Source of the DNA: Acidicapsa acidisoli
Lineage (GTDB): Bacteria > Acidobacteriota > Terriglobia > Terriglobales > Acidobacteriaceae
DNA: 64,000 nucleotides
Assembly: GCF_025685625.1 (NCBI RefSeq)
Contig: NZ_JAGSYI010000001.1
Coordinates: 558,001 to 622,000 of the forward strand
Reading direction: 5' to 3'
Shown piece after piece: positions 1 through 64,000 of this stretch. Each line of letters starts with the position of its first letter. The first letter of the stretch is position 1. The translations under genes were made by a program, and so were the position numbers. A model generated the notes under the pieces. That model was not told the DNA's origin. It did no database searches and saw only the letters and a list, made by a program, of their open reading frames with translations.

Positions 1-2172
1 CCTCAAGCGCAGACGCTGTTGAATTTGTATCCGTTGCCCAACGTTACGGGTAACTCGGGCTATAACTACCAAATCCCGGTTCTCTCCGGCACGCATCAGG
101 ACTCATTGCAGGCGCGGCTGGATAAGTCGATTGGCGCGAAGAATCAGCTATTCGGCCGGTTTGCCTTTCAAAGCACACGCTCCGGAAATACGAACCTGTT
201 CGGGTTTCTAGACAGGACCGATGCGCTTGGCATCAACTCCGACGTGAACTGGACACATCGCATCAGCCACGAGATGCTGATGACAACCGGATACAGATTC
301 AGTCGGCTGCGAACGGGCGTTACGCCCTACTTCGAGAATCGGCAGAATGTCTCCGGTGCTGCCGGCATCAACGGCAACGACCAGGACCCGGCGGATTGGG
401 GTCCTCCGTCGCTGACTTTTTCGAGCGGCATCGCTGGGCTGTCCGATACGCAAAGCTCCTTGAATCGCAACGAAACCAACGCCGTGTCGTACTCGATGAA
501 CTGGAATCATCTTCGCCATTACTGGACGTTCGGCGTCGATTTTCGAAGGCAGGAGTTCAATTACCTGACGCAGCAAAATCCGCGCGGCGCATTTGCTTTC
601 ACTGGAGCCGCTACGCAGGGCATGGTCAACGGCGTTCCTACTGGCGGATCGGATTTCGCAGACTTCCTGCTGGGGATTCCGGATACCAGCGCGATTGCAT
701 ACGGAAATGCCGACAAGTACTTTCGCGAATCTGTCTACGACGCCTATGCAACGGATGACTTCCGGGTAAGTCCCGAACTAACCATCAATGCGGGAGCACG
801 CTGGGAATACGGCGCGCCGATTACAGAGTCATTTGGCCGGCTTGTGAATCTGGATGTGTCGGACGGCTTCGCTGCCGTGGCGCCGGTGGTTGCAAGCGAT
901 CCTGTCGGGCCACTCACTGGACAGAAATATCCCGATTCGCTCATTCGCCCAGATAAGCGATTGGTTGAGCCGCGCATTGGAATCTCCTGGCGTCCAATCT
1001 CCGGTTCTTCCATCGTCGTGCGCGCAGGATACGGAATCTATTCGGATACTTCGGTGTATCAGTCAACTGCGCTATCGATGGCGCAGCAAGCGCCGCTCTC
1101 CAAGAGCCTCAGCGTGCAAAACAGCACGGCGTGCCCACTGACGCTAGCGAACGGGTTCAACCCGTGTTCCTCGACAACATCCGACACATTCGCTGTCGAC
1201 CCCAATTTCCGCGTCGGCTATGCGCAGGTATGGCAGCTATCTGTGCAAAGCGACCTGCCTGCCGCGCTGCAATTGACGGCAACTTATCTCGGCATCAAAG
1301 GAACGCGAGGCGTGCAGGAGTTCCTGCCCAATACATATCCGATAGGCGCTGCCAATCCATGCCCGGGCTGCCCGATTGGGTTCGTCTATCGCACCTCCAA
1401 CGGCGATTCCACGCGGGAATCGGGGATGGTCCAATTGCGGCGGAGATTGCGGCGCGGCTTTACAGCATCGCTGCAATACACGTATGCGAAATCTCTGGAT
1501 GACGACTCAGTGCTCGGCGGTCAAGGCCCAGTAGCTGCGGGCTCAACCAGTCCTACATCGACGCAGGCTGCTCCCGTCATCGCGCAGAACTGGCTGAATC
1601 TCAAAGCGGAGCGCGGTTTATCGACCTTTGACCAGCGCAATCTGCTGAACCTTCAACTGCAATACACATCGGGCATGGGGCTGCGCGGCGGCACGCTGAT
1701 GAATGGCTGGAGAGGCGCGCTGCTGAAGGAGTGGACAATCCTCTCGACGATTGCCGCTGGGACAGGTTTGCCCGAGACACCGATCTATCTTGCGGCCGTG
1801 CCGGGCACTGGCGTGACCGGCACGATTCGCCCTGATTTCACGGGCAAATCCGTCAGCGCGGCTCCCTCGGGACTGCATCTAAATCCTGCGGCGTATTCGG
1901 CGCCTGCACTGGGTCAATGGGGAACTGCCGGCAAAGACTCCATTACCGGACCTGGACAATTCAGTTTGAATGGCTCGATGTCGCGAACATTCCGGCTCGC
2001 GTCCCGGTTCGATTCCAAACTCAATCTCGACGTCCGCATCGATGGCACCAATCTGCTGAATCATGGCGTGTTTACAGCGTGGAACACCACCATCAACAGC
2101 ACTCAATTTGGACTGCCCGCAGCGGCCAATCCAATGCGCAGCCTGCAGGCTACGCTGCGCTTGAGGTTTTAA
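1..2172 (+). CDS. TonB-dependent receptor (Oar-like), C-terminal part
   Basis: The frame is open from base 1 with no start codon, so the N-terminal carboxypeptidase-regulatory-like and plug domains lie outside the window. The 723 visible residues look like the C-terminal beta-barrel of an outer-membrane TonB-dependent receptor: many short amphipathic strands (for example LTINAGARWEYG and GRFAFQSTRSG) and a last strand ending LRLRF, the terminal Phe expected for barrel insertion. Acidobacteria carry many such Oar-type receptors, often for oligosaccharide uptake; the substrate cannot be read here. The TAA stop lies 3 bases before the next gene, in the same frame, so the two are very likely cotranscribed. 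Confidence 0.85.
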   Translation, partial: PQAQTLLNLYPLPNVTGNSGYNYQIPVLSGTHQDSLQARLDKSIGAKNQLFGRFAFQSTRSGNTNLFGFLDRTDALGINSDVNWTHRISHEMLMTTGYRFSRLRTGVTPYFENRQNVSGAAGINGNDQDPADWGPPSLTFSSGIAGLSDTQSSLNRNETNAVSYSMNWNHLRHYWTFGVDFRRQEFNYLTQQNPRGAFAFTGAATQGMVNGVPTGGSDFADFLLGIPDTSAIAYGNADKYFRESVYDAYATDDFRVSPELTINAGARWEYGAPITESFGRLVNLDVSDGFAAVAPVVASDPVGPLTGQKYPDSLIRPDKRLVEPRIGISWRPISGSSIVVRAGYGIYSDTSVYQSTALSMAQQAPLSKSLSVQNSTACPLTLANGFNPCSSTTSDTFAVDPNFRVGYAQVWQLSVQSDLPAALQLTATYLGIKGTRGVQEFLPNTYPIGAANPCPGCPIGFVYRTSNGDSTRESGMVQLRRRLRRGFTASLQYTYAKSLDDDSVLGGQGPVAAGSTSPTSTQAAPVIAQNWLNLKAERGLSTFDQRNLLNLQLQYTSGMGLRGGTLMNGWRGALLKEWTILSTIAAGTGLPETPIYLAAVPGTGVTGTIRPDFTGKSVSAAPSGLHLNPAAYSAPALGQWGTAGKDSITGPGQFSLNGSMSRTFRLASRFDSKLNLDVRIDGTNLLNHGVFTAWNTTINSTQFGLPAAANPMRSLQATLRLRF

Positions 2173-2175
2173 CGT

Positions 2176-4284
2176 ATGCGATTGCTCGCGTCCATGCTCG
2201 TGTTGGCAACCCTGCCTGCTGTTGCGCAGGTTACGGGTCAGAATGTGCAATCGAATGCCAACGGTACTTACACAATTACGACCGGAACGCAGTTGGTTGT
2301 CGAGACTGTGATCGTAAAAGACAAGAAGGGTAATTCGATTGACGGACTGACGGCGAAGGACTTCACCGTCACGGAAGATGGTGTGACGCAGACGATCCGA
2401 TTCTGCGAACATCAGGAGCTTCCGCAGACACCAAATCCGCTGCCGGTCACTCCGGCAGACAAGGAAGACATCACGATCTACAAGCGGCTTGCCAACAGCC
2501 AGATCGCGAGCGAAAAGCAGAGCAATGTGAAGTACAAGGATCGCCGCCTGCTGGCGCTCTATTTTGACATGACAGCGATGCCGGCCGCCGACCAGATGCG
2601 TGCGCTTGCGGCTGCTCAGAAGTTTATTCGCACGCAGATGACATCATCGGATCTTATTGCTCTGTTGCGGTATCAAGGCGGCTCTGTCGATGTTCTGCAG
2701 GACTTTACCGATGACCGCAATCGGCTGCTCAGTGTTATTGAAACGCTCGTTGTGGGCGAGGGGCAGGAGTTTGCCGAGGCCGCCGATGACGCGAGCGCCT
2801 CCGACACAGGCGCAGCATTTGGTCAGGACGACAGTGAATTCAATGTCTTCAATACCGACCGGCAGCTTTCCGCGCTGCAAACAGCGGCGAAGATGTTGAG
2901 CTTCTTGAATGAAAGGAAATCGCTGATTTACTTTGCGAGCGGGCTTAGACTCAATGGCGTCGATAACCAGGCGCAGCTTCACGCCACCATCGATGCGGCT
3001 ATCCGCGCGGGCGTATCGTTCTGGCCTATCGACGCGCGCGGACTCGTTGCGGAAGCGCCGCTGGGAGACGCAACACAAGGCTCGCCGGGTAACATCGGCA
3101 TGTACTCCGGAACCGCGGCGCAGGCAATCACCGCCAACTTCCAGCAGTCGCAGGACACGCTCTACGCGCTCGCGGGCGACACGGGCGGCAAGGCGCTCTT
3201 CGATAACAACGACCTCACGCGCGGCATCGTGCAGGCGCAGCAGGCCGTCTCGAACTACTACATTCTCGGCTACTACACCACCAATCCCACGCAGGATGGA
3301 CGATTCCGCCGCATCAAGATTTCCGTGAGCCCTGAACTGGGCGCGGCGCTCGATTATCGGCAGGGATACTACGCAGACAAGCAGTTCAATAAGTTCACCA
3401 GCGTTGACAAGGAGCGGCAACTCGAAGACGCGCTCATGCTCGGCGATCCGATTACGGAACTTACTATTTCCATCGAGATCAACTACTTTCAGTTGAATCG
3501 CGCAGAGTACTTCGTGCCGATTGTCGTCAAGATACCGGGACGCGAACTCGCGCTCGCCAAACGTGGCGGCGCTGAACATACGCTCATCGATTTTATTGGT
3601 GAAATCAAGGATAACTACGGCGGCACGACGGTGACCAATCTACGCGACAACGTGAATATCAAGCTGAGCGACGCGACGGCCCTTGAGCTTGCCAAACGGC
3701 CGATTGAGTATGACGCTGGATTTACGCTGCTGCCCGGCAAATACACGATCAAGTTTCTCGCGCGCGATGATGAAACAGGGCGAATCGGAACGTATCAGAC
3801 TACATTCACCATTCCTAACCTGAACAAGGAGCTGAAGCGGGTTCCGATCAGCTCTGTGGTGCTCAGCAGTCAGCGCGTTGATCTAAAGGATGCGCTCTAT
3901 AACGCGGTCAAGGCGAAGGATCAGGGCAAAGAAGCAGCGGTCAATCCTCTCGTGCAGAATGGCCAAAAGCTGATTCCCAGCGTGACGCGCGTCTTCAGCA
4001 GAAGCCGTGATTTGCTCGTCTACCTGCAGGCTTATGAAGGCGCGGCGGGCGCACAGCCATTGGCCGCATACGTTACCTTTCTCAATGCACAAACGAAAGT
4101 CTATGAGTCGCAGCCGATCCTGGTAACTCCGCAGCCGGATAGCCGCCTGGGCATGACGCCGCTTACCTTCAGCATTCCGCTTAAGTCGCTTGCGCCCGGC
4201 GAATACGACTGCCAGGTGACCGTCCTCGACCCCAGCGGGCAGAAAGGTACTTTCTGGGAGGCTCCGATCAAGATTGTTCCGTAA
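2176..4284 (+). CDS. VWFA-related domain protein (acidobacterial TIGR03436 type)
   Basis: 702 residues with a signal peptide (MRLLASMLVLATLPAVAQ), so exported. Residues 40-80 resemble the short beta domain typical of this family (VVETVIVKDKKGNSIDGLTAKDF). A von Willebrand A-like domain follows from about residue 122. Its metal-site motif is degenerate (D131-M-T-A-M135 instead of DxSxS), which is common in the family. The C-terminal third (about 430-700) looks like beta-sandwich modules. These proteins are abundant in Acidobacteria and usually accompany surface proteins; their role is unknown. Placement 3 bp after a TonB-dependent receptor suggests an envelope function with it. Confidence 0.85.
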   Translation: MRLLASMLVLATLPAVAQVTGQNVQSNANGTYTITTGTQLVVETVIVKDKKGNSIDGLTAKDFTVTEDGVTQTIRFCEHQELPQTPNPLPVTPADKEDITIYKRLANSQIASEKQSNVKYKDRRLLALYFDMTAMPAADQMRALAAAQKFIRTQMTSSDLIALLRYQGGSVDVLQDFTDDRNRLLSVIETLVVGEGQEFAEAADDASASDTGAAFGQDDSEFNVFNTDRQLSALQTAAKMLSFLNERKSLIYFASGLRLNGVDNQAQLHATIDAAIRAGVSFWPIDARGLVAEAPLGDATQGSPGNIGMYSGTAAQAITANFQQSQDTLYALAGDTGGKALFDNNDLTRGIVQAQQAVSNYYILGYYTTNPTQDGRFRRIKISVSPELGAALDYRQGYYADKQFNKFTSVDKERQLEDALMLGDPITELTISIEINYFQLNRAEYFVPIVVKIPGRELALAKRGGAEHTLIDFIGEIKDNYGGTTVTNLRDNVNIKLSDATALELAKRPIEYDAGFTLLPGKYTIKFLARDDETGRIGTYQTTFTIPNLNKELKRVPISSVVLSSQRVDLKDALYNAVKAKDQGKEAAVNPLVQNGQKLIPSVTRVFSRSRDLLVYLQAYEGAAGAQPLAAYVTFLNAQTKVYESQPILVTPQPDSRLGMTPLTFSIPLKSLAPGEYDCQVTVLDPSGQKGTFWEAPIKIVP

Positions 4285-4346
4285 CTATTGTGCCGGGGCG
4301 TGACCTATCTAACGCGGTCGTCCAGTGCGCTCGATACAATATCTTC

Positions 4347-4640
4347 ATGCAATTTCTTTCGCTGAGCCGCCGCCTGACCGATAAGTTTCCGCCCGATGCC
4401 TTCACCCCCGAACTGTTGCGCGGTGAAACCGCACGCGTTCGCGAACTCTACGCCGCCAGCATTCTACGCGAGATATGGAAGCGCGGCGATACCCCCGGCG
4501 CGACCATTCTTTGGGAGGCAGCCTCGGAGGCCGAAGTACGCGACGCGCTCGCCAGCCTGCCGCTCTTCCAGGCGGGACTTTTGGAGATTGTCGCTGTCGT
4601 TCCCCTCGAACCGTATCCGGGGTTCGGCCCAGCCGCTTAA
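4347..4640 (+). CDS. muconolactone isomerase-like small protein
   Basis: 97 residues from ATG 4347 (MQFLSLSRRLTDKFPP). An upstream GTG at 4290 is in frame but the added residues do not look conserved. The layout matches the ferredoxin-like muconolactone delta-isomerase/YCII group: an early strand, a helix 'RVRELYAASILREIWKRGD', a strand 'GATILWEAASEAEVRDALASLPLFQAGLLEIVAVVPLEPYP'. The 'LPLF' before the last strand is the best-known signature. No Shine-Dalgarno is visible before 4347; a TACAAT box ends 6 bases upstream, so a leaderless mRNA is possible. No catechol-pathway genes are adjacent, so the catabolic role is doubtful and only the fold is suggested. Confidence 0.6.
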   Translation: MQFLSLSRRLTDKFPPDAFTPELLRGETARVRELYAASILREIWKRGDTPGATILWEAASEAEVRDALASLPLFQAGLLEIVAVVPLEPYPGFGPAA

Positions 4641-4829
4641 CTCCCGTTGTCGATTTGCGGCGTTACGCAAATTTCCGCGCCAGAGCCGGAGGTCTTACAC
4701 TATAGTTTCGGCTTTCGAGGTCAGGCGCATTCTGCACCGCTTCGCCCCAGACCGGCATCCAACGGAAGCCATAACCGAGATCGAAGCCCGCAATCCGATT
4801 CCAGACCCGAATTCCAGAAAGGACCGCCA

Positions 4830-5219
4830 ATGGCCTACCCCACCGATTACAAGTACACCAAAGAACATGAATGGCTTAGCGTAACCGGCAATATCGGCAC
4901 CATCGGCATTACCGACTATGCGCAAAACACCCTGGGAGACATCGTCTTCGTGGAGATGCCTAAAATCGGCGACACTGTCACCGGTGGCGCGACATTCGGC
5001 TCGGTCGAAAGCGTAAAGGCCGTCAGCGATCTTTTTTCGCCCGTCAGTGGTACCGTCACCGCGATTAACGAAGAGTTGAGTTCCTCGCCGGACAAGATCA
5101 ACGAAGACGCCCACACCGCATGGATCATCAAAGTGGAGCTCTCCGATCCAGCACAGGTGGATTCCCTGCTCGATGCTGCGGCGTACGAGGCATTTATCGC
5201 CGAAGAGGGCGGACACTAA
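4830..5219 (+). CDS. gcvH: glycine cleavage system H protein
   Basis: 129 residues, the standard length. It is the lipoyl carrier that shuttles the aminomethyl group between the P, T and L proteins of glycine cleavage in the cytoplasm. The motif ESVKAVSD places the lipoylated lysine at K63, and the N-terminus (YKYTKEHEW) is diagnostic. Start ATG 4830 is preceded by AGAAAGGA. The gene ends with tandem TAA TAA stops. It is followed by gcvPA and gcvPB on the same strand, separated by a 145-bp repeat-containing spacer. No gcvT is in the window; it may lie elsewhere. Confidence 0.97.
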   Translation: MAYPTDYKYTKEHEWLSVTGNIGTIGITDYAQNTLGDIVFVEMPKIGDTVTGGATFGSVESVKAVSDLFSPVSGTVTAINEELSSSPDKINEDAHTAWIIKVELSDPAQVDSLLDAAAYEAFIAEEGGH

Positions 5220-5227
5220 TAAATACC

Positions 5228-5268
5228 CAGTCCTCAGCTTTTAGCCACTGACTTCTGGCTGAGGACTG
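5228..5268. repeat. 11-bp perfect inverted repeat in the gcvH-gcvPA spacer
   Basis: CAGTCCTCAGC at 5228-5238 is repeated in inverse as GCTGAGGACTG at 5258-5268, with a nested AGCCA/TGGCT pair inside. The hairpin lies 9 bases after the gcvH stop and lacks a T-run, so it is more likely an mRNA-processing structure or dispersed repeat than a terminator. Confidence 0.6.
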
Positions 5269-5330
5269 ACCGCAGATTCTAATTTGCGTTCAATCAAGCA
5301 TTTGAATCAACAGAACAAACCGTGCTTTTG

Positions 5331-5362
5331 GCTAGAAGCTGGAAGCTAGGAGCTAGAAGCTA
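5331..5362. repeat. short imperfect tandem repeat before gcvPA
   Basis: Four degenerate copies of a GCTAGAA/GCTGGAA-like 7-8-mer run from 5331 to 5362, ending directly before the gcvPA start at 5365. They occupy the place where the ribosome-binding site should be. The only SD-like bases are in the repeat itself (GGAGCTAG at 5349-5356). Confidence 0.6.
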
Positions 5363-5364
5363 AC

Positions 5365-6714
5365 ATGCGTTATCTCCCCAAATCCCCCGCCGAGCGTCTT
5401 GAAATGCTCAAAGAGATCGGCGCCAATTCCATCGACGACCTTTTCTCGGTGATCCCCGCAGAGTACCGCCTGAATCGCGACCTCGACATACCCCGCCAAC
5501 ACGGCGAGAGCGAGATTATCGAGTGGTTTCGCACAGCGGCTGCTAAGTACACCGTCCGGCACACGAGCTTCCTCGGAGCAGGAGCCTATCGCCACTACCG
5601 CCCGGTCATCATCGATTCCCTCGTCCAGCGCGGCGAGTTCCTCACCAGCTACACGCCCTATCAGGCTGAGATTACGCAGGGGACGCTGCAGGCCATCTTC
5701 GAGTTCCAGACGATGATCGCCGAACTCACCGGCATGGACGTAGCCAACGCCAGCATGTATGACGGCTCGACGGGCGCGGCGGAAGCCGTCATGATGGCCG
5801 TTCGCGTCACGGGACGGCACAAGGCTGTGATCGCGACGACGGTTCATCCGGAGTACCGCGAAGTCCTCGCAACCTACACCAAACACCAGGGCCTGCCGAC
5901 TTCGGTCGTGGGATACGATAACGAAACCGGGCGCATCGACCTCGCCGCGCTGGAAGCCGCTATTACCGATGAAACCGCCTGCGTTCTGGTGCAGTCGCCG
6001 AACTTCTTCGGGATCATCGAGGACATTCCGGCTATCGCGGAGATCGCCCACGCCAAGGGCGCGCTGCTGGTCGTCTCCATCGCCGAAGCTGTTTCTCTCG
6101 GCGTTGTGCGTCCTCCCGTCGAGGCGGACATCGTCAGCATGGAAGCACAGTCTTTCGGCGTTGCTCTTAGTTATGGCGGCCCGTATGTCGGCGTCATTGC
6201 GGCGAAGGAAAAGTATTTGCGCCAGATGCCCGGCCGTCTCGTCGGCCAGACCGTTGATGGCAACGGCTATCGCGGCTTTGTGCTGACGCTCTCCACGCGT
6301 GAGCAGCATATTCGTCGCGAAAAGGCGACCTCAAATATCTGCACCAACCAGGCGCTGGTTGCCCTGATGGCGACCATCTTCCTCACCATCTACGGCAAAG
6401 AAGGCATTCGCGAACTGGCCGAGCATAACCTGGCCAAATCCGCGTACACGGAGAAGGTGCTCTGCGCCATTCCCGGCGCAAAGCCGCGCTTCCACGGCGC
6501 GCCGCGTTTCCACGAGTTTGTGCTTCAGACAGACGAAGCTCCTTCGGCATGGGGACAGCGCCTGCGCGGCGAAAGCATCGTCGGCGGCATCGACATAAGC
6601 CGCTGGTACCCTGAGATGAAGAATGCGACGCTCTGGTGCACAACAGAAATCGTTCCTCGCGAAAAGATTGACGCCGCTGCCCGCCTGCTTGCAGCTGTAC
6701 CGGTGGAGGCCTGA
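5365..6714 (+). CDS. gcvPA: glycine dehydrogenase (decarboxylating) subunit 1
   Basis: 449 residues, full length for the alpha subunit of the two-subunit P-protein. With GcvPB it decarboxylates glycine and loads the aminomethyl group onto lipoyl-GcvH. It is recognisable from [45 protein letters not shown] and [14 protein letters not shown]. It is the N-terminal half-equivalent of the single-chain GcvP and has no PLP lysine, as expected. The stop TGA lies 8 bp before gcvPB, so the two are translated together. Confidence 0.97.
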
Positions 6715-6722
6715 GAGATTCC

Positions 6723-8246
6723 ATGACAACTACCCCAACCACTCCGCAGACTTCCGCACGCACGCTCGGGAAGGTTCGACCGCATCAGACGCAGAACGAA
6801 GCCCTGGTCTTCGAGAAATCCTCACCCGGCAAGCGCGCTTACCGGCTTGCCCAGCTCGATGTGCCCGAAGTCGATCCAGCCGCCTTGCTGGGTGAAGCGC
6901 ACCGCAAGACGCCTGGCGAACTGCCGGAACTGAGCGAGATTGAGATCATCCGGCATTTTACCCGGCTGTCGACGTGGAACTACGCCATCGACCTCGGCAT
7001 GTATCCGCTGGGCTCGTGCACGATGAAGTACAACCCGCGTGTCAACGAGTTGGTCGCGCGGATTGAGGGCCTGGCGGAAGCACATCCCTACCGTCCCGAC
7101 TATCTTTCGCAGGGTCAGCTTGACGTCATCGACCTGCTTCAGCGCTGCCTGATCGAGATCACAGGCATGGACGCTATCACGCTCCAGCCTGCCGCAGGCG
7201 CGCACGGGGAATTCACGGGCATTATGCTGGTCCGCGCATGGCATGAGTCGCAGGGCAATCCGCGCCGCAAGATTCTGATTCCCGACTCGGCGCATGGCAC
7301 CAACCCGGCCACGGCAGCACACTGCGGATACGAGGTGCAGAACCTCAAATCCAATGCTCTTGGCATGGTCGATCTCGAAGAGCTGGAGCGCATGGTGGAC
7401 GAAGACACTGCCGCGCTGATGCTCACCAACCCATCGACGATTGGCGTCTTCGAGAGCGATATCGCCAAGATCGCCGATATTCTTCACGCCAAGGGCGCGC
7501 TGTTGTACATGGACGGCGCCAACATGAACGCGCTGGTCGGCAAGGCCCGCCCCGGCGACTTCGGCGTCGACGTGATGCATCTCAATCTGCATAAGACCTT
7601 TTCGACGCCGCATGGCGGTGGCGGTCCCGGCTCCGGTCCGGTTGCCTGCAAGGCGTTTCTGGAGCCATTTCTGCCGATTCCGGTGCTGGTCACGGACAAG
7701 AACGGCCAGAAGGGTTGGAATTATGACCGGCCGCAATCCGTGGGCCGCGTCCGCGCCTTCTTCGGTAATACGGGCATGTTTATCCGCGCGCTGGCCTATA
7801 TTCTGGCCAACGGCCCGGACGGACTGCGGCAGACCACGGAAGACGCTGTTCTCAACGCGAACTACATCCGCAAGAAGCTGGAAGACGTATACGAACTGCC
7901 CTACAAGACAGCGTCCATGCATGAGGTCGTCTTCAGCGATAAACGTCAGGCCGCGAAAGGAGTCCGCACAGGCGATATCGCCAAACGCCTCATCGATTAC
8001 GGCTTCCATCCGTACACGGTGAGCTTCCCGATGATCGTCTCTGGCGCGCTGATGATCGAGCCAACGGAGAGCGAATCGCGCGAAGAGCTGGATCTGTTCA
8101 TTGACGCCATGCGCGCCATTGCTCAGGAAGTGGAAGACGATCCGGAGTTGGTCAAAACCGCGCCCCATTCGACACGAGTTTCGCGTCTGGACGAGGTAAC
8201 AGCGGCACGCAAGCCAATTCTGCGGTGGAAACCGACCGCGAAGTAA
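6723..8246 (+). CDS. gcvPB: glycine dehydrogenase (decarboxylating) subunit 2
   Basis: 507 residues, the PLP-carrying subunit of the split P-protein. The cofactor lysine is K291 in HLNLHKTFSTPHGGGGPG. Other family stretches are YPLGSCTMKYNPR and QPAAGAHGEFTG. The N-terminal 20 residues (TTTPTTPQTSARTLGK) form a low-complexity extension. The gene closes the gcvH-gcvPA-gcvPB operon and is followed by an intrinsic terminator. Confidence 0.97.
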   Translation: MTTTPTTPQTSARTLGKVRPHQTQNEALVFEKSSPGKRAYRLAQLDVPEVDPAALLGEAHRKTPGELPELSEIEIIRHFTRLSTWNYAIDLGMYPLGSCTMKYNPRVNELVARIEGLAEAHPYRPDYLSQGQLDVIDLLQRCLIEITGMDAITLQPAAGAHGEFTGIMLVRAWHESQGNPRRKILIPDSAHGTNPATAAHCGYEVQNLKSNALGMVDLEELERMVDEDTAALMLTNPSTIGVFESDIAKIADILHAKGALLYMDGANMNALVGKARPGDFGVDVMHLNLHKTFSTPHGGGGPGSGPVACKAFLEPFLPIPVLVTDKNGQKGWNYDRPQSVGRVRAFFGNTGMFIRALAYILANGPDGLRQTTEDAVLNANYIRKKLEDVYELPYKTASMHEVVFSDKRQAAKGVRTGDIAKRLIDYGFHPYTVSFPMIVSGALMIEPTESESREELDLFIDAMRAIAQEVEDDPELVKTAPHSTRVSRLDEVTAARKPILRWKPTAK

Positions 8247-8278
8247 CTCAGCTCGCAGGTCACAATGTATGTAAGTAT

Positions 8279-8314
8279 AAGCCTCTCGATCAAGACGAGG
8301 GGCTTTCTGCTTTT
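8279..8314 (+). terminator. intrinsic terminator of the gcv operon
   Basis: A 10-bp stem (8279-8288 with 8296-8305, one T-G wobble) around loop ATCAAGA is followed by a T-rich tail (TCTGCTTTT). It starts 32 bases after the gcvPB stop. Confidence 0.8.
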
Positions 8315-8395
8315 GCCCTGACCTTGACTCGGCAAACTCGAGTAGACATCTTTGTGTAACTCTCACCTGCTCTCTCGGGCTCAAGTTACAGTGTT

Positions 8396-9256
8396 TTAGC
8401 GGTCCTCAGTTCTGCTTGAGTCACCCTCAATCCAACTGCCTGCCAGACGCAGACGGATTTCATAGTGGCATGGTCCGACTGCACCATCCAGCCCGTTTGC
8501 ATCCCTTGAAAGCTCCAAGATATCGGAGGTCGGTCCGACATGAGCGTCGCGGTGAAAATGCTCTGACGCAGCATCCCAATCCTTCCCCGTGACAAAAGCA
8601 ATGCGGTACGATCCGGCTGCGATGTCCCTTTCCGTATACGAATCGCCGACCTGGAGATAGAAACTTCGCGCGATGCGATGCGAACTTGACTCGACTAGAT
8701 AGATCACCGCGTCGGCGCCAGTCACGTTGTGTACTGTCAGTTCGCAATGTCCGGCGACATCGAGCGGCCTTTGCAATGGCGTTCCGGTCGCCAGATGAGG
8801 TTGCCCCTTGAGCGTCCTGGCCGGTTTCGCGTGAGTCGCCAATCCGGTCGCTGATTCAGCCTTTGGCTGGTTCGAAGGAGCGGGAGTGGAAGGCAGGCGT
8901 GTCTCGCCAGGCAAACGCGCCAGCAAGGTCACACCGAGATACGTGATGCACGCTAAGACAGCGATCCCGGAGAGAATAAAGATCCACTGCCTGGGTTCAG
9001 CGGGTCGCAGAACCTGCACCGGAACCCGGGAAAGTCCTTGCTGTCCTCTTTCCTTCAACCCTCGGTCGTAAGCATCTCGTGATTCCGCATCGCTTAAGAC
9101 CTCGTAGGCCTCGTTCAACTGTGCAGCGATGCGGGTCGCTTTCGGGTGAGGATTTCGGTCGGGATGATACTTTCCGATCTGGCGAAGATACGCGCTTCGA
9201 ATCTCTTGCTGCGAGGCAGTGGCGTGTACGCCAAGAGTTTCGTAATGTGTCTTCAT
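8396..9256 (-). CDS. DnaJ-domain, membrane-anchored protein
   Basis: 286 residues. Residues 4-65 are a J domain with the invariant HPD at 31-33 (KYHPDRNPHPKA), which stimulates the ATPase of a DnaK partner. There is no G/F region and no zinc centre, so it is a type III J protein. A single transmembrane helix spans about 91-114, placing the J domain in the cytoplasm and the C-terminal part outside. Residues 155-275 form a beta-rich domain of unknown identity (HCELTVHNVTGADAVIYLVES). It stands alone on the minus strand, opposite the gcv operon. Its client is unknown. Confidence 0.85.
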   Translation of the reverse strand: MKTHYETLGVHATASQQEIRSAYLRQIGKYHPDRNPHPKATRIAAQLNEAYEVLSDAESRDAYDRGLKERGQQGLSRVPVQVLRPAEPRQWIFILSGIAVLACITYLGVTLLARLPGETRLPSTPAPSNQPKAESATGLATHAKPARTLKGQPHLATGTPLQRPLDVAGHCELTVHNVTGADAVIYLVESSSHRIARSFYLQVGDSYTERDIAAGSYRIAFVTGKDWDAASEHFHRDAHVGPTSDILELSRDANGLDGAVGPCHYEIRLRLAGSWIEGDSSRTEDR

Positions 9257-9403
9257 TTTGCTTCAGTTTCGCACAACTTTTGCGCGACCGGAAGAATGGA
9301 AAAACTGGCTAACACCGATCTAAGTCAGGGTATCTTCCTGTTCGAATCGCAACGGATATCCTGACATCTAAGAACTGACAGGAATTAAGGGAGAAACTAG
9401 CCA

Positions 9404-9706
9404 GTGACCATCTTTGATGAAAAGCGCGCCGAACTGGAAAAGTACGAATTCATGATGGGCGCCGAGCGCGGCCGTTTGGCCGTGGCGCTCGACTTGCTCA
9501 CCGACTCGCTCATCCTTACGGGACAGCACGGCGTTTACTGCATTTCCAATCGCAACCCATCGAAGCCGCGGCTCGACTTGCAAGCCGTGCTGGCCGGAAT
9601 TGAGGGCGCGAAGGCGCTTATCCAATCCGTGATGGCGAATCTGGAGGCTCAGCGCCACGGCGGCGAAGCGGCCGCGGCGCAAGCGAATCATTCTTCAGCA
9701 GAGTAA
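9404..9706 (+). CDS. conserved small protein of unknown function
   Basis: 100 residues from GTG 9404, preceded by AAGGGAG (9387-9393). No family is recognised. The sequence is soluble and mostly helical, with a short strand-like centre (HGVYCISN) and an alanine/glutamine-rich C-terminus. It ends exactly where the convergent DUF2911 gene ends, with no base between the two stops. No function can be inferred. Confidence 0.65.
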   Translation: MTIFDEKRAELEKYEFMMGAERGRLAVALDLLTDSLILTGQHGVYCISNRNPSKPRLDLQAVLAGIEGAKALIQSVMANLEAQRHGGEAAAAQANHSSAE

Positions 9707-10279
9707 TTACTTCGCAGCGTTGACTTGCACCGAGGCATCCACATTGGCCCACTTCACATGCAGTTCGGTGGAATTGCCGCTTGTCTTCTCAAAGTCGATG
9801 ACCATCGTCTCGACCGGCGATACATTGGAGCCAACCGTCATCGGCGTGCGGCCAAGATCCTGCGGCTCGTTGTAGACCGTGCCCCACTGGCCGGTCTGTT
9901 TGTTGATAATCAGCTTCCAGCCATCGGCGGCCGGGAGGGTATAGAGCGTGTAGTTTCCGGCTGGAACCTTGAGGTCGCCGATTTGCAGGTCGCCTGAGGT
10001 TTTGAAGGTTGTAGCGGGATTTGCGCCGGTTCTCCAGACCTTGCCGTAGGGCACCAATGCGCCGAATATCTCGCGACCGCGCATTGAGGGAGCGCCGTAG
10101 TCAATTGTGATTGATGCGTTGGTCAGCGTGACCTCCGCCTTGGCTGGCGGGCTCAGCACTTTTTTCGGGGCGGCATTCGACGGCTGCGCACTCTGCGCGT
10201 AGGCCGGTTGAGACAGAACGGCAGTGACAACACCAGCGGAAATGCAACAAGCTACAACAGCAATCAGCGGTAAACGCAT
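9707..10279 (-). CDS. exported DUF2911 protein
   Basis: 190 residues from ATG 10279, which follows a clear GGAGAGGTG. The N-terminus is a signal peptide ending at PAYAQ (about residue 29). The mature part carries the DUF2911 core: the start of the fold in APKKVLSPPAKAEVT, then YGAPSMRGREIFGALVPYG, KVWRTGANPATTF and a beta-rich end. This family is common in Acidobacteria and Bacteroidetes and has no established function; it is predicted to be periplasmic. A longer in-frame start at 10387 lacks a ribosome-binding site. Confidence 0.85.
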   Translation of the reverse strand: MRLPLIAVVACCISAGVVTAVLSQPAYAQSAQPSNAAPKKVLSPPAKAEVTLTNASITIDYGAPSMRGREIFGALVPYGKVWRTGANPATTFKTSGDLQIGDLKVPAGNYTLYTLPAADGWKLIINKQTGQWGTVYNEPQDLGRTPMTVGSNVSPVETMVIDFEKTSGNSTELHVKWANVDASVQVNAAK

Positions 10280-10929
10280 GGGGAACACCTCTCCACGCCA
10301 GAGTGTAGCAAAGCGGGCTGCATTTGTTGTCACTTCCAGATAATTGCATGAACCGAAAATGCGGGTTTTCCGCCAAAAAGCGAACAAAAGGAGTAGCCCC
10401 CCCGGGGGGGGGATACCATTTTTATGGCGTATCCTCTACCAAATGTGTAGCTTACGAGGAAATTCGGGCGCGATTTTCCGCGGTTTTGGGCCGTTTTTGT
10501 GCACTTTTTGCTGCAAATGAATGCCATCCGTGGTGGTAGAGGGATATCGGTATTCCCAGCTCCACCTTCCAGTATGCGCGGGTCAGGGGTAATTCTGCGC
10601 AATGGGAGTGGGACGCTGGAATGGATGGGCCCGCATGGGTTTGGGATGGCCTTGTTCGGGGTTATTGCCCGTTCCATGCAACTGTCTTACATGTGGGTAG
10701 AATTGATCGGGCCTTCAGCCCTCTAAGTTTCCAGTTGGTTTCCGTTACCCAGCCCGTTGGGTTGGGCTGGGATAGTGGCGCGCCGTTGGCGCTTGTAGGG
10801 CGGGCGATCTTGCGTGCGATCTCGCGATCTCTCGCACTGCCTGCCGTTCCCATGTTTGTTCATACGATTGCCCGGCGCTCCCCCGATAGACGAGGAATTT
10901 TTGCCCGAGATGGAGTATTCTAAACAAGC
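10280..10929. other. 650-bp gene-free spacer, probable dispersed repeat
   Basis: No convincing gene is seen. The stretch has seven C followed by nine G (10397-10412) and several short palindromes: GGGC-CTTCA-GCCC near 10708, CCCAGCCC paired with GGGCTGGG near 10750-10773, and GCGCC-GTT-GGCGC near 10780-10792. The composition and hairpin density resemble an accessory repeat. It ends directly at the tRNA-Arg gene. Confidence 0.45.
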
Positions 10930-11006
10930 GCGCCCGTAGCTCAGCTGGATAGAGCGAACGCCTCCGAAGCGTTAGGCCAGAAGTTCGAATCTTCTCGGGC
11001 GCACCA
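10930..11006 (+). tRNA. tRNA-Arg (anticodon CCG)
   Basis: A canonical 7/5 cloverleaf: acceptor GCGCCCG/CGGGCGC, D arm GCTC..GAGC, anticodon stem AACGC/GCGTT with loop CTCCGAA (anticodon CCG, reads CGG), T arm AGAAG-TTCGAAT-CTTCT, discriminator A and an encoded CCA. It serves as an internal contrast to the unusual tRNA at 17782. Confidence 0.97.
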
Positions 11007-11033
11007 TCCCTCTTTCATCGCTCCCCTGCCAAC

Positions 11034-12380
11034 TTATTTCGCCGGATCGACCAGCGCTCCGTACACGACTGCCCGGCTCAGGTACTGCAGGTTCATTCCG
11101 CCGTTTCCGCCCATGCGCTGAATCATGCCGACAAAGACAATGTCGTTCGTTGGATCGATCCAGAACCAGGTTCCTGCTGCTCCGTCCCAGAAAAATGTGC
11201 CTTTGCCGTCGGGTAGATTCGCGTCTCCGGGATTGAAGACGACCGCGCAGTTGTAGCCGTAGCCGAAGCCCGGGCGCATGGTCTGCGCTCCGATGCCGAA
11301 CTCGCCGGTCAGCAGGCTGGGCGGCAGGTGGTTGGAACTCATCAGCTTTACGGTGGCCGGGGCCAGTACGCGTGTCCCGTTCAGTTCGCCGCCTCCGGCG
11401 AGCATTGAGGCAAACCGGTAATAGTCCTCGGCTGTCGAAACCATGCCGCCGCCGCCCGAGGGCAGCGTGGGCAGGTGATCATAGTCGCGCGGGTTCGGGC
11501 CGGCGTTGGAGTCGGCTTCCAGTTCCCCGTTCGCGGCGGAGCGATAGAGGGTCATGAACCGGCTGCGCTTCTCTTCTGGAACAAAGAATCCGGCATCCTT
11601 CATGCCCAGCGGCTCGTAGATGTGCTCTCGCATGAAATCCGGGAGCGATTGCCCAGAGAGCTTTTCGACGATGTAGCCCTGAATATCCATCGAGACGCTG
11701 TACCGCCATTGCGTGCCGGGCTGGTAGACGAGCGGAATCTTCGCCAGCTTCTCGATCATCTCGTGCAGATTTGCCGACTGCAGCACCTTTTGGTCGCGAT
11801 ACAGGGCGTCTATGGGCGTGTCACCGAAGAAGCCATAGGTGAAGCCAGCGGTGTGCGTCATCAGTTCGCGCATGGTTGGCGCGTGATCCGGGTCGGCGAG
11901 GATCATCTTGCCGTCACCGTTCATTCCCTTGAACACCTTCAGGTCCTTGAATTCCGGAATGAACTTGGAGATCGGGTCAGACGGCAGCCACTTGCCCTGC
12001 TCATAGAGGATCATCATCGCTACGCCGGTCACCGGCTTGGTCATGGAGTAGTCGCGGAAGATCGTATCTTTGGTGATTGGCGTGTGGCCCGCCATATCGC
12101 GCTCGCCGTAGGTGCGGTAGTCCACGACCTTGCCGTGCCGGGCCAGGATGGTGACGATTCCGGCCTGAAGCTTTTTGTCGACCGCCTCTTGCATCAGCGC
12201 GTGGAGGCGCTCAAGGCGTTCGGAGGAAAAGCCCACGGTCTCTGGCGTGGTCACGGTGAGATCGACGGCGGCCGGCTTCTGGCCTTTCTCCTGCGCATGG
12301 AGGCATGCGCCTGCCAGGAGGATGGCGACGGAGAGGGCAATGATGGTACTTGGGCTCTTATGCAGAGTGGGAATGTTCAC
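11034..12380 (-). CDS. serine hydrolase of the class C beta-lactamase/esterase family
   Basis: 448 residues with an N-terminal signal sequence (about 1-29), so periplasmic. The nucleophile motif is S112-M-T-K115 (RDYSMTKPVTG), and the Tyr motif is Y227-S-V-S. The fold continues to a conserved GTFFWDGAAGTWFWIDP near the C-terminus, the region that carries the third motif in this family. Members include esterases, D-aminopeptidases and penicillin-binding-like enzymes; resistance to beta-lactams cannot be claimed. A 15-bp tandem repeat lies just upstream. Confidence 0.88.
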   Translation of the reverse strand: MNIPTLHKSPSTIIALSVAILLAGACLHAQEKGQKPAAVDLTVTTPETVGFSSERLERLHALMQEAVDKKLQAGIVTILARHGKVVDYRTYGERDMAGHTPITKDTIFRDYSMTKPVTGVAMMILYEQGKWLPSDPISKFIPEFKDLKVFKGMNGDGKMILADPDHAPTMRELMTHTAGFTYGFFGDTPIDALYRDQKVLQSANLHEMIEKLAKIPLVYQPGTQWRYSVSMDIQGYIVEKLSGQSLPDFMREHIYEPLGMKDAGFFVPEEKRSRFMTLYRSAANGELEADSNAGPNPRDYDHLPTLPSGGGGMVSTAEDYYRFASMLAGGGELNGTRVLAPATVKLMSSNHLPPSLLTGEFGIGAQTMRPGFGYGYNCAVVFNPGDANLPDGKGTFFWDGAAGTWFWIDPTNDIVFVGMIQRMGGNGGMNLQYLSRAVVYGALVDPAK

Positions 12381-12430
12381 GGGGCCTCGGTGTAAATGTA
12401 TGTGGATGCGTCGATGTGACCGGTCAAGGT

Positions 12431-12475
12431 CTGCAGCATCAAGGTTTGCCGCATCAAGGTTTGCCGCATTCGGCG
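12431..12475. repeat. 15-bp tandem repeat upstream of the serine hydrolase
   Basis: Three units of 15 bp (CTGCAGCATCAAGGT, TTGCCGCATCAAGGT, TTGCCGCATTCGG..) run from 12431 to 12475, about 50 bp before the hydrolase start on the minus strand. The third is degenerate at its end. Confidence 0.7.
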
Positions 12476-12566
12476 GCTTTCGCGTTGAGAAAAGATGGTT
12501 TGTCTGATCGCACTCTTTATACCAAAGACGGCGGCTTCTTAAGAGGGTGACGGAGGATTTGGTGGT

Positions 12567-12662
12567 GGGTCAGTTTGAAAAAGGCCAACCCTCAGGGGCT
12601 GAAGCCCCGGAATTTGCAGGACTGAATGTACGGGCTAAAGCCCGTACCCTTCGAACTGACCC
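12567..12662. repeat. REPIN-like 96-bp palindromic repeat
   Basis: Outer arms GGGTCAGTTTGAA (12567-12579) and TTCGAACTGACCC (12650-12662) pair at 12 of 13 positions. Inside are two hairpins with the same core: GGGGCT-GA-AGCCCC (12595-12608) and GTACGGGCT-AA-AGCCCGTAC (12628-12647). Two REP-type hairpins within an outer inverted repeat is the layout of a REPIN. A RAYT transposase is not in the window. Confidence 0.75.
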
Positions 12663-12786
12663 GCTACCTAAGATTTGGCCGCTCTTGATGTAACCAGCCC
12701 CGCCAAACAAACATCCAGACTGCGTGTACCATCTACCCTTATCCTGCCTTTGCTCGCTACATGCAGATTGAGGTTCAGCGGAAAAC

Positions 12787-13575
12787 ATGCGCGATCGCCA
12801 ACGCAGAGAACGGCCCCGGCCATGGCCCGACGAGCGGCAGGCGGCCTCATCGGCATGGATGATTTCGTTTCGCCGAATCAACTGGTGGCTGGCATGGGTT
12901 TCGTGGGCGTTAAGCCACTGGGCCCTGCTCGATGTTCTTGACCATCTAGGCACGTTTTCGGTGCTGATCGCGGTCGTCTTTTACTTTGCGGACAGCGGCA
13001 ATCGCGTTAAGCAAAAGCACTACCAGGCGTGGCAGGTCATCAATACGGCACAAGGCAAGGGCGGCAGCGGCGGGCGTATCGAAGCTCTGCAGGAGCTGAA
13101 CGCAGATCACGTCTCACTGACAGGCGTGGACGCCGGGGGAGCTTTCCTACGGGGCATCCAACTCGAGCACGCTCATCTTGAGCGCTGCGATCTGCACGCG
13201 GCAGATTTGCGCAGCGGCGATCTCAAATTCGCGAGGCTGCCGGATAGCAATTTGCAGGGCGCCAACTTTCGCCAGGCGGATCTATCAGGCGCAGACCTGC
13301 GCTCGGCTGAATTGCAGGATTCTGATCTGAATCAGGCGAATCTGGACAACGCAGACCTCGCCGGAACCGACCTGAGCCGCGCAGACCTACGGTTGGCGAA
13401 CGTCAATAATTTTGCCTGGAAAGACATTCAGTCAATGCAGTTGGCCAATGTCTATGGCATCCGGAATGCCTCTGCCGAATTCCTGGCATTTGCGCAGAAA
13501 CACGGAGCGGTCAGTCTCGAATCGGATGAGGACTGGAACGTACTTCTGCGCAAGGCGGCGAGCGGGACGAAGTAG
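12787..13575 (+). CDS. membrane-anchored pentapeptide-repeat protein
   Basis: 262 residues. The first 25 residues are Arg-rich, then two hydrophobic helices (about 31-49 and 54-68) form a hairpin anchor. Residues about 105-205 are pentapeptide repeats with the A(D/N)LXX pattern (for example ADLSRADLRLANVNN), expected to fold as a right-handed quadrilateral helix. Function in this class is usually unknown; some bind DNA gyrase, but nothing here supports that. The start could be later than ATG 12787, because the N-terminus is unusually basic. Confidence 0.8.
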   Translation: MRDRQRRERPRPWPDERQAASSAWMISFRRINWWLAWVSWALSHWALLDVLDHLGTFSVLIAVVFYFADSGNRVKQKHYQAWQVINTAQGKGGSGGRIEALQELNADHVSLTGVDAGGAFLRGIQLEHAHLERCDLHAADLRSGDLKFARLPDSNLQGANFRQADLSGADLRSAELQDSDLNQANLDNADLAGTDLSRADLRLANVNNFAWKDIQSMQLANVYGIRNASAEFLAFAQKHGAVSLESDEDWNVLLRKAASGTK

Positions 13576-13655
13576 CAGGATTTTCAGTCCAGCCAGATCG
13601 TAGACCACGGCGCACCGGTATACACTCGATCCGAATATCGACGAGGGTGATTTCG

Positions 13656-15299
13656 GTGGCCAATTCGATTAAACCGGCTGCGCTCGCAGCTCTGCTTCTT
13701 TGTTGCGCTTTCACTCTTGCGGTGCAGGCTCAGGCGGCAGCAATACCTGTTCCACCACCGCCGATGGGGTGGTCGTCGTGGAACAGCTTTTCCAACACGG
13801 TTGATTCGCAAGTGGTCATGAATCAGGCGAAGGCCGTAGCCGCCAACGGTATGCAGAAGGCCGGTTATCAGTACATCAATATCGATGAAGGCTGGTGGCT
13901 CGGCCAGCGCGATGCCGAGGGCAACATCGTCGTCGATGCCAAGGCATGGCCGCCGATTGCTGAGGGAGAGCAGCCGGGAGATATGGGCAATATTGTCCGT
14001 TATATTCACGGACTGGGACTGAAGGCCGGAATCTACACCGACGCGGGCGCGGACGGATGCAGCACAGTCGGGCCAGACCTTGGGCCGTCTTACCCGCGTA
14101 CCGGCAGCGAAGGCCATTACGAGCAGGATTTCCTGCAATTCGCCAAGTGGGGATTCGACTACGTGAAGGTCGACTGGTGCGGAGGCGACAAGGAAAATCT
14201 CGACCCGGCCATCCAGTACGCCGAGATTGCCCGGGCCATTGCACACACGGAGGCCATTACGGGCCACCGGCTTTATTTTTCCATCTGCAACTGGGGTAAG
14301 CATAGTCCGTGGACCTGGGCGCCGAATATCGGCGGAGTTACGGCTGACGTCTGGCGTACGGGTGGCGATATTGTCGCGCCTATCGTTGCCGGGACGAAGA
14401 ACGCCGACCGCAAGGCTAGTTTCAAAGAGGTTTTGCGCGAATTTGACCAGGCGCAGCACCCGGAGGCGCAGCATTCCGGCTTCTATAACGATCCGGACAT
14501 GATGGTGGTCGGGATGCCCGGACTTACGAATCAGGAGAGTCGCGCTCATATGAGCTTGTGGGCTATCTCAGGAGGGCCGTTGCTGGTGGGCGCGGACCTG
14601 ACACGGCTGAGCGCGACGGATCTCGCAACGCTCACCAATCCGGATGTGCTTCGGATCGATCAGGACTCCCTCGGGCTGCAATGCGTTAAGGTTGCTGAAC
14701 CGGCGGCGGGGCTCGAAGTTTGGGCGAAGCCGCTCACTACGATCGGTGAGCGCGCCGTCCTGCTGCTCAACCGGAGTGCTTCGCCGGGAGCGATCTCTGT
14801 CGCATGGCGCGATTTGGGACTGAGCGACGGCTCCTCTGTCACGGTGCGAGATGCCTGGACGGGAAAGGATCTTGGAGAGTTTGCATCGGCGTACTCCGCG
14901 ACGGTGCCCGCTGGAGACGCCGTTCTCCTTTTTGCGCTTGGGAGCGAGGGCGCAACGACTGCCTATTTTCCCGAACAGCTAAAGGCCGCGCCCGCCAGCG
15001 GACAGACTTTGGCTCTCGGACGGGATAAGCAACTCACCTTCGCTCATGTGGCTTCCAGATTTCCTATTGCCAGGATTCGCATCACCTACACCAACCCCGA
15101 TAAGACAGCCCGATTCGCCGAGCTTCGCGTGAATGGACGAATCGCGACCCGAATCGCGTTTCCGCAGACGGGAGGGGACGGCGCGACAGGCACTCTGTCG
15201 ATCGAGTCTCCGATGGAGACGGGTGGTGCAAAGAACATACTGGCCTTTTCTGTTTCAGGCGATCCGGGACCCGTCCTTCAATCGATCTCGTTGCAATGA
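13656..15299 (+). CDS. GH27 alpha-galactosidase, secreted
   Basis: 547 residues from GTG 13656, chosen over GTG 13647 because GAGG at 13643-13646 is then 9 bases away. The signal peptide ends near VQAQA. The GH27 barrel begins at PPPMGWSSWNSF. The nucleophile is the Asp of YVKVDWCGG (D173) and the acid/base lies in FYNDPDMMVVG. It hydrolyses terminal alpha-galactosides. After the catalytic and small beta domains, a C-terminal region of about 100 residues resembles a carbohydrate-binding beta-sandwich (CBM35-like). This fits a plant-polysaccharide-degrading soil bacterium with a receptor for oligosaccharides. Confidence 0.92.
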   Translation: MANSIKPAALAALLLCCAFTLAVQAQAAAIPVPPPPMGWSSWNSFSNTVDSQVVMNQAKAVAANGMQKAGYQYINIDEGWWLGQRDAEGNIVVDAKAWPPIAEGEQPGDMGNIVRYIHGLGLKAGIYTDAGADGCSTVGPDLGPSYPRTGSEGHYEQDFLQFAKWGFDYVKVDWCGGDKENLDPAIQYAEIARAIAHTEAITGHRLYFSICNWGKHSPWTWAPNIGGVTADVWRTGGDIVAPIVAGTKNADRKASFKEVLREFDQAQHPEAQHSGFYNDPDMMVVGMPGLTNQESRAHMSLWAISGGPLLVGADLTRLSATDLATLTNPDVLRIDQDSLGLQCVKVAEPAAGLEVWAKPLTTIGERAVLLLNRSASPGAISVAWRDLGLSDGSSVTVRDAWTGKDLGEFASAYSATVPAGDAVLLFALGSEGATTAYFPEQLKAAPASGQTLALGRDKQLTFAHVASRFPIARIRITYTNPDKTARFAELRVNGRIATRIAFPQTGGDGATGTLSIESPMETGGAKNILAFSVSGDPGPVLQSISLQ

Positions 15300-15423
15300 G
15301 TGCGGGCATTCCCGCCAGTCCATATCTGGGTTTCTCAAATCCGGGTATCGCAACCGCTACACTAAAGAAGCACGCCGGACGTTTCCGCGCGTCTTGGCTT
15401 TCCCACCACGTTGAAGGAATTCT

Positions 15424-16251
15424 ATGCACTGGAACACTGAACAGATTCTCTGGGCCCTTGTTTTGGCCGCGCACCTCGTACTTTTGATCGTCCTGCTGGG
15501 GCGTGATCGCGTTGCCCGCTTTCCGTGGTTTTCGACCGTCACCGTACTCTCCACGGTGCACCTTATTGCCGACCATCTGCTGCACGGCAAGCTCACCTCG
15601 CTCGCATTCTACTGGCAGACTTATACGGCCGTTCTGCTGGAGTCGATTCTTGGGATTCTGGTTTTAATTGAGTTGGCGCGGCACGTCTTTTCGAACTGCA
15701 AGGCACCGTTTGTTCTGAACTCCAAAGGCTGGCTTGGCTGGACGCTTGTGACCGGCGGCGTGGCGCTCGGCGCAGTGTGGCTCTGGGGTCCGTGGCCCAC
15801 ATGGAAGGCGCTCAGCGCGGAGCCCAAGCAGTTGCCGCTGCTTCTCGTCGTGCTGACGGCGATGAAAGCTCAGCTTTTCCTCTCGATCGTTACGGTTGAG
15901 GCCGCGCTGCTTTTGCGCATCTTCGGCAAACGCTTCGGCTCGGGCTGGAAGAGCCACGACCAGCAGATTGCACTTGGGCTTTCCACCTACGCGCTGGGCT
16001 TCCTTGCGGTACAGGCGACGACCGACATCATCAAGCACAACCTCCATCTCACCAGCCGCGAGCAGTACGAACATATCGTCCGCCTCTTCACAAACCTGGA
16101 CAATGGGCGCTTTGCCCTTTGGCTGCTGGTGCTGATCTGGTGGATCGTCTGGCTCTGGCGGAACGAGTCCGGCGACCCCGCCGCTTTGACCGCTCCCGTG
16201 GAAACTCCGGCTCTTGACGCCCCGCGGTCGCTGGATACTGAAATCCCTTAA
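15424..16251 (+). CDS. multi-spanning membrane protein of unknown function
   Basis: 275 residues with about seven hydrophobic helices (near 9-26, 38-54, 65-88, 105-122, 137-160, 182-205, 225-241) and a short acidic C-terminal tail. No family is recognised. Charged His/Asp residues sit within helices (for example IADHLLHGK). The start ATG 15424 follows GAAGGAAT. The gene ends 66 bp before the left target duplication of the transposon, so its 3' flank was rearranged by the insertion. Confidence 0.75.
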   Translation: MHWNTEQILWALVLAAHLVLLIVLLGRDRVARFPWFSTVTVLSTVHLIADHLLHGKLTSLAFYWQTYTAVLLESILGILVLIELARHVFSNCKAPFVLNSKGWLGWTLVTGGVALGAVWLWGPWPTWKALSAEPKQLPLLLVVLTAMKAQLFLSIVTVEAALLLRIFGKRFGSGWKSHDQQIALGLSTYALGFLAVQATTDIIKHNLHLTSREQYEHIVRLFTNLDNGRFALWLLVLIWWIVWLWRNESGDPAALTAPVETPALDAPRSLDTEIP

Positions 16252-16325
16252 GACAATCTGTCTAACGGTCCGGAATCTGCCGGCTAAGATTCGGCATATC
16301 GAGAAAAAATGACCCTTGCACGAGA

Positions 16326-16348
16326 GATTATTATACACTTGACACAGA
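16326..16348. repeat. left terminal inverted repeat of the transposon
   Basis: 23 bp, identical to the right end except at positions 3 and 4. The inner part contains TTGACA, which also serves as the -35 box of the transposase promoter. The 8-bp target duplication GCACGAGA precedes it. Confidence 0.9.
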
Positions 16349-16367
16349 AAGAGAATAGCGCGATACT
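16339..16367 (+). promoter_or_regulatory. predicted transposase promoter inside the left end
   Basis: TTGACA at 16339-16344, a 17-bp spacer and GATACT at 16362-16367 (4 of 6 consensus). It lies 23 bases before the transposase ATG, and the SD-like GAGGGCGCT is just upstream of that start. Confidence 0.6.
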
Positions 16368-16390
16368 TGAGATGTAGTCAAGAGGGCGCT

Positions 16391-17353
16391 ATGAACTTGA
16401 TAGACGTAAACGAAAAGTTCGCAACCGACGAGCAATGCTTGGTGTATCTGGAACAGATGCGCTGGCCGGATGGTATCGTTCTCTGCCCTGTATGTGGCTG
16501 CGACCGAATCAGCCGGATCACTCGCAAAGTCACCAAAGACACCGACAATAAGCGAGCGCAGCTTTACCAGTGCCTTGAGAAGACCTGCAAACAGCAATTC
16601 TCGGCTACCAGCGGAACGATCTTTAACGACTCGCATCTCCCATTGCACAAGTGGTTCATGGCTCTGGCGCTGGTCGTAGACGCGAAAAAGGGCATGAGCG
16701 CGAAGCAATTGCAGTCCCACTTGGGTATTGGCTCTTATCGCACAGCATGGTATCTGTGCCATCGCATCCGCAAGGCAATGGACGTGGATCAATCCGAGTT
16801 CCCTAAGATGACCGGCGTAGTGGAAATGGACGAAACCTATGTCGGTGGGAAAACGATTCGTCGGGGCAAGCAGGCGGGACGAGGAACAAGGAATAAAGAC
16901 ATCGTGGTTGCGATCCGTCAACGCGGTGGCCCGGTGCGCTTCATGCAGGCCGATTCAGTGCGCGCTGAAGACCTGAAAATGATCGCGGAAGCATACATCA
17001 GCGATGACGTCGAAATGATCGTTACGGATGACTTCAAGAGCTACCCGCTGGCCCTTAAGCGGTTCGAGGGAAAGCATCACCGCATCAACCATTCACTCGG
17101 TTACTATGTTCGCGGCGACGAAAACGAAATCCACACAAATACCGTAGAATCAGCGTTTTCTCTATTCAAACGCGGTCTAAATGGCAGCTATCACATAGTT
17201 TCAATAAAGCATCTTCACCGCTACTTAGCAGAGTTTGAATATCGCTTCAATGAACGCAAAAATGCAGATCGTTTCCAGAAGATTCTAGGCCGCATGATGC
17301 AGGCCGAACCTCTAGAGTACAAGGCTATTACTGCTTCGCCGGAGCAGGCTTAG
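16391..17353 (+). CDS. IS1595-family transposase
   Basis: 320 residues from ATG 16391, preceded by GAGGG. The N-terminal zinc ribbon uses C32, C35, C61 and C66 (LCPVCGC..LYQCLEKTC). A helix-turn-helix follows (AKQLQSHLGIGSYRTAWYLCHRIRKAM). The DDE-type core is D147 (VEMDETYVGGK), D213/D214 (VTDDFKSY) and N250-x-x-E253 with K260 (HTNTVESAFSLFKRG), the IS1595/ISXO2 signature. It appears full length and intact, so it could be active. It is the only transposase in the element, and its stop codon is TAG. Confidence 0.96.
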   Translation: MNLIDVNEKFATDEQCLVYLEQMRWPDGIVLCPVCGCDRISRITRKVTKDTDNKRAQLYQCLEKTCKQQFSATSGTIFNDSHLPLHKWFMALALVVDAKKGMSAKQLQSHLGIGSYRTAWYLCHRIRKAMDVDQSEFPKMTGVVEMDETYVGGKTIRRGKQAGRGTRNKDIVVAIRQRGGPVRFMQADSVRAEDLKMIAEAYISDDVEMIVTDDFKSYPLALKRFEGKHHRINHSLGYYVRGDENEIHTNTVESAFSLFKRGLNGSYHIVSIKHLHRYLAEFEYRFNERKNADRFQKILGRMMQAEPLEYKAITASPEQA

Positions 17354-17465
17354 GGGGGATTATCGTCCCGCCCGTCTTCTCACTTTTTATGGTCGTCGTC
17401 TTCTCATGCGGCGTGCTCATCATGCGATGCAACAAGCTGTCGAATTGCGACTTATCTACCTTCAA
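17328..17465 (-). CDS. 45-residue basic small protein encoded inside the transposon
   Basis: Starts at TTG 17465 with GAGAGGTG five bases upstream. The sequence begins MKVDKSQFDSLLHRMM and ends in a Lys/Pro-rich tail (TIIPPKPAPAKQ). It looks protein-like: an amphipathic N-terminal helix, then a basic disordered end. It resembles short hypothetical proteins that I have seen in other bacteria, but I cannot name a family. It is antisense to the transposase, overlapping its last 26 bases, so its transcript could affect transposase expression. Confidence 0.6.
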   Translation of the reverse strand: MKVDKSQFDSLLHRMMSTPHEKTTTIKSEKTGGTIIPPKPAPAKQ

Positions 17466-17625
17466 GGTTCACCTCTCTCCGGGTTTCTCCGGGTTTTTAC
17501 GGAATTAGTAGGTAGTTATACCAGAATTCCACCTTATCCACATGAATTTGCACTTGCGAAACTACTCAAAAGGTGCTCATACTTAGAAGTTGCTTATTTT
17601 CAGTACCGAGGTGCAGACGCACGAA

Positions 17626-17647
17626 AACCCCTCTGCCAGGAGGGGTT
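17626..17647 (+). other. 8-bp hairpin in the transposon cargo region
   Basis: AACCCCTC (17626-17633), loop TGCCAG, then GAGGGGTT (17640-17647). It may end transcripts from the transposase side, but there is no following T-run. The surrounding 17466-17740 holds no other supported gene. Confidence 0.5.
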
Positions 17648-17740
17648 CCGCGAAGAGGTCGGAGTTAAGGTCAACTACTAACGAACTGTCCTTAAACTAC
17701 CTGCCAATCACTCTCAAGTCAATACCAATTCGCCGAAGCC

Positions 17741-17774
17741 TGAGGAAATCCCTGCTTACTAAGAGGGTTCCTCA
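17741..17774 (+). other. bulged hairpin immediately before the unusual tRNA
   Basis: TGAGGAAATCCCT (17741-17753) pairs with AGGGTTCCTCA (17764-17774), giving 7 and 4 bp around a 2-nt bulge and a 10-nt loop. It ends 7 bases before the tRNA 5' end and could mark a processing site. Confidence 0.5.
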
Positions 17775-17781
17775 CAAAAAC

Positions 17782-17865
17782 GGAGGGCGACTAGCAGGTG
17801 CTAGGTAGGGGATTTATACCCCCGAGTTCCCGGACAGGAATGGAGTTCGACTCTCCCGCCCTCCG
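17782..17865 (+). tRNA. allo-tRNA, 8/4 cloverleaf, anticodon UUA (candidate ochre suppressor, Ser-like)
   Basis: Acceptor stem of 8 bp: GGAGGGCG (17782-17789) with CGCCCTCC (17857-17864). The T stem has only 4 bp (GGAG 17842-17845, CTCC 17853-17856) around the classical loop TTCGACT. The D stem is CTAGC/GCTAG with a 4-nt loop AGGT. The anticodon stem has four G-C pairs (17808-17811 with 17819-17822) closing the 7-nt loop ATTTATA, so the anticodon is UUA (17814-17816). Position 37 is U, which is unusual. The variable arm is long (stem TTCC/GGAA, 17827-17840). The discriminator is G17865; CCA is not encoded. An 8/4 acceptor branch and long arm match the allo-tRNAs reported from Acidobacteria and resemble tRNA-Sec or tRNA-Ser. 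Serine identity is inference from the long arm and G73. Confidence 0.85.
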
Positions 17866-17912
17866 CTGCTATAAAGGTAACGCACTTCCGCCGACATCAA
17901 CAGGAGTTTCCC

Positions 17913-18155
17913 TTGGGGATCAAAAATCTACCGCTGGATTCGGGGAGAAAAATTGCCAAGATTTTCGAAGTATCGTTTGGATGGCAACCGCACCAAGGCA
18001 AGGGGCACATTGTCTTAACTCATCCACAAAAATCGCCTCACCTCTTTATCTCCATTCCAGATCACAAACACTGTGACCGGGCTCTACTCAAGTCAGAACT
18101 GCGGAAGGCGGGGATATCAGAGGACGATTTCTGCAGGGCTTATCACGGTCGTTAG
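17913..18155 (+). CDS. HicA-like mRNA interferase toxin
   Basis: 80 residues from TTG 17913, with CAGGAG six bases upstream. The layout is the HicA double-stranded RNA-binding-like fold: an N-terminal helix (GRKIAKIFEVSFGWQP), the glycine-rich GKGHIVLTHPQ with the candidate catalytic H32, then a strand and a final helix (ALLKSELRKAGIS). HicA toxins cleave mRNA. It starts 48 bases after the tRNA on the same strand and may be cotranscribed with it. Its stop overlaps that of the convergent HicB-like gene by 3 bases. No other toxin family fits better. Confidence 0.75.
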   Translation: MGIKNLPLDSGRKIAKIFEVSFGWQPHQGKGHIVLTHPQKSPHLFISIPDHKHCDRALLKSELRKAGISEDDFCRAYHGR

Positions 18156-18469
18156 ACTGAGATTAGTTCAGGCCCCTTGAGACGAAAACACTCTTCATCG
18201 AGTTCTTCCGCAGGAATCCTATCCTGATGTTCGGCTTCGGATTCTGAGAAAAGCTGGCCGAGACGCACTAATAGGACTGACTGCATCGCATCGATGATAT
18301 TTGCTCTCGCTTCATCCTTCGTCTTACCCTGAGACATACATCCGGGCAATTGGGGACACTCAGCAATGATGTATCCGTCTTCTCCCCGAGAGAATACAAC
18401 ACCTAAAACTGCCTCGGGAGTACTGACTACAACTTCTTGCTGGCGACGCGCAAACAATTTCTTAAACAT
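18152..18469 (-). CDS. HicB-like antitoxin
   Basis: 105 residues from ATG 18469, with GAGGG just upstream. Residues 18-65 are the HicB partial RNase H-like fold (AVLGVVFSRGEDGYIIAECPQLPGCMSQGKTKDEA), which binds and blocks HicA. The C-terminal part is acidic and lacks a clear ribbon-helix-helix or HTH DNA-binding domain. It is convergent with the HicA-like gene, unlike the usual same-strand hicAB operon, so it needs its own promoter, probably near the palindromes at 18553-18649. Confidence 0.8.
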   Translation of the reverse strand: MFKKLFARRQQEVVVSTPEAVLGVVFSRGEDGYIIAECPQLPGCMSQGKTKDEARANIIDAMQSVLLVRLGQLFSESEAEHQDRIPAEELDEECFRLKGPELISV

Positions 18470-18552
18470 GACACCCTCGTTACCAGACAGATTCGCAACT
18501 GTGGAAAGCGGAATCCTTGTGAAGCAAAACAATAGCACGTTAAATCGACAAC

Positions 18553-18649
18553 GCTTGCACAATTTTAGACTCTATTGCAAGCGTAAGGTTTCAGAAATCC
18601 CACAATAGGGGCAGGAGGCGCATCATTCCCACTGCAATCAATTGCAGTG
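18553..18649 (-). promoter_or_regulatory. two palindromes upstream of the HicB-like gene
   Basis: CGCTTGCA (18553-18560) pairs with TGCAAGCG (18577-18584), extended to 9 bp by the outer A-T pair at 18552/18585. Further upstream, CACTGCAAT-CA-ATTGCAGTG (18630-18649) is a perfect 20-bp palindrome. Both lie between the antitoxin start and the right end, where an operator for autoregulation would be expected. Confidence 0.5.
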
Positions 18650-18736
18650 CTTAACATCTCCTAAGGTACTCTATTCGCTATAAAATCCGAGCGCGCTGCC
18701 CTGTCACGGTATCAATAGTGCAACATTTTCGGTGCA

Positions 18737-18759
18737 TCTGTGTCAAGTGTATAATCGTC
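18737..18759. repeat. right terminal inverted repeat of the transposon
   Basis: The 23-bp right end, read inward, differs from the left end only at positions 3 and 4. It abuts the second copy of the target duplication GCACGAGA at 18760-18767. Confidence 0.9.
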
Positions 18760-18773
18760 GCACGAGATTTTCC

Positions 18774-18806
18774 TTGACACAGATTACTCTACTTTGTAGA
18801 GTAATC
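18774..18806 (+). promoter_or_regulatory. promoter with an embedded 11-bp palindromic operator
   Basis: TTGACA (18774-18779), a 17-bp spacer and TAGAGT (18797-18802). A perfect inverted repeat GATTACTCTAC-TTT-GTAGAGTAATC (18782-18806) covers the spacer and the -10 box, so a bound repressor would block transcription. The transposon inserted 6 bases upstream of the -35 box, leaving promoter and operator intact. The best candidate regulator is the winged-helix protein at 20217. Confidence 0.75.
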
Positions 18807-18865
18807 TTCATTGAGGACTGCTCTAACGATTCAGAAGCCCTCTTCGGCAACACTCGGGAGGGTCC

Positions 18866-19498
18866 ATGCAAATCGCAATCGCGTCGCGCAATTCATTGCA
18901 AAATGACCGCAATTCCACACGCCGGATGTTGAAATCGCCTGGCCGCCTTCCCTCCGCGTTTGGGCATATTCGCGGTCTGGCCGTCGCCGCGACGCTTCTC
19001 TGCTCCAGCGTGATCCTTCTCTCTCAGCAGCCGCCGGTTTCCAGCGGTGCTGATATGCAGCGCGAGGCGATGCGAAAGCTCAGCTTTCTGACTGGTCACT
19101 GGTCTGGCCCGGTCAGCATCGTCCGCGGACCTGGAGAACCGCTCCACCTCACGCAGACGGAGGAGATCGCGTACAAGCTCGATGGGCTGGTTTTGCTAAT
19201 CGAGGGCGCAAGCCGCAACACAGAGGGCAAGACACTATTTAGCGCGCTGGCCACCGTTTCCTTTGACGAGGCCACCCACAGCTATCGATTCCGCGCTTAC
19301 CACGACGGGCACTATGTCGATACGGAGCTCAGTGTGCTCGAGAACGGCTTCTCCTGGCGATTCGCGTCTGGTCCCGCTCATGTTGTCAACACGATGCACC
19401 TGACCGGCAAAGGAGAATGGGCCGAAGTCACGGAAGTTACGGTCGGCAGCAATCCGCCTATGCGCAGTGTCGATATGCTTCTTCAACATCAGCCCTGA
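18866..19498 (+). CDS. exported DUF1579-like protein
   Basis: 210 residues; start ATG 18866 follows a strong GGGAGGGTCC. The N-terminus has a basic 38-residue lead and then a hydrophobic segment (GLAVAATLLCSSVILLS), read as an uncleaved anchor or long signal. The mature part is a lipocalin-like beta-barrel: MRKLSFLTGHWSGPVSI is the opening typical of DUF1579/heme-binding-like proteins. It is the first gene of the operon controlled by the palindrome. The ligand is unknown. Confidence 0.7.
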   Translation: MQIAIASRNSLQNDRNSTRRMLKSPGRLPSAFGHIRGLAVAATLLCSSVILLSQQPPVSSGADMQREAMRKLSFLTGHWSGPVSIVRGPGEPLHLTQTEEIAYKLDGLVLLIEGASRNTEGKTLFSALATVSFDEATHSYRFRAYHDGHYVDTELSVLENGFSWRFASGPAHVVNTMHLTGKGEWAEVTEVTVGSNPPMRSVDMLLQHQP

Positions 19499-19594
19499 AA
19501 CAGGCACCTCTTGACCGTATACGCATCTCAAACGCACGCGCTCTCTGAATGCCAACTTCACCCTTTCCACCATTGCTCCAGAAGGAGAACCACC

Positions 19595-20224
19595 GTGACT
19601 ACAAAAGCAGAACAACAGGAACTCACAAAACAGGAACTGGCAGCCAGGATCAACCTGATTGAAACCATGATTGCCGAAGGCCGACAGTCTACAGAGAGCT
19701 GGGGCTGGACATTTGTGCTCTGGGGTGTGGCCTATTACGTTGCCATTGCGTGGGCCTACTGGGGCAATACGTCGATCGCCTGGCCTGTAACAATGGTCAC
19801 TGCGGGGCTGATCACGGCTTTGATCGCCTTGCGGCGCAGGGGTGACGGCCGCCCTGGAACCAACCTTGGCCGTTCGATGATCTCCGTTTGGATCTCGCTG
19901 GGGATCTCACTTTTTCTCTTTGGCATCTGCTCCGGCTTAAGCGGCCATGGCGATCAGAATGTCGTTGTTGCGGTCATCGCCACGATGCTGGGCATGGCCA
20001 ACGCAACATCGAGCCTTACACTCCGCTGGAGGCCCCAATTTGCCTGCGCCGTCGTCTGGTGGGCTGCGGCCGTTCTATCGCTCTTCGGCACTGTCACCCA
20101 AAGCTCTATCGGCTTTCTGGTGGCTATCTTTCTCTGTCAGATCGTCTTCGGAAGCTACATGATGATCTCTGAAGCCCGCGAACGAAAGGGTGGCGAAAGA
20201 ACATCTGGTGCAGCCCATGCCTGA
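19595..20224 (+). CDS. membrane protein of a regulator-linked operon
   Basis: 209 residues from GTG 19595, preceded by GAAGGAG. A soluble N-terminal helix (EQQELTKQELAARINLIETMIAEGRQS) leads into about five transmembrane helices. No enzyme motif is seen. The stop overlaps the next gene, which encodes a winged-helix regulator, so the two are translationally coupled. Such membrane protein/regulator pairs are frequent in Acidobacteria; the role is unknown. Confidence 0.75.
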   Translation: MTTKAEQQELTKQELAARINLIETMIAEGRQSTESWGWTFVLWGVAYYVAIAWAYWGNTSIAWPVTMVTAGLITALIALRRRGDGRPGTNLGRSMISVWISLGISLFLFGICSGLSGHGDQNVVVAVIATMLGMANATSSLTLRWRPQFACAVVWWAAAVLSLFGTVTQSSIGFLVAIFLCQIVFGSYMMISEARERKGGERTSGAAHA

Positions 20225-20543
20225 AGAAGTAACAGAGTCCCCAACTGAATTGCCGGATCTGAATCCCGTCATCCACGGCAAGCTGCGCCTTGCTTTGCTG
20301 AGCCTGCTGTCTTCTGTGGAAGAGGCAGAATTCACATGGCTTCGCGCCAAGACCAACTCAACAGACGGCAACCTCGGCGCACAACTGCTCAAGCTCGAAG
20401 AGGCCGGATATGTGGCAGTCGAGAAGAAATTCGTGCTGAGAAAGCCGCAGACTATCTATCGCATGACGGAAGCGGGCAGGCAGGCGCTGACAGACTACGT
20501 CCAGGCGCTGAAGCAACTCTTGGGCGCAGCCATCAACGCATAG
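20217..20543 (+). CDS. winged-helix transcriptional regulator (MarR/PadR-like)
   Basis: 108 residues from ATG 20217, whose first bases overlap the preceding stop. The fold is a single winged helix: NPVIHGKLRLALLSLLSSV, the recognition region (TNSTDGNLGAQLLKLEEAGYVAVEKKF), the wing (RKPQTIYRMTEAG) and a C-terminal dimerisation helix. It matches the 'winged helix DNA-binding domain' group of small regulators. It probably binds the palindrome at 18782-18806 and represses its own operon. GTG 20190 is an alternative start. Confidence 0.8.
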   Translation: MPEEVTESPTELPDLNPVIHGKLRLALLSLLSSVEEAEFTWLRAKTNSTDGNLGAQLLKLEEAGYVAVEKKFVLRKPQTIYRMTEAGRQALTDYVQALKQLLGAAINA

Positions 20544-20564
20544 CCGCAGGAAAGGAACTTCGCC

Positions 20565-21158
20565 ATGAAGAACACTCCCACCGCAAATCAGTTGACTGGC
20601 AGAGCGATCGGCTCGATCTTCTTCGCCGTCTTCGGCGCACTCTGGATCGTGCTCGCGCTCTACGCCAAGCAGCGATTGAATCTCACCACAGCGACATGGG
20701 TCGCGTCGGATTTCACCGTTCTGCTGGTGATGGCTCTCTGGCTTTTCCGTCAGGCACGGCGGTTTCCTAAATCGCCGGACGATCCGGCTCTATCGAAGGC
20801 CTTCAACCGCATCAATGCAATTCAGTTGGCAGCCGTCTGCATAACCGCATTCGCATTTGCCCGCTTGCATCTGGACGCTTATGTGTTGTGCGCCATCACC
20901 GCCATCGTCGGGCTGCACCTGTTTCCGCTGGCGCGACTCTTTCGCTATCCGCTGCACTACGTGACGGGAACCGCCCTGGTAGCATGGGCCGTTGCCAGCG
21001 CGGGACTGGTTCCTGCCGATCAACTGCAAGGCACCTGTGCGCTGGGGACTGGCATATTGTTATGGCTGAGCGCCTTTGTTACGCTGGCGATCGCTGCAAC
21101 AATCGCGCGGCGCGCCAGCACAGGCTACGCCGCACGCCAAAACACTGCGGGGATTTAA
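20565..21158 (+). CDS. membrane protein, last gene of the regulated operon
   Basis: 197 residues with about six hydrophobic helices and short loops. AGGAAAGGAAC precedes ATG 20565, 21 bp after the regulator stop. No family motif is recognised. Its presence with a second membrane protein and a repressor suggests a membrane-stress or transport-related module, which is inference only. Confidence 0.75.
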   Translation: MKNTPTANQLTGRAIGSIFFAVFGALWIVLALYAKQRLNLTTATWVASDFTVLLVMALWLFRQARRFPKSPDDPALSKAFNRINAIQLAAVCITAFAFARLHLDAYVLCAITAIVGLHLFPLARLFRYPLHYVTGTALVAWAVASAGLVPADQLQGTCALGTGILLWLSAFVTLAIAATIARRASTGYAARQNTAGI

Positions 21159-21191
21159 CTTCAAGGCCTGGAACCGGTTTAAGTAACGCGC

Positions 21192-21665
21192 TTAAATGTG
21201 GCAGCTCGCCAGCCCACGCTTTTCCAGATACCGTTGGTGGTAGTCTTCGGCTTTCCAGAAAGTTTGCGCAGGTTCGATCTTCGTCACAATCTTCCTCGGG
21301 GCGAAGCTGCCCGTAGCCGTAAGCTCGGCAATCTTCGCCTCAGCTTCAGCTTTTTGCGCGTCGGAATGGACAAAGATCGCTGAACGGTACTGCGTGCCCC
21401 AGTCCGGTCCCTGACGGTTCAACTGGGTCGGGTCGTGCAGGGAGAAAAAGGCGTCCAGGAGTTGCCCGTAGCTCACGCGCTGCGGGTCAAAATCCACCTC
21501 GACCACCTCGGCATGACCCGTTGCGTCAGTGCAGACATCCTTGTAAGTCGGCGCCTGGGTCTTGCCGCCCTCGTACCCTACCGCCGTCGCCGCGACACCG
21601 GGGATATTGGCGAATGCGACCTCGACACCCCAGAAACAACCCGCTCCAAACGTTGCTTTCTCCAT
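21192..21665 (-). CDS. msrA: peptide-methionine (S)-S-oxide reductase
   Basis: 157 residues, a short but complete MsrA. The catalytic Cys is C10 in GCFWG; PGVAATAVGYEGG, GHAEVVEVDFDP and WGTQYRSAIF are family hallmarks. C155 in the C-terminal ASCHI can serve as the resolving Cys. It repairs oxidised methionine in proteins using thioredoxin. No fused MsrB is present. It has no signal peptide, so it is cytoplasmic. Confidence 0.95.
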   Translation of the reverse strand: MEKATFGAGCFWGVEVAFANIPGVAATAVGYEGGKTQAPTYKDVCTDATGHAEVVEVDFDPQRVSYGQLLDAFFSLHDPTQLNRQGPDWGTQYRSAIFVHSDAQKAEAEAKIAELTATGSFAPRKIVTKIEPAQTFWKAEDYHQRYLEKRGLASCHI

Positions 21666-21755
21666 CTTCCTGCCCTCTTTCTTCGGTCATCCGACGATTA
21701 GATGGTTCGCCGCGATCTAAGTTTCAGCGTGGCGTTTCAGTGCGGCCTGCCGCGA

Positions 21756-24311
21756 CTATTCAGACTTCTTCGGTTTTGGCTTGGGGCGACCCTTATTCTT
21801 CCCCGTAAACGAGTTGCGCCATCGTTCTTTCACCCGTGGCTCACCATCCGGACCCGTCTTTCCCGGACCTGTTCTGCCACCCGCTCCTGGCTTCGCTCCA
21901 AAGGGTTTTTTCGCTGGCCCACCTGCGGGCCTGAGTCCGGTTCGGCTGCCAGAACCAGGGCGATACTCCCGAGGACGATCCTCGCCTGCGCCGGTTGGCC
22001 GGCCAGTTGGTCGACCAGTTGTCCGGGAAGGGCGACCCGCTCTCGAAGGCGGTCCGTCTCCGCGCGGCGTGAACTGCGCAGGGCGTTCCCCGGAATTAGG
22101 GCGCGAATCTCCACCCGGACGGAATTCACGGCGGGGCCGGAATTCTCCAGATCTCGTGTCGGTCCTTCCTTCGGCCCTGCCAACGCCTGGCCGATTCCCG
22201 GCGGGACGCCCTGCCGGCCGGAACGGCTTGCCCCCTGCTTCACCGCTTGACGGACGATCCGTGCGGGGACGAAAGCCGCGATCTCCGGACGGAGGCCCAT
22301 CTGCGCGAGGCCGGAATGGCCGGTTGCCTGGTGTTGCTGAACGATCCGACTGTGGCAGAAACGGGCGTTCTCCGCCGGCTGGTCTTCCGCCTGCTGGGCG
22401 AAATGGCCTCCCGGTGGGCCGGTCAAATCCGCCGGTCCGTGGTGTTTTTTCGCGCGGCTTGTCCTCGACCGGCTCGATCCGGAAACCGGGGGTCTTGCTG
22501 CGCGGGACAAAATCATCGTCGTCTGCCGGAGGGGCTGGCCGAAACGGCTTTCCCGCTCCGAAGGACTTGCCGGGACGGTCTGACCGCTCCGGTCTTTCTG
22601 ATCGAAAAGCAGGCTTGCTGCCCGATCTCCCTTCGCTTCGGAAGGCTGGTTTCGCGCCGGTGCGGAATCCCGGCTTGAAGTCGGGATTGAAATCTGACCG
22701 CTGACGCGCGGGCTTGTCGTCAAACTCCGGCTCAACCGGGCCTGCTTTGCGCGGTGGCAACACGTAGTCCGTCACCGGCGGTTCGACTCGGCGAGACTTG
22801 CCAGCAAATCCCGGCCTGCCACCGAACTCGGGCTTCCCGCCCGTCTTGAAGCCGGGCTTGAATTCTGGCTTGAATCCGGATTTGAACCCAGCGTTGCCGC
22901 CAGACTTGAACTCTGGCCTGCCGGTCGACCTAGGCCCCGCGACACCCTCGACCCTCGGCCCGGATTTGAATCCTGGCTTGAATCCAGTTTTGAATTCCGG
23001 CTTTGCTTCCTTACTGAATTCCTTGGTGTAATCCCTGCTCACCCTCGTGTCACGGCGCGGCTCGAACCCCGGCTTGCCATCCGCTTTCTTGTACCGGACT
23101 GTCTTCCCCGCAACCGTTGGCAGTTGCGCCGGAGCCGGCCCACGCCGACGCCGGGTTTTCAGCTTGCCTTCCGAAGCCAACCGCAGCGAATGAACCTCCT
23201 CGGGTTCCAGTTCCCGCAGCTTGCCGGGCTCAAGGTCGAGAATCAGTGGACCGTAGCCCACGCGGCGAATCTTCTCCACATGATGCCCGATCTCCTCGAA
23301 CATCTTGCGCAGTTCGCGATTTCGGCCCTCGATCACGATCACTTCAAACCAGGGATTGTCGCCCTGACGCACCTGGCGTATCTGTGCGGGCGCTGTGCGA
23401 ACCCGACCCGATCCGGTGCCGGGCCTTCCGCGCTCGATCACCACGCCCGTGCGCAGCGTATCGAGAGCCTCTTCGGTCGGTTCTCCGGCAACCTTGACCA
23501 GATAGGTCTTTTCCACGCCCGAGGAAGCCTTGGTCAGCTTGTTGGCCAGCTCGCCGTCATTGGTGACAAGCAGCAATCCCTCGCTCAGGTAATCGAGCCT
23601 GCCGACCGGATAGAGACGTTCCCGCTCCGTGGCGAAGAACTGCATGACAGTCGGCCGCCCTTCGGGATCGCTCACGGTGGTCACGAAACCCTTCGGCTTG
23701 TTTAGGACGAAGTAGCGAATTCGCTCCGGCCCCTGAAGCAGCTTGCCGTCTACGCGCACATGGTCTCGCGTGGGATCAGCCTTGGTTCCCAGTTCCATGA
23801 CGACCTTGCCGTTGATTTGAACGCGACCGCCGAGGATCAGCTCTTCCGCCTTGCGTCGCGAGGATATTCCGGCCTTTGCGAGAATTTTCTGCAACCGCTC
23901 CAGCTTGGGCTCCGGGCCTTTCTGCGTTGCGGCTTCTGTGGTGTCGTCGTCTGCGGCCTCAATCTCAGCCGCAGGCTTTTCGACTGTCTGGGCGTTTTTC
24001 TTCGCTGGCTTTTCCGCTTCAGGAGCTTCCGCCGATGCTGTTTCCGGCTCTACAACCTCAGGCTCGCTCTCGGACGGTTTTGCCTTCTTCGCCGACACCT
24101 TCTTGGCTGGCTTAACTGGCTCAACTGGCTTGTCTGGGACTGTGGCACTTTCTGGCGCCGCCTCGACCGCAGATTGCGGCGCGGCGGGCTCGACCGCTTC
24201 GGCTACTTTCTTCTTGCGCGTCTTGGCTTTGGGCTTGGCCTCTGTCACCAGTTCATTTTCATCATGGATTATTGCATCCGTGGCAGGAGTGCCTTCAGGA
24301 TCGGACGTCAT
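21756..24311 (-). CDS. RluB/RsuA-family rRNA pseudouridine synthase with long disordered tails
   Basis: 851 residues, about three times the usual 240-300. Residues 1-130 are an acidic/Lys-Pro-Ala N-terminal region. The S4 RNA-binding domain is at 134-195 (RLQKILAKAGISSRRKAEELI). The synthase domain spans 198-370 with the catalytic Asp D240 (GRLDYLSEGLLL). Residues 385-851 are low-complexity, Arg/Gly/Pro-rich repeats (FKPGFK, RPFRPAG), ending in a basic tail. It modifies 23S rRNA (RluB-like); the tails probably bind RNA or drive assembly. It sits next to scpB, as in many bacteria. Confidence 0.85.
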   Translation of the reverse strand: MTSDPEGTPATDAIIHDENELVTEAKPKAKTRKKKVAEAVEPAAPQSAVEAAPESATVPDKPVEPVKPAKKVSAKKAKPSESEPEVVEPETASAEAPEAEKPAKKNAQTVEKPAAEIEAADDDTTEAATQKGPEPKLERLQKILAKAGISSRRKAEELILGGRVQINGKVVMELGTKADPTRDHVRVDGKLLQGPERIRYFVLNKPKGFVTTVSDPEGRPTVMQFFATERERLYPVGRLDYLSEGLLLVTNDGELANKLTKASSGVEKTYLVKVAGEPTEEALDTLRTGVVIERGRPGTGSGRVRTAPAQIRQVRQGDNPWFEVIVIEGRNRELRKMFEEIGHHVEKIRRVGYGPLILDLEPGKLRELEPEEVHSLRLASEGKLKTRRRRGPAPAQLPTVAGKTVRYKKADGKPGFEPRRDTRVSRDYTKEFSKEAKPEFKTGFKPGFKSGPRVEGVAGPRSTGRPEFKSGGNAGFKSGFKPEFKPGFKTGGKPEFGGRPGFAGKSRRVEPPVTDYVLPPRKAGPVEPEFDDKPARQRSDFNPDFKPGFRTGAKPAFRSEGRSGSKPAFRSERPERSDRPGKSFGAGKPFRPAPPADDDDFVPRSKTPGFRIEPVEDKPREKTPRTGGFDRPTGRPFRPAGGRPAGGERPFLPQSDRSATPGNRPFRPRADGPPSGDRGFRPRTDRPSSGEAGGKPFRPAGRPAGNRPGVGRAEGRTDTRSGEFRPRREFRPGGDSRPNSGERPAQFTPRGDGPPSRAGRPSRTTGRPTGRPTGAGEDRPREYRPGSGSRTGLRPAGGPAKKPFGAKPGAGGRTGPGKTGPDGEPRVKERWRNSFTGKNKGRPKPKPKKSE

Positions 24312-24473
24312 TGCTTAACCTCAACCTATTTCTGCGTTCTGTCTCTCGACGAGCGCGTGTGCATGCGCTGCCACCTTAGAAGACGGCGCGGCGGGAATGA
24401 ATCCATACGTGGATAGATGTGTAGATGCGGCGCAGGATCTTTCCGGTTCTTCTGTTTCCTGCGCCGTCTTCGC

Positions 24474-25745
24474 TTAGTTTGACTTGGACAGATCGCCTGA
24501 AGTCCGGTGAGCCTGAAGCTCATTGGACTTGGTGAAATCGCCTCCCGTTGTATCGTTGCTGGTCGCGGCAACATTTGGTTTCGTAAGATCGCCACCGGTG
24601 TTATCCGTACTCGAAGGCGCATCGTTGGATTTCGACAAATCCCCGCCTGTGCTGTCTGCTTCGGTAAACAATTCGCCGCTCTGCTCGACCGGTTCTGCCT
24701 GTTCCTCGTCCATTGGCTCCTCCTCCATCGATTCTTCGCTTAACTCCATGGCCGCCATCTTTTCGAACTCCTCCATTGAAGGCAGTTCGTTCAGATCCTT
24801 CAATCCAAAACGCAGCAGGAACTCCTTGGTCGTCTTGTACTGCATTGGCCGCCCAATCACCTGCTTGCGGCCAGCGGTGGCGATTAGTTTGCGGCTCATG
24901 AGCGAACCCAGCACGCCTGCGGAATCGACGCCGCGGATCTCACCCACCTCGGGCGCAGTGACCGGCTGCTTATAGGCAATCACCGCCAGAGTTTCTAGCG
25001 CCGGCAGCGAGAGCTTCATCGGCGGCTTCAGACTCTTCACAAAGGCGCGCACTGCGTCGTGGATCTCCGGCTTGGTGCCCATGCGGAAGCCGCCGGCAAT
25101 TTCGCGAATCTCTAGGCCCCGGCTGTCCTGAGCGTACTCGGCAATCAACTCATCCAAAATGCTACGCAGGATCTCGCGAACCTCGCGATCGCGCTTGCGT
25201 TCGAGTCGCCTGGCTTCGAGCGCCGGGTCGGTAATTTCGGCAACCGTCGTTTCGGGCTCGGGCTCGGACGGAGCTGTCTGCTCTGACATTTCCGGCTCCG
25301 GCGCAGGGAGGCTGTCTGATTCGGATTCGGAAACTTCAGGTTCGGCAGCCTCGGCAACCATTGATTCAGGCTCAGCCGGAGTTGGCTGTTCAGAGGTTTC
25401 AGCCTCAGGCAGGGGAAGGCTGTCTGATTCAGGTTCGGGAACCTCAAATTCGGGGACTTCAGATGCAGCCGGTTCCGTCTCGACTTCCTGTTCGACAGAT
25501 TCAGACTGGGGTTCAGCTTCCACAACTTCAACAAGATCCGCCAGTTCGAGAGTGGAATCGGATGGCCCTGGTTCTCCGGCCTGTTCTACTGCGGATTCGA
25601 CGCTTGTGGCGAGTTTTAGGTTCTCCGCGTCCCGCTCCGCTTTCCAGGCGAAGGCGTCTTCGGCAAACAACACGGCGAGCTGCGCGAGAGTCACCGGCTC
25701 CTCGGCAGCATAGATCACAGCTTCCAGCTTTGCTTTCAGGCTCAT
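24474..25745 (-). CDS. scpB: chromosome segregation and condensation protein ScpB, with acidic insert
   Basis: 423 residues versus about 180-200 in most bacteria. Residues 1-35 (MSLKAKLEAVIYAAEEPVTLAQLAVLF) start the first winged helix. An acidic insert of about 115 residues (Glu/Pro/Ser-rich, around 55-170) interrupts it before the fold resumes (REVREILRSILDELIAEYAQ). The second winged helix includes LETLAVIAYKQPVTAPEVGEIRGVDS. The C-terminus has four nonapeptide-like copies of TGGDLSKSN. ScpB works with ScpA and Smc in chromosome condensation. The start is set at ATG 25745; an SD-like AAGGTG lies farther than usual. Confidence 0.9.
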   Translation of the reverse strand: MSLKAKLEAVIYAAEEPVTLAQLAVLFAEDAFAWKAERDAENLKLATSVESAVEQAGEPGPSDSTLELADLVEVVEAEPQSESVEQEVETEPAASEVPEFEVPEPESDSLPLPEAETSEQPTPAEPESMVAEAAEPEVSESESDSLPAPEPEMSEQTAPSEPEPETTVAEITDPALEARRLERKRDREVREILRSILDELIAEYAQDSRGLEIREIAGGFRMGTKPEIHDAVRAFVKSLKPPMKLSLPALETLAVIAYKQPVTAPEVGEIRGVDSAGVLGSLMSRKLIATAGRKQVIGRPMQYKTTKEFLLRFGLKDLNELPSMEEFEKMAAMELSEESMEEEPMDEEQAEPVEQSGELFTEADSTGGDLSKSNDAPSSTDNTGGDLTKPNVAATSNDTTGGDFTKSNELQAHRTSGDLSKSN

Positions 25746-25809
25746 TCGTTTAGACAGGCACCTTAGGTATGGTACCGGAATCAAAGCTTCCCTGCGGGAT
25801 CTGCCCAAA

Positions 25810-25847
25810 GCAAAACGGGCGTCCAGAATTTCGGACGCCCGTTTTGC
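25810..25847 (-). terminator. intrinsic terminator after the Pit gene
   Basis: A 15-bp perfect stem (25810-25824 with 25833-25847) and 8-nt loop, directly after the Pit stop. Read on the minus strand it ends CCCGTTTTGCTTTG. It is nearly symmetric and would act on either strand. It separates the Pit gene from scpB. Confidence 0.85.
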
Positions 25848-25859
25848 CTATCGCGTGGC

Positions 25860-27467
25860 TTAAGAACCGAACTGCCGGAAGAGCCAGAACAGGCCACCGG
25901 AGAGCAGCGCGGCGGCCGGCAGGGTGAATACCCAGGCCATCGCAATGGAACGGAGCGTGGACCATTGCAACCCGCTTCCATTCGCCACCATCGTTCCGGC
26001 AATGCCGGAACTGAGCACATGGGTGGTGCTGACCGGCAGGCCGAAATTGTCGGCTGCGATGATGGTCGCCATCGCCACAAGCTCGGCCGAAGCGCCCTGA
26101 GCATACGTCAGGTGATCCTTGCCGATCTTTTCGCCGACTGTCACGACAATTCGCTTCCACCCGACCATCGTGCCCATGCCGAGCGCCAGCGCCACGGCAA
26201 TCTTCACCCAGAGCGGAATGAATTTTGTCGCGACATCCAGCTTCTTCTGGTAATTGCCCAGAACCTGGTCTTCCTGATCGGTGAAGACAGGATTGTGCTT
26301 CTTGTGCATGATGCTCAGCGCCGTGCTAGCCACATACATATCGTTGCGAACGTTCTGCTGGTCGCGGGGCGGAACAGCCTTCAGTTCCTTGTACAGACCG
26401 ACTTCGTGGCTGATGTCTTCCACGAGCTCGCGCAGGGCAACCATGGTGTTGGGGGTGAAGTTCTTGGTCTTGATGAAATCGGTGACGTCGGCGCGCGGAT
26501 CGCCCATGATGGCGTTCTTGTCGACATGGCTGGTCAGGATTCCGGACACCTGATTGGAAACCGCGACGAAATCGACCACTTGCGAGCCAGATACAGCATG
26601 GTTCAACGCGTATGCGGTGGGCACGGTTCCGATGAGGATGAGCATGATCAGGCCCATACCCTTCTGACCGTCATTCGAGCCGTGCCCAAAGCTGACACCG
26701 GTACAGGTAAGTACCAGCAGCGCGCGAATAATGAACGGCGGCGGCTCCTCGCCCTTGGGCGCTGTAAACAGCGCGGGATAATTGACCAGCTTCTTGACCA
26801 GCACCATCAGTAACCAGGCAACGCCAAAGCCGACGAGCGGGGAAATGAGCAGCACCCGGAAGACCTTGACGACCTGGTCCCAGTCGACACCAGCGGTGCC
26901 GTTGTTGCCGGCCATGAGTTGGTTTGCGATACCGACACCGATGATCGAACCGACCATGGTGTGCGAGCTGGATGCCGGCAAACCCAGAGCCCAGGTGCTC
27001 AGGTTCCAGAGAATCGCGGCAATCAGCAGCGCGAACACCATCGCGAATCCGGCGCCGGAGCTGACCTGCAGAATCAATTCCACGGGCAGAAGAGTGATGA
27101 CGGCATAAGCGACCGCACCGCTGGACGTGAGCACGCCGATCAGGTTCCAGCACCCGGACCAGACCACGGCGACGTGAGGCTCAAGGGTGTGGGTATAGAT
27201 GACGGTGGCCACTGCGTTGGCGGTATCGTGGAATCCGTTGACGAATTCGAAACCGAGCGCAATCAGAAGCGCAACCGCCAGAAGGACATACGGCCAGACA
27301 CTCACAATTTGGACGTGGCCCATGTCACTTACGATGTTGAATCCGCAATATGCCAGACCGCCCAGAATGACGGCAGCGAAGATCAGACCTCCGACAAGGC
27401 CGGGGCCTTTTTTCATTTTTTTGTCGAGCAGAGAGGTCCCTGACTCGGCCGTTGCTACAGTTGACAT
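25860..27467 (-). CDS. inorganic phosphate transporter, Pit family
   Basis: 535 residues from ATG 27467 after GGGGGGAGAAAG. Two inverted PHO-4 domains are visible: GFEFVNGFHDTANAVAT in the first and GVSFGHGSNDGQKGMGL in the second, joined by a hydrophilic cytoplasmic loop (about 310-430). It imports inorganic phosphate with a cation across the inner membrane. About 12 helices are expected. It interrupts the usual scpA-scpB order. No pho regulatory site was recognised upstream. Confidence 0.95.
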   Translation of the reverse strand: MSTVATAESGTSLLDKKMKKGPGLVGGLIFAAVILGGLAYCGFNIVSDMGHVQIVSVWPYVLLAVALLIALGFEFVNGFHDTANAVATVIYTHTLEPHVAVVWSGCWNLIGVLTSSGAVAYAVITLLPVELILQVSSGAGFAMVFALLIAAILWNLSTWALGLPASSSHTMVGSIIGVGIANQLMAGNNGTAGVDWDQVVKVFRVLLISPLVGFGVAWLLMVLVKKLVNYPALFTAPKGEEPPPFIIRALLVLTCTGVSFGHGSNDGQKGMGLIMLILIGTVPTAYALNHAVSGSQVVDFVAVSNQVSGILTSHVDKNAIMGDPRADVTDFIKTKNFTPNTMVALRELVEDISHEVGLYKELKAVPPRDQQNVRNDMYVASTALSIMHKKHNPVFTDQEDQVLGNYQKKLDVATKFIPLWVKIAVALALGMGTMVGWKRIVVTVGEKIGKDHLTYAQGASAELVAMATIIAADNFGLPVSTTHVLSSGIAGTMVANGSGLQWSTLRSIAMAWVFTLPAAALLSGGLFWLFRQFGS

Positions 27468-27631
27468 TCTTTCTCCCCCCAAGTTACACAACACTCGGAC
27501 GCTAACAGGGCAATCATTGCCAGAGTGTGAATTAGGAGGTGGGCCTTTTATGAATATTTAATGAATACGCGAAGCGGCGTAGCGATCTCTTCTCCGCTGA
27601 TCTAATGCTCAATTCGGTGGCCAGGCTCGGT

Positions 27632-28021
27632 CTACAGCTTGATTCGATTACGAACGAACCACTCGGTTAATTGCTCTTCGGTGATGGTACCCGCAGCAAG
27701 CCCATAAAAGGTGAGATAGGTCTCTGCTTTATCCGCCTCGATCCGGATGCCATTCAGTCTGAGGAAGGTAATTGACGCAATGAGTGCGGTCCGTTTGTTG
27801 CCGTCCACAAATGGATGATTGGTTGCGATGCCAAACGCATAGGCGGCTGCCATCCGTTCCAGCGAAGGCTCCGTTTCTGAGTAGGCGAACAGATTCTTTG
27901 GCCGCGCGAGCGCTGATTCAAGCATGCCAAGGTCGCGGATGCCCGAAGGTCCGCCATGCTCGGCCAAAGATTCCTCGTGCGCGGCAATCACGACCCGCTG
28001 CTGAACCCAGATTGGCTCCAT
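27632..28021 (-). CDS. Doc-like Fic-family toxin
   Basis: 129 residues. The Fic/Doc core H69-PFVDGNKR77 is intact; it transfers phosphate or AMP to a target (Doc phosphorylates EF-Tu), stopping growth. It starts 2 bases after the stop of the AbrB-type antitoxin upstream, an operon order typical of toxin-antitoxin modules. The length is close to phage P1 Doc (126). An intact active site suggests it is functional. Confidence 0.93.
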   Translation of the reverse strand: MEPIWVQQRVVIAAHEESLAEHGGPSGIRDLGMLESALARPKNLFAYSETEPSLERMAAAYAFGIATNHPFVDGNKRTALIASITFLRLNGIRIEADKAETYLTFYGLAAGTITEEQLTEWFVRNRIKL

Positions 28022-28023
28022 TG

Positions 28024-28251
28024 CTACTCGGCCAGTTTGCGCAGGACATCGCGATTGTCCCGCATCACCTCGCGGGCAACGTCCATCTGAGCGGCGAATG
28101 CTTCGTCATAGGGAACGAGATGGATGCCGTCGCGGGTCTGGGTGATGTACAGGCTGTCGCCCTTTTGTACATGCATGTGCGAAAGAATTTCCTTTGGCAG
28201 CACGATACCGGCGGAGTTGCCAACTGTTGTGATTTTGACCGCAGTAGCCAT
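28024..28251 (-). CDS. AbrB/MazE-type antitoxin paired with Doc
   Basis: 75 residues. The swapped-hairpin AbrB fold is clear in VKITTVGNSAGIVLPKEILSHMHVQKGDSLYI. The C-terminal acidic/helical part (DVAREVMRDNRDVLRKLAE) would bind and neutralise the Doc-like toxin. It probably also represses the operon promoter. It lies 54 bp from scpA, on the same strand. Confidence 0.92.
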   Translation of the reverse strand: MATAVKITTVGNSAGIVLPKEILSHMHVQKGDSLYITQTRDGIHLVPYDEAFAAQMDVAREVMRDNRDVLRKLAE

Positions 28252-28305
28252 AAAAGCCCCTCTGACTCATTATAACATTCGTTCTACCGGACTTATCTTT
28301 AACTT

Positions 28306-29277
28306 TTAACGCCAGTCATCGTGAGCGCGAGTGGAGATTTCGTTGATCACGGTCTCGAATTCGCTGTGCTTTTTGATGAAAATCTCGCTGAAGTTGCGGT
28401 CCTGATTGAGCAGGATGGCCTGTAGGCGTACGAGTTCCAGCAGGGCCAGGAACATGGCCACGAGTGCGCGCTGGGAGCGAGTGTTGCCCAACAAACGGTG
28501 CAGTGAGACGGGGCGGTCTTCCATTGTCAGTCGGCGGCCGAGGAATTGGATCATCTGGCCTACGGTGACTTGATCTTCCTCGACATTGAAGACGGGGCGG
28601 CTGCGGGCGCGTTCCAGGATACTGCTGAAAATGCGCGCGAGATCGCCGGTGTCGGCTGCGATCTCCGGTTCGGCGCCGGCATCGTCTTTGAATTCCTTCA
28701 TGCCGGGGTTGGTCCACGAGGCGGCTTCGAGCATCTGCTTCTGCTGAAGCATCTGCGCGGCGTTCTTAAACCGCTCGTGTTCCAGAAGTCGCTCGACCAA
28801 TTCGCGGCGAGGATCTTCTACCGCGTCTTCGGGACCGGACGCCGCGCGCGGAAGCAGCATCTTGCTCTTGATGTGGATGAGCAACGACGCCATGTAGATG
28901 AACTCACCCGCTACATCCACGTCGGTCGATTTGAGCCGCTCGACGTAGCCGAGGAACTGCGCGGTGATGCGCGCGATGGGGATGTCGTAGATGTCGATGT
29001 CCTGCTTGCGGATCAGATCGAGCAGCAGGTCCATCGGGCCGTCGTAGACCTGGCCCACGGTCACCGAGAATGGGAAGGCCTGGGGATCTTCGGGCTGGTT
29101 CTTCTTGTTCGCTGCGGACTTTTCGGATTTATCGGATTTGCCCGGCTTTTCCGGTGGAACTGGTTTCGGCGTCAGGACAAGGACGGGCGCGGGCTTGGCG
29201 GATGGCTCTGTCCCTTGATTGTCGGCGACAGTTTCCGGATTTGTGGGTTGTTCGGTCAATTTTGTTTCTTCTTCCAT
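28306..29277 (-). CDS. scpA: chromosome condensation protein ScpA
   Basis: 323 residues. A disordered Lys/Pro/Glu-rich N-terminal extension of about 65 residues precedes the kleisin core, which starts at FSVTVGQVYDGPMDLLLDLIRKQDIDIYDIPIA. The winged-helix end (RALVAMFLALLELVRLQAILLNQ) contacts the Smc head. It bridges Smc and ScpB in the condensin ring. It starts 13 bp after trpS, so the two are one operon. Confidence 0.95.
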   Translation of the reverse strand: MEEETKLTEQPTNPETVADNQGTEPSAKPAPVLVLTPKPVPPEKPGKSDKSEKSAANKKNQPEDPQAFPFSVTVGQVYDGPMDLLLDLIRKQDIDIYDIPIARITAQFLGYVERLKSTDVDVAGEFIYMASLLIHIKSKMLLPRAASGPEDAVEDPRRELVERLLEHERFKNAAQMLQQKQMLEAASWTNPGMKEFKDDAGAEPEIAADTGDLARIFSSILERARSRPVFNVEEDQVTVGQMIQFLGRRLTMEDRPVSLHRLLGNTRSQRALVAMFLALLELVRLQAILLNQDRNFSEIFIKKHSEFETVINEISTRAHDDWR

Positions 29278-29290
29278 TCAAGCGTGGCCC

Positions 29291-30262
29291 TTAGCCAATG
29301 GGCATTTGCATCGCGGCATCTATTTCCCGCATTGTCTGTGCTGCGCGGCGTTGGGCGCGTACGGAGCCGGCTTCGATGATTTCGACAGCCTGGGCGGCTG
29401 TGTACCGGGAGCGGCGCTCCTGAATTGGGGCAAGAATCTGAACTAGAGAGTCGGCGGCCCAGCCTTTGCATTGAATACAGCCGATTCCGGCAGAGCGACA
29501 GCCCGTATAGACTTCGACCAGCTTTTCAGGAGTTGAGAAGAGCTTATGAAGGTCGCCAACCGGGCATTTGTCCGGATCGCCAGGGTCGCTGCGGCGGATT
29601 CTGGCCGGGTCGGTGACCATGGTCTTCAGCTTTTGCCGCACTTCGGCTTCCGTATCGGTCAGTTGGATCGTGTTGCCGTAGCTCTTGGACATCTTTCGGC
29701 CGTCTGTGCCGGGCAGCTTGGGCGAGGGCGTAAGCAGGACCTGCGGCTCGGGGAGCACTTCCCTGCCATCCAACTTATAGAACTGGTTGAAACGGCGAGC
29801 AATCTCGCGGGTCAGTTCCACGTGAACAACCTGATCCTGGCCGACAGGAACGAATTGCGGCTGATAAATCAAAATGTCGGCAGACTGGAGCAGAGGGTAT
29901 CCGAGAAAACCGTAGGTCGACAGATCCTTGCCGGTGATGTTTTCCTGCTGCTCCTTATAAGTGGGCACACGCTCCAACCAGCTAACGGGGGTGATCATGC
30001 TGAAGAGCAGGTGCAGCTTCGAGTGTTCGAGAACTTTGCTTTGCAGGAACAGAACGCTGTTTTCCGGGTCGAGTCCGGCGCCGAGAAAGTCGAGCGCGAC
30101 TTCTTCAATGTTGTCCATCACTTTGGAAGTGTCAGCGTAGTCCGTCGTCAGAGCGTGCCAGTCGGCGATGAAGAAGTAGCATTCGTAATCCTGCTGGAGC
30201 TTGACCCAGTTGGCCAGCGCGCCCATGTAGTTGCCTAGATGGAGCTTGCCGGTGGGGCGCAT
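29291..30262 (-). CDS. trpS: tryptophanyl-tRNA synthetase (start codon uncertain)
   Basis: Class I synthetase that charges tRNA-Trp. The HIGH-like motif is TGKLHLGNY near the start, and KMSKSYGN is the KMSKS loop. From ATG 30262 it is 323 residues and would lose the conserved beta-strand RPRVLSG, which is encoded in frame just upstream with no ATG, GTG or TTG before a TAG. The nearest plausible start is CTG 30316 (341 residues), 7 bases after GGA. Coordinates here give the minimum. ScpA follows on the same strand. Confidence 0.93.
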   Translation of the reverse strand: MRPTGKLHLGNYMGALANWVKLQQDYECYFFIADWHALTTDYADTSKVMDNIEEVALDFLGAGLDPENSVLFLQSKVLEHSKLHLLFSMITPVSWLERVPTYKEQQENITGKDLSTYGFLGYPLLQSADILIYQPQFVPVGQDQVVHVELTREIARRFNQFYKLDGREVLPEPQVLLTPSPKLPGTDGRKMSKSYGNTIQLTDTEAEVRQKLKTMVTDPARIRRSDPGDPDKCPVGDLHKLFSTPEKLVEVYTGCRSAGIGCIQCKGWAADSLVQILAPIQERRSRYTAAQAVEIIEAGSVRAQRRAAQTMREIDAAMQMPIG

Positions 30263-30406
30263 GCCGCTGAGTACGCGGGGACGGGAGCTGGGGATGGTGG
30301 GAATATCGATGCTCAGAGCAGTTTCCGGAGAGATGTGTCTCTTGTTTATTGTACCGGGACGAGTTGCGACCGGTTCAGGCTACAATGGCTCGACGATTCA
30401 ACGCCT

Positions 30407-30835
30407 ATGGCAACTGCGAACCAACTCCCGACCGATGACCCGATTTTCGCGCGCCTTCAGGACCAGCTCTTCTGGTACAGCCAGAAGAGCCGCCAGGCGC
30501 GGAAGGCCTTCAAGCGTATCAAAGTGATAGAGATTGTAGCCGCAGCACTGATTCCGTTCCTAACTGAGTACATTTCGCCAGGAGTTATTAGCACTATTCG
30601 AGGGCTAGCTGTGCTAATCACCGTGCTGGAAGCGATTTTGCATTTCAACCACTATGAGGAAAACTGGCTCTCCTATGGGGCGGTAGCGGAATCGCTGAAA
30701 CGTGAGAAGTTCATGTTTCTGGCTAAAGCCGGGCCTTATGCCAGCGCCTCCGACCCACGCGTGGCGCTGGCAGAACGGATCGAGGCAGTGATGGCTCAGG
30801 AGAGCACGCAGTGGAAGGCTGGGGTTGGATCATAG
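30407..30835 (+). CDS. DUF4231/SLATT-type 2TM protein
   Basis: 142 residues. An N-terminal basic amphipathic helix (FWYSQKSRQARKAFKRIKVIE) leads to two transmembrane helices separated by TEYISPGVISTIRGL, then a soluble helix (SYGAVAESLKREKFMFLAKAGPY). This fits the DUF4231/SLATT clan, whose members are often pore-forming effectors or partners of nucleotide-signalling defence systems. It is divergent from trpS and convergent with the TIR gene. No nucleotide cyclase is nearby, so defence is a hypothesis. Confidence 0.75.
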   Translation: MATANQLPTDDPIFARLQDQLFWYSQKSRQARKAFKRIKVIEIVAAALIPFLTEYISPGVISTIRGLAVLITVLEAILHFNHYEENWLSYGAVAESLKREKFMFLAKAGPYASASDPRVALAERIEAVMAQESTQWKAGVGS

Positions 30836-31137
30836 GACACGCGGAAGTTGATTGAATGCTCAGTGACACCGATCGGCGTCGGCCGAAGATGCTTGAACGA
30901 CTATTTTCTTGAGCATCTTGGTTCAGGTGTGACCGCCTACACGGGTCCAAACATGCGTCTGGAGGGGATGGGTTCTCTAAATTTGAGAAGCGCAGTCCCT
31001 CAGAGTGATGATGATCAGGCGAATTTCAATGTTTTAAGATTCTCGCTCAACGAAATCTGACCAACTATGTCCGACGTTTCTTCTGACCCATCCCGCTTTC
31101 GAAGCATGGGCAATAAAGCATGATCCCTGCAATTGGC

Positions 31138-32268
31138 TCAGCGAAATTCCTTGGTTAGTTCCAGACGATTCTCGAGGATCTTTGGTTCGCTCTGACCTTT
31201 TGGGTGCCTGGTGTTCCTGACCGTAACGGTCAGCCCGGAGTCTGTCACGCGCATCCGAATAACTACGCTGCGTTGCGATTTGACTTCCTCGGGATTGTTT
31301 CGGAGGTCCCAGCTTTCGGTTATCAGTTCGTCGCCATTGAGCTTCGCATGATGCATGCCCCAATCGCACAGATCCGGCTGGCACCTTCCCCAGGCATTCA
31401 CCTCAAATCTTCCCGGGGCATCCGCCGGATTGGCGGAGACTCGCAGCCGAATCAGATTATCGCCCACTTCGGGCGTTTCTGCATCCTGCCAGTCTCCCAC
31501 AAAAGCCGCGCCCGGAACTGTAACCGGAGGCGTCGGCCCAGGTTGGGGATTCGGGGTTGGGTTGTTGTGCGTAACCGCGAAGATAACAACGGCCAATACG
31601 ATTGCAGCCGCGACTCCAACACCGGCAAACAGCGGAAGCCTGGATTTCCGGGGCGGATTGTCGTGTGGAATGTCGCGCGCACTGTCCGGTGCGGAAGGGG
31701 GCGTCTGCGGTGCGGGCAGTTGTACGGGGACGGTGGCGTGAACCGTCTCGGTTTCATGATCTTTTTTGACGGTGACGTAGCTTTTGAGCGCGCCAATTAA
31801 TAGAGCTACGTCGGAATTCCACCGGGCGTGGGTGATTTCGACGCTGTTGCGATAGCGCAGGTCTTTCAAATCGTCGGGAAGCTGATCCAGCGCCGGCATT
31901 TTGGCGCCATGTACGAGGACCGGGATGACCGGAATGCTGCGGGCGAGCGCGGAAGCAATCTCCAGACGCACAAAATCATTAGAGTCATTGATGCGGTGGT
32001 TGCCGCTGGAGTCGGTGACGGACGCCCACGACGGGCCGATCACGGCGAGCAGAACGCCGCAACTAGAGACATTCGCATCGATAGCTTTGCGGAAGTCGAG
32101 TCCGGGCTCGATTCCGGCCACGTCCATGAAGACGCTGTCGTCCCCGTAGGCGCGCACCAGATCGTCAAAGAGCCGCCCGGTTTCGCCCTCTGAATCGTCG
32201 CGGCGGTAGCTGATGAAGATTGCACGCCCCTGCAGACTCCCGGCGCTGGGCTTTTGATCCTCTGGCAT
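31138..32268 (-). CDS. membrane-anchored TIR-domain protein
   Basis: 376 residues. The TIR domain spans about 15-150: FISYRRDDSE, VFMDVAGIEPGLDFR, and DFVRLEIASALA with E103 at the position of the catalytic Glu of TIR NADases. A Pro-rich linker and a transmembrane helix (about 211-233) follow. The C-terminal 140 residues are a beta-rich domain outside the membrane (FVGDWQDAETPEVGDNLIRLRV). TIR proteins of bacteria often consume NAD in phage defence; this topology could link envelope sensing to it. Coding for NADase activity is unproven. Confidence 0.85.
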   Translation of the reverse strand: MPEDQKPSAGSLQGRAIFISYRRDDSEGETGRLFDDLVRAYGDDSVFMDVAGIEPGLDFRKAIDANVSSCGVLLAVIGPSWASVTDSSGNHRINDSNDFVRLEIASALARSIPVIPVLVHGAKMPALDQLPDDLKDLRYRNSVEITHARWNSDVALLIGALKSYVTVKKDHETETVHATVPVQLPAPQTPPSAPDSARDIPHDNPPRKSRLPLFAGVGVAAAIVLAVVIFAVTHNNPTPNPQPGPTPPVTVPGAAFVGDWQDAETPEVGDNLIRLRVSANPADAPGRFEVNAWGRCQPDLCDWGMHHAKLNGDELITESWDLRNNPEEVKSQRSVVIRMRVTDSGLTVTVRNTRHPKGQSEPKILENRLELTKEFR

Positions 32269-32343
32269 GTGTCTGGTTGCTCCCGAGCCAGAATAGGCTG
32301 AGTTGATCTGATCGGCAACGGGAAACTACAGATGAAATGATAT

Positions 32344-33411
32344 TTAAGGGACGACGGCGTATTTTTTGCCGAATAAGCGGAGTTTTTGCAGGGTGACGGC
32401 AGCCTGGCCGGAATCGATGGCTTCGGCAGCGCGGGCCACGCCTTCCTGGAGATCCTCGGCCAGACCTGCGGCCACCAGCGCCGCGGCGGCGTTGAAGAGC
32501 ACAATATTGCGGCGAGGCCCCGGGATGCCGGTGAGGATGTCGTAAAGAATGCTGGCGCTGTCCTTCGCAAAATCAGGCCCATCGCCACCGGAAAGCTCTT
32601 CCAGAGTGGCGCGTGGGAGACCGGCCATTTCAGGAGTGATGCGGGCGGCCTTGATGGGGGTCTCGGCGGCAGGTTCGACGCGGACTGTAACGGATTCGCC
32701 GGTGAGGGTCAGTTCATCGAGGCCATCGAGGCCATGGACCACGAAAGCACGGCGCGTGGTTTGTAGCTCAAGTAAAGTGCGTGCGATGAGCAAGGCGCGG
32801 CTGGGAGCGAGGACTCCGATGACCTGGGCGCGAGCGCCTGCGGGATTGGTGAGAGGACCGCAAAGGTTGAAGATCGTGCGGAATCCAAGGGCGGTGCGCA
32901 ATGGCGCGACGGCTTTCATCGCGGGATGGAGCATGGGCGCATAGAGAAAGACGAAACCGGTTTCGCGCAGACACTCGGCTGCCAGATCAGGCGGCAGCGT
33001 AATCGGAACTCCCAGAGCTTCCAGAACGTCCGCCGATCCGCAACGGGAGGTCACGGCGCGGTTGCCGTGCTTGGCGACAAGAGCACCGGCGGCTGCGGCA
33101 ACGAGCGCCGCGCCGGTGGAGATGTTAAATGTGGCCGGTCCGCCGCCGCCCGTGCCGCAGGTGTCCACAAGCCGGTTGCGCTCTTCCTCAGTAAGTGAAA
33201 TAGGCGTTGCGCGGGCACGCATTTCTTCGACAAAGCCGGCGAGTTCGGGGGCGAGTTCCCCGCGCGTGGCGAGCGCGGTGAGCAAAGCGGCGGTTTCGAC
33301 ATCGGGAACTTGTTGGTCGAGGATAGCGGCCAGGGCGGCGCGGGATTGTTCGCGGGTGAGGGGTGCGCCGTCTTCGGCAAGCGGCTTGAGCAGGGCTTTC
33401 AATGTGGACAA
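32344..33411 (-). CDS. trpD: anthranilate phosphoribosyltransferase
   Basis: 355 residues from TTG 33411, preceded by GAGGA at 7 bases; ATG 33468 would add 19 residues. It joins anthranilate to PRPP, the second step of tryptophan synthesis. Family motifs include VDTCGTGGGGPATFNIST, KHGNRAVTSRCGSADVLEALG and NLCGPLTNPA. No other trp biosynthetic genes are adjacent. It stands divergently from sucC. Confidence 0.95.
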   Translation of the reverse strand: MSTLKALLKPLAEDGAPLTREQSRAALAAILDQQVPDVETAALLTALATRGELAPELAGFVEEMRARATPISLTEEERNRLVDTCGTGGGGPATFNISTGAALVAAAAGALVAKHGNRAVTSRCGSADVLEALGVPITLPPDLAAECLRETGFVFLYAPMLHPAMKAVAPLRTALGFRTIFNLCGPLTNPAGARAQVIGVLAPSRALLIARTLLELQTTRRAFVVHGLDGLDELTLTGESVTVRVEPAAETPIKAARITPEMAGLPRATLEELSGGDGPDFAKDSASILYDILTGIPGPRRNIVLFNAAAALVAAGLAEDLQEGVARAAEAIDSGQAAVTLQKLRLFGKKYAVVP

Positions 33412-33621
33412 CTGGAGAATCCTCGCAATTCTTATCGTCCTCCTTATCGTATAGGCCGTGTACACCATCGCGGTATCGCGGTTTGCGACACCTTTGCCGC
33501 GTCCGATAGTATTTGATTGCTTATGACGGCATCTCACGCGAATGCCTGTGAGATCAAATTTGAGTTTCAGGGGCGAGCAGCCCGAAACAGCACACCTTGA
33601 TCTAGAGAGCCCAACCCGACA

Positions 33622-34800
33622 ATGAAAATTCATGAATATCAGGCAAAAACGATCCTGGCGAAGTACGGTGTGCCCGTGCCCCGGGGTGAGGTAGCAAACA
33701 CGCTGCCGGAAGCTGCGGAAGCGGCGCGAACCCTGCTGGCGAATGGCGCTTCCGGGGTGGTGGTAAAGGCGCAGATTCATGCCGGAGGCCGCGGCAAAGG
33801 CGGCGGCGTAAAAGTCGTGCGCGATCTGGTGGCCGCGGAAGAAGCCGCCAAGGCCATTCTTGGCATGCAACTGGTGACGCACCAGACCGGTCCGCAGGGG
33901 CAGAAGGTGCAGCGGTTGCTGGTGGAAGAGACCGCGGCGATCGATCGCGAACTCTATCTCGGCATCGTGCTGGACCGGGCCACGGGCAAGCTGGTGTTTA
34001 TGGCTTCGCAGGCCGGCGGCATGGAGATTGAAGAGGTCGCGGCCAAGGATCCGGATGCGATCTACAAGGAAGAGATTGACCCGGTGATCGGGCTCGCCGC
34101 ATATCAGGGACGCAAGCTGGCTTTTGCGCTGGGGCTGAAGCCTTCGCAGGTCAATCAGGCTGTCGGCTTCTTCCAGAGCCTGTACAAGGCATTTATCGAG
34201 ACGGATGCTTCGCTTGTGGAGATCAATCCCTTCATTACGACCAAGGATGACAAGCTTTTTGCGTTGGACGCGAAGATGACCTTTGACGACAATGCGCTCT
34301 TCCGGCATCCGGAGATCAAGGCGCTGCGCGATGTGGCCGAGGAAGATCCGCTGGAAGTGGAAGCGAGCAAGTATTCGCTGAACTACATCAAGCTCGATGG
34401 CTCGATTGCCTGCATGGTCAACGGTGCGGGCTTGGCGATGGCGACGATGGACATCATTCAGTACGCAGGCGGAAGCCCGGCGAACTTTCTGGATGTGGGC
34501 GGCGGCGCTACGCAGGAGCAGATCGAGCATGCTTTCGAGATTCTGCTTTCGGACAAGAACGTGAAGGCCATCTTCATCAATATCTTTGGTGGCATTCTGC
34601 GCGTGGACCGGCTGGCGACTGGTGTGGTCGCCGCTGCGCGCAATCTCAATGTCACGGTGCCGATTGTGCTGCGGCTAGAAGGCACCAATGTCGAGGAGGG
34701 CCGGAAGATATTGAAAGAATCAGGCTTGAACTTTGAAGTAGGCGCAACGATGAAAGAGGCTGCTGACCTTGTAGTTGCAGCAGCAAAGGCGGTGGCATAA
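33622..34800 (+). CDS. sucC: succinyl-CoA synthetase beta subunit (ADP-forming)
   Basis: 392 residues with an N-terminal ATP-grasp domain (MKIHEYQAKTILAKYGVPVP; HAGGRGKGGGVKV) and the C-terminal CoA-ligase-type domain (MVNGAGLAMATMDIIQYAGG). It forms succinate and ATP from succinyl-CoA in the TCA cycle. The TAA stop is directly followed by the sucD ATG in the same frame, so the two are translated coupled. Confidence 0.98.
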   Translation: MKIHEYQAKTILAKYGVPVPRGEVANTLPEAAEAARTLLANGASGVVVKAQIHAGGRGKGGGVKVVRDLVAAEEAAKAILGMQLVTHQTGPQGQKVQRLLVEETAAIDRELYLGIVLDRATGKLVFMASQAGGMEIEEVAAKDPDAIYKEEIDPVIGLAAYQGRKLAFALGLKPSQVNQAVGFFQSLYKAFIETDASLVEINPFITTKDDKLFALDAKMTFDDNALFRHPEIKALRDVAEEDPLEVEASKYSLNYIKLDGSIACMVNGAGLAMATMDIIQYAGGSPANFLDVGGGATQEQIEHAFEILLSDKNVKAIFINIFGGILRVDRLATGVVAAARNLNVTVPIVLRLEGTNVEEGRKILKESGLNFEVGATMKEAADLVVAAAKAVA

Positions 34801-35676
34801 ATGGCAGTCTTAGTCGATAAAAACACTCGATTAATCGTGCAGGGAATTACCGGCAAAGAGGGCACCTTTCACGCCAAGGGTGCGGCGGAATATGGCACCA
34901 ATGTTGTTGGCGGCGTGACTCCCGGCAAGGGTGGAACGACGCATGAGGGCTGGCCGGTCTTCAATACTGTCGCCGAGGCTGTCGAAAAGACGGGCGCGAA
35001 TGCGACGGTGATCTTTGTGCCGCCGCCGTTTGCTGCCGATGCGATTCTCGAAGCTGAGGACGCGGAGATTCCGCTGATCGTCGCTATTACCGAGGGCATT
35101 CCGACGCTGGACATGGTGAAGGTCTGGGCCAAAATCAAAGGCTCGTCATCACGTCTGATCGGACCGAACTGCCCTGGCGTGATTTCGCCGGGCAAGGCCA
35201 AGATCGGCATCATGCCTGCGCGCATTCACCTCGAAGGCTCGGTGGGCATCGTTTCGAAGTCGGGGACTCTGACTTACGAGGCTGTCCATCAATTGACGCA
35301 GCGCGGGATTGGGCAATCGACCGCAATCGGCATCGGCGGCGATCCGATCATTGGAACCACGCATATTGATGCGCTGCGGCTGTTGAATGACGATCCCGAG
35401 ACTGAAGCGATCATCATGATCGGCGAGATTGGCGGAGCGGCTGAAGAAGCTGCTGCGGAGTTCGTCAAGGCGCATGTGAAGAAGCCAGTGGTGGGTTTTA
35501 TCGCCGGGCAGACGGCTCCTCCGGGACGGCGCATGGGCCATGCCGGCGCGATCATCTCAGGCGGACAGGGCACGGCTGCTGAAAAGATGAAATCCATGAC
35601 GGATGCGGGCATTCATGTTGTTGTTTCTCCCGCCGACATCGGAGCAAAGCTCGCTGAAGTCATCGGCAAAGCGTAG
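34801..35676 (+). CDS. sucD: succinyl-CoA synthetase alpha subunit
   Basis: 291 residues. It contains the Rossmann CoA-binding half ([23 protein letters not shown]) and the phosphorylated His H247 ([16 protein letters not shown]). It completes the heterodimer or heterotetramer with SucC. A strong terminator follows. Confidence 0.98.
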
Positions 35677-35698
35677 CATTTGAAAATGAAGCAAAATT

Positions 35699-35734
35699 GA
35701 AGAGGCCCTCCAAGTTGAGGGCCTCTTCGTTTTT
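35699..35734 (+). terminator. sucCD intrinsic terminator
   Basis: A 12-bp perfect stem (35699-35710 with 35717-35728), loop CAAGTT, then G and five T. Confidence 0.95.
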
Positions 35735-35744
35735 GCTGGTGACA

Positions 35745-36014
35745 TCAACATTGCGGCTCTCGCTTCGAAGACCGCCTCTTACCTTTTCGCCACGATTCTC
35801 TGACGGAACGGAAGATCCCGCCCACGCCTTCTAGCAGCGGGAGATCTAAGTCAAGGCCGTCCATCCACCAACAGATCAGAAGAGTCGTTCCAATCAATAG
35901 CACTGCCAGCAAAGTTGCTGGTACAACCCATCCGTAGGCTTCGAAAGCACTGTAAATCGCTGACGCCGCTGAGTCTTTCAATCCTTCGAGTTGAGAACTA
36001 CCATCAGCGGACAT
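35745..36014 (-). CDS. small single-pass membrane protein
   Basis: 89 residues. One hydrophobic helix spans about 30-50 (VPATLLAVLLIGTTLLICWW), followed by an acidic segment (DGLDLDLPLLEG) and a strongly basic tail (RKGKRRSSKREPQC). No family is recognised and no clear SD precedes the ATG. It may be genuine; its coding look rests on the helix and tail. Confidence 0.5.
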   Translation of the reverse strand: MSADGSSQLEGLKDSAASAIYSAFEAYGWVVPATLLAVLLIGTTLLICWWMDGLDLDLPLLEGVGGIFRSVRESWRKGKRRSSKREPQC

Positions 36015-36103
36015 ACGCGCGCTCAGTGACCACTAATCGCGTTACGAAAACTTCAGAACAAGAGTTCCCCATTCAAGCTCGATTTTCTTCAAATCATGGC
36101 CTT

Positions 36104-38206
36104 CTACCAAACGCGGCATGGTTTGGGACTAACCATCTTTTGCGAAGCCTTGCAGGAGAAACTCTTCGCGAACTCCGGCAGGTCCTGAAGGATGGCGTTT
36201 GTGCGGTATTCGTCCGGCGCATGAGGGTCGGTTAAAGCACGAGAGCGCAGGTCTTCCTGGCGCGTTTGGGTGCACCATTGCTGGGCGTAGGCGATCCAGA
36301 AACGCTGCTCGGGGGTGTAGCCGTCGGTCTTCGCGGCCATATCGAGATGCGCGGCTTCGGCCTTTTCCTGCCATGCTATCCAGGCCAGCCAGAGGCCGCC
36401 CAGATCGGCGAGATTTTCGCCCTCGGTGAGTTTGCCGTTCAGATGCACGCCGGGCACGGACTCGATGGCGTCATATTGCTTGACCATGCAGTCGGCGCGG
36501 TCGGTGAACTTTGACTCATCGTCCTTGGTCCACCAGTTCTTGAGATTGCCGGTGGCATCGAACTGGCGGCCCTCGTCGTCGAAGCCGTGGGTTAGTTCAT
36601 GGCCGATGGTCGATCCCATATCGCCGTAGTTGGCTGCGTCGTCTTCCTTGCCGCTGAAAAAGGGCGGCTGCAGATAACCTGCGGGGAAATTGACGTTGTT
36701 CTGTTGCGGATCGTAGTAGGCGTTGACAGTGGGCGGGGTCATCTCCCACTCACCTTTATCGACAGGCTTGCCGATCTTGGCCAAGTCGCGCGCGTGTTCG
36801 AACTCGTGCGCGCGAATCTGGTTGCCTATGGCGTCCCCGCGAACGATCTCCAGTTTTGAGTAATCGCGCCACTTATCGGGGTAGCCGATCTTGTTCATGA
36901 CGCCGTGCAGCTTTTCCTTGGCGCGGACCTTGGTTTCTGCGCTCATCCAATCGAGAGAATCGATGTCCTTATCCATGGCCTGCTCGATGGCCAGCGTCAT
37001 ATCCAGCGTGCGCTGCTTTTCTGCAGGCGGGAAATAGTGGTCGACATAGACCTTGCCCAGAGCCTCGCCCATCTCCAAGTCGACGCGGCTGGTGCAGCGC
37101 TTCCAGCGCTCCTGCTGCTTCTCGGCGCCGTTCAGCGTGTGGGCATAGAAGTTCCAGTTCTCCTGATCGAAGCTCTCGGGAAGGCTTGTACCGGCGAAAG
37201 CGTGGAGCAGGTGCCAGCGCAGGTAGACCTTGATCTGGTCAAGGGAGGTGTCGGCTACGACCGTGTTGAAGGCCGCATAAAACTTCGGCTCGGTATCGTT
37301 CATTTTGCCGGTGGCAGGCGCATGATCGGCCGTCATGTAGGTTGCCAGCGAGAAATGTGGCAGCATCGCGGACATGGCGGCCAAATCCGTGGGGTGGTTC
37401 AGGTTCTGCGGGTCGCGCTGTTCGGTGACGGTGAGCGACGCCTCAGCCAAACGGGTTTCGATGGCGAGAACGGTTTGCGCATCCTTCGCCGCCCGGGCGT
37501 CGGGCTCTCCCGCGAGTTGCAGGATCTTTTTTACGTGGGCTACGTACTGCTGGCGCTGCTCGACAGACTTGGCGTCGGTTCGGGTGTAGTAATCCCGCTC
37601 GGGCAGTCCCAGACCGGCGGCGTAGAAGGTCGCGATGACCGAGGCTGAGTCGGCGTAGTCCTGCGCTGCCCCCATGCCGAAGAATGCATTGACGCCAATC
37701 GTTTGAAGATGCGCGAGGAGTGCCGGCAGTTCGGCTTTATTCTTCAGCGCGGCGATGCGATCCAGCTCAGGCTGCAGCGGGGCAATGCCCTTCTGGTTAA
37801 TCCCTGCCACATCCATACAGCTGGCATATTCATCCCCGATTTTCTGTTCGTTGACGGACCGCGTGCCGTTGGTTGTGGATGCCTCTACGAGGATCTGCTT
37901 CAGATGCAGGCGATTCAGCTCGTATAGCTCGGTGAAGCGGCCGTATGAGGTCTGATCGGCGGGCAGCGGATTGCGTTTGAACCATCCCTTGCAGGAGAAC
38001 TGGTAGAAGTTGTCGCAAGGGTCGACCGAGGTATCAATCAGCGAAGGATCAAACACCCGCAGCTCATGGGCAGGCGCGGGGGCATCCGCTGGCGCAGCGG
38101 GCTGCTGGCTCACCGCGGGAAATGCGGCCAGGAACAGGATCGAGCATGCCAGAAGACTGCCGGAAGACGGAAAATGCACTGGAGAATTCGAACAAATCCG
38201 AAGCAT
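36104..38206 (-). CDS. M13-family metallopeptidase (neprilysin-like), secreted
   Basis: 700 residues from ATG 38206, with TAGAG upstream. The N-terminus is a signal peptide ([17 protein letters not shown]). The zinc site is H536-ELTH540, with ENLADLGG supplying the third ligand. [19 protein letters not shown] is the M13 N-terminal signature, and the C-terminus ([20 protein letters not shown]) carries the conserved SFxCKxGxxMxxxxxCxVW pattern. It cleaves peptides outside the cytoplasm; the substrate is unknown. Confidence 0.95.
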
Positions 38207-38306
38207 GTTCAAGACTCTAGCAGACCGAAGGGGCAACTTTATACGTCTGCGCAAATCGCCAATTACAATGGATGGGAAACGCAATTTGAAGCAAGGAGCA
38301 AGTCCA

Positions 38307-38723
38307 GTGTCGCAACGCACTTTCAGCATCATCAAGCCGGACGCGGTTCGGAAGGGTTACACGGCCGCTATTCTGGCGGAGATCGAAAAGGCTGGTTTCC
38401 AGATCGCCTCGATCAAAAAACAGTCGATCTCAAAGCCTCAGGCGGAGGGCTTTTATGCGGTCCACAGCGCGCGTCCGTTTTTCGATTCGCTCACGACGTT
38501 CATGTCCTCCGGGCCAATCGTTCTCTTGGTTCTCGAGAAGGAAAATGCGATTGCCGATCTGAGAAAGCTCATGGGAGCGACTAATCCGGCGAACGCCGAA
38601 GAGGGAACGATTCGCAAGAAGTACGCAGGGTCGATTGAAGAGAATGCGATCCATGGTTCGGACGCGCCGGAGACGGCGGCCTTTGAAATCGGATACTGGT
38701 TCGCTGGTTACGAGCTGGTTTAG
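38307..38723 (+). CDS. ndk: nucleoside diphosphate kinase
   Basis: 138 residues from GTG 38307; AAGGAG lies 8 bases before. The phospho-acceptor His is H116 in [20 protein letters not shown] and YWFAGYEL frame the fold. It balances NTP pools. A hairpin follows at 38762-38798. Confidence 0.95.
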
Positions 38724-38761
38724 GGCATTTCCCGCATAACCTGCGCATCTAAGTGAAACGC

Positions 38762-38798
38762 ATCGCGTGGCCGTTCCTTAATCGAGCGGCCACGCGAT
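38762..38798 (+). terminator. ndk terminator hairpin
   Basis: A 12-bp perfect stem ATCGCGTGGCCG (38762-38773) with CGGCCACGCGAT (38787-38798); the following ACTTGTTTCTA is moderately T-rich. Confidence 0.65.
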
Positions 38799-38835
38799 AC
38801 TTGTTTCTATCCTCTTTCATATGGCCTGTCGCGGG

Positions 38836-39963
38836 CTAAGCGTCTACCGTCGTGCAACCCATGATTACATCCGCGCAGCGTTGGACCGACTGATGGCGCA
38901 TGTAATAGGCGTGAGCGGCATCGGCAATCTGCTGCATTCCCGCATCCGTTGTGCTGCCATCCCTGCTTACAAAACTCGAAATGCTTTCCGCCAGCACGTA
39001 GGGAAGGTAGGGCGGGGCAGGAATGTTTCTCGGTTCCAGTTCTACAACGATTGGAACAAGGGCATGCGCCTGGTACGCGGCGATGATGCCGGACTTCTCC
39101 CACACGTCAGGCCAGTAGCCAACGACTCCCGCGATGCTGTCTGCCATCAGCTCGCTGAGATGGTCTTCATCCATCCAGCCGGTGCTGCGGACTTCTGCGC
39201 CTGCGAGCGCGGCGGGGAGATCCGGGCTGCGCCCCGATCCGACATCAACGACCTTCTCGATGCGCAATATTCGACAGATATTTTCCAGCACACGGCGATG
39301 CTCCCGGTACAGCCGGTTACGCGTAACGAGCTGTCCGAAGATCACCATCTGTCTCGATCGCTGTTTCAGAGGCTGGAGAGCTTCCGGTTCGCCGATATTG
39401 GAGAAGATGGGGATCTTGATCAGCTCGCAACCGGCCTTGTTCATGGCCTCCAGACGCTGCATGTACTTGGCGTTTGAACTGAATGCGACACTGGCGTTGC
39501 TCAGCAGCTGGTCCACGCTCTCCCGTTGCTGGCGGTTGGTCCAGAAAGCCCGCTGCCATGGCATTCCCGAGGCGTAGAGCTCATGAAAGAAAACCAGCAT
39601 GCGTGTATCGGCTGCGATTTCCACCATCTCACGGACAAATTCCAGCGGCTCGCCGGTGCGCGAGTACCCGTAGGGACCGTAGTGCAGCAGCACGCAATCG
39701 AACTTTTCGAGACGCAGCAACCGGTCGACCTCTTCAATAAGAGCGGAGGCGGACGGCTCCGCGGAATAGGAAAACGTGTTGGGGTGAATCTCGCCGGAAT
39801 CGAATGGCTTCGATGGGGTGCGATAGACAACGAAGTGGCTGCGAAGGTTACTACGCTGCCAAAGCGCCGTTCCTAAGCGACGCGCGAAATCACCCATCCC
39901 ATCTATGGTTGGTTTGAAACCTGAGACGATCTGGAGTATCGACCTGTTTGGCCTGTTTGGCAT
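38836..39963 (-). CDS. glycosyltransferase-like protein
   Basis: 375 residues from ATG 39963 (AAGGA upstream). The start (RSILQIVSGFKPTIDGMGDFARRLGTALWQRS) is the opening of a GT-B N-terminal domain. The C-terminal domain has VDVGSGRSPDLPAALAGAEV and VGYWPDVWEKSGIIAAYQAHALVPIVVE, where E-x7-E-like donor-binding residues would be expected but are imperfect. Donor and acceptor are unknown. No polysaccharide cluster is adjacent, apart from rfbB 6 kb away. Confidence 0.65.
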   Translation of the reverse strand: MPNRPNRSILQIVSGFKPTIDGMGDFARRLGTALWQRSNLRSHFVVYRTPSKPFDSGEIHPNTFSYSAEPSASALIEEVDRLLRLEKFDCVLLHYGPYGYSRTGEPLEFVREMVEIAADTRMLVFFHELYASGMPWQRAFWTNRQQRESVDQLLSNASVAFSSNAKYMQRLEAMNKAGCELIKIPIFSNIGEPEALQPLKQRSRQMVIFGQLVTRNRLYREHRRVLENICRILRIEKVVDVGSGRSPDLPAALAGAEVRSTGWMDEDHLSELMADSIAGVVGYWPDVWEKSGIIAAYQAHALVPIVVELEPRNIPAPPYLPYVLAESISSFVSRDGSTTDAGMQQIADAAHAYYMRHQSVQRCADVIMGCTTVDA

Positions 39964-40125
39964 CTCGTCCTTGTCCTGGTCCAGGGTCCGGGGATGAAGT
40001 GCGGCTAGTAGTGCGGCACCAGTGCGGCACGTGCCAGCGACACTTTGATTGTATGCGAGGCAACTCTTTCCAAGGGACTTACGGATATCTGCGGAGCACC
40101 GGTGAAATGAGATATTCTTGCGCCG

Positions 40126-41118
40126 ATGGAATTCACACGCATTGAAGGCAGGAACGTCTCCCGGATCGGATTGGGAACATGGGCAATCGGCGGCCTGGAC
40201 TGGGGTGCTGTTCCGGATTCGGAAGCCATCGCGACCATTCTGCACGCGCTGGAACACGGCATCAACCTGATCGATACAGCGCCGATTTACGGCCATGGGC
40301 GCGCGGAAGAACTCGTTGGCCACGCGATGCGCCAACATGGCCAGCGGGATGCGTTCTACATTGCGACCAAGTGTGGCCTGCGCTGGGATATCCCAGGCCG
40401 CCCCGGCGTCTTTGCCGACTCGACGGCCTCGCGCCTTCGGCAGGAATTGGAAGACAGTCTGCGGAGACTGGGAACCGAATACATCGATCTCTACCAGGTG
40501 CACTGGCCCGATCATCTGGTTCCCGTGGAAGAGACCGCGGGCGTGTTAGCCGAATTTCAGCGTGAAGGCAAAGTGCGCGCCCTTGGCGTGAGCAACTTCA
40601 GCATATCTCAGATGGAGGCGTTTCGAAGCGTTGCGCCTCTGGCGTCGAATCAGCCGCCATACAATCTCTTCGAGCGCGAGATTGACGCGGAGATTCTGCC
40701 ATGGTGCGCGCGAAATCATGTTGCCGTACTGACGTACAGTTCGCTATGCAGGAGTTTACTTGGCGGGCGACTTACCCACGATGCGCGTTTTCCGGACGGA
40801 GATATCCGAACGGCTGACCCGAAGTTTCAGCCTCCGCGCTTTTCTCAGTATTTGGGTGCCGTACATCGGCTTGCAACCCTCGCCAGAGACCGTTATGGCA
40901 AGAGCGTGCTCGAACTGGCAGCGCGATGGGTTCTGGACCGGCCCGGCGTGAGCGTCGCTTTATGGGGAGCAAGGCGGCCGGAACAACTGAACGCGGTCGC
41001 CGGAGTGCTGGACTGGAAACTGGACGAAGCTGCAATGGCGGAGATCGATCAGATCGTGGCCGAATCCGTCACCGATCCGGTGGGACCGGAGTATCTCACG
41101 CCCCAGGTGAGACGGTAG
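40126..41118 (+). CDS. aldo/keto reductase
   Basis: 330 residues. The catalytic tetrad is complete: D50, Y55 (LIDTAPIYGHGRAEELVG), K82 (IATKCGLRW) and H126 (YQVHWPD). The C-terminal LAARWVLDRPGVSVALWGARRPEQL binds NADPH. The barrel is a standard length. The substrate is unknown; similarity in layout is to the YajO/YghZ-type groups. It stands alone, convergent with the outer-membrane protein gene. Confidence 0.93.
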   Translation: MEFTRIEGRNVSRIGLGTWAIGGLDWGAVPDSEAIATILHALEHGINLIDTAPIYGHGRAEELVGHAMRQHGQRDAFYIATKCGLRWDIPGRPGVFADSTASRLRQELEDSLRRLGTEYIDLYQVHWPDHLVPVEETAGVLAEFQREGKVRALGVSNFSISQMEAFRSVAPLASNQPPYNLFEREIDAEILPWCARNHVAVLTYSSLCRSLLGGRLTHDARFPDGDIRTADPKFQPPRFSQYLGAVHRLATLARDRYGKSVLELAARWVLDRPGVSVALWGARRPEQLNAVAGVLDWKLDEAAMAEIDQIVAESVTDPVGPEYLTPQVRR

Positions 41119-41130
41119 GGACTGCTGCCC

Positions 41131-41904
41131 CTACCGCTTCTTCTTGAACTTGTACTGCACGCCAACCGAGATGCCGAAGTTCCACTGCGTATGCGGATAC
41201 TGGCTGGTGCCGTCGTAGCCCGTGAGCAGCGCGTCGGGCGTAATGCGGAAGACCCAGTGCGGTGAGCGGTTGAGGTCGATGTGGCCGCCAAAGGCTCCGC
41301 CGAGCGCAACCTGATTGTCATAGAAACCCGCAATGCCAGTCGGGCCGGTTGTCGATCCACCGCGGCCGATTTCCTTGTTGAAGTCTCCGTATGCGCCGCC
41401 AATCAGGGCATGCGGGATAAGCGCAATGTGCTTGTTGTGTGGCCCGAGGTACTCTACACCGCCCAGGAACATATATTGCGCTACAAATACACCGCTCTCG
41501 TTGTACGGCGGACCGGCCGCAGCCGGCAGGGTTCCACTGGTGCCCAGGTAGGCGCGTCCGCTGGCCTCAAGGCCCCAATGTTTCGTCAGCCAATACGATC
41601 CGGAGATATCCAGGCCACCAAGGTCCGCGCCTTCGCGCAGATTCGGCCCGGCATGAATGTGCCCGGAAGCGAGGCCAACAGAAACATCCCAGCGATTGTC
41701 ATACTTCACGCCAGCCAGCGGGTCGACCGCGATGTACGTGCCGTTGGCGCTGGTGGCCGGCTGCTGCGACTGGGTCTGAGACTGATTCTGCGATGGCGGC
41801 GGGGCCTGCGACGAGGAGGCCGGAGCATTGTCCTGGGCCTGCAAGGCTACGGCAAAGACGGCCACAGTTGCGGCGACGATCAGGGTACGAGTGGCTCGAT
41901 TCAA
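41131..41904 (-). CDS. outer-membrane beta-barrel protein
   Basis: 257 residues from TTG 41904, with GGAG 11 bases before. The signal peptide is followed by a Gln/Ser/Pro linker (SSSQAPPPSQNQSQTQSQQ) and then an eight-strand-like barrel of alternating residues (WDVSVGLASGHIHAG, YWLTKHWGLEASGRAYLG, WNFGISVGVQYKFK). It resembles OmpW/OmpA-like porins of Acidobacteria. The function is unknown. Confidence 0.75.
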   Translation of the reverse strand: MNRATRTLIVAATVAVFAVALQAQDNAPASSSQAPPPSQNQSQTQSQQPATSANGTYIAVDPLAGVKYDNRWDVSVGLASGHIHAGPNLREGADLGGLDISGSYWLTKHWGLEASGRAYLGTSGTLPAAAGPPYNESGVFVAQYMFLGGVEYLGPHNKHIALIPHALIGGAYGDFNKEIGRGGSTTGPTGIAGFYDNQVALGGAFGGHIDLNRSPHWVFRITPDALLTGYDGTSQYPHTQWNFGISVGVQYKFKKKR

Positions 41905-42080
41905 AAGAGGTATCACTCCTGAATGGTAAATGGCGGGGGTGGGGTGCAACAAACCTTAAGCATCCCTAAACATCAATGGTATGCGAGTTTAGACTCCGTC
42001 AATCTCATTCCGGATAGCCTGAGTTCGACGCGGCCGTAACTTTTCGCAAGAGAAGTCGTCAGACCGCTCGCGATACGTCC

Positions 42081-42776
42081 CTATGGGCAGCTTTCAGCCC
42101 ATCGGGACCAGACCAGATATCTGGCGGTTTTGAAAATCTCGATCAGATTTGCCGCGTTGCTGTAGTAGCCGGGCGTGAGATTGGCAGCGGGGTGAACGCG
42201 CCACTCAAATTTGCTCTCCGATAGATGGGAAAAGATCACCGCCGCGCGAGGCAGGTGCGGCGCGCTGCTTACTATCTCGGCGGAATGCCAGCCATGCGCC
42301 GTCATCAGGCGGCTTGAGTAACAGGCGTTTTGAATCGTATCCCGCGCCTGCGACTCTTCGAAGATCTGGGAGGCGGGCACGCCTTGCGCCTCGGCGACAC
42401 GAGCCATCACATCTGCCTCGACAAAGCGGTTATGGGCGGCTGCACCAGTGACAATCAGGTGTGGAGCGACCCCGCGCTGGTATTCATGCACGGCTTCCGT
42501 CACGCGGTCGAGAAGTTCAGGCGTGGGATTGCCGTCGCTATCAGCGGGAGTACCCAGAACCACGATTGCGTCGAAGCTTTCGCGGTTTGTGTTACTCACT
42601 GGCGCGAAATGGCGGGCGATCACCGCCCAGAGCAAGACGGCCAAGATCAATCCGATGCAGGCGAAGGCGGTTACAACCGGCGGTTGGCGATGCCATGGAT
42701 TTTTCCGGCTTCGCGCATGGGGCGAGCGGCGTACAGGTCTGCGAGTGGGGACTGATTTACGGACAGGGGCGGTCAT
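42081..42776 (-). CDS. YdcF/DUF218-family membrane protein
   Basis: 231 residues. A basic cytoplasmic N-terminus leads to one transmembrane helix (VVTAFACIGLILAVLLWAVIA). The DUF218 Rossmann-like domain follows: DAIVVLGTPADSDGNPTPELLDRVTEAVHEY and FEESQARDTIQNACYSSRLMTAHGW. Members bind nucleotides or participate in envelope polysaccharide steps. The role here is unknown. Confidence 0.85.
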   Translation of the reverse strand: MTAPVRKSVPTRRPVRRSPHARSRKNPWHRQPPVVTAFACIGLILAVLLWAVIARHFAPVSNTNRESFDAIVVLGTPADSDGNPTPELLDRVTEAVHEYQRGVAPHLIVTGAAAHNRFVEADVMARVAEAQGVPASQIFEESQARDTIQNACYSSRLMTAHGWHSAEIVSSAPHLPRAAVIFSHLSESKFEWRVHPAANLTPGYYSNAANLIEIFKTARYLVWSRWAESCP

Positions 42777-42841
42777 TCATTCTCCATCTTCCAATGTAAC
42801 CGGAGAACGAACGCCCACCCACCGAGGCCGATGTCATGCAT

Positions 42842-43462
42842 TTACAGCTTTGCGGGAACTTCCCAGGCAGAGAAGACAAACTCGTTCAGCGGCTTCCGCT
42901 GCCGGGGAGCCTCTTCCATGGCGATCATTTGCTCTTGCCCCAACGCCACTGGTTCGCCCTGATAGCCGAGAGCCGTCACCGCTCCGACAACGAAATCAGC
43001 CGGAACCTCAAATGCCGCGAGCGCGGCTGCGTGATCGAAGCCCGCCATAGAGTGCGTTGACAGACCCAACGCCGCAGCCTGCAGCGTCAGCAGGGACGTG
43101 GCAGCGCCCAGATCATAGAGACCATAGCCATTGTCCGCGCCGTTGTGACTAAATTTTGTTGAAGCAACGCCCAGGATCAGGACCGGAGCGGACTCGGCCC
43201 AGAATTGATTGAATTCGACGAGGGTGGCAAAAATCTTCTTATATGTTGCATCGCCCTTGTGTCCCACGAAGTAGCGCCAGGGCTGCTCGTTGAAAGAAGA
43301 AGCAGCCCAGCGCGCCGCCTCGAACACTTTTTCCAGATCTGCGGATGGCACGGCCTTGTCAGCAAAGGAGCGCGGGCTCCAACGGTGATGAATGGCGGGC
43401 AAAACGCCCTCAATGGACGGGGCTTGTTTCACTTTGTTGACTTCGGCGGCGGAAAGCGGCAT
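42842..43462 (-). CDS. nitroreductase-family oxidoreductase
   Basis: 206 residues from ATG 43462; AAGGAG is 9 bases before. The FMN-binding start is RWSPRSFADKAVPSADLEKVFEAARWAASSFNEQPWRYFVG. GYGLYDLGAATSLLTLQAAALGLSTHSMAGFD completes the fold. It probably reduces quinones or nitro compounds with NAD(P)H. Length and motifs are typical. Confidence 0.93.
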   Translation of the reverse strand: MPLSAAEVNKVKQAPSIEGVLPAIHHRWSPRSFADKAVPSADLEKVFEAARWAASSFNEQPWRYFVGHKGDATYKKIFATLVEFNQFWAESAPVLILGVASTKFSHNGADNGYGLYDLGAATSLLTLQAAALGLSTHSMAGFDHAAALAAFEVPADFVVGAVTALGYQGEPVALGQEQMIAMEEAPRQRKPLNEFVFSAWEVPAKL

Positions 43463-43576
43463 CTGACAGACTCCTTGAGCGGGAATGAATACGCACCTCT
43501 TATGAGATGAGGGTTCCATTGCAACGATGCCGCTGTGCGGTAAAAAATTTGTTATAACAGGGATTTTTCGATTCCT

Positions 43577-44521
43577 TCAGCCAATTACGACGCGGGCGAT
43601 GGCTGTATTGAGGATTTCGCGGGTAAAGATCAGTTGGCTTGCGCGTCCGGTGCGGCGGCGAAAGAGCGCAGCCGTTTCGCAAAGCACCACAATGTCCTCG
43701 ACTTCGGCGGGGTTCATCGCGTCTGCGAGGATCAGGGCGCAGAACTCGTCTTCGCTCATGCCCTGGACCTGAGAACCGCGGCGCTTCGCCTCAGCCAGGT
43801 AGAAGCGGGCCACATCCGCCATCATCTGCTGGACTTCGGGCTGAACCTCGTCCGGAATTTCCCGACGGTTAACGCCGATAACCTCAGCTCCGGGCAGCGC
43901 CAGCTTGATACCGAAGAGATTGTCCAGATCGCTGTCCGGTTCGAAACTGACTGTTGTGGCGACAACGAGCACGTTCTGCCGCTCGGAGGTGCTCTCGATC
44001 AGGGCGTCGAGTTCGGTCAGCACATCCGGGTCGCTCGACTTGTACGCAAGGTCGATGCGCGGCAGGAGCAGCATCACTTTCTTGCGCTTATACCCGCTGA
44101 CCAGGCTCTTGGCCTTGGCCAGCGCGTCCGAGTCGCGGGGGTTGTAGACGGTGACCAGCCGCTCCATGCCGGTGGCCTTCGCGAGAGTCTGAGCGAGGGA
44201 TTTCTTTCCGCTCTGGCTGGGGCCGATGATGAGCACCTCGTTGCCGATCTTCAGCTCCTGATACGCCTGCGGGAAACGCGCTCGGTCCACAAGGTCCTCA
44301 ATGGAGGTGAGCAATTCGTCCATGCCCGCAAGGCGAGGGTGGAGTTGGTCAACTGCCTCGTCTTCAAGCGACAGATCGATGCGCTCCTTGCGCTTACGCA
44401 CGCCGGAGATGAATTCGATGAAGCTGGGCAGCGCAGCAATCGAGCCGATCACGGTCGCGAAGACCAGCAACTGCTCCGTAAACAGAAGTGCTGTGTCGCT
44501 ACCGGCGGCCGGGTCGAACAT
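43577..44521 (-). CDS. membrane-tethered AAA-like ATPase
   Basis: 314 residues. An N-terminal helix (LLVFATVIGSIAALPSFIEFI) anchors it. Walker A is G100-PSQSGKKS and Walker B ends KVMLLLPRID157. The rest (FGIKLALPGAEVIGVNRREIPDEVQPEVQQMM; GRASQLIFTREILNTAIARV) has an AAA lid character. The architecture is like small regulatory or chaperone ATPases, but no specific family is recognised. It is alone on its strand and its substrate is unknown. Confidence 0.7.
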   Translation of the reverse strand: MFDPAAGSDTALLFTEQLLVFATVIGSIAALPSFIEFISGVRKRKERIDLSLEDEAVDQLHPRLAGMDELLTSIEDLVDRARFPQAYQELKIGNEVLIIGPSQSGKKSLAQTLAKATGMERLVTVYNPRDSDALAKAKSLVSGYKRKKVMLLLPRIDLAYKSSDPDVLTELDALIESTSERQNVLVVATTVSFEPDSDLDNLFGIKLALPGAEVIGVNRREIPDEVQPEVQQMMADVARFYLAEAKRRGSQVQGMSEDEFCALILADAMNPAEVEDIVVLCETAALFRRRTGRASQLIFTREILNTAIARVVIG

Positions 44522-44610
44522 AGGGTCAGGATAGCAGCAGGTCAGCGCAGAAGAATGAAACTCGATTCATGAATGAGCGACCCAGAGGGGAATCCGGTCC
44601 GGTTGCGGAA

Positions 44611-45249
44611 TCAGCTTCGCTCATAGTGAAAATGCAGTTCTTGTTCGCTAACCACCGGCACGCCCTTACGCATCGCCGGTGTATATCGCCACTGCTGCAC
44701 GGTCGCGATTACCGACTCATCGACAGGCGAGCCCAGCCCCTTGAGCAAGGTGAGTGCGGTGATTTTACCCGTCTCGTCGATCACCGCATCCAAGATCACG
44801 TCGCCCTTTGTACCATGCGGCAGAGCCGATAGATCCGGCGTCGGATACGGAAAGTAGCTCTGCAAAGCTATGGTGATATCGCCCTCGCCAAGCCCGCTTT
44901 GCGCCGACGTTCCAATGCCTGCCTGCGATTGCGCAGCCTCGGACCGAATCGGCTGGGATGTTCTCAAATCGAGATGAATCGCGGGAGCCGGTCTGGTCTT
45001 CTCCGGGCTTTTTATCGGGGATTTCGAGGTTACCGCCTGAAAACTGCCAGGGCTGAAGTACGTCAACAGGGTGACCCCCTGAGCGGTACCGGGCAGCCGA
45101 TAGGGCGCCATTACCACGGAAGACTTATGGAAACCGCCAAAGAGCAGGAGGACAAGGCTGGAGTGAACAACGATGGATAGCAGCGTGCCCCTATGCTGCG
45201 AACGTTCCGCTTTCAACAGGAATTTCAACCGTGAAAGGAAAACACGCAT
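44611..45249 (-). CDS. energy transducer TonB
   Basis: 212 residues from ATG 45249 (GGAGGGG upstream). There is one N-terminal transmembrane helix (LLSIVVHSSLVLLLFGGF), a proline-containing periplasmic linker (SPIKSPEKTRPAPAIHLD), and the C-terminal TonB domain (GDVILDAVIDETGKITALTLLKGLGSPVDESVIATVQQWRYTPAMRKG). It would transmit proton-motive force to TonB-dependent receptors such as the one at the left edge. The partner ExbBD genes are not seen. Confidence 0.9.
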   Translation of the reverse strand: MRVFLSRLKFLLKAERSQHRGTLLSIVVHSSLVLLLFGGFHKSSVVMAPYRLPGTAQGVTLLTYFSPGSFQAVTSKSPIKSPEKTRPAPAIHLDLRTSQPIRSEAAQSQAGIGTSAQSGLGEGDITIALQSYFPYPTPDLSALPHGTKGDVILDAVIDETGKITALTLLKGLGSPVDESVIATVQQWRYTPAMRKGVPVVSEQELHFHYERS

Positions 45250-45344
45250 TGCCCCTCCATCGACTGCACTAACCGTTCCTGGGGGAGAACCGAAGTCCTC
45301 AAACCCATTATCTGGCCAATCAGTATTTAGACGGCGCGCAACGC

Positions 45345-46424
45345 CTATCGTGCACCGTAATTCGTCTCCATCCACTCCCGATATGCTCCCGAGGTCACTT
45401 CCTGCACCCAGGCCTGGTTATCCAGATACCAGCGCACCGTCTTTCGCAGCCCCGACGCAAAGGTTTCTTTGGGCCGCCAGCCCAGCTCCCGCTCAGCCTT
45501 CGTTGCATTGATTGCGTATCGGCGGTCATGCCCCGGCCGGTCGGTGACAAATTTCATCAACTGCGCATGGGGCCGGTGCGGCGAATTGGGCAAAAACTCG
45601 TCGAGCAGCGCGCACAGCATCTGCACCGTATCCAGATTGGCCTGCTCATTCCATCCGCCGATGTTGTACGTCTGCCCCGGAACACCCTTTTCGAGCGCCA
45701 CCCGCAACGCCGCCGCGTGATCGCCGACGTAGAGCCAGTCCCGCACCTGCAAGCCGTCACCATAGATCGGCAGCGGCTCGCCGTGAATGGCGCGGTTCAG
45801 AATCAGCGGCAACAGCTTCTCTGGAAACTGCAGCGGCCCGTAATTGTTCGAGCAATTGGTCACTACAGCCGGAAATCCGTAACTTTTGCCCCAGGCGCGC
45901 ACCAAAAGATCGCTTGCAGCCTTCGAGGCGGCGTAAGGACTATTCGGCCGGAAGGCAAATGTCTCCTCGAACGGAGCATCGCCCGGCTTCAATGAACCGA
46001 ATACCTCATCCGTGGAAACGTGCAGAAAGCGGAACTTTGCGCGATCGTCGGAGTCCAGCTTGTCCAAATAGGCCCGCGCGGCCTCCAGCAGCACAAACGT
46101 TCCGTGAATGTTGGTATCGAGAAACTCGCCCGGCCCGACCAGCGACCTGTCGACATGGCTTTCAGCAGCCAGATGCACAATCGCCCGCGGAGAGAATTCG
46201 TTCATCAGGCGGTCGATCAGCTCTCGATCCCGAATATCGCCGCGCACAAAGTGATACCCGGGCAGATCGGCGACGGGCAGCAGATTGCGCAGATTACCGG
46301 CGTACGTGAGCTTGTCCAGGTTCACCAACGGCGTACCGACTGTCGAGAACCAGTCCAGAACAAAGTGCGAGCCGATAAATCCGGCGCCGCCAGTCACAAG
46401 GACAGGAGATTCATGAGTGAGCAT
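45345..46424 (-). CDS. rfbB: dTDP-glucose 4,6-dehydratase
   Basis: 359 residues. The NAD-binding motif TGGAGFIGS is at 11-19, the catalytic STDEVFG is followed by Y164-xxx-K168 (SPYAASKAASD). It makes dTDP-4-keto-6-deoxyglucose, the precursor of dTDP-rhamnose and other 6-deoxysugars for surface polysaccharide. The other rml genes are not nearby. Confidence 0.96.
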   Translation of the reverse strand: MLTHESPVLVTGGAGFIGSHFVLDWFSTVGTPLVNLDKLTYAGNLRNLLPVADLPGYHFVRGDIRDRELIDRLMNEFSPRAIVHLAAESHVDRSLVGPGEFLDTNIHGTFVLLEAARAYLDKLDSDDRAKFRFLHVSTDEVFGSLKPGDAPFEETFAFRPNSPYAASKAASDLLVRAWGKSYGFPAVVTNCSNNYGPLQFPEKLLPLILNRAIHGEPLPIYGDGLQVRDWLYVGDHAAALRVALEKGVPGQTYNIGGWNEQANLDTVQMLCALLDEFLPNSPHRPHAQLMKFVTDRPGHDRRYAINATKAERELGWRPKETFASGLRKTVRWYLDNQAWVQEVTSGAYREWMETNYGAR

Positions 46425-46512
46425 CGTAGTTTAGTCTAACTGCGAGCCCGTCAACAGACCATGACAGTTTTGTGGCAAGTACCGCGTTCAATTCCAAACT
46501 AAGTCTCGCAAA

Positions 46513-46545
46513 CAAAAAAAACGGCCCCCGATTTCGTCGGGGGCC
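46513..46545 (-). terminator. strong intrinsic terminator of the OmpA-like gene
   Basis: Nine paired bases (46523-46531 with 46537-46545) and loop TTTCG. On the minus strand it is followed by a run of T (the A-run 46512-46521 on the plus strand). It lies 100 bp beyond the stop of the OmpA-like gene. Confidence 0.9.
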
Positions 46546-46643
46546 AAGTTGCCTTGGTTCTCTCGTGTTGCGAGAGCTTGGTTGGCGGCCGCGGCAGGGA
46601 GCCGTAGGCGCGGGTTAAAGCCTCGGGGCGTGGCTACAACCGG

Positions 46644-47543
46644 TTAGGGTTGGACCGCACCTGACTGGGATGGGTTTAACCGGGGGGTGGACCCATCCTG
46701 GGCCGCCAAACTGTTTTCCATCAACCGGAGCTCAACATAGCTCGTGTGAACTGGCGTCTCTTTCGTATCGCCAGTTGCAGTCGGCGCAACCGGGGCGTTG
46801 CCCAGCGCTACGGAGTGCATTCGGTAGACGGGAATTTCATGTTGGGTTACGAGGTAGCGCTTCACTACCTCAGCTAACCGGTTGGAATTCTGGATACCGA
46901 GGCTTCCAGATCCTGGAGCGTGGGCTTCCACTTCCAGCAGATAGCCCTGATGCCCGGTAAGATTTGCCGCAAGGTCGTCGAGTTGCTTTTTGTCGTCATC
47001 CGACAGCACTGTCGAACCACGCCGGAAAGCGATCGAGAGGGTGTTTTTCTCGGCGTACTTGTCCAGTCCGTTGACTGTACCATTCAACTGATCGACTTTC
47101 CCGCTCGCCTGGCCGGCAATCGTCCCTGCCTGTTGAGCCTGCTGCCCCGCAGCGGTCGCTATCTGATTTGCGCCATCGGCAGTCGTCTGGGCCTTATTGA
47201 TGCCAGCCTGTGCGCGGCTGTCAACATCCTTGATGTCGCGGGCATTCTTCGCGTTTACTTCGTCCAGCTCGTTCAACTCACCCTTGATCGGGTCAAGCCG
47301 ACGGTCTACCCACTTCTTTCTGGCGAAGGGGTTTACTCTGCCCCAGAACCCCTCCTTCGGAGGCGCGCTCAGTTTATTTCCTTGATCCTGAGCGCCGGGG
47401 GAGGACTGCGCAGCCGAAGGGGCGGGGTTGCTGGTTCCATCTGCAGGCTGCTGTGCAGCCGCAGAAACACATAACGCAGATGCCAGTGCGAATACGGCGA
47501 CCTGGCCGGGGAAATTTTTTCGATACATATTTCGAATCATCAT
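46644..47543 (-). CDS. OmpA-like peptidoglycan-binding protein with coiled coil
   Basis: 299 residues from ATG 47543 (GGGAG 7 bases before). After the signal peptide (ALASALCVSAAAQ), residues 40-90 are a low-complexity linker. Residues 95-175 form an alpha-helical coiled-coil (GELNELDEVNAKNARDIKDVDSRAQAGINKAQTTAD). The C-terminal OmpA-like domain starts about 178 (LSIAFRRGSTVLSDDDKKQLDDLAANL; NSNRLAEVVKRYLV). It probably anchors the outer membrane to peptidoglycan. Its terminator is strong. Confidence 0.88.
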   Translation of the reverse strand: MMIRNMYRKNFPGQVAVFALASALCVSAAAQQPADGTSNPAPSAAQSSPGAQDQGNKLSAPPKEGFWGRVNPFARKKWVDRRLDPIKGELNELDEVNAKNARDIKDVDSRAQAGINKAQTTADGANQIATAAGQQAQQAGTIAGQASGKVDQLNGTVNGLDKYAEKNTLSIAFRRGSTVLSDDDKKQLDDLAANLTGHQGYLLEVEAHAPGSGSLGIQNSNRLAEVVKRYLVTQHEIPVYRMHSVALGNAPVAPTATGDTKETPVHTSYVELRLMENSLAAQDGSTPRLNPSQSGAVQP

Positions 47544-47820
47544 TGGGAATCTCCCAGTTTTTGTTCGCTCCAGCGATACGCCGGGAGCGTTGCAGGTCAT
47601 GCCCGCTTGCCTTAGTACATAGCAATGGCTTTGCCAAACCCTGTGACGGCTGGATGAATCTCGTAAATCAAATAAAATGATTTAGTTGCGGGATATTTCA
47701 TCATCCTATTTCGCCTGTCCCGTGCCAATTGATCCGAAATTGTGATGTAGATTTTGCAGGAGCATGTAATTTTTACCGTGTAAGGCTGGATTGAGAGCTT
47801 CTCCTGCACTCCAGAGACTG

Positions 47821-48354
47821 TTACTTGAGTCCAACATGCAGGATTTGCACCTCGGGCAAGGCCCCAGCCCAATCCGGAGAAACCGTGTCAAAGTTCAGCC
47901 GAAAGTCTTGCTGCGCCCCCGGCTTCAGCGGAGCGGCTGACACCATTACCGTGTCGATATACGGCTCCCGCATCCGGATCAGCGTCAAGGGCAATTTCTG
48001 GCTCTGCGCCACCTTGTTCGCATAATCGCGGAACGTCACCTGCACCACGACCTCATTCACAGTGCGGTCCCCCGTATTAGTGATATGACCGTCCAGATAG
48101 GTAACCTTGCCGCCGGCCAGGTTGGAGGACTCGCTCATTGCCAGATTGGTAATGGGAAGCCTGGCCGCATATGGATCTGGAGTCCCGGACAAACCGCCAG
48201 AGTCCTGCGCATGCCTCGCACGGCCGCTCAGGAGAAGACCCGCCACCACAATCACAATTCCAACGGCAACCGCGATTGCCAGAGGCGCCCAGTTTCGCTC
48301 TCGCCCAATGGAAGATTGGCCTGTGGATTCAGTGGATGTGATCTCGGGTTCCAT
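47821..48354 (-). CDS. membrane-anchored protein with a beta-sandwich domain
   Basis: 177 residues. One transmembrane helix spans about 25-44 (LAIAVAVGIVIVVAGLLLSG). Then comes a beta-rich domain with the pattern of FxLYD/DUF2393-like proteins: TYLDGHITNTGDRTVNEVVVQVTFRDY and DTVMVSAAPLKPGAQQDFRLNFDTVSPDW. The role is unknown, though such domains often sit in cell-envelope or protein-interaction proteins. Confidence 0.7.
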   Translation of the reverse strand: MEPEITSTESTGQSSIGRERNWAPLAIAVAVGIVIVVAGLLLSGRARHAQDSGGLSGTPDPYAARLPITNLAMSESSNLAGGKVTYLDGHITNTGDRTVNEVVVQVTFRDYANKVAQSQKLPLTLIRMREPYIDTVMVSAAPLKPGAQQDFRLNFDTVSPDWAGALPEVQILHVGLK

Positions 48355-48694
48355 CGGTTTCTTCGCCCTTTCATCGCGATTCTACACCGCCGCATGTTGT
48401 CCCATTTCGGTCGAACGCTTCGGAATATTTCTTGTGGATTGACGGAACATTTAGCGATCTTTCGCGTTTATCAATGTAGGAAGATCCGTAGCACAATCCG
48501 GCAATCAAAACCCGACGATAGTGTCGTTGCGTACACAGATCGAGGAGTATCTTGCACACGGAAATTCACGGATCATTGTTGCCAGGAAATGCATCTACTA
48601 ATTGAGCGGTTCGAAGTACAGAACCCCTTAATTCACATACTTTTCCCGCAACTCGATTCTCAGTGATCACTTCCCCGGAAAGGACGTCACGGCA

Positions 48695-48835
48695 ATGAAC
48701 GCGATGCACCCCAATCAGACTGTTGCCTCGATGACGCCTTCCCATGGGGACGAGGAACAGCACGATAAGGCAGGCAATTTCGTCTACCAGGCGGCCACTA
48801 TTCTGGCAATCGTGCTCTTTCTGATCAGTTTTTAG
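48695..48835 (+). CDS. 46-residue small membrane protein
   Basis: Starts at ATG 48695, with AAGGA about 9 bases before. A soluble, charged N-terminal half (MTPSHGDEEQHDKAGN) precedes a C-terminal hydrophobic helix (YQAATILAIVLFLISF). It may be a tail-anchored small protein. No family is known to me; its neighbour is the convergent DnaC-like gene. Confidence 0.55.
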   Translation: MNAMHPNQTVASMTPSHGDEEQHDKAGNFVYQAATILAIVLFLISF

Positions 48836-48863
48836 TCTCAACCGAATTTACGACTTAACCGAA

Positions 48864-49625
48864 TCAACCGAATTTGGCTCGCGCCACTCCCTGGCGAAAA
48901 TCTGCGCCGTTCATTTCCAGTCGCACGCACATCTCCGTAAGCCGCGACCGCATGCGTTCTCCAATGCGGTCTCCCAGCGTTTCTTCGCGCACAGCCCGCT
49001 GTGTCGAGGAAAGGCTTGCGGCCGCCGGAGGCAAATCCGCATAGTTCGTGGTGATAATCGTCGTCCGTTTGTCGTTGTAGCGGGTGTTCAGAATCAGCGC
49101 AACCGTGTCCCAGACCCAGTCCGTGGGCTTCTGGGCTCCTAGCTCGTCCAGCACCAGCACTTCGGCATCGAATACCGGCTTGAGAACATCCAACTCCGTG
49201 GAATTGACCTGCGGATTGTAGCTGTGCTGAATCTGCTTCAGTAGTTCCCGATAGTCGTAAAAGAGCGCCTGCGCGCCCTTTTCCGCCACCAGCGCCAGCA
49301 GTATCCCGACAGCGAGATGCGTTTTGCCCACCCCAATGGACCCGGTAATCAGCAATCCCTTGCCATCCGTCTCAACGGGGTAGCCTTTGACGAAGCCCCG
49401 GGCCGTCGCAAGCGCCTTGCTCAGGGATCGGTCCGCCTTGGGAAACGTAGTGTCGAAGCTATCCAGGATGCAGTGCTGATACCGCTTCGGCACCCGCGCC
49501 GCCGCGACCTTATGCTCGCTGACGGCTGCCTGCTGGCAGCGGCAGACGCGCGCCACCCGTCTTCCAGCTGCATCTACCGCCAGCACCATCCCCGCCCCAC
49601 CGCACTCTTGGCAAACCTCATCCAT
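48864..49625 (-). CDS. DnaC-like ATPase (replicative helicase loader family)
   Basis: 253 residues. The N-terminal zinc-finger-like Cys set C5, C8, C28 and C30 (EVCQECGG, VCRCQQ) precedes the AAA+ domain. Walker A is GSIGVGKTH (95-103) and Walker B ends VLVLDELG (D160-E161). It resembles DnaC/DnaI helicase loaders and IstB, but no IS21 partner is adjacent, so a chromosomal helicase loader is likely. The arginine-rich end (ERMRSRLTEMCVRLEM) is the arginine-finger region. Confidence 0.9.
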   Translation of the reverse strand: MDEVCQECGGAGMVLAVDAAGRRVARVCRCQQAAVSEHKVAAARVPKRYQHCILDSFDTTFPKADRSLSKALATARGFVKGYPVETDGKGLLITGSIGVGKTHLAVGILLALVAEKGAQALFYDYRELLKQIQHSYNPQVNSTELDVLKPVFDAEVLVLDELGAQKPTDWVWDTVALILNTRYNDKRTTIITTNYADLPPAAASLSSTQRAVREETLGDRIGERMRSRLTEMCVRLEMNGADFRQGVARAKFG

Positions 49626-49703
49626 CAGACCATCACCACTTAATCAGCCTAGCGCAGAATCCCACCGTCGCGAGCGTCTTCGCAGACTCTGCAAATGTGG
49701 ATA

Positions 49704-50123
49704 TCAAGACCGCGCACCGGGAAACTCCTCAATATGAACCTCGCCCTTGCGTCCCAGATACACAGCCCGCCGCCCGATCAAGAAAACCCAGTAAGCCACC
49801 ACCCCAGCCGCCCGGGATTTCAGCAGAAACTCCGGGTATCGGATCGCATCGGCCTGCGCTCCGCGAATCGCAGCGACCACCCCTTCCTCGGAATACTCGT
49901 CGGCAATTGCAGTCACCGGCAGCTTCGACTTCACCACATAGTTCTCGCCGCTCGGCATATTGTAGGTTTTCTCGCCGCGAACGAGATCCGCACAATACGA
50001 CTCCACACCCGCGGCTACCAGTGCTCCCACCACCTCCGGAAAGCGTAGTTGGCCCGCTTCCGATCCTTCGGTTGCCCAGTGCATCACTTCCGTATTCATG
50101 GTTGCTTCTCCCATCGTGGTCAT
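49704..50123 (-). CDS. DUF1398-family (YbcV-like) protein
   Basis: 139 residues from ATG 50123, after AGGAG at 7 bases. The sequence (QLRFPEVVGALVAAGVESYCADLVRGEKTYN; GVVAYWVFLIGRRAVYLGRKGEVHIEEFPG) fits DUF1398, a small family of unknown function. It starts 14 bp after the marR stop and is in the MarR-regulated operon, so it is likely the regulated target. Confidence 0.85.
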   Translation of the reverse strand: MTTMGEATMNTEVMHWATEGSEAGQLRFPEVVGALVAAGVESYCADLVRGEKTYNMPSGENYVVKSKLPVTAIADEYSEEGVVAAIRGAQADAIRYPEFLLKSRAAGVVAYWVFLIGRRAVYLGRKGEVHIEEFPGARS

Positions 50124-50137
50124 CGCTTTCTCCTTTT

Positions 50138-50611
50138 TCATTCCGTTGGCAACTTCGTCAGACGATTGGCCTCGACCAGTTTCCTGAGGGTCTCAATCAA
50201 CGCCTGCCTCTCTCGCGGCGTCAGCGCAGAGAAGAACTCGGCATCGTTTTCGTCGGCCAGCGCGGCCAGCTTCGGCACCAGTTTCCTGCCCGCCTCGGTC
50301 AGCGCAATGGTCTGATATCGCCGATCATCGTCTCGCTCGATCCGCGTCAGCAATTCCTTGTGAAACAGCCGGTCCACCAGCTTCGATACAGCTCCCCGCG
50401 TCAGCCCCGTCGCCTCCGCCAACCGGCTCGGCGCCATGCTCTCGGCGTCGTACATCTCGCGCAACACCACCCACTCCGCCACTGTGACATCCGTGCTCAG
50501 CAGCTTCCGCGCAAATGCATACGAGACATGGTTCGAAACAAATCGGAGCCAGAACCCCACATGGCCTTTGAGATCGCTGACTTCGAGTTGATTTCGGCTC
50601 AGATCCTTCAT
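50138..50611 (-). CDS. MarR-family transcriptional regulator
   Basis: 157 residues from ATG 50611; GAGGA precedes it. The MarR winged helix is complete: LSTDVTVAEWVVLREMYDAESMAPSRLAEATGLTRGAVSKLVDRLFHKELLTRIERDDDRRYQTIALTEAG. N- and C-terminal helices would form the dimer. It most likely represses its own operon through the palindrome at 50633-50652. The ligand is unknown. Confidence 0.95.
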   Translation of the reverse strand: MKDLSRNQLEVSDLKGHVGFWLRFVSNHVSYAFARKLLSTDVTVAEWVVLREMYDAESMAPSRLAEATGLTRGAVSKLVDRLFHKELLTRIERDDDRRYQTIALTEAGRKLVPKLAALADENDAEFFSALTPRERQALIETLRKLVEANRLTKLPTE

Positions 50612-50629
50612 GTATTCCTCAATGGTTCG

Positions 50630-50658
50630 AATATAGTTTACTTGTAAACTATTGTCAA
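50630..50658 (-). promoter_or_regulatory. promoter and perfect operator of the marR operon
   Basis: Read on the minus strand: TTGACA (50653-50658), 17-bp spacer, TATATT (50630-50635). The spacer holds the palindrome ATAGTTTAC-TT-GTAAACTAT (50633-50652), 9-bp arms and a 2-bp centre, which overlaps the -10 box. This is the classical arrangement for MarR autorepression. Confidence 0.9.
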
Positions 50659-50887
50659 GGAATTTATCGAGCGAGAAGCAGCTCATTGTGAAATCACCGG
50701 AAAGAGCGCCGACGTCTGTGCCTTTCGTTTATTCTGTCCGGAAGCGCGCCGCCAAAGCTGCCAGATTAAAATTCAAACTGCCTCGAATTCCTGCGCAACA
50801 GACCTTCCCATTGCCAGATGAAGACTCGAATCGCGGGCAATATCCTGATATTTCAATGCTCTGTGGCACGGTTAATTGAGGTAACGC

Positions 50888-52930
50888 ATGACCCGCTCTC
50901 GATGGCTCTTTGGTTGCGCTGTCTTTCTCGCGTCCTTTCTGCTTTTTCTGGTCGAGCCAATGGCAGCCAAGCAGTTGTTGCCGATCTTCGGAGGATCAGC
51001 CGCCATCTGGATCACCTGCCTGGTCTTCTTCCAGACGGCGCTCCTCTGCGCCTACCTTTACGCACACTGGTTGACCCAGCGCTCGTCGTCACCCAAGTCC
51101 GCTCATTGGGGTATCCATCTTTTCCTGCTTCTCTCGTCCACGGCTGCAGCGATCCTCTGGGCGGTTCGCGTCATCGATCACAGCAACGTACTGAGCCATC
51201 CGTTTCTGGCCATCTTCGCCGCGCTCACTATCTCTATCGGCCTTCCCTTCCTCATGCTCGGCGCTACCAGTCCGCTCCTTCAGGTCTGGCTGGCACGGAT
51301 CGAGACACGCGGTATTCCATACCGCCTATTTGCGCTCTCGAACCTGGCTTCTCTACTTGCACTCAGCCTTTATCCCACTGTCATTGAACCCCGCTTCACT
51401 CTTCGGGCGCAGCGGCTCGTCTGGTGCGGCGGGTTTGTCGTATTCGCCCTGATATCGGCGGTTCTTACCTGGAGAACGCGCTCCGTACTCCAGACTGCAA
51501 GCGCGAATTCCCCGGCAGAAGAGGCCGGGAGCCCCGCAACGCCGCTCTTTCACAAGCCCCTCTGGCTGCTGCTGCCCATGGGCGCATCCATGCAGCTCAG
51601 CGCAGTCACAAGCCACATCACGGAAAACATCGACCCGATCCCGCTGCTGTGGATCCTGCCCCTCGGCGTCTATCTGCTCACGCTGATCCTTGCCTTCCAG
51701 TTTCCGAAGCTGCTGCCGCGCTGGATCGTGACCCGCCTGCTCGTCGTCCTGCTCGCCGGGTTGGCTTACATGCTCATGCAGCCGGATGGATCGCTGCCGC
51801 TCCGAATCAGCCTGATCTTCTTTCTCGCCGAACTCTTCGTTGCCAGCCTTTTCTGCCATTCGGAAGCCTACGCGCTGCGCCCCAAACGCGCCTCGGAGAC
51901 AACCCTCTTCTATCTCCTCTTCGCCGCCGGCGGCGCGATGGGCTCGTTCCTGATCGGCATCGCATCGCCGATGATCTTTTCCTTCAACTACGACCTGGCC
52001 CTCTCTTTCTGCGTGACCGCAGTGCTCGCACTCGCCGCTCTCTGGCGATCCGGCTGGGAACAGCGGCTGGTCTGGACTACCTCCAGCGTTCTTATGCTGG
52101 TGCTCGTCTTCCTGCTTCACCGCGCGTATGAGCGCAATACCCCGGTCGCCGTCCGAAACTTCTACGGCAGCCTGCGCGTGAAACAGACCGTCGGATACCC
52201 TGGCGCAACCATCCGCACCCTCACCAACGGCTCCATCCAGCACGGAACACAGATATTTACCAATGAACTGAGAACCACCCCGACGACTTACTATGCCGAA
52301 GACTCAGGCATTGGTCTTGCCATGCACGGGTGCTGCCAGAACCGGCCGCGCAATATCGGCATCGTCGGTCTCGGCGCGGGAACCCTTGCAGCCTACGGTC
52401 AGAAAGGCGACCGCATCACCTTCTACGAAATCAATCCGGCCGTAGAGCCCATCGCCAGAAACCTGTTCACCTACATCCGCGACTCGGGCGCCAGCATCAG
52501 CGTCGTAAACGGAGATGCGCGAACCTCACTGACCACTGAGGAGCCGCAGCACTTCGATGTGCTGGTCATCGATGCGTTCTCCGGGGATGCGATTCCGCTG
52601 CATCTGCTCACCACCGAAGCTCTGGAAATCTACAAGCGGCATCTCGCACCCGACGGCATTCTCGCCTTCCACATCTCCAACCAGCACGTAGACCTCGAAC
52701 CGGTCGTCGCGCAACTGGCCAAAGCCGCCGGAATGAAGGTGATGCGATTCTCCACCCCCGCCAACGAAGAACTGGGCGAGTTTTCCGCGACATGGATGCT
52801 GCTGACCAACAGCCCGACTTTCTTCGAACAGCCCGATGTTTTCAATGCCGCCAAAGAGCCGGTTATCGATACAAACGTTCGCGTCTGGACCGACGATTAT
52901 TCCAGCCTCTTGCCCGTCCTTCACTGGTAG
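50888..52930 (+). CDS. membrane protein fused to a spermidine synthase-like domain
   Basis: 680 residues. Residues 1-430 hold about 10-12 transmembrane helices. The C-terminal part (about 440-680) is a methyltransferase-fold spermidine/spermine synthase domain, with the SAM-fold glycine loop IGIVGLGAGTLAAYG, FYEINPAVEPIA and HFDVLVIDAFSGDAIPLHLLTTEALEIYKRHLAPDG. Such fusions occur in many bacteria; aminopropyl transfer is not established. GAGGTAACGC precedes the ATG. Confidence 0.88.
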   Translation: MTRSRWLFGCAVFLASFLLFLVEPMAAKQLLPIFGGSAAIWITCLVFFQTALLCAYLYAHWLTQRSSSPKSAHWGIHLFLLLSSTAAAILWAVRVIDHSNVLSHPFLAIFAALTISIGLPFLMLGATSPLLQVWLARIETRGIPYRLFALSNLASLLALSLYPTVIEPRFTLRAQRLVWCGGFVVFALISAVLTWRTRSVLQTASANSPAEEAGSPATPLFHKPLWLLLPMGASMQLSAVTSHITENIDPIPLLWILPLGVYLLTLILAFQFPKLLPRWIVTRLLVVLLAGLAYMLMQPDGSLPLRISLIFFLAELFVASLFCHSEAYALRPKRASETTLFYLLFAAGGAMGSFLIGIASPMIFSFNYDLALSFCVTAVLALAALWRSGWEQRLVWTTSSVLMLVLVFLLHRAYERNTPVAVRNFYGSLRVKQTVGYPGATIRTLTNGSIQHGTQIFTNELRTTPTTYYAEDSGIGLAMHGCCQNRPRNIGIVGLGAGTLAAYGQKGDRITFYEINPAVEPIARNLFTYIRDSGASISVVNGDARTSLTTEEPQHFDVLVIDAFSGDAIPLHLLTTEALEIYKRHLAPDGILAFHISNQHVDLEPVVAQLAKAAGMKVMRFSTPANEELGEFSATWMLLTNSPTFFEQPDVFNAAKEPVIDTNVRVWTDDYSSLLPVLHW

Positions 52931-52965
52931 GAATAGAGATTGTCAGGGAGAAAAACAGGCAGACC

Positions 52966-53769
52966 ATGGGAATGGCGAGGCTCAATCGCGTGCTGGCGTT
53001 CGCGCTCACCGCCGTTTTGGTAACAGCTCAGACTGCACCCTCCTCCCAGGAAATCGCTCCCCAGGTCCTTCCCACAGACGCACAGCGGTTGCTAGCCCTC
53101 GCCAACGAATCCCGCGTCGCCAACGGAGTAGCCCCACTCAAGTGGAATCCGGCATTGGCCGCCGCCGCGCTCCAACACTGCCGGCGCATGGCGGCCAAAG
53201 GAAACCTCAGCCACCAATTCGATGGAGAAGCCAGCCTTACCGACCGCGCCGGACAGGCCGGGGCATACTTCAGCACTGTCGAAGAAAACATTGCCGCCGG
53301 CTCCGCTCCCACCGATCCCCTCGAATTTCACGATGGCTGGCTGCACTCGCCCGGCCATCGCGCCAACCTGCTCAACCCAGCGGTAGACAGCGTGGGAATA
53401 GCTGTCGTCGTGAGCCACGCAATAACCTATGCCGTAGCCGACTACGCCCGTGCGGTGCCCGCGTTAACTCGCATAGAGGTCGAAACAGCCTTCGCTACGC
53501 TGTTGCGGGCAAAGGGTCTGTCCATCCTGAAAACCAGTCAGGATGCGCGCGCCTACTGCGCCTGGACTGAAGGAAGCCGTAGCCTTGCGTTTTACAACGT
53601 GCCCCGTTATCGCATGTTCTGGCAAAATCCCGATGTCACGCAACTTCCCCAGGAGCTGGTAAGTCAGCTTGCGACAGGACATTACCGCGAGGCTGCAATC
53701 GCGAGTTGTCCCCCGCACGACGTAGAAGGCGAGTTCACCGTCTATCGCGTCGCAGTTCTGCTCTACTGA
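52966..53769 (+). CDS. CAP-domain (SCP/PR-1-like) secreted protein
   Basis: 267 residues. A signal peptide (LAFALTAVLVTAQT) is followed by the CAP domain: LLALANESRVANGVAPLKWNPALAAAALQHCRRMA, GNLSHQFDG, EENIAAGSAPTDPLEFHDGWLHSPGHRANLLNP. The C-terminal third is less conserved. These domains bind lipids or act as divalent-cation proteins; the exact role is unknown. It starts 35 bp after the spermidine-synthase-like gene. Confidence 0.9.
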   Translation: MGMARLNRVLAFALTAVLVTAQTAPSSQEIAPQVLPTDAQRLLALANESRVANGVAPLKWNPALAAAALQHCRRMAAKGNLSHQFDGEASLTDRAGQAGAYFSTVEENIAAGSAPTDPLEFHDGWLHSPGHRANLLNPAVDSVGIAVVVSHAITYAVADYARAVPALTRIEVETAFATLLRAKGLSILKTSQDARAYCAWTEGSRSLAFYNVPRYRMFWQNPDVTQLPQELVSQLATGHYREAAIASCPPHDVEGEFTVYRVAVLLY

Positions 53770-53785
53770 CCACGCCTGCCCCGTT

Positions 53786-54571
53786 CTAAGTCAGCGCCCG
53801 ATCCAGATGCACATATCCGCCGTCCACAATCAGGTGTTGCCCGGTTGTGTGGCCCGACTGCGTGGGAGAAAGCAGAAACACCGTCGCCGCTGCGATCTCC
53901 GAAGACAGAGTCATCCTGTGCCCCAGCGGAATCTTGTCAGTAATCTCCTTGAGCTTCGCATCGGGATCACCTAGCGTCTGCAGCCAGCGGCTGTAAAGCG
54001 GCGTCATCACCTCGGCCGGGAGCACCGCATTCACGCGGATGTTATACGGCAGCAACTCCGCCGCCCACTCGCGGGTCAGCGCAAGCTGCGCGCCCTTTGA
54101 AGCCGCATAGCCGGACGTCCCGCCCTGCCCGGTGAGCGCGACCTTTGAGCTGATATTGACAATTGAGCCCTGCGATTTCTTAAGCGCAGGCAGCGCGTAA
54201 TGAGCCAGGGCGTAATAATGCGTCAGATTTTTGCCGAGGCTCTCCAGAAACCGCTCGACGCTGCCCGACTCCAGACCGCACCCGTCGTTGACTCCGGCAT
54301 TGTTCACCAGGCCATCGATTGCGCCATAGCTGGCCTCGATTTCGGCAATCACGTCCTTGCAACGTTGCGTATCCTCGAGATGCGCCTCGACGAGTTCGCA
54401 TTTGGCGTCCACAGCCTTCATCTCGGCCATGAAATCTTCAACGTTCTTGGACGGCCTGCTCAGCACCACAACCCTTGCGCCTTCCGCAAGACAGGCGCGC
54501 GAAATGCCCGCGCCGATCCCGGCCCCCCCGCCGGTGACAATAATGACTTTATCTTTCAATCCCAGATCCAT
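53786..54571 (-). CDS. SDR-family oxidoreductase (L-fucose dehydrogenase-like)
   Basis: 261 residues. The cofactor motif is TGGGAGIG (13-20), with NNAG (90-93) and the catalytic S142, Y155 and K159 (GTSGYAASKGA). The start MDLGLKDKVIIVTGG resembles L-fucose dehydrogenases, but that assignment is tentative; only the SDR class is certain. No sugar-catabolism genes are adjacent. Confidence 0.9.
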   Translation of the reverse strand: MDLGLKDKVIIVTGGGAGIGAGISRACLAEGARVVVLSRPSKNVEDFMAEMKAVDAKCELVEAHLEDTQRCKDVIAEIEASYGAIDGLVNNAGVNDGCGLESGSVERFLESLGKNLTHYYALAHYALPALKKSQGSIVNISSKVALTGQGGTSGYAASKGAQLALTREWAAELLPYNIRVNAVLPAEVMTPLYSRWLQTLGDPDAKLKEITDKIPLGHRMTLSSEIAAATVFLLSPTQSGHTTGQHLIVDGGYVHLDRALT

Positions 54572-54761
54572 CCGTCACTCTCTTTCGTAGCTTCCGCCGC
54601 AGAAGCCGGATTTTCCTGCCCAGTCCTTCACACCAGCACGAGCGCAAGTATAGCGCGCTGCTCCGGCAACCATCCCGGCTGCCGGAACGTCCTGCATCCG
54701 ATTGCCATCCAGCCGAATCCAAGGTAAACTGAGTAAATTGCAGGAAAGGTATCTTCACGTC

Positions 54762-54989
54762 ATGCCAAAGCAAGGAATTCACCCCGCTTACGGACCTACG
54801 CAGGTCCACTGCTCGTGCGGAAACACGTTCGAGACCCGTTCGACCCACAAGGGCAAGATCAGCTTGGAAATCTGCTCCAACTGCCACCCGTTCTTCACCG
54901 GCAAGCAGCGTCTGGTCGATACCGCGGGCCGCGTTGAGCGCTTCCGCCGCAAGTACGCCGAAAAGGCGACGCCTGCCGCGACCAAGTAA
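54762..54989 (+). CDS. rpmE: 50S ribosomal protein L31
   Basis: 75 residues from ATG 54762. It is the zinc-binding (C+) form: C17 and C19 (HCSCGN), C38 and C41 ([13 protein letters not shown]). The C-terminus is Arg-rich with an Ala/Thr tail. It binds the 5S region of the large subunit. A terminator follows. Confidence 0.97.
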
Positions 54990-55016
54990 CAGGCCAGCAG
55001 TCGGGCTTCTGATGAG

Positions 55017-55047
55017 GGCCTCCGCTGCGGCGGGGGCCTTGCTGTTT
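55017..55047 (+). terminator. rpmE terminator
   Basis: A GC-rich stem GGCCTCCGC (55017-55025) with GCGGGGGCC (55030-55038), followed by TTGCTGTTT. It sits 28 bp after the stop. Confidence 0.8.
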
Positions 55048-55093
55048 GCACGATAAATGAGCGGAATTCAATCGACGCTCAGAACCGAGACCC

Positions 55094-56329
55094 ATGGCCG
55101 GCAAAGGTTTCACCGTGAAGAAGGACTGGGACAACCCGATCACCCACGCCATGCCCGCCGAGGCGCGCGTGCCCGCCGGGTTGCGCATCGGGACCGTTGC
55201 GGTCGCTCCAGCCACGGTCCTCGCGCCCATGGTCGGCGTTACCGATACGGTCTTCCGCCGTTTCATTCGCAACGCCAGCCTCTTTTCCGCCCAGGCCCCT
55301 GAGGGAGCGACGGTCGAAACGGAAGTCACGAATCAGCAATCCGGCTGCGGATTGCTGATGACCGAATTCACCTCCGCCGACGGCCTCTCGCGCATGCGCG
55401 AATCGAAGCGCAAGCGCTATCTGACCTTCTACGACGACGAACACCCGATCGGCGCGCAGCTCTTCGGCTCCAACATTGAAACCCTCGCCGACGCTGCGCG
55501 CATCGTGCAGGACACCGGCTTCGACACCGTCGACCTCAACCTCGGCTGCCCCGCCAAGCGCGTTGTCGGGTGCAACGGAGGCTCGGGCCTGCTGCGCGAC
55601 CTGCCCAAGATCGGCGAAATCTTCCGCGCCATCCGCAAATCCGTCACGATTCCTTTCACTGTCAAGTTCCGCCTCGGCTGGAACGACAGCCAGATCGTTT
55701 GCGTTGAGCTAGCGAAAATGGCCGAGCAGGAAGGCCTTTGCGCCGTAGCCCTGCACGCCCGCACCCGCGAGCAGGGCTACACCGGCCAGGCCCGCTGGGA
55801 GTGGATCGCCGCCGTCAAACAGGCCGTCCAAATCCCGGTGATTGGTAACGGTGACATCCGCACTCCAGAGGACGCAGCCGCGATGGTCGCACAGACCAAC
55901 TGCGACGCCGTCATGATCGGCCGCGCCGCGCCGTCGAACCCCTGGATCTTCCGCCAGATCGCCGAATACACCGCATCCGGCAGCTACACACGCCCGACCG
56001 AAGCCGACCGTTACCGCATGATCCGCACCTACTTCCAGATGCTGATAGACGATGCCGAGGCCAGCCAGTCTCTGCCGCGCGACGCCCGCCACGGCGAAAC
56101 CGCGGGCAAGATGAAGCAGTTCGCCTCCTGGTTCACCCACGGAGTCGCGGGCGGCAGCAAGCTCCGCCAGCAGATCTTCCAGTCGAAGACCGGTGCGGCA
56201 GTGCTCGAAGCGGTAGATGCCTTCTTCGAAGCGCGCCTCAATGCGAACAGCACTGAAGCACAGACGCCGAACTCTGAGCAAGACGGCGCGGAAACCTTCC
56301 CTGAAGAAGCACTTGTCTGCGGAGACTGA
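55094..56329 (+). CDS. dusB: tRNA-dihydrouridine synthase (Dus family)
   Basis: 411 residues, somewhat longer than the usual 320-340, with a C-terminal acidic tail (NSEQDGAETFPEE). The FMN barrel shows LAPMVGVTDTVFRRF, the catalytic C152 in VDLNLGCPAKRVVGCNGGSGLL, KFRLGWND, HARTREQGYTG and IPVIGNGDI. It reduces U to dihydrouridine in tRNA D-loops. The subfamily (B) is a reasonable guess. Confidence 0.9.
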   Translation: MAGKGFTVKKDWDNPITHAMPAEARVPAGLRIGTVAVAPATVLAPMVGVTDTVFRRFIRNASLFSAQAPEGATVETEVTNQQSGCGLLMTEFTSADGLSRMRESKRKRYLTFYDDEHPIGAQLFGSNIETLADAARIVQDTGFDTVDLNLGCPAKRVVGCNGGSGLLRDLPKIGEIFRAIRKSVTIPFTVKFRLGWNDSQIVCVELAKMAEQEGLCAVALHARTREQGYTGQARWEWIAAVKQAVQIPVIGNGDIRTPEDAAAMVAQTNCDAVMIGRAAPSNPWIFRQIAEYTASGSYTRPTEADRYRMIRTYFQMLIDDAEASQSLPRDARHGETAGKMKQFASWFTHGVAGGSKLRQQIFQSKTGAAVLEAVDAFFEARLNANSTEAQTPNSEQDGAETFPEEALVCGD

Positions 56330-56548
56330 CGAGCAATATCAATAGTTTAGCCGTCAAGTCTAGGATGTAAGAAGTACAGCCCGCGCGAGTGTTGCGACCA
56401 CAAATCCAGCGGTTTGCGCGGAAATAACTATAATTTTTCTAAACTGATGGTGCAACGGACGGTTGCCGATATGCACCTTAACAATGAAATTATTGCCTTC
56501 CATCGGAAGCCGTGTTAACTTTCCCGGCAAAGGCAAACAGGAGAAACC

Positions 56549-56749
56549 ATGGCATTGGAAAATTCAGCCCTGCCGCCTCAGACTGAGGATACTCTCAGAC
56601 TGATCGAAACTCACCGTCAACTGACGGGATTCAATGGCTTTGCGTTTGCACAAGAACAGGACACCTATAGCCTCGCACAGCCGTCCCCCTTTCGATTTGT
56701 GCCAACAGTGGCTTCGAATGGCGCGGCTACGCTCATGCAAGGAGAGTAA
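56549..56749 (+). CDS. 66-residue protein directly upstream of an SDH-type protease
   Basis: Starts at ATG 56549 with CAGGAG upstream; 66 residues (MALENSALPPQTEDTLRLIE..). No family is recognised. The TAA stop is directly followed by the next gene's TTG in the same frame, and AAGGAG at 56739-56744, within its last codons, serves that start. It is probably coupled to and works with the protease. Confidence 0.65.
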   Translation: MALENSALPPQTEDTLRLIETHRQLTGFNGFAFAQEQDTYSLAQPSPFRFVPTVASNGAATLMQGE

Positions 56750-57688
56750 TTGCCCAACTGGAACGATGTTTTCAAGGCAATTCAGAACTCGGTTAAGAAT
56801 GGTGCCCCGGATGCCGTAGACACCTACCGACATAAGGCCCTAAAAAGATTATTTGACCATACCCAGCGGAACATCATTGCTTATTACTCCGGCTGGCTTT
56901 CCAAGCCAGGTGTTCAACTTCTTGGTATCAACGACGAAGACATGAACGGATTCATGAACGCCGTTCATGGTCTCGATAAAACGAAGGGTGTCGATCTAAT
57001 ACTTCACACGCCTGGCGGAAGCATTGCGAGTGCGGAGTCAATCGTCAATTATCTCCATCTGATGTTCCAGAAGAATATGAGGGTAATTGTTCCGCAAGTG
57101 GCAATGTCGGCCGGAACGATGATAGCGTGTTCATCGAAAGAGATCATCCTTGGGAAGCAGTCAAGCTTGGGCCCCATCGATCCTCAAATACGCGACTTGG
57201 CTGCACAGGGCGTACTCAACGAATTCAAAAAGGCTGTTGAGGAGATAAAAAAGGACCCGGATGCCATTCACGTTTGGCGCTGCATCCTCCAGCAATACCA
57301 TCCAACCTTTCTTGGGCAGTGCCAGCAAGCGATAGATTGGACAAAAGCGTTCGTCGCCGACCAGTTGCGCCAGGTGATGTTTGAGGGCGACCCAGACGCA
57401 ATACTCAAATCAAAACAAATCGTCGAAGCGTTGAGCGATGCCGACGAACACAAATCGCATGAACGGCATATCCCAATCGCTAAATGTAGGGATCTTGGCC
57501 TTAAAGTCGTCGCGCTAGAAGACGACAACGAATTGCAGGAACTGGTCCTAACCGTTCACCACTGCTACATGTTTGTGCTAACAAACACTGGAACATTCAA
57601 AATCATAGAAAATCATAAGGGCTCTGCTTTTGCAAAGCAGCAAATGCAATTCCAACTGCCGATGCAGGGAGCGCCACAAAAGCGGTAA
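56750..57688 (+). CDS. SDH/ClpP-class serine protease-like protein
   Basis: 312 residues from TTG 56750; AAGGAG lies 5 bases before. The ClpP/SppA-like fold is clear: LILHTPGGSIASAESIVNYLHLMFQKN, VIVPQVAMSAGTMIACSSKEIILGKQSSLGPIDPQ, with S120 the likely nucleophile. This matches the serine dehydrogenase-proteinase (SDH) group, of unclear physiological role. It probably works on membrane or surface peptides. The following gene is not in its operon. Confidence 0.85.
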   Translation: MPNWNDVFKAIQNSVKNGAPDAVDTYRHKALKRLFDHTQRNIIAYYSGWLSKPGVQLLGINDEDMNGFMNAVHGLDKTKGVDLILHTPGGSIASAESIVNYLHLMFQKNMRVIVPQVAMSAGTMIACSSKEIILGKQSSLGPIDPQIRDLAAQGVLNEFKKAVEEIKKDPDAIHVWRCILQQYHPTFLGQCQQAIDWTKAFVADQLRQVMFEGDPDAILKSKQIVEALSDADEHKSHERHIPIAKCRDLGLKVVALEDDNELQELVLTVHHCYMFVLTNTGTFKIIENHKGSAFAKQQMQFQLPMQGAPQKR

Positions 57689-57771
57689 ACGGGGATGCCC
57701 GCTCATCATTCTTGCGGTAAACTTCACGCTGACCTCGGAATCACGGCCAATCCCGTCTGGAGGACAGCTTT

Positions 57772-58305
57772 ATGAAGAGAAACCTTATCCAAACAATCTT
57801 GCTGGCGTTTTTGTTGAACGCCCCCGCGATCTTTGCTCAGAAGATGCCGGAAGGGATCTGGGAGGGATACGACGGCGAGTGGACCCACGTTTCTCAGCAA
57901 CTGATTGCGTTGGCCGAGGCTACGCCTGCCGACAAATTTGCATGGCGGCCTGCGCCGGGAGTCCGCTCCACCAGCGAAGTGTACATGCACATCGTCGACG
58001 CGAATTTCTATCTCCTGAGCGTTACCGGCCCCAAGATGCCCGCAGACCTGAAAGAGGGCATGGATACAAAGGTCACCTCAAAGGCCGAGGTGATTTCGTG
58101 GCTCAAACGCTCGCTGGATGCCGTGAAACAAGCCCACTTAGCCGCAAAACCCAGCGATCTTGCGCGAAAAGTCCACATCGAAGACAGGGATGCAACCGTC
58201 GATGGCATCTATCTCCGCATCATCATCCACGCCAACGAACACATGGGCCAGCTAGTCGCCTACGCGCGCATGACCGGCGTCGTCCCACCCTGGTCGAAGA
58301 GCTGA
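57772..58305 (+). CDS. secreted DinB-family protein
   Basis: 177 residues. GGAGGACAGC precedes ATG 57772. The signal peptide ends at IFAQ. The DinB four-helix fold follows: GEWTHVSQQLIALAEATPADKFAWRPAPGVRSTSEVYMHIVDAN and IIIHANEHMGQLVAYARM, where His residues would bind a metal. The export is unusual for DinB proteins but frequent in Acidobacteria. The substrate is unknown. Confidence 0.88.
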   Translation: MKRNLIQTILLAFLLNAPAIFAQKMPEGIWEGYDGEWTHVSQQLIALAEATPADKFAWRPAPGVRSTSEVYMHIVDANFYLLSVTGPKMPADLKEGMDTKVTSKAEVISWLKRSLDAVKQAHLAAKPSDLARKVHIEDRDATVDGIYLRIIIHANEHMGQLVAYARMTGVVPPWSKS

Positions 58306-58316
58306 CCTCCAACTTG

Positions 58317-59096
58317 TTATTTCACCAGCTCCGAGACAACTTCAATCTCCTGCTTACGCGTGCCGCCGGGCAGATCGAGTGATCCGAGCACAACGGGCTT
58401 GCCCGGCTCCAGGGTCGTCGTCGCCTCAAGCTGAGTCTGGTGAATCATCGGGTCTTGTGCACCTATGCCGGACTTCTCCTCTGCAAGGCTCGATTGCTCT
58501 ACTTTAGAGCGCAATCTCACACCATCGCCATACCCATCCAGAGTTGCCTCGATTCCCAGACCCACGTCGAGATATTGCACCTGCGAATTAGAGGTGGTGG
58601 TTCCGGTATCGTAGCTCCCAGTCATAATCGGCACACGGCTTCCTTGCTTGAAAGCGGACTTATCTCCCGAAGAGACAACCAGAACATAGTGTTCAACTCC
58701 GGTACGTTTGCCGTTGTCTGTATCTGCGATCGTGTAAGTAAGTCGATAGATTTTCTTCGGGCGATCGAGATCCGCAACGATCTTCCTCGCCAGCGCTATA
58801 TCTTCGGGAGATGCCCATAACGAGATGGCGCGCTGCGACATTATCCCGTAGATCTTGGTCCGGGGCAGCATATTGCGCAGGTTGGTTTGAATATCCTGCA
58901 GATCGTTATCGCGCGTAACATACGTGAGAAAAATTGTTCCGTAGGTGCTGGATGCAGCTTTTGCATCGGCAGCCTTACCCTCGGCAGGCTCAGTCTGTGC
59001 CCCGGCAGTTAGCGCAAAGAGCATGAATGCGAAGCCGGCGAGCATCGCAGAAAAATTCATCCAATGACTTAGAGTTGCGTCCTTCTTCAAAATCAT
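58317..59096 (-). CDS. secretin-like periplasmic protein
   Basis: 259 residues. An N-terminal signal anchor (FAFMLFALTAGAQ) is followed by a short secretin/STN-like domain: YVTRDNDLQDIQTNLRNMLPRTKIYGIMSQRAISLWASPEDIALARKIVADLDRPKKIY. The rest is a beta-rich part like the secretin core (VPIMTGSYDTGTTTSNSQVQYLDVGLGIEATLD). It is too short for a full secretin and may be a co-factor of type II or III secretion. Confidence 0.75.
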   Translation of the reverse strand: MILKKDATLSHWMNFSAMLAGFAFMLFALTAGAQTEPAEGKAADAKAASSTYGTIFLTYVTRDNDLQDIQTNLRNMLPRTKIYGIMSQRAISLWASPEDIALARKIVADLDRPKKIYRLTYTIADTDNGKRTGVEHYVLVVSSGDKSAFKQGSRVPIMTGSYDTGTTTSNSQVQYLDVGLGIEATLDGYGDGVRLRSKVEQSSLAEEKSGIGAQDPMIHQTQLEATTTLEPGKPVVLGSLDLPGGTRKQEIEVVSELVK

Positions 59097-59350
59097 CTCT
59101 ATTCCTCCAAGTTAGCCATCAGAAGAACGCCAAGGTACGCTGCGAGATTGCTGCTTTGAGTTGTCAATTGTTTGGGTTCTTCTAGCGAAAATGACGCGCT
59201 CGATAAACTTCCGCTCAATAATAATTCCGATTTCTTACGAACCGAAGTGCAGCCAGCTATCGCCAGTTCTGTGCTAATCTCCGATTCAAAGGCCCGCATC
59301 TGTCCACCCGGCTCTCGGTTCACGGTTCAGGCGGAAGGAGAACCCAATCT

Positions 59351-60502
59351 ATGCGATCCTTCTATCTCTGTTTATCGGTCATGGGTTTATCCGTTCTGGC
59401 GCTCTCCTGTATCTCAACCAGAACAGCGCTTGCCGCGTCTCACCCAGCAACCAATACCCCGGCCAGCAGGGCCACCACGCAAACCTGGGACAAGACCGCA
59501 GCCGCCAGATACCTCGACAGCCGCCAGATCTGGTGGCAGGACTGGCCTCACGCACAAAAGGATCACGGCACGGTCTGCGTCTCCTGCCACACCCAGGTTC
59601 CGTATGCGCTGGCGCGCCCAGCCTTGCGCGGACCGCTCGGCGAAACCAAAATCTCCGATCCCGAGCGGGCCATGCTCGACAGCGTGATCAAGCGCGTCAA
59701 TCTAGGCAACGAAGCCGAAACCTTCTACTCCGACGCAGTGCACGGCCCTGGCAAAACCAAGGAAGCCCGCAACGCCGAGGCGGTCAACAATGCGCTGATT
59801 CTTGTCTCCTACGATGCCCGTTCCGGCCACTTGCAGCCTGTCACGCGCAAGGCATTTGAAGCCATGTGGTCCACGCAGGAACAAACCGGCGACACTGCCG
59901 GAGCGTGGATCTGGCAAAACTTCCACTTTTCACCGTGGGAAGCGCCCGAAAGCGAATATTACGGCGCAGCCATGGCAGCCGTCGCCGTCGGCATCGCACC
60001 GGACGGCTATCGCGACGACCCGAAAATTCAGGGCAATCTGACGCTTCTGCGCGGCTATCTGCGTCGAGAAGCGCCGAGCCAGCCACTCCTGAACCGAATC
60101 GCCCTGCTCTGGGCTTCCTCCAAACTCTCAGGGCTGATGACAGGTCCAGAGCGCGAAGCCCTGGCCAAAGAACTCGAATCAAAGCAACACCCCGAGGGCG
60201 GCTGGAGCCTGACTGACCTCGGGCAAGGCACATGGAAGCGCCGCGACGATACCCCATTTGATTTGCGCAGCGACGGCTATGCCACCGGCATCATCGTTCT
60301 GGCTCTGGAAGAAAACGGCCTCGGCAAGATTCCGGAAGCACACAAAGGTTTAGCATGGATTCTCGCCAACCAGGACAAGGCCGAAGGCCTCTGGCCCGCG
60401 TGGTCTGTCAACAAAAAGCGCGCCCCGGAATCGGACGCGGGCAAATTCATGAGCGATGCCGCGACGGGTTTCTCGGTACTGGCGCTGGAAAACAGCCACT
60501 GA
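59351..60502 (+). CDS. secreted toroid-fold protein with a CxxCH motif
   Basis: 383 residues. A signal peptide, then one haem-like CVSCH motif (C76-C79-H80) in a region read as KDHGTVCVSCHTQVPYALAR. The remaining 300 residues look like an alpha/alpha toroid (squalene-cyclase-like): repeated helices with QHPEGGWSLTDLGQGTW and DLRSDGYATGIIVLALEENG. Only one binding motif is present, so haem attachment is uncertain. Its function is unknown. Confidence 0.7.
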   Translation: MRSFYLCLSVMGLSVLALSCISTRTALAASHPATNTPASRATTQTWDKTAAARYLDSRQIWWQDWPHAQKDHGTVCVSCHTQVPYALARPALRGPLGETKISDPERAMLDSVIKRVNLGNEAETFYSDAVHGPGKTKEARNAEAVNNALILVSYDARSGHLQPVTRKAFEAMWSTQEQTGDTAGAWIWQNFHFSPWEAPESEYYGAAMAAVAVGIAPDGYRDDPKIQGNLTLLRGYLRREAPSQPLLNRIALLWASSKLSGLMTGPEREALAKELESKQHPEGGWSLTDLGQGTWKRRDDTPFDLRSDGYATGIIVLALEENGLGKIPEAHKGLAWILANQDKAEGLWPAWSVNKKRAPESDAGKFMSDAATGFSVLALENSH

Positions 60503-60518
60503 CTGCGATTGCGAGCCG

Positions 60519-62126
60519 TCAGCCTTCGCTTCGCTTGCGGAAGACCACGCGCAAATCCCTCCTCCAGTGCTCACCGACGGCGATCAACTCCCACTCAACC
60601 TGCGGCGAAAGATAGCGCAGAACCGTTTCGTTCGAGGGATGAATCCGCAGAGCCGGAGCCAGCAGCAGCAATTTAGGATCACTGAGAGAAATCTCCGCGC
60701 CGGCAAAATACCCATGCCGCTCGAATGCCCCAATCTCCTTGTTCCTCGTCACTTGCCGCTGAGCATTGAGCGCCCTCACGCGAATCCAGTAGTCCAACCC
60801 TTGCAGCGGCAGATGCATATCCTCGTCGGCCTTGACTTCCAGCACCACCAGCCGTCCGCCCCGATCCAAAGTTAACAAATCCAGCATCCCGCGTTCGCCG
60901 CTGCCAATCGCCGGCACCTGCGAATAAAGAAAATCGCCGCGCAATCCTGGGAAGAACTCTTCCAGACTGATGCGCAGCCGCGACTCCAGCCATCTCTCCG
61001 GCTGCAATCGAAAGAGTGGGTCGGCGTGTTCTCCGTCTGGCTGACGGCTCAGAAACAATCGCTCAAGCAATTCGCAGCAGAGCGGTTCCGTCTCGTCATT
61101 CAGTGCTGTTTCACTCGCTCCCGCGCCGAACGTAATCTCCTGTTCACGGCTAAAAGAGTGCGCTGAAGCTCCTGTACGCACCCGGGCAAACTCAAGACCA
61201 TGCAACAGTAGCCCGACCTCAGCGGCTGTCCGCGCCCGCAACTCAACCCGTGCTCGCGCCGCCTCAGGAACAAGCGCCATCACGCGCGCAATGCCCGCCT
61301 CGGCACGCTCAAGCGCGGCGGGAATGTCAAAGGCATGTACGAGCCGCGACTCCACATTGCCGATATCGCGGAAGTCGACCTCTACCAGTTCCTCCGACCG
61401 CTCATCCAGCGTGAATAGCTGAAAGCAGGCCGCATCATGATTCAGCCAGACCATGCGCTCAGCGGTCGTCTGCGCCTCACCATAGGGCACAACCACTTTC
61501 AGCCCGCCGTAGTGCCTGCTTCCATGACGTTTCTGGAGCGACTGTTCCCGGCAGAAGTTCAGCCAGAGCAGACCGAGGGTAAGCACCCCGTCCACCATCG
61601 CCGACGACTCATCCGCGCCAACGCCAATGACCGCCTCGGCCGCAGTTCCTCGCAGCAGATGTCCGCGAACATACGCTGGCCCGAAGCTGTGTTCCAAATC
61701 CGTGGCCGCCCGAAACCCATCCGGCTTCCATTCCGGAAACGCCCGCAGCAAAACTCTCTCCAACCGGCGAAGATACTGGCGGCGGCTTGCATCCCGCGCC
61801 GTCGGAGTGCGCCGGTCGGCATTCGGCACCACTTCCAGCGCCACTGGCTTCGGCGCGCCCATGCGCCGCGTCATCATGCGCAGGCATCCCGCGCGACGCT
61901 GCACGCTCACCACCGAGCGGACAAGATTTCGCTCCTCGCTCCAGAGTTGCAGCACACACCGGCCATGCGACTCCGCCACCGAATAGCGAGCCGTACGCAT
62001 GTCAAACAGCACTCGTCCGTCTTCCAGAATCGCAGCAGCAGGATGCTCTACGACGTACGCTTCCACCATCGCGGCCAAAGCAGCAGGGGTTGCCGCATCC
62101 GCCCCGCCGGGTGTTGTCACGGGCAT
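60519..62126 (-). CDS. hypothetical protein with a PD-(D/E)XK nuclease-like C-terminus
   Basis: 535 residues. The first 400 residues are unrecognised. The C-terminus has D416 (MLDLLTLD) and E430-V-K432 (RLVVLEVKADEDMHLPLQGLDYW), the D..ExK pattern and downstream Q/W of PD-(D/E)XK nucleases. It could be a DNA-repair or restriction-type nuclease, or an inactive relative. It ends 8 bp after the DinB gene on the same strand, so the pair is one operon. Confidence 0.7.
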   Translation of the reverse strand: MPVTTPGGADAATPAALAAMVEAYVVEHPAAAILEDGRVLFDMRTARYSVAESHGRCVLQLWSEERNLVRSVVSVQRRAGCLRMMTRRMGAPKPVALEVVPNADRRTPTARDASRRQYLRRLERVLLRAFPEWKPDGFRAATDLEHSFGPAYVRGHLLRGTAAEAVIGVGADESSAMVDGVLTLGLLWLNFCREQSLQKRHGSRHYGGLKVVVPYGEAQTTAERMVWLNHDAACFQLFTLDERSEELVEVDFRDIGNVESRLVHAFDIPAALERAEAGIARVMALVPEAARARVELRARTAAEVGLLLHGLEFARVRTGASAHSFSREQEITFGAGASETALNDETEPLCCELLERLFLSRQPDGEHADPLFRLQPERWLESRLRISLEEFFPGLRGDFLYSQVPAIGSGERGMLDLLTLDRGGRLVVLEVKADEDMHLPLQGLDYWIRVRALNAQRQVTRNKEIGAFERHGYFAGAEISLSDPKLLLLAPALRIHPSNETVLRYLSPQVEWELIAVGEHWRRDLRVVFRKRSEG

Positions 62127-62134
62127 GAAATGCT

Positions 62135-62689
62135 TTACCAGCCCATCCGCTCACGCAGATTCGCGATGTGCGCGGTATGGTGGCGCGAGTGCCAGGCATA
62201 CAGCGCCAGTACCTGAGCCAGATTCTGCCGTCCACCTGCGGGATGCACATAGCCCCTGGCAAAATCCGCGTCAGGTAGAGACTCCACCAACGCCACCCAA
62301 CGCGCGTGGAGCGCCGCAATCAGCGTCAGAGACACGTCGATGGACAGCCGGGAATCTGAAAGCTCGGCCCAGGCCGCCTCATCGTAGGGTTTGATCGTTG
62401 GCCAGTCTTCCGTCAACGCGAGCTTGAAGCGCACATAGGAGTTGGCGTGGCTGTCGGCCACATGATGCACCACCTGCCGCAGGCTCCAGCCTCCATCGCG
62501 ATATGGCGTGTCCAACTGGCTGTCGTTCAGACTGGCGGCGGCAGCCTTCAGCCGCTCAGGAAGCAACCGCAACGTCTCGATATATTCATCATGTTCGACC
62601 GCCGTGATGGAGGCAGGAAGCCGGAATCGACCGATCGGGAAGCGCAGGATGTCGATCGCTGAATGTGCAGTCTCAGAATGTACGGTCAT
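62135..62689 (-). CDS. DinB/YfiT-family metal-dependent transferase-like protein
   Basis: 184 residues. The pattern QVVHHVADSHANS (H75/H76) and HSRHHTAH (H170, H174) matches the three-His metal site of YfiT/BstA-like proteins, which include thiol S-transferases. It is cytoplasmic and shares an operon with the nuclease-like gene. Confidence 0.88.
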   Translation of the reverse strand: MTVHSETAHSAIDILRFPIGRFRLPASITAVEHDEYIETLRLLPERLKAAAASLNDSQLDTPYRDGGWSLRQVVHHVADSHANSYVRFKLALTEDWPTIKPYDEAAWAELSDSRLSIDVSLTLIAALHARWVALVESLPDADFARGYVHPAGGRQNLAQVLALYAWHSRHHTAHIANLRERMGW

Positions 62690-62805
62690 GGGCGCAACGA
62701 TACCAGAATTTATTTATGGAGAAGAAATACAGATTAAGCATGGCCCCGGAGCGCTCTGTCTCCGGAGCCATGCAAGCACGCCGCTCCCAGTCTTAACAGG
62801 CGATC

Positions 62806-62913
62806 TTAGGCGTGGTGGTGGTGATGATGATGCCGATGGTGGTGCCGGCCGGCTGCAAACACCGGACTTGCACAAACCAAGAGCAAAAGGGTGGCGACGA
62901 TTAGCTTCTTCAT
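62806..62913 (-). CDS. secreted histidine-rich mini-protein
   Basis: 35 residues from ATG 62913, with AGGG close upstream. A complete signal peptide (MKKLIVATLLLLVCASPVFA) is followed by a tail of Arg and His, RHHHRHHHHHHHA. The mature peptide would be only about 15 residues, and could bind metal such as Ni, Cu or Zn in the periplasm. No paralogue is nearby. Confidence 0.6.
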   Translation of the reverse strand: MKKLIVATLLLLVCASPVFAAGRHHHRHHHHHHHA

Positions 62914-63154
62914 GCCCTGAAGAGTAGCACGATTTTCGTCTCCGAATATGACTCGAAAGACGCATGAATCAAGTCGGCTACGGGTAGAGCGAATCATGCT
63001 GCGTGTGTCTTCTCTAAGCTCCAATGCAATCAACGCGCCGACAGATAATCCCAATTTGGAATTGCCCGTGCAGACATAAACCCCGGCAGAATCTCTGTGC
63101 GAAATCGCCCGCAATTTCAGTCCTTTCCGCTTCAGGCGTACACTGATAAGTACG

Positions 63155-64000
63155 ATGAGTGCAGCTTACGCCCAGCCAATTTCCGACCGTGACATCCATG
63201 CGAGGGTCAGCCACAAACGCTATTTTTTCGAGAAATTCGGCATCACGGAGCGGCTCCTCGAACGCTGCCTCGGCGAGGCTCTTTCCGCTGGTGGAGACTA
63301 CGCCGACCTTTACTTTGAATCAGTTACAGCGACGGCCCTTGGAGTTGACGAGCAGATCGTCAAATCCGCCAGCCAGGGAACAAGCGCCGGATGCGGCATC
63401 CGCGTCCTCTCCGGCGAGCGCACCGGCTACGCCTACACGGACAATCTCAGTCCGGAACGGCTGATTCACGCCGCCAAAACAGCCGCGCTCATCGCTTCCG
63501 GCCCGGCCAAACAGCCGATACATGGTTTTCAGGACGTACCGGTCGCCGATCTTTACCCTGTCCCGCTCGGCGGCTTCAATCTTGATCTGGCTGCACGTCT
63601 TGAACTTATTCAGCGCGCCGACCGCGCCGCGCGCGCCTTCAGTCCCCGCGTGATCCAGGTCCGGGCAAGCTACAGCGAAGAGTTGCGCCGCATCCTCATC
63701 GCGGCATCGGACGGCGCATTCGCCTCCGACACGCAGCCGCTGTGCCGCCTGAACGTCTTCGTCATCGCCAAGGACGATCAGAACACCACCCGCGGATCAG
63801 CCGGATGCGGCGGACGCGGCGGCCTCGACATCTTCACCGGTTCCAAGAGCCCCGAAAATCTGGCCCGCGAAGCCGCCCGCGGAGCGATTCTGCAGCTCGG
63901 CGCAGTCCATGCTCCGGCTGGCGAAATGGAAGTTGTTCTCGGCCCCGGCTGGCCCGGCATTCTGCTGCACGAAGCAGTCGGCCACGGCCTCGAAGCCGAC
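63155..64000 (+). CDS. tldD: TldD-family metalloprotease, 5' part (truncated by window end)
   Basis: 282 residues from ATG 63155, open at the right edge. It has the N-terminal TldD/PmbA fold (YADLYFESVTATALGVDEQIVKSASQGTSAGCGIRVLSGERTGYAYTD), and the zinc motif HEAVGH (H272, E273, H277) is visible at the window's last residues. TldD works with TldE/PmbA in peptide maturation and antitoxin degradation. The rest lies outside. Confidence 0.93.
   Translation, partial: MSAAYAQPISDRDIHARVSHKRYFFEKFGITERLLERCLGEALSAGGDYADLYFESVTATALGVDEQIVKSASQGTSAGCGIRVLSGERTGYAYTDNLSPERLIHAAKTAALIASGPAKQPIHGFQDVPVADLYPVPLGGFNLDLAARLELIQRADRAARAFSPRVIQVRASYSEELRRILIAASDGAFASDTQPLCRLNVFVIAKDDQNTTRGSAGCGGRGGLDIFTGSKSPENLAREAARGAILQLGAVHAPAGEMEVVLGPGWPGILLHEAVGHGLEAD

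What the first reader, a model, noticed from the sequence alone, without database searches (positions are those of the whole stretch)
17782..17865. Non-canonical 8/4 tRNA with a UAA-reading anticodon
The sequence folds with an 8-bp acceptor stem, 4-bp T stem with an intact T loop, 4-nt D loop, long variable arm, discriminator G and anticodon UUA in a 7-nt loop. A normal tRNA is 7/5; the window's own tRNA-Arg shows the contrast. Allo-tRNAs with 8/4 or 9/3 branches are known from Acidobacteria and were proposed to act as missense or nonsense suppressors or regulators. UUA would decode ochre stops. Many chromosomal genes here end in TAA, so an efficient suppressor would be costly: it is probably weak, regulated or conditional. 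No CCA is encoded, and position 37 is U rather than a purine.
Basis: partly seen in the sequence, partly recalled or inferred. Interest (0 to 1): 0.93.

Follow-up and report, generated by a model that had tools for sequence, protein, structure and literature searches.

The report
Transposon carrying its own matched tRNA
The odd tRNA is probably not a stop-codon reader but part of a jumping gene whose own transposase uses the rare codon AUA at set places when such a tRNA rides along, which suggests that the element carries a private piece of genetic code.

Summary
The RNA at 17782-17865 is a real 8/4 allo-tRNA, but its UUA anticodon is not secure: a GGGG/CCCCC run allows a 7- or 8-nt loop, the minimum-energy fold takes 8, and sister tRNAs pair only with 8. 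It lies inside a complete 2434-bp IS1595-family transposon (16326-18759) with inverted ends, an 8-bp target duplication, transposase, tRNA and a HicA/HicB-like pair. Many relatives with anticodon UAU sit in such transposons, whose transposases carry 2-7 AUA codons at fixed columns: AUA at column 256 or 264 in 38 of 40 tRNA-bearing rows and 0 of 76 tRNA-free ones, 13 ambiguous rows set aside. Only 8% of these AUA codons share a column with AUC/AUU; other codons scored 68-100%. In six related transposons whose tRNA has anticodon UAA, columns 4 and 264 hold UUA instead, 6 of 6. So the transposon's tRNA very probably reads codons of its own transposase. Ile is rejected at the minor AUA columns; Ser is the best guess, unproved. 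Nothing in the transposase supports UAA reading. This looks like a transposon with a private sense-codon meaning; biochemistry is needed.

The parts
16318..16325 (.). left copy of 8-bp target site duplication GCACGAGA
   Evidence: identical to 18760-18767
16326..18759 (+). IS1595-family transposon, 2434 bp
   Evidence: inverted ends plus 8-bp duplication; transposase matches PF12762 110.7 bits and PF12760 49 bits
16326..16348 (+). left terminal inverted repeat GATTATTATACACTTGACACAGA; it also holds the TTGACA of a promoter-like site 16339-16367
   Evidence: promoter scan 10 of 12, though 2 sites found against 2.1 expected by chance
18737..18759 (-). right terminal inverted repeat
18760..18767 (.). 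right copy of target duplication GCACGAGA
16391..17353 (+). transposase (320 aa), zinc ribbon + ISXO2-like DDE domain
16400..16402 (+). AUA codon, transposase residue 4 (alignment column 4)
17195..17197 (+). AUA codon, transposase residue 269 (H-AUA-VS)
17204..17206 (+). AUA codon, transposase residue 272 (alignment column 264, S-AUA-KHL)
17741..17774 (+). predicted hairpin just upstream of the tRNA; similar-looking hairpins precede the tRNA in many relatives
   Evidence: whole stretch folds only slightly better than shuffles, z -1.44; flanks read by eye; not tested for covariation
17782..17865 (+). 8/4 allo-tRNA with long variable arm, discriminator G
17812..17819 (+). anticodon loop AUUUAUAC (8 nt); likely anticodon UAU at 17815-17817, ARAGORN's UUA at 17814-17816
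17913..18155 (+). HicA-like toxin gene (80 aa), cargo
   Evidence: PF07927 27.2 bits, cut-off 27
18152..18562 (-). HicB-like antitoxin gene, cargo, convergent with hicA
   Evidence: PF21748 22.7 and PF15919 18.6 bits, both under cut-off

Best explanation
The tRNA is cargo of an IS1595-family transposon and reads AUA codons in that transposon's own transposase. Shown by sequence: it lies between the inverted ends inside a target duplication; its core anticodon is UAU in relatives; AUA occurs at fixed columns of the transposase in transposons that carry such a tRNA and hardly without it; when the tRNA's anticodon is UAA the codon at two of the same columns is UUA. Inferred: the tRNA is made and charged, most likely with Ser by SerRS (long variable arm, G73, no G3:U70; identity rules recalled), so the transposon's AUA means Ser, not Ile. 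The transposase then has its intended sequence only when the transposon's tRNA is present, which ties transposition to the element's own tRNA supply. In the window the loop has one extra 5' base and is expected still to read AUA.
For: (1) Element: both inverted ends in 16 loci; exact 8-bp duplication in 13 of the 15 with both flanks held, window included; L048 is off by one base, L040 has none. (2) Codon separation: in 32 tRNA-bearing transposases only 8% of 132 AUA codons lie in a column that also holds AUC/AUU; every other codon listed (at least 8 occurrences, with synonyms) lies between 68% and 100%; in 76 tRNA-free transposases AUA scores 98% of 46. Enlarged set: 18 of 164 against 37 of 40. 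(3) AUA at column 256 or 264: 38 of 40 tRNA-bearing, 0 of 76 tRNA-free; at least 3 AUA: 39 of 40 against 5 of 76 (13 ambiguous rows set aside). (4) Covariation: six non-duplicate transposons with a UAA-anticodon tRNA have UUA at columns 4 and 264 in 6 of 6 (12 of the 13 UUA among their 172 Leu codons); the 41 UAU ones have AUA at these columns in 29 of 40 and 30 of 41 and never UUA. (5) Nine in-clade tRNA-free transposases with at least 3.4 kb held on each side have no AUA at 256 or 264 and AUC/AUU at column 4 in 6 of 9. (6) At minor AUA columns (29 columns, 76 codons) Ser scores +3.0 and Ile -97.9; one vote per column Ser -7.2, Ala -8.1, Ile -36.1, whereas true Ile codons in rare columns score Ile -40.4 and Ser -73.1. 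(7) Of 41 tRNAs 37 have G73, none G3:U70. (8) Tree of 135 transposases: all rows labelled UAU or UAA fall in one clade of 68 (SH-aLRT 99), the UAA ones in one subclade.
Against: The amino acid is not fixed: column bootstrap winners are Ala 695, Ser 596, Lys 332, Thr 180, Gln 114 of 2000, and at the three main columns the tRNA-free profile favours Val/Ile. Three of the nine in-clade tRNA-free transposases keep AUA at column 4. Independent events are few: 4 of 4 pairs (6 on all branches), sign test p 0.125; the UAA group is one subclade. The UAU group was defined with at least 2 AUA, which removed L230 and L073. Nine AUA-rich transposases show no tRNA: seven lie within about 1.6 kb of a contig end on their downstream side, L234 is broken, L218 is cut upstream and unexplained; counting all 13 set-aside rows as tRNA-free gives 11 of 89 instead of 0 of 76. 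The review section read reports that UAU allo-tRNAs were not used for translation in E. coli and that irregular allo-tRNAs were not charged by E. coli enzymes (PMC7609411). No expression, charging or protein data were available.
Confidence: 0.8

Rival explanations
1. Rare-codon supply without recoding: the tRNAs carry Ile (UAU) and Leu (UAA) and merely make the transposase depend on the element's own tRNA; the codons are kept because they are slow or regulated.
For: tRNA-free relatives often have Ile or Val at columns 4 and 256; AUA and UUA both code for bulky hydrophobic residues in the standard code.
Against: Minor AUA columns are mostly Ser/Thr/Lys/Glu-type columns in relatives and reject Ile; column 264 is mainly Ala, Val and Glu in tRNA-free relatives, with no Ile or Leu among the residues listed (64 of 69 rows shown); column 256 in UAA elements is Thr or Asn; a class-II body with G73 does not fit IleRS or LeuRS (recalled identity rules).
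Confidence: 0.15
2. Brake instead of licence: the host reads AUA as Ile and makes active transposase; the element's Ser-tRNA puts Ser there and poisons it, limiting copy number.
For: Ile or Val is common at columns 4 and 256 in tRNA-free relatives; AUA is replaced by neither AUC/AUU nor a Ser codon at the three main columns.
Against: AUA also falls on a Ser/Lys column (230) in 8 of the 41 transposases, where an Ile form should be the damaged one; Ser codons are two steps from AUA, so their absence needs no special cause.
Confidence: 0.15
3. Ochre suppressor as first proposed: the tRNA reads UAA through a UUA anticodon.
For: ARAGORN's call; the review reports 9/3 allo-tRNAs with ochre-reading anticodons; one transposon, L194, carries a second tRNA called UUA.
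Against: Register ambiguous in the window, 8 nt in the minimum-energy fold and in sister tRNAs; window transposase has three AUA and no internal stop.
Confidence: 0.05
4. A regulatory RNA of the toxin-antitoxin cargo, not a decoder.
For: Cargo includes HicAB-like genes and, judged by eye from translations, RelE/HigBA-like and ImmA-like genes near other copies; [quoted passage not shown]
Against: The cargo differs from element to element while tRNA and transposase stay; codon/anticodon covariation has no place in this reading.
Confidence: 0.04
5. A selenocysteine tRNA.
For: Rfam tRNA-Sec 46.6 bits, just under its cut-off of 47.
Against: No selA match in the window's own genome, while the same search finds E. 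coli; anticodon is not UCA.
Confidence: 0.01

Closest known systems
Allo-tRNA, UAU group (Mukai et al. 2017; the paper was not held, seen only through section 7 and passages of the review PMC7609411)
   Same: 8/4 branch, long variable arm, anticodon UAU, Acidobacteria; one pseudogene overlapped a transposon-related gene; [quoted passage not shown]
   Different: Here the tRNA is placed inside complete IS1595-family transposons with ends and target duplications, and its anticodon is matched to codons at fixed sites of the transposase. The review describes the group as unusable for translation in E. coli; this report proposes a specific mRNA that it serves.
IS1595-family transposons with passenger genes (family traits recalled)
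   Same: Zinc-ribbon + ISXO2-like DDE transposase, inverted ends, 8-bp duplication, passenger genes.
   Different: The passenger is a tRNA gene whose anticodon follows a codon of the transposase. I know of no described IS of this kind (recall; the listings of paper searches showed none, listing 15 of 824 papers).
Phages with suppressor tRNAs and recoded stop codons (starts of abstracts of PMC10879173 and PMC9523058 seen)
   Same: A mobile element carries a tRNA that reads its own codons differently from the host.
   Different: Those phages recode a stop codon; here a sense codon is used at a few fixed places of one transposase, in a 2-4 kb insertion element.

Membership tests
allo-tRNA | 12-bp acceptor branch split 8/4 or 9/3 | tested here: met
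   8/4 register pairs fully in 40 of 41 T stems, 7/5 in 1 of 41; fifth pair fails in the window
allo-tRNA | long variable arm, Ser-type identity | tested here: met
   5-bp variable arm; G73 in 37 of 41, no G3:U70; charging itself not testable
allo-tRNA-UAU group | anticodon UAU | tested here: inconclusive
   core UUAUA conserved; window register ambiguous, several sisters pair only as an 8-nt loop
IS1595 family | ISXO2-like DDE and IS1595 zinc-ribbon domains | tested here: met
   110.7 and 49 bits, both over cut-off
IS1595 family | terminal inverted repeats and 8-bp target duplication (the 8-bp length is recalled) | tested here: met
tRNA-Sec | UCA-type anticodon with selA in the genome | tested here: not met
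   no selA match; anticodon loop AUUUAUAC
ochre suppressor tRNA | UUA anticodon in a 7-nt loop | tested here: inconclusive
   possible but not unique register; sister tRNAs and the minimum-energy fold speak against it
element-borne recoding tRNA | altered decoding shown in protein | not testable with these tools
   needs mass spectrometry

The most novel reading that the evidence does not exclude
A family of insertion sequences with a private genetic code: each transposon carries a Ser-charged tRNA (UAU, or UAA in one lineage) and writes functional Ser residues of its transposase with that tRNA's codon (AUA or UUA), so the transposase is made correctly only from the element's own tRNA. A second, unrelated transposase family (DDE_Tnp_IS1) may have done the same.
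Probability: 0.55. Interest if true: 0.95.

Novelty: categorically new. Interest (0 to 1): 0.9.

Why it matters
Sense-codon reassignment is known in whole genomes and organelles (recalled), and phages reassign stop codons. A small transposon that keeps its own meaning for a sense codon inside a host with the standard code would be a new way to couple a mobile gene to its own tRNA, and would give the abundant UAU allo-tRNAs of soil, for which the review section read here offers only a guess, a concrete job. It also makes an open question testable with one reporter and one transposition assay.

Tried and rejected
Ochre decoding: looked for a unique 7-nt loop and for a stop inside the transposase; neither found. 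tRNA-Sec: no selA. A DNA motif as the cause of the AUA codons: rejected because UUA takes two of the same places when the anticodon is UAA. L194's second tRNA (UUA): no convincing gene with an in-frame UAA seen in the first 1900 bases of the locus. Origin of the 7/5 UAU tRNA of L194 from a host tRNA: blastn found only short weak matches beside the two element copies, so the tRNA-Ser resemblance of L194/L197 is by eye. No blastn match of 17500-18200 in plasmids at E 1e-5.

Flawed or weak steps: the codon-profile control left out the tested codon itself and so misread AUC, AUU and AUG (it also misread UGG); one search repeats the test correctly. The rare-column control shows that one-vote-per-column scores often miss the true residue (Ile, Ser, Thr among others), so Ser is not decided by it. 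The 50-bit cut for the first 41 tRNAs is arbitrary: matches go on without a gap (49.8, 47.3 bits), that the weaker ones are ordinary tRNA-Ser was judged from length only, and relatives found later beside transposases score as low as 16-43 bits. In one search the script's top fold for the window, L048, L058, L059, L065 and a few others was not the anticodon arm; the window's registers were read from the sequence.

Rows dropped before counts: copies of other loci (L157, L158, L159, L077, L082, L079) and L047, L070, L107 were set aside by hand; the tRNA-free group there was limited to GC3 over 0.5 and at most 2 AUA. In some searches the UAU group needed a UAU or model-only tRNA within 4.2 kb and at least 2 AUA; that rule removed L230 (model hit of E 0.72, 0 AUA; counted as tRNA-free) and L073 (0 AUA), and L047 and L070 were removed by hand. 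In some searches the 71 tRNA-free rows were chosen to have at most 2 AUA and none at 256 or 264, so only speaks to those columns. One search set aside 13 ambiguous rows (9 AUA-rich without a tRNA in view, plus L239, L193, L217, L070); all 13 counted as tRNA-free would give 11 of 89 instead of 0 of 76. L118 (Chloroflexi, tRNA-Leu UAA nearby, no AUA or UUA) was taken for a host tRNA. L296 was fetched and not used.

Full report
What is there. The sequence at 17782-17865 is a convincing 8/4 allo-tRNA: ARAGORN call, fold z-score -3.05, 46.6 bits to Rfam tRNA-Sec (cut-off 47), while the ordinary tRNA model does not reach its cut-off there. Five of 100 related genomes, the window's own included, had a blastn match. 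A covariance model from five sequences gave 40 matches of 50 bits or more in 398 family genomes and one more from a class-level genome found; these 41 are. The cut is arbitrary, since weaker matches follow without a gap. In the 41 the 8/4 register pairs fully in 40, G73 stands in 37, no G3:U70 occurs, and CCA is encoded in 14.

Anticodon. Most of the 41 have a clean 5-bp stem and loop CUUAUAA, anticodon UAU. The window belongs to a subset with loop AUUUAUAC. In L050, L051, L055 and L064 the arm closes only around 8 nt; ARAGORN itself reads L051 with a four-base anticodon. In the window, GGGG can pair with either four of five C, giving a 7- or 8-nt loop, and the minimum-energy fold takes 8. UUA is therefore one of two registers, not a plain reading of the sequence.

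Context. Twenty-one of the 41 tRNA loci had a common protein within 3.5 kb, in 19 of them upstream on the same strand; in the window and L043 it is an IS1595-type transposase by Pfam, though L047's is of another subgroup and L054's is a fragment. Inverted repeats of the form GATTATNCACTTGACACA flank the block; 27 of 41 loci show at least one such end with at most two mismatches within 4.6 kb, 16 show both. Of those 16, 15 have both flanks: 13 have an identical 8-bp duplication, the window's being GCACGAGA, one is shifted by a base (L048), one has none (L040). In the window the transposon is 16326-18759 and holds transposase, tRNA, a HicA-like and a HicB-like gene. Cargo differs between elements; the transposase and tRNA are the constant parts (judged by eye).

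The codons. Transposases of these elements have 2-6 AUA codons although GC3 is about 0.6-0.75. Seven other reading frames of the window use AUA for 8 of 117 Ile codons. In 32 tRNA-bearing transposases AUA falls at columns 4, 256 and 264 (23 of 31, 25 of 32, 24 of 32) where AUC and AUU never occur, while 17 columns rich in AUC/AUU contain AUA twice. Only 8% of AUA codons share a column with AUC/AUU; every other codon listed lies between 68% and 100%, and AUA in tRNA-free relatives lies at 98%. The enlarged set gives 18 of 164 against 37 of 40. Thus AUA is not interchangeable with the Ile codons when the tRNA is present.

The switch. Six non-duplicate transposons (L231, L233, L235-L238) carry a long-arm tRNA with anticodon UAA. 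Their transposases have UUA at columns 4 and 264 in all six, and only one further UUA among 172 Leu codons. They form, with one contig-end copy, one subclade (support 100) beside the UAU group, inside a clade of 68 that holds every row labelled UAU or UAA (support 99). Nine tRNA-free members of this clade have ordinary codons at 256 and 264; three of them keep AUA at column 4. With 13 ambiguous rows set aside, AUA at 256 or 264 stands in 38 of 40 tRNA-bearing and 0 of 76 tRNA-free transposases; all 13 counted as tRNA-free would give 11 of 89. Pairs of rows on separate branches agree 4 of 4, too few for significance.

Which amino acid. Against a profile of 71 tRNA-free relatives, the minor AUA columns score Ser +3.0, Ala -18.0, Thr -24.9, Ile -97.9; one vote per column gives Ser -7.2, Ala -8.1, Lys -12.3, Thr -15.3, Ile -36.1. 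True Ile codons in rare columns give Ile -40.4 and Ser -73.1, true Ser codons Ser -49.4 and Ile -201.6, so AUA behaves unlike Ile, but the winner is often not the true residue in this control. Eight transposases have AUA at column 230, a Ser/Lys column. The three main columns favour Val/Ile when taken alone, but column 264 is mainly Ala/Val/Glu in relatives and column 256 is Thr or Asn in the UAA group. With the tRNA's Ser-type features, Ser is the best guess; Ala is unlikely without G3:U70 (recalled identity rule). AUA is two changes away from every Ser codon and one from AUC/AUU, so keeping AUA and never AUC/AUU is what selection for a non-Ile residue would leave behind (inference).

A second family. 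L037, L039, L062 and L287 carry a UAU tRNA beside an unrelated transposase (PF03400 DDE_Tnp_IS1, 32.4 bits for L039 and 30.0 for L062) with 5-7 AUA codons. Of 18 other copies with no UAU tRNA in view, 16 have 1-4 AUA and two short matches, L288 and L290, have 6 and 7. This is suggestive only.

Mechanism proposed. Shown: position in the transposon, codon/anticodon matching, non-Ile columns. Inferred: expression, charging with Ser, effect on activity. The likeliest role is a licence, the transposase being made in its proper form only with the element's tRNA; a brake is the main alternative direction.

Known and new. The 2017 paper was not held; I read section 7 of the review PMC7609411 and passages found by search. 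It reports the UAU group as the most abundant allo-tRNA in soil and sediment, not usable for translation in E. coli, one pseudogene overlapping a transposon-related gene, and a guess of transposon or toxin-antitoxin links. Searches showed in their listings no paper describing a transposon-borne tRNA matched to codons of its transposase; one search listed 15 of 824 papers, and only open-licence papers are held. Phage stop-codon recoding is the nearest principle (abstract starts).

Noticed in passing
L037, L039, L062, L287: An unrelated IS1-type transposase with 5-7 AUA codons at conserved places also travels with a UAU tRNA.
   Followed up: partly
L251, L252, L254, L256, L257, L265, L266, L267: IS1-type transposases without a UAU tRNA in view keep AUA at one identical place (EV-AUA-SK/R and the like), in seven of these eight as the only AUA of the matched stretch.
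   Followed up: partly
L278:3408-3497: Long-arm tRNA with anticodon CUA 106 bp from an IS1-type transposase that has no UAG inside.
   Followed up: no
L194:1366-1550: Tandem tRNAs UAU and UUA downstream of an IS1595 transposase with 4 AUA; target of the UUA one unknown.
   Followed up: partly
L047:4457-4539, L060:4445-4527, L075:4475-4562: Related allo-tRNAs with other anticodons (UAC, GCA, UUC by ARAGORN); their matching codons, if any, were not sought.
   Followed up: no
L115, L123, L134: Actinobacterial (Rubrobacter-type) IS1595 transposases with 7, 6 and 3 AUA, one of them in each case at the start-codon column; no UAU tRNA found in the flanks held.
   Followed up: no
L043, L050, L051, L065: Palindrome TCTCAAAAAAGAGA or close to it, and a second similar one, lie between a divergent RelE/HigBA-like pair (by eye) and the tRNA, as if one repressor controlled both.
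   Followed up: no
L037-L039, L041, L062: A conserved small protein (LGAKGG..TAKRG..YFRKIASMRK) is encoded on the opposite strand downstream of the tRNA.
   Followed up: no
window 17741-17774: Predicted hairpin just upstream of the tRNA; many relatives have a G+C-rich hairpin at about the same place followed by GTGGTGAGC.
   Followed up: partly
window 17913-18562: The HicA-like and HicB-like genes are convergent and overlap by four bases, unlike the usual operon order (recalled).
   Followed up: no
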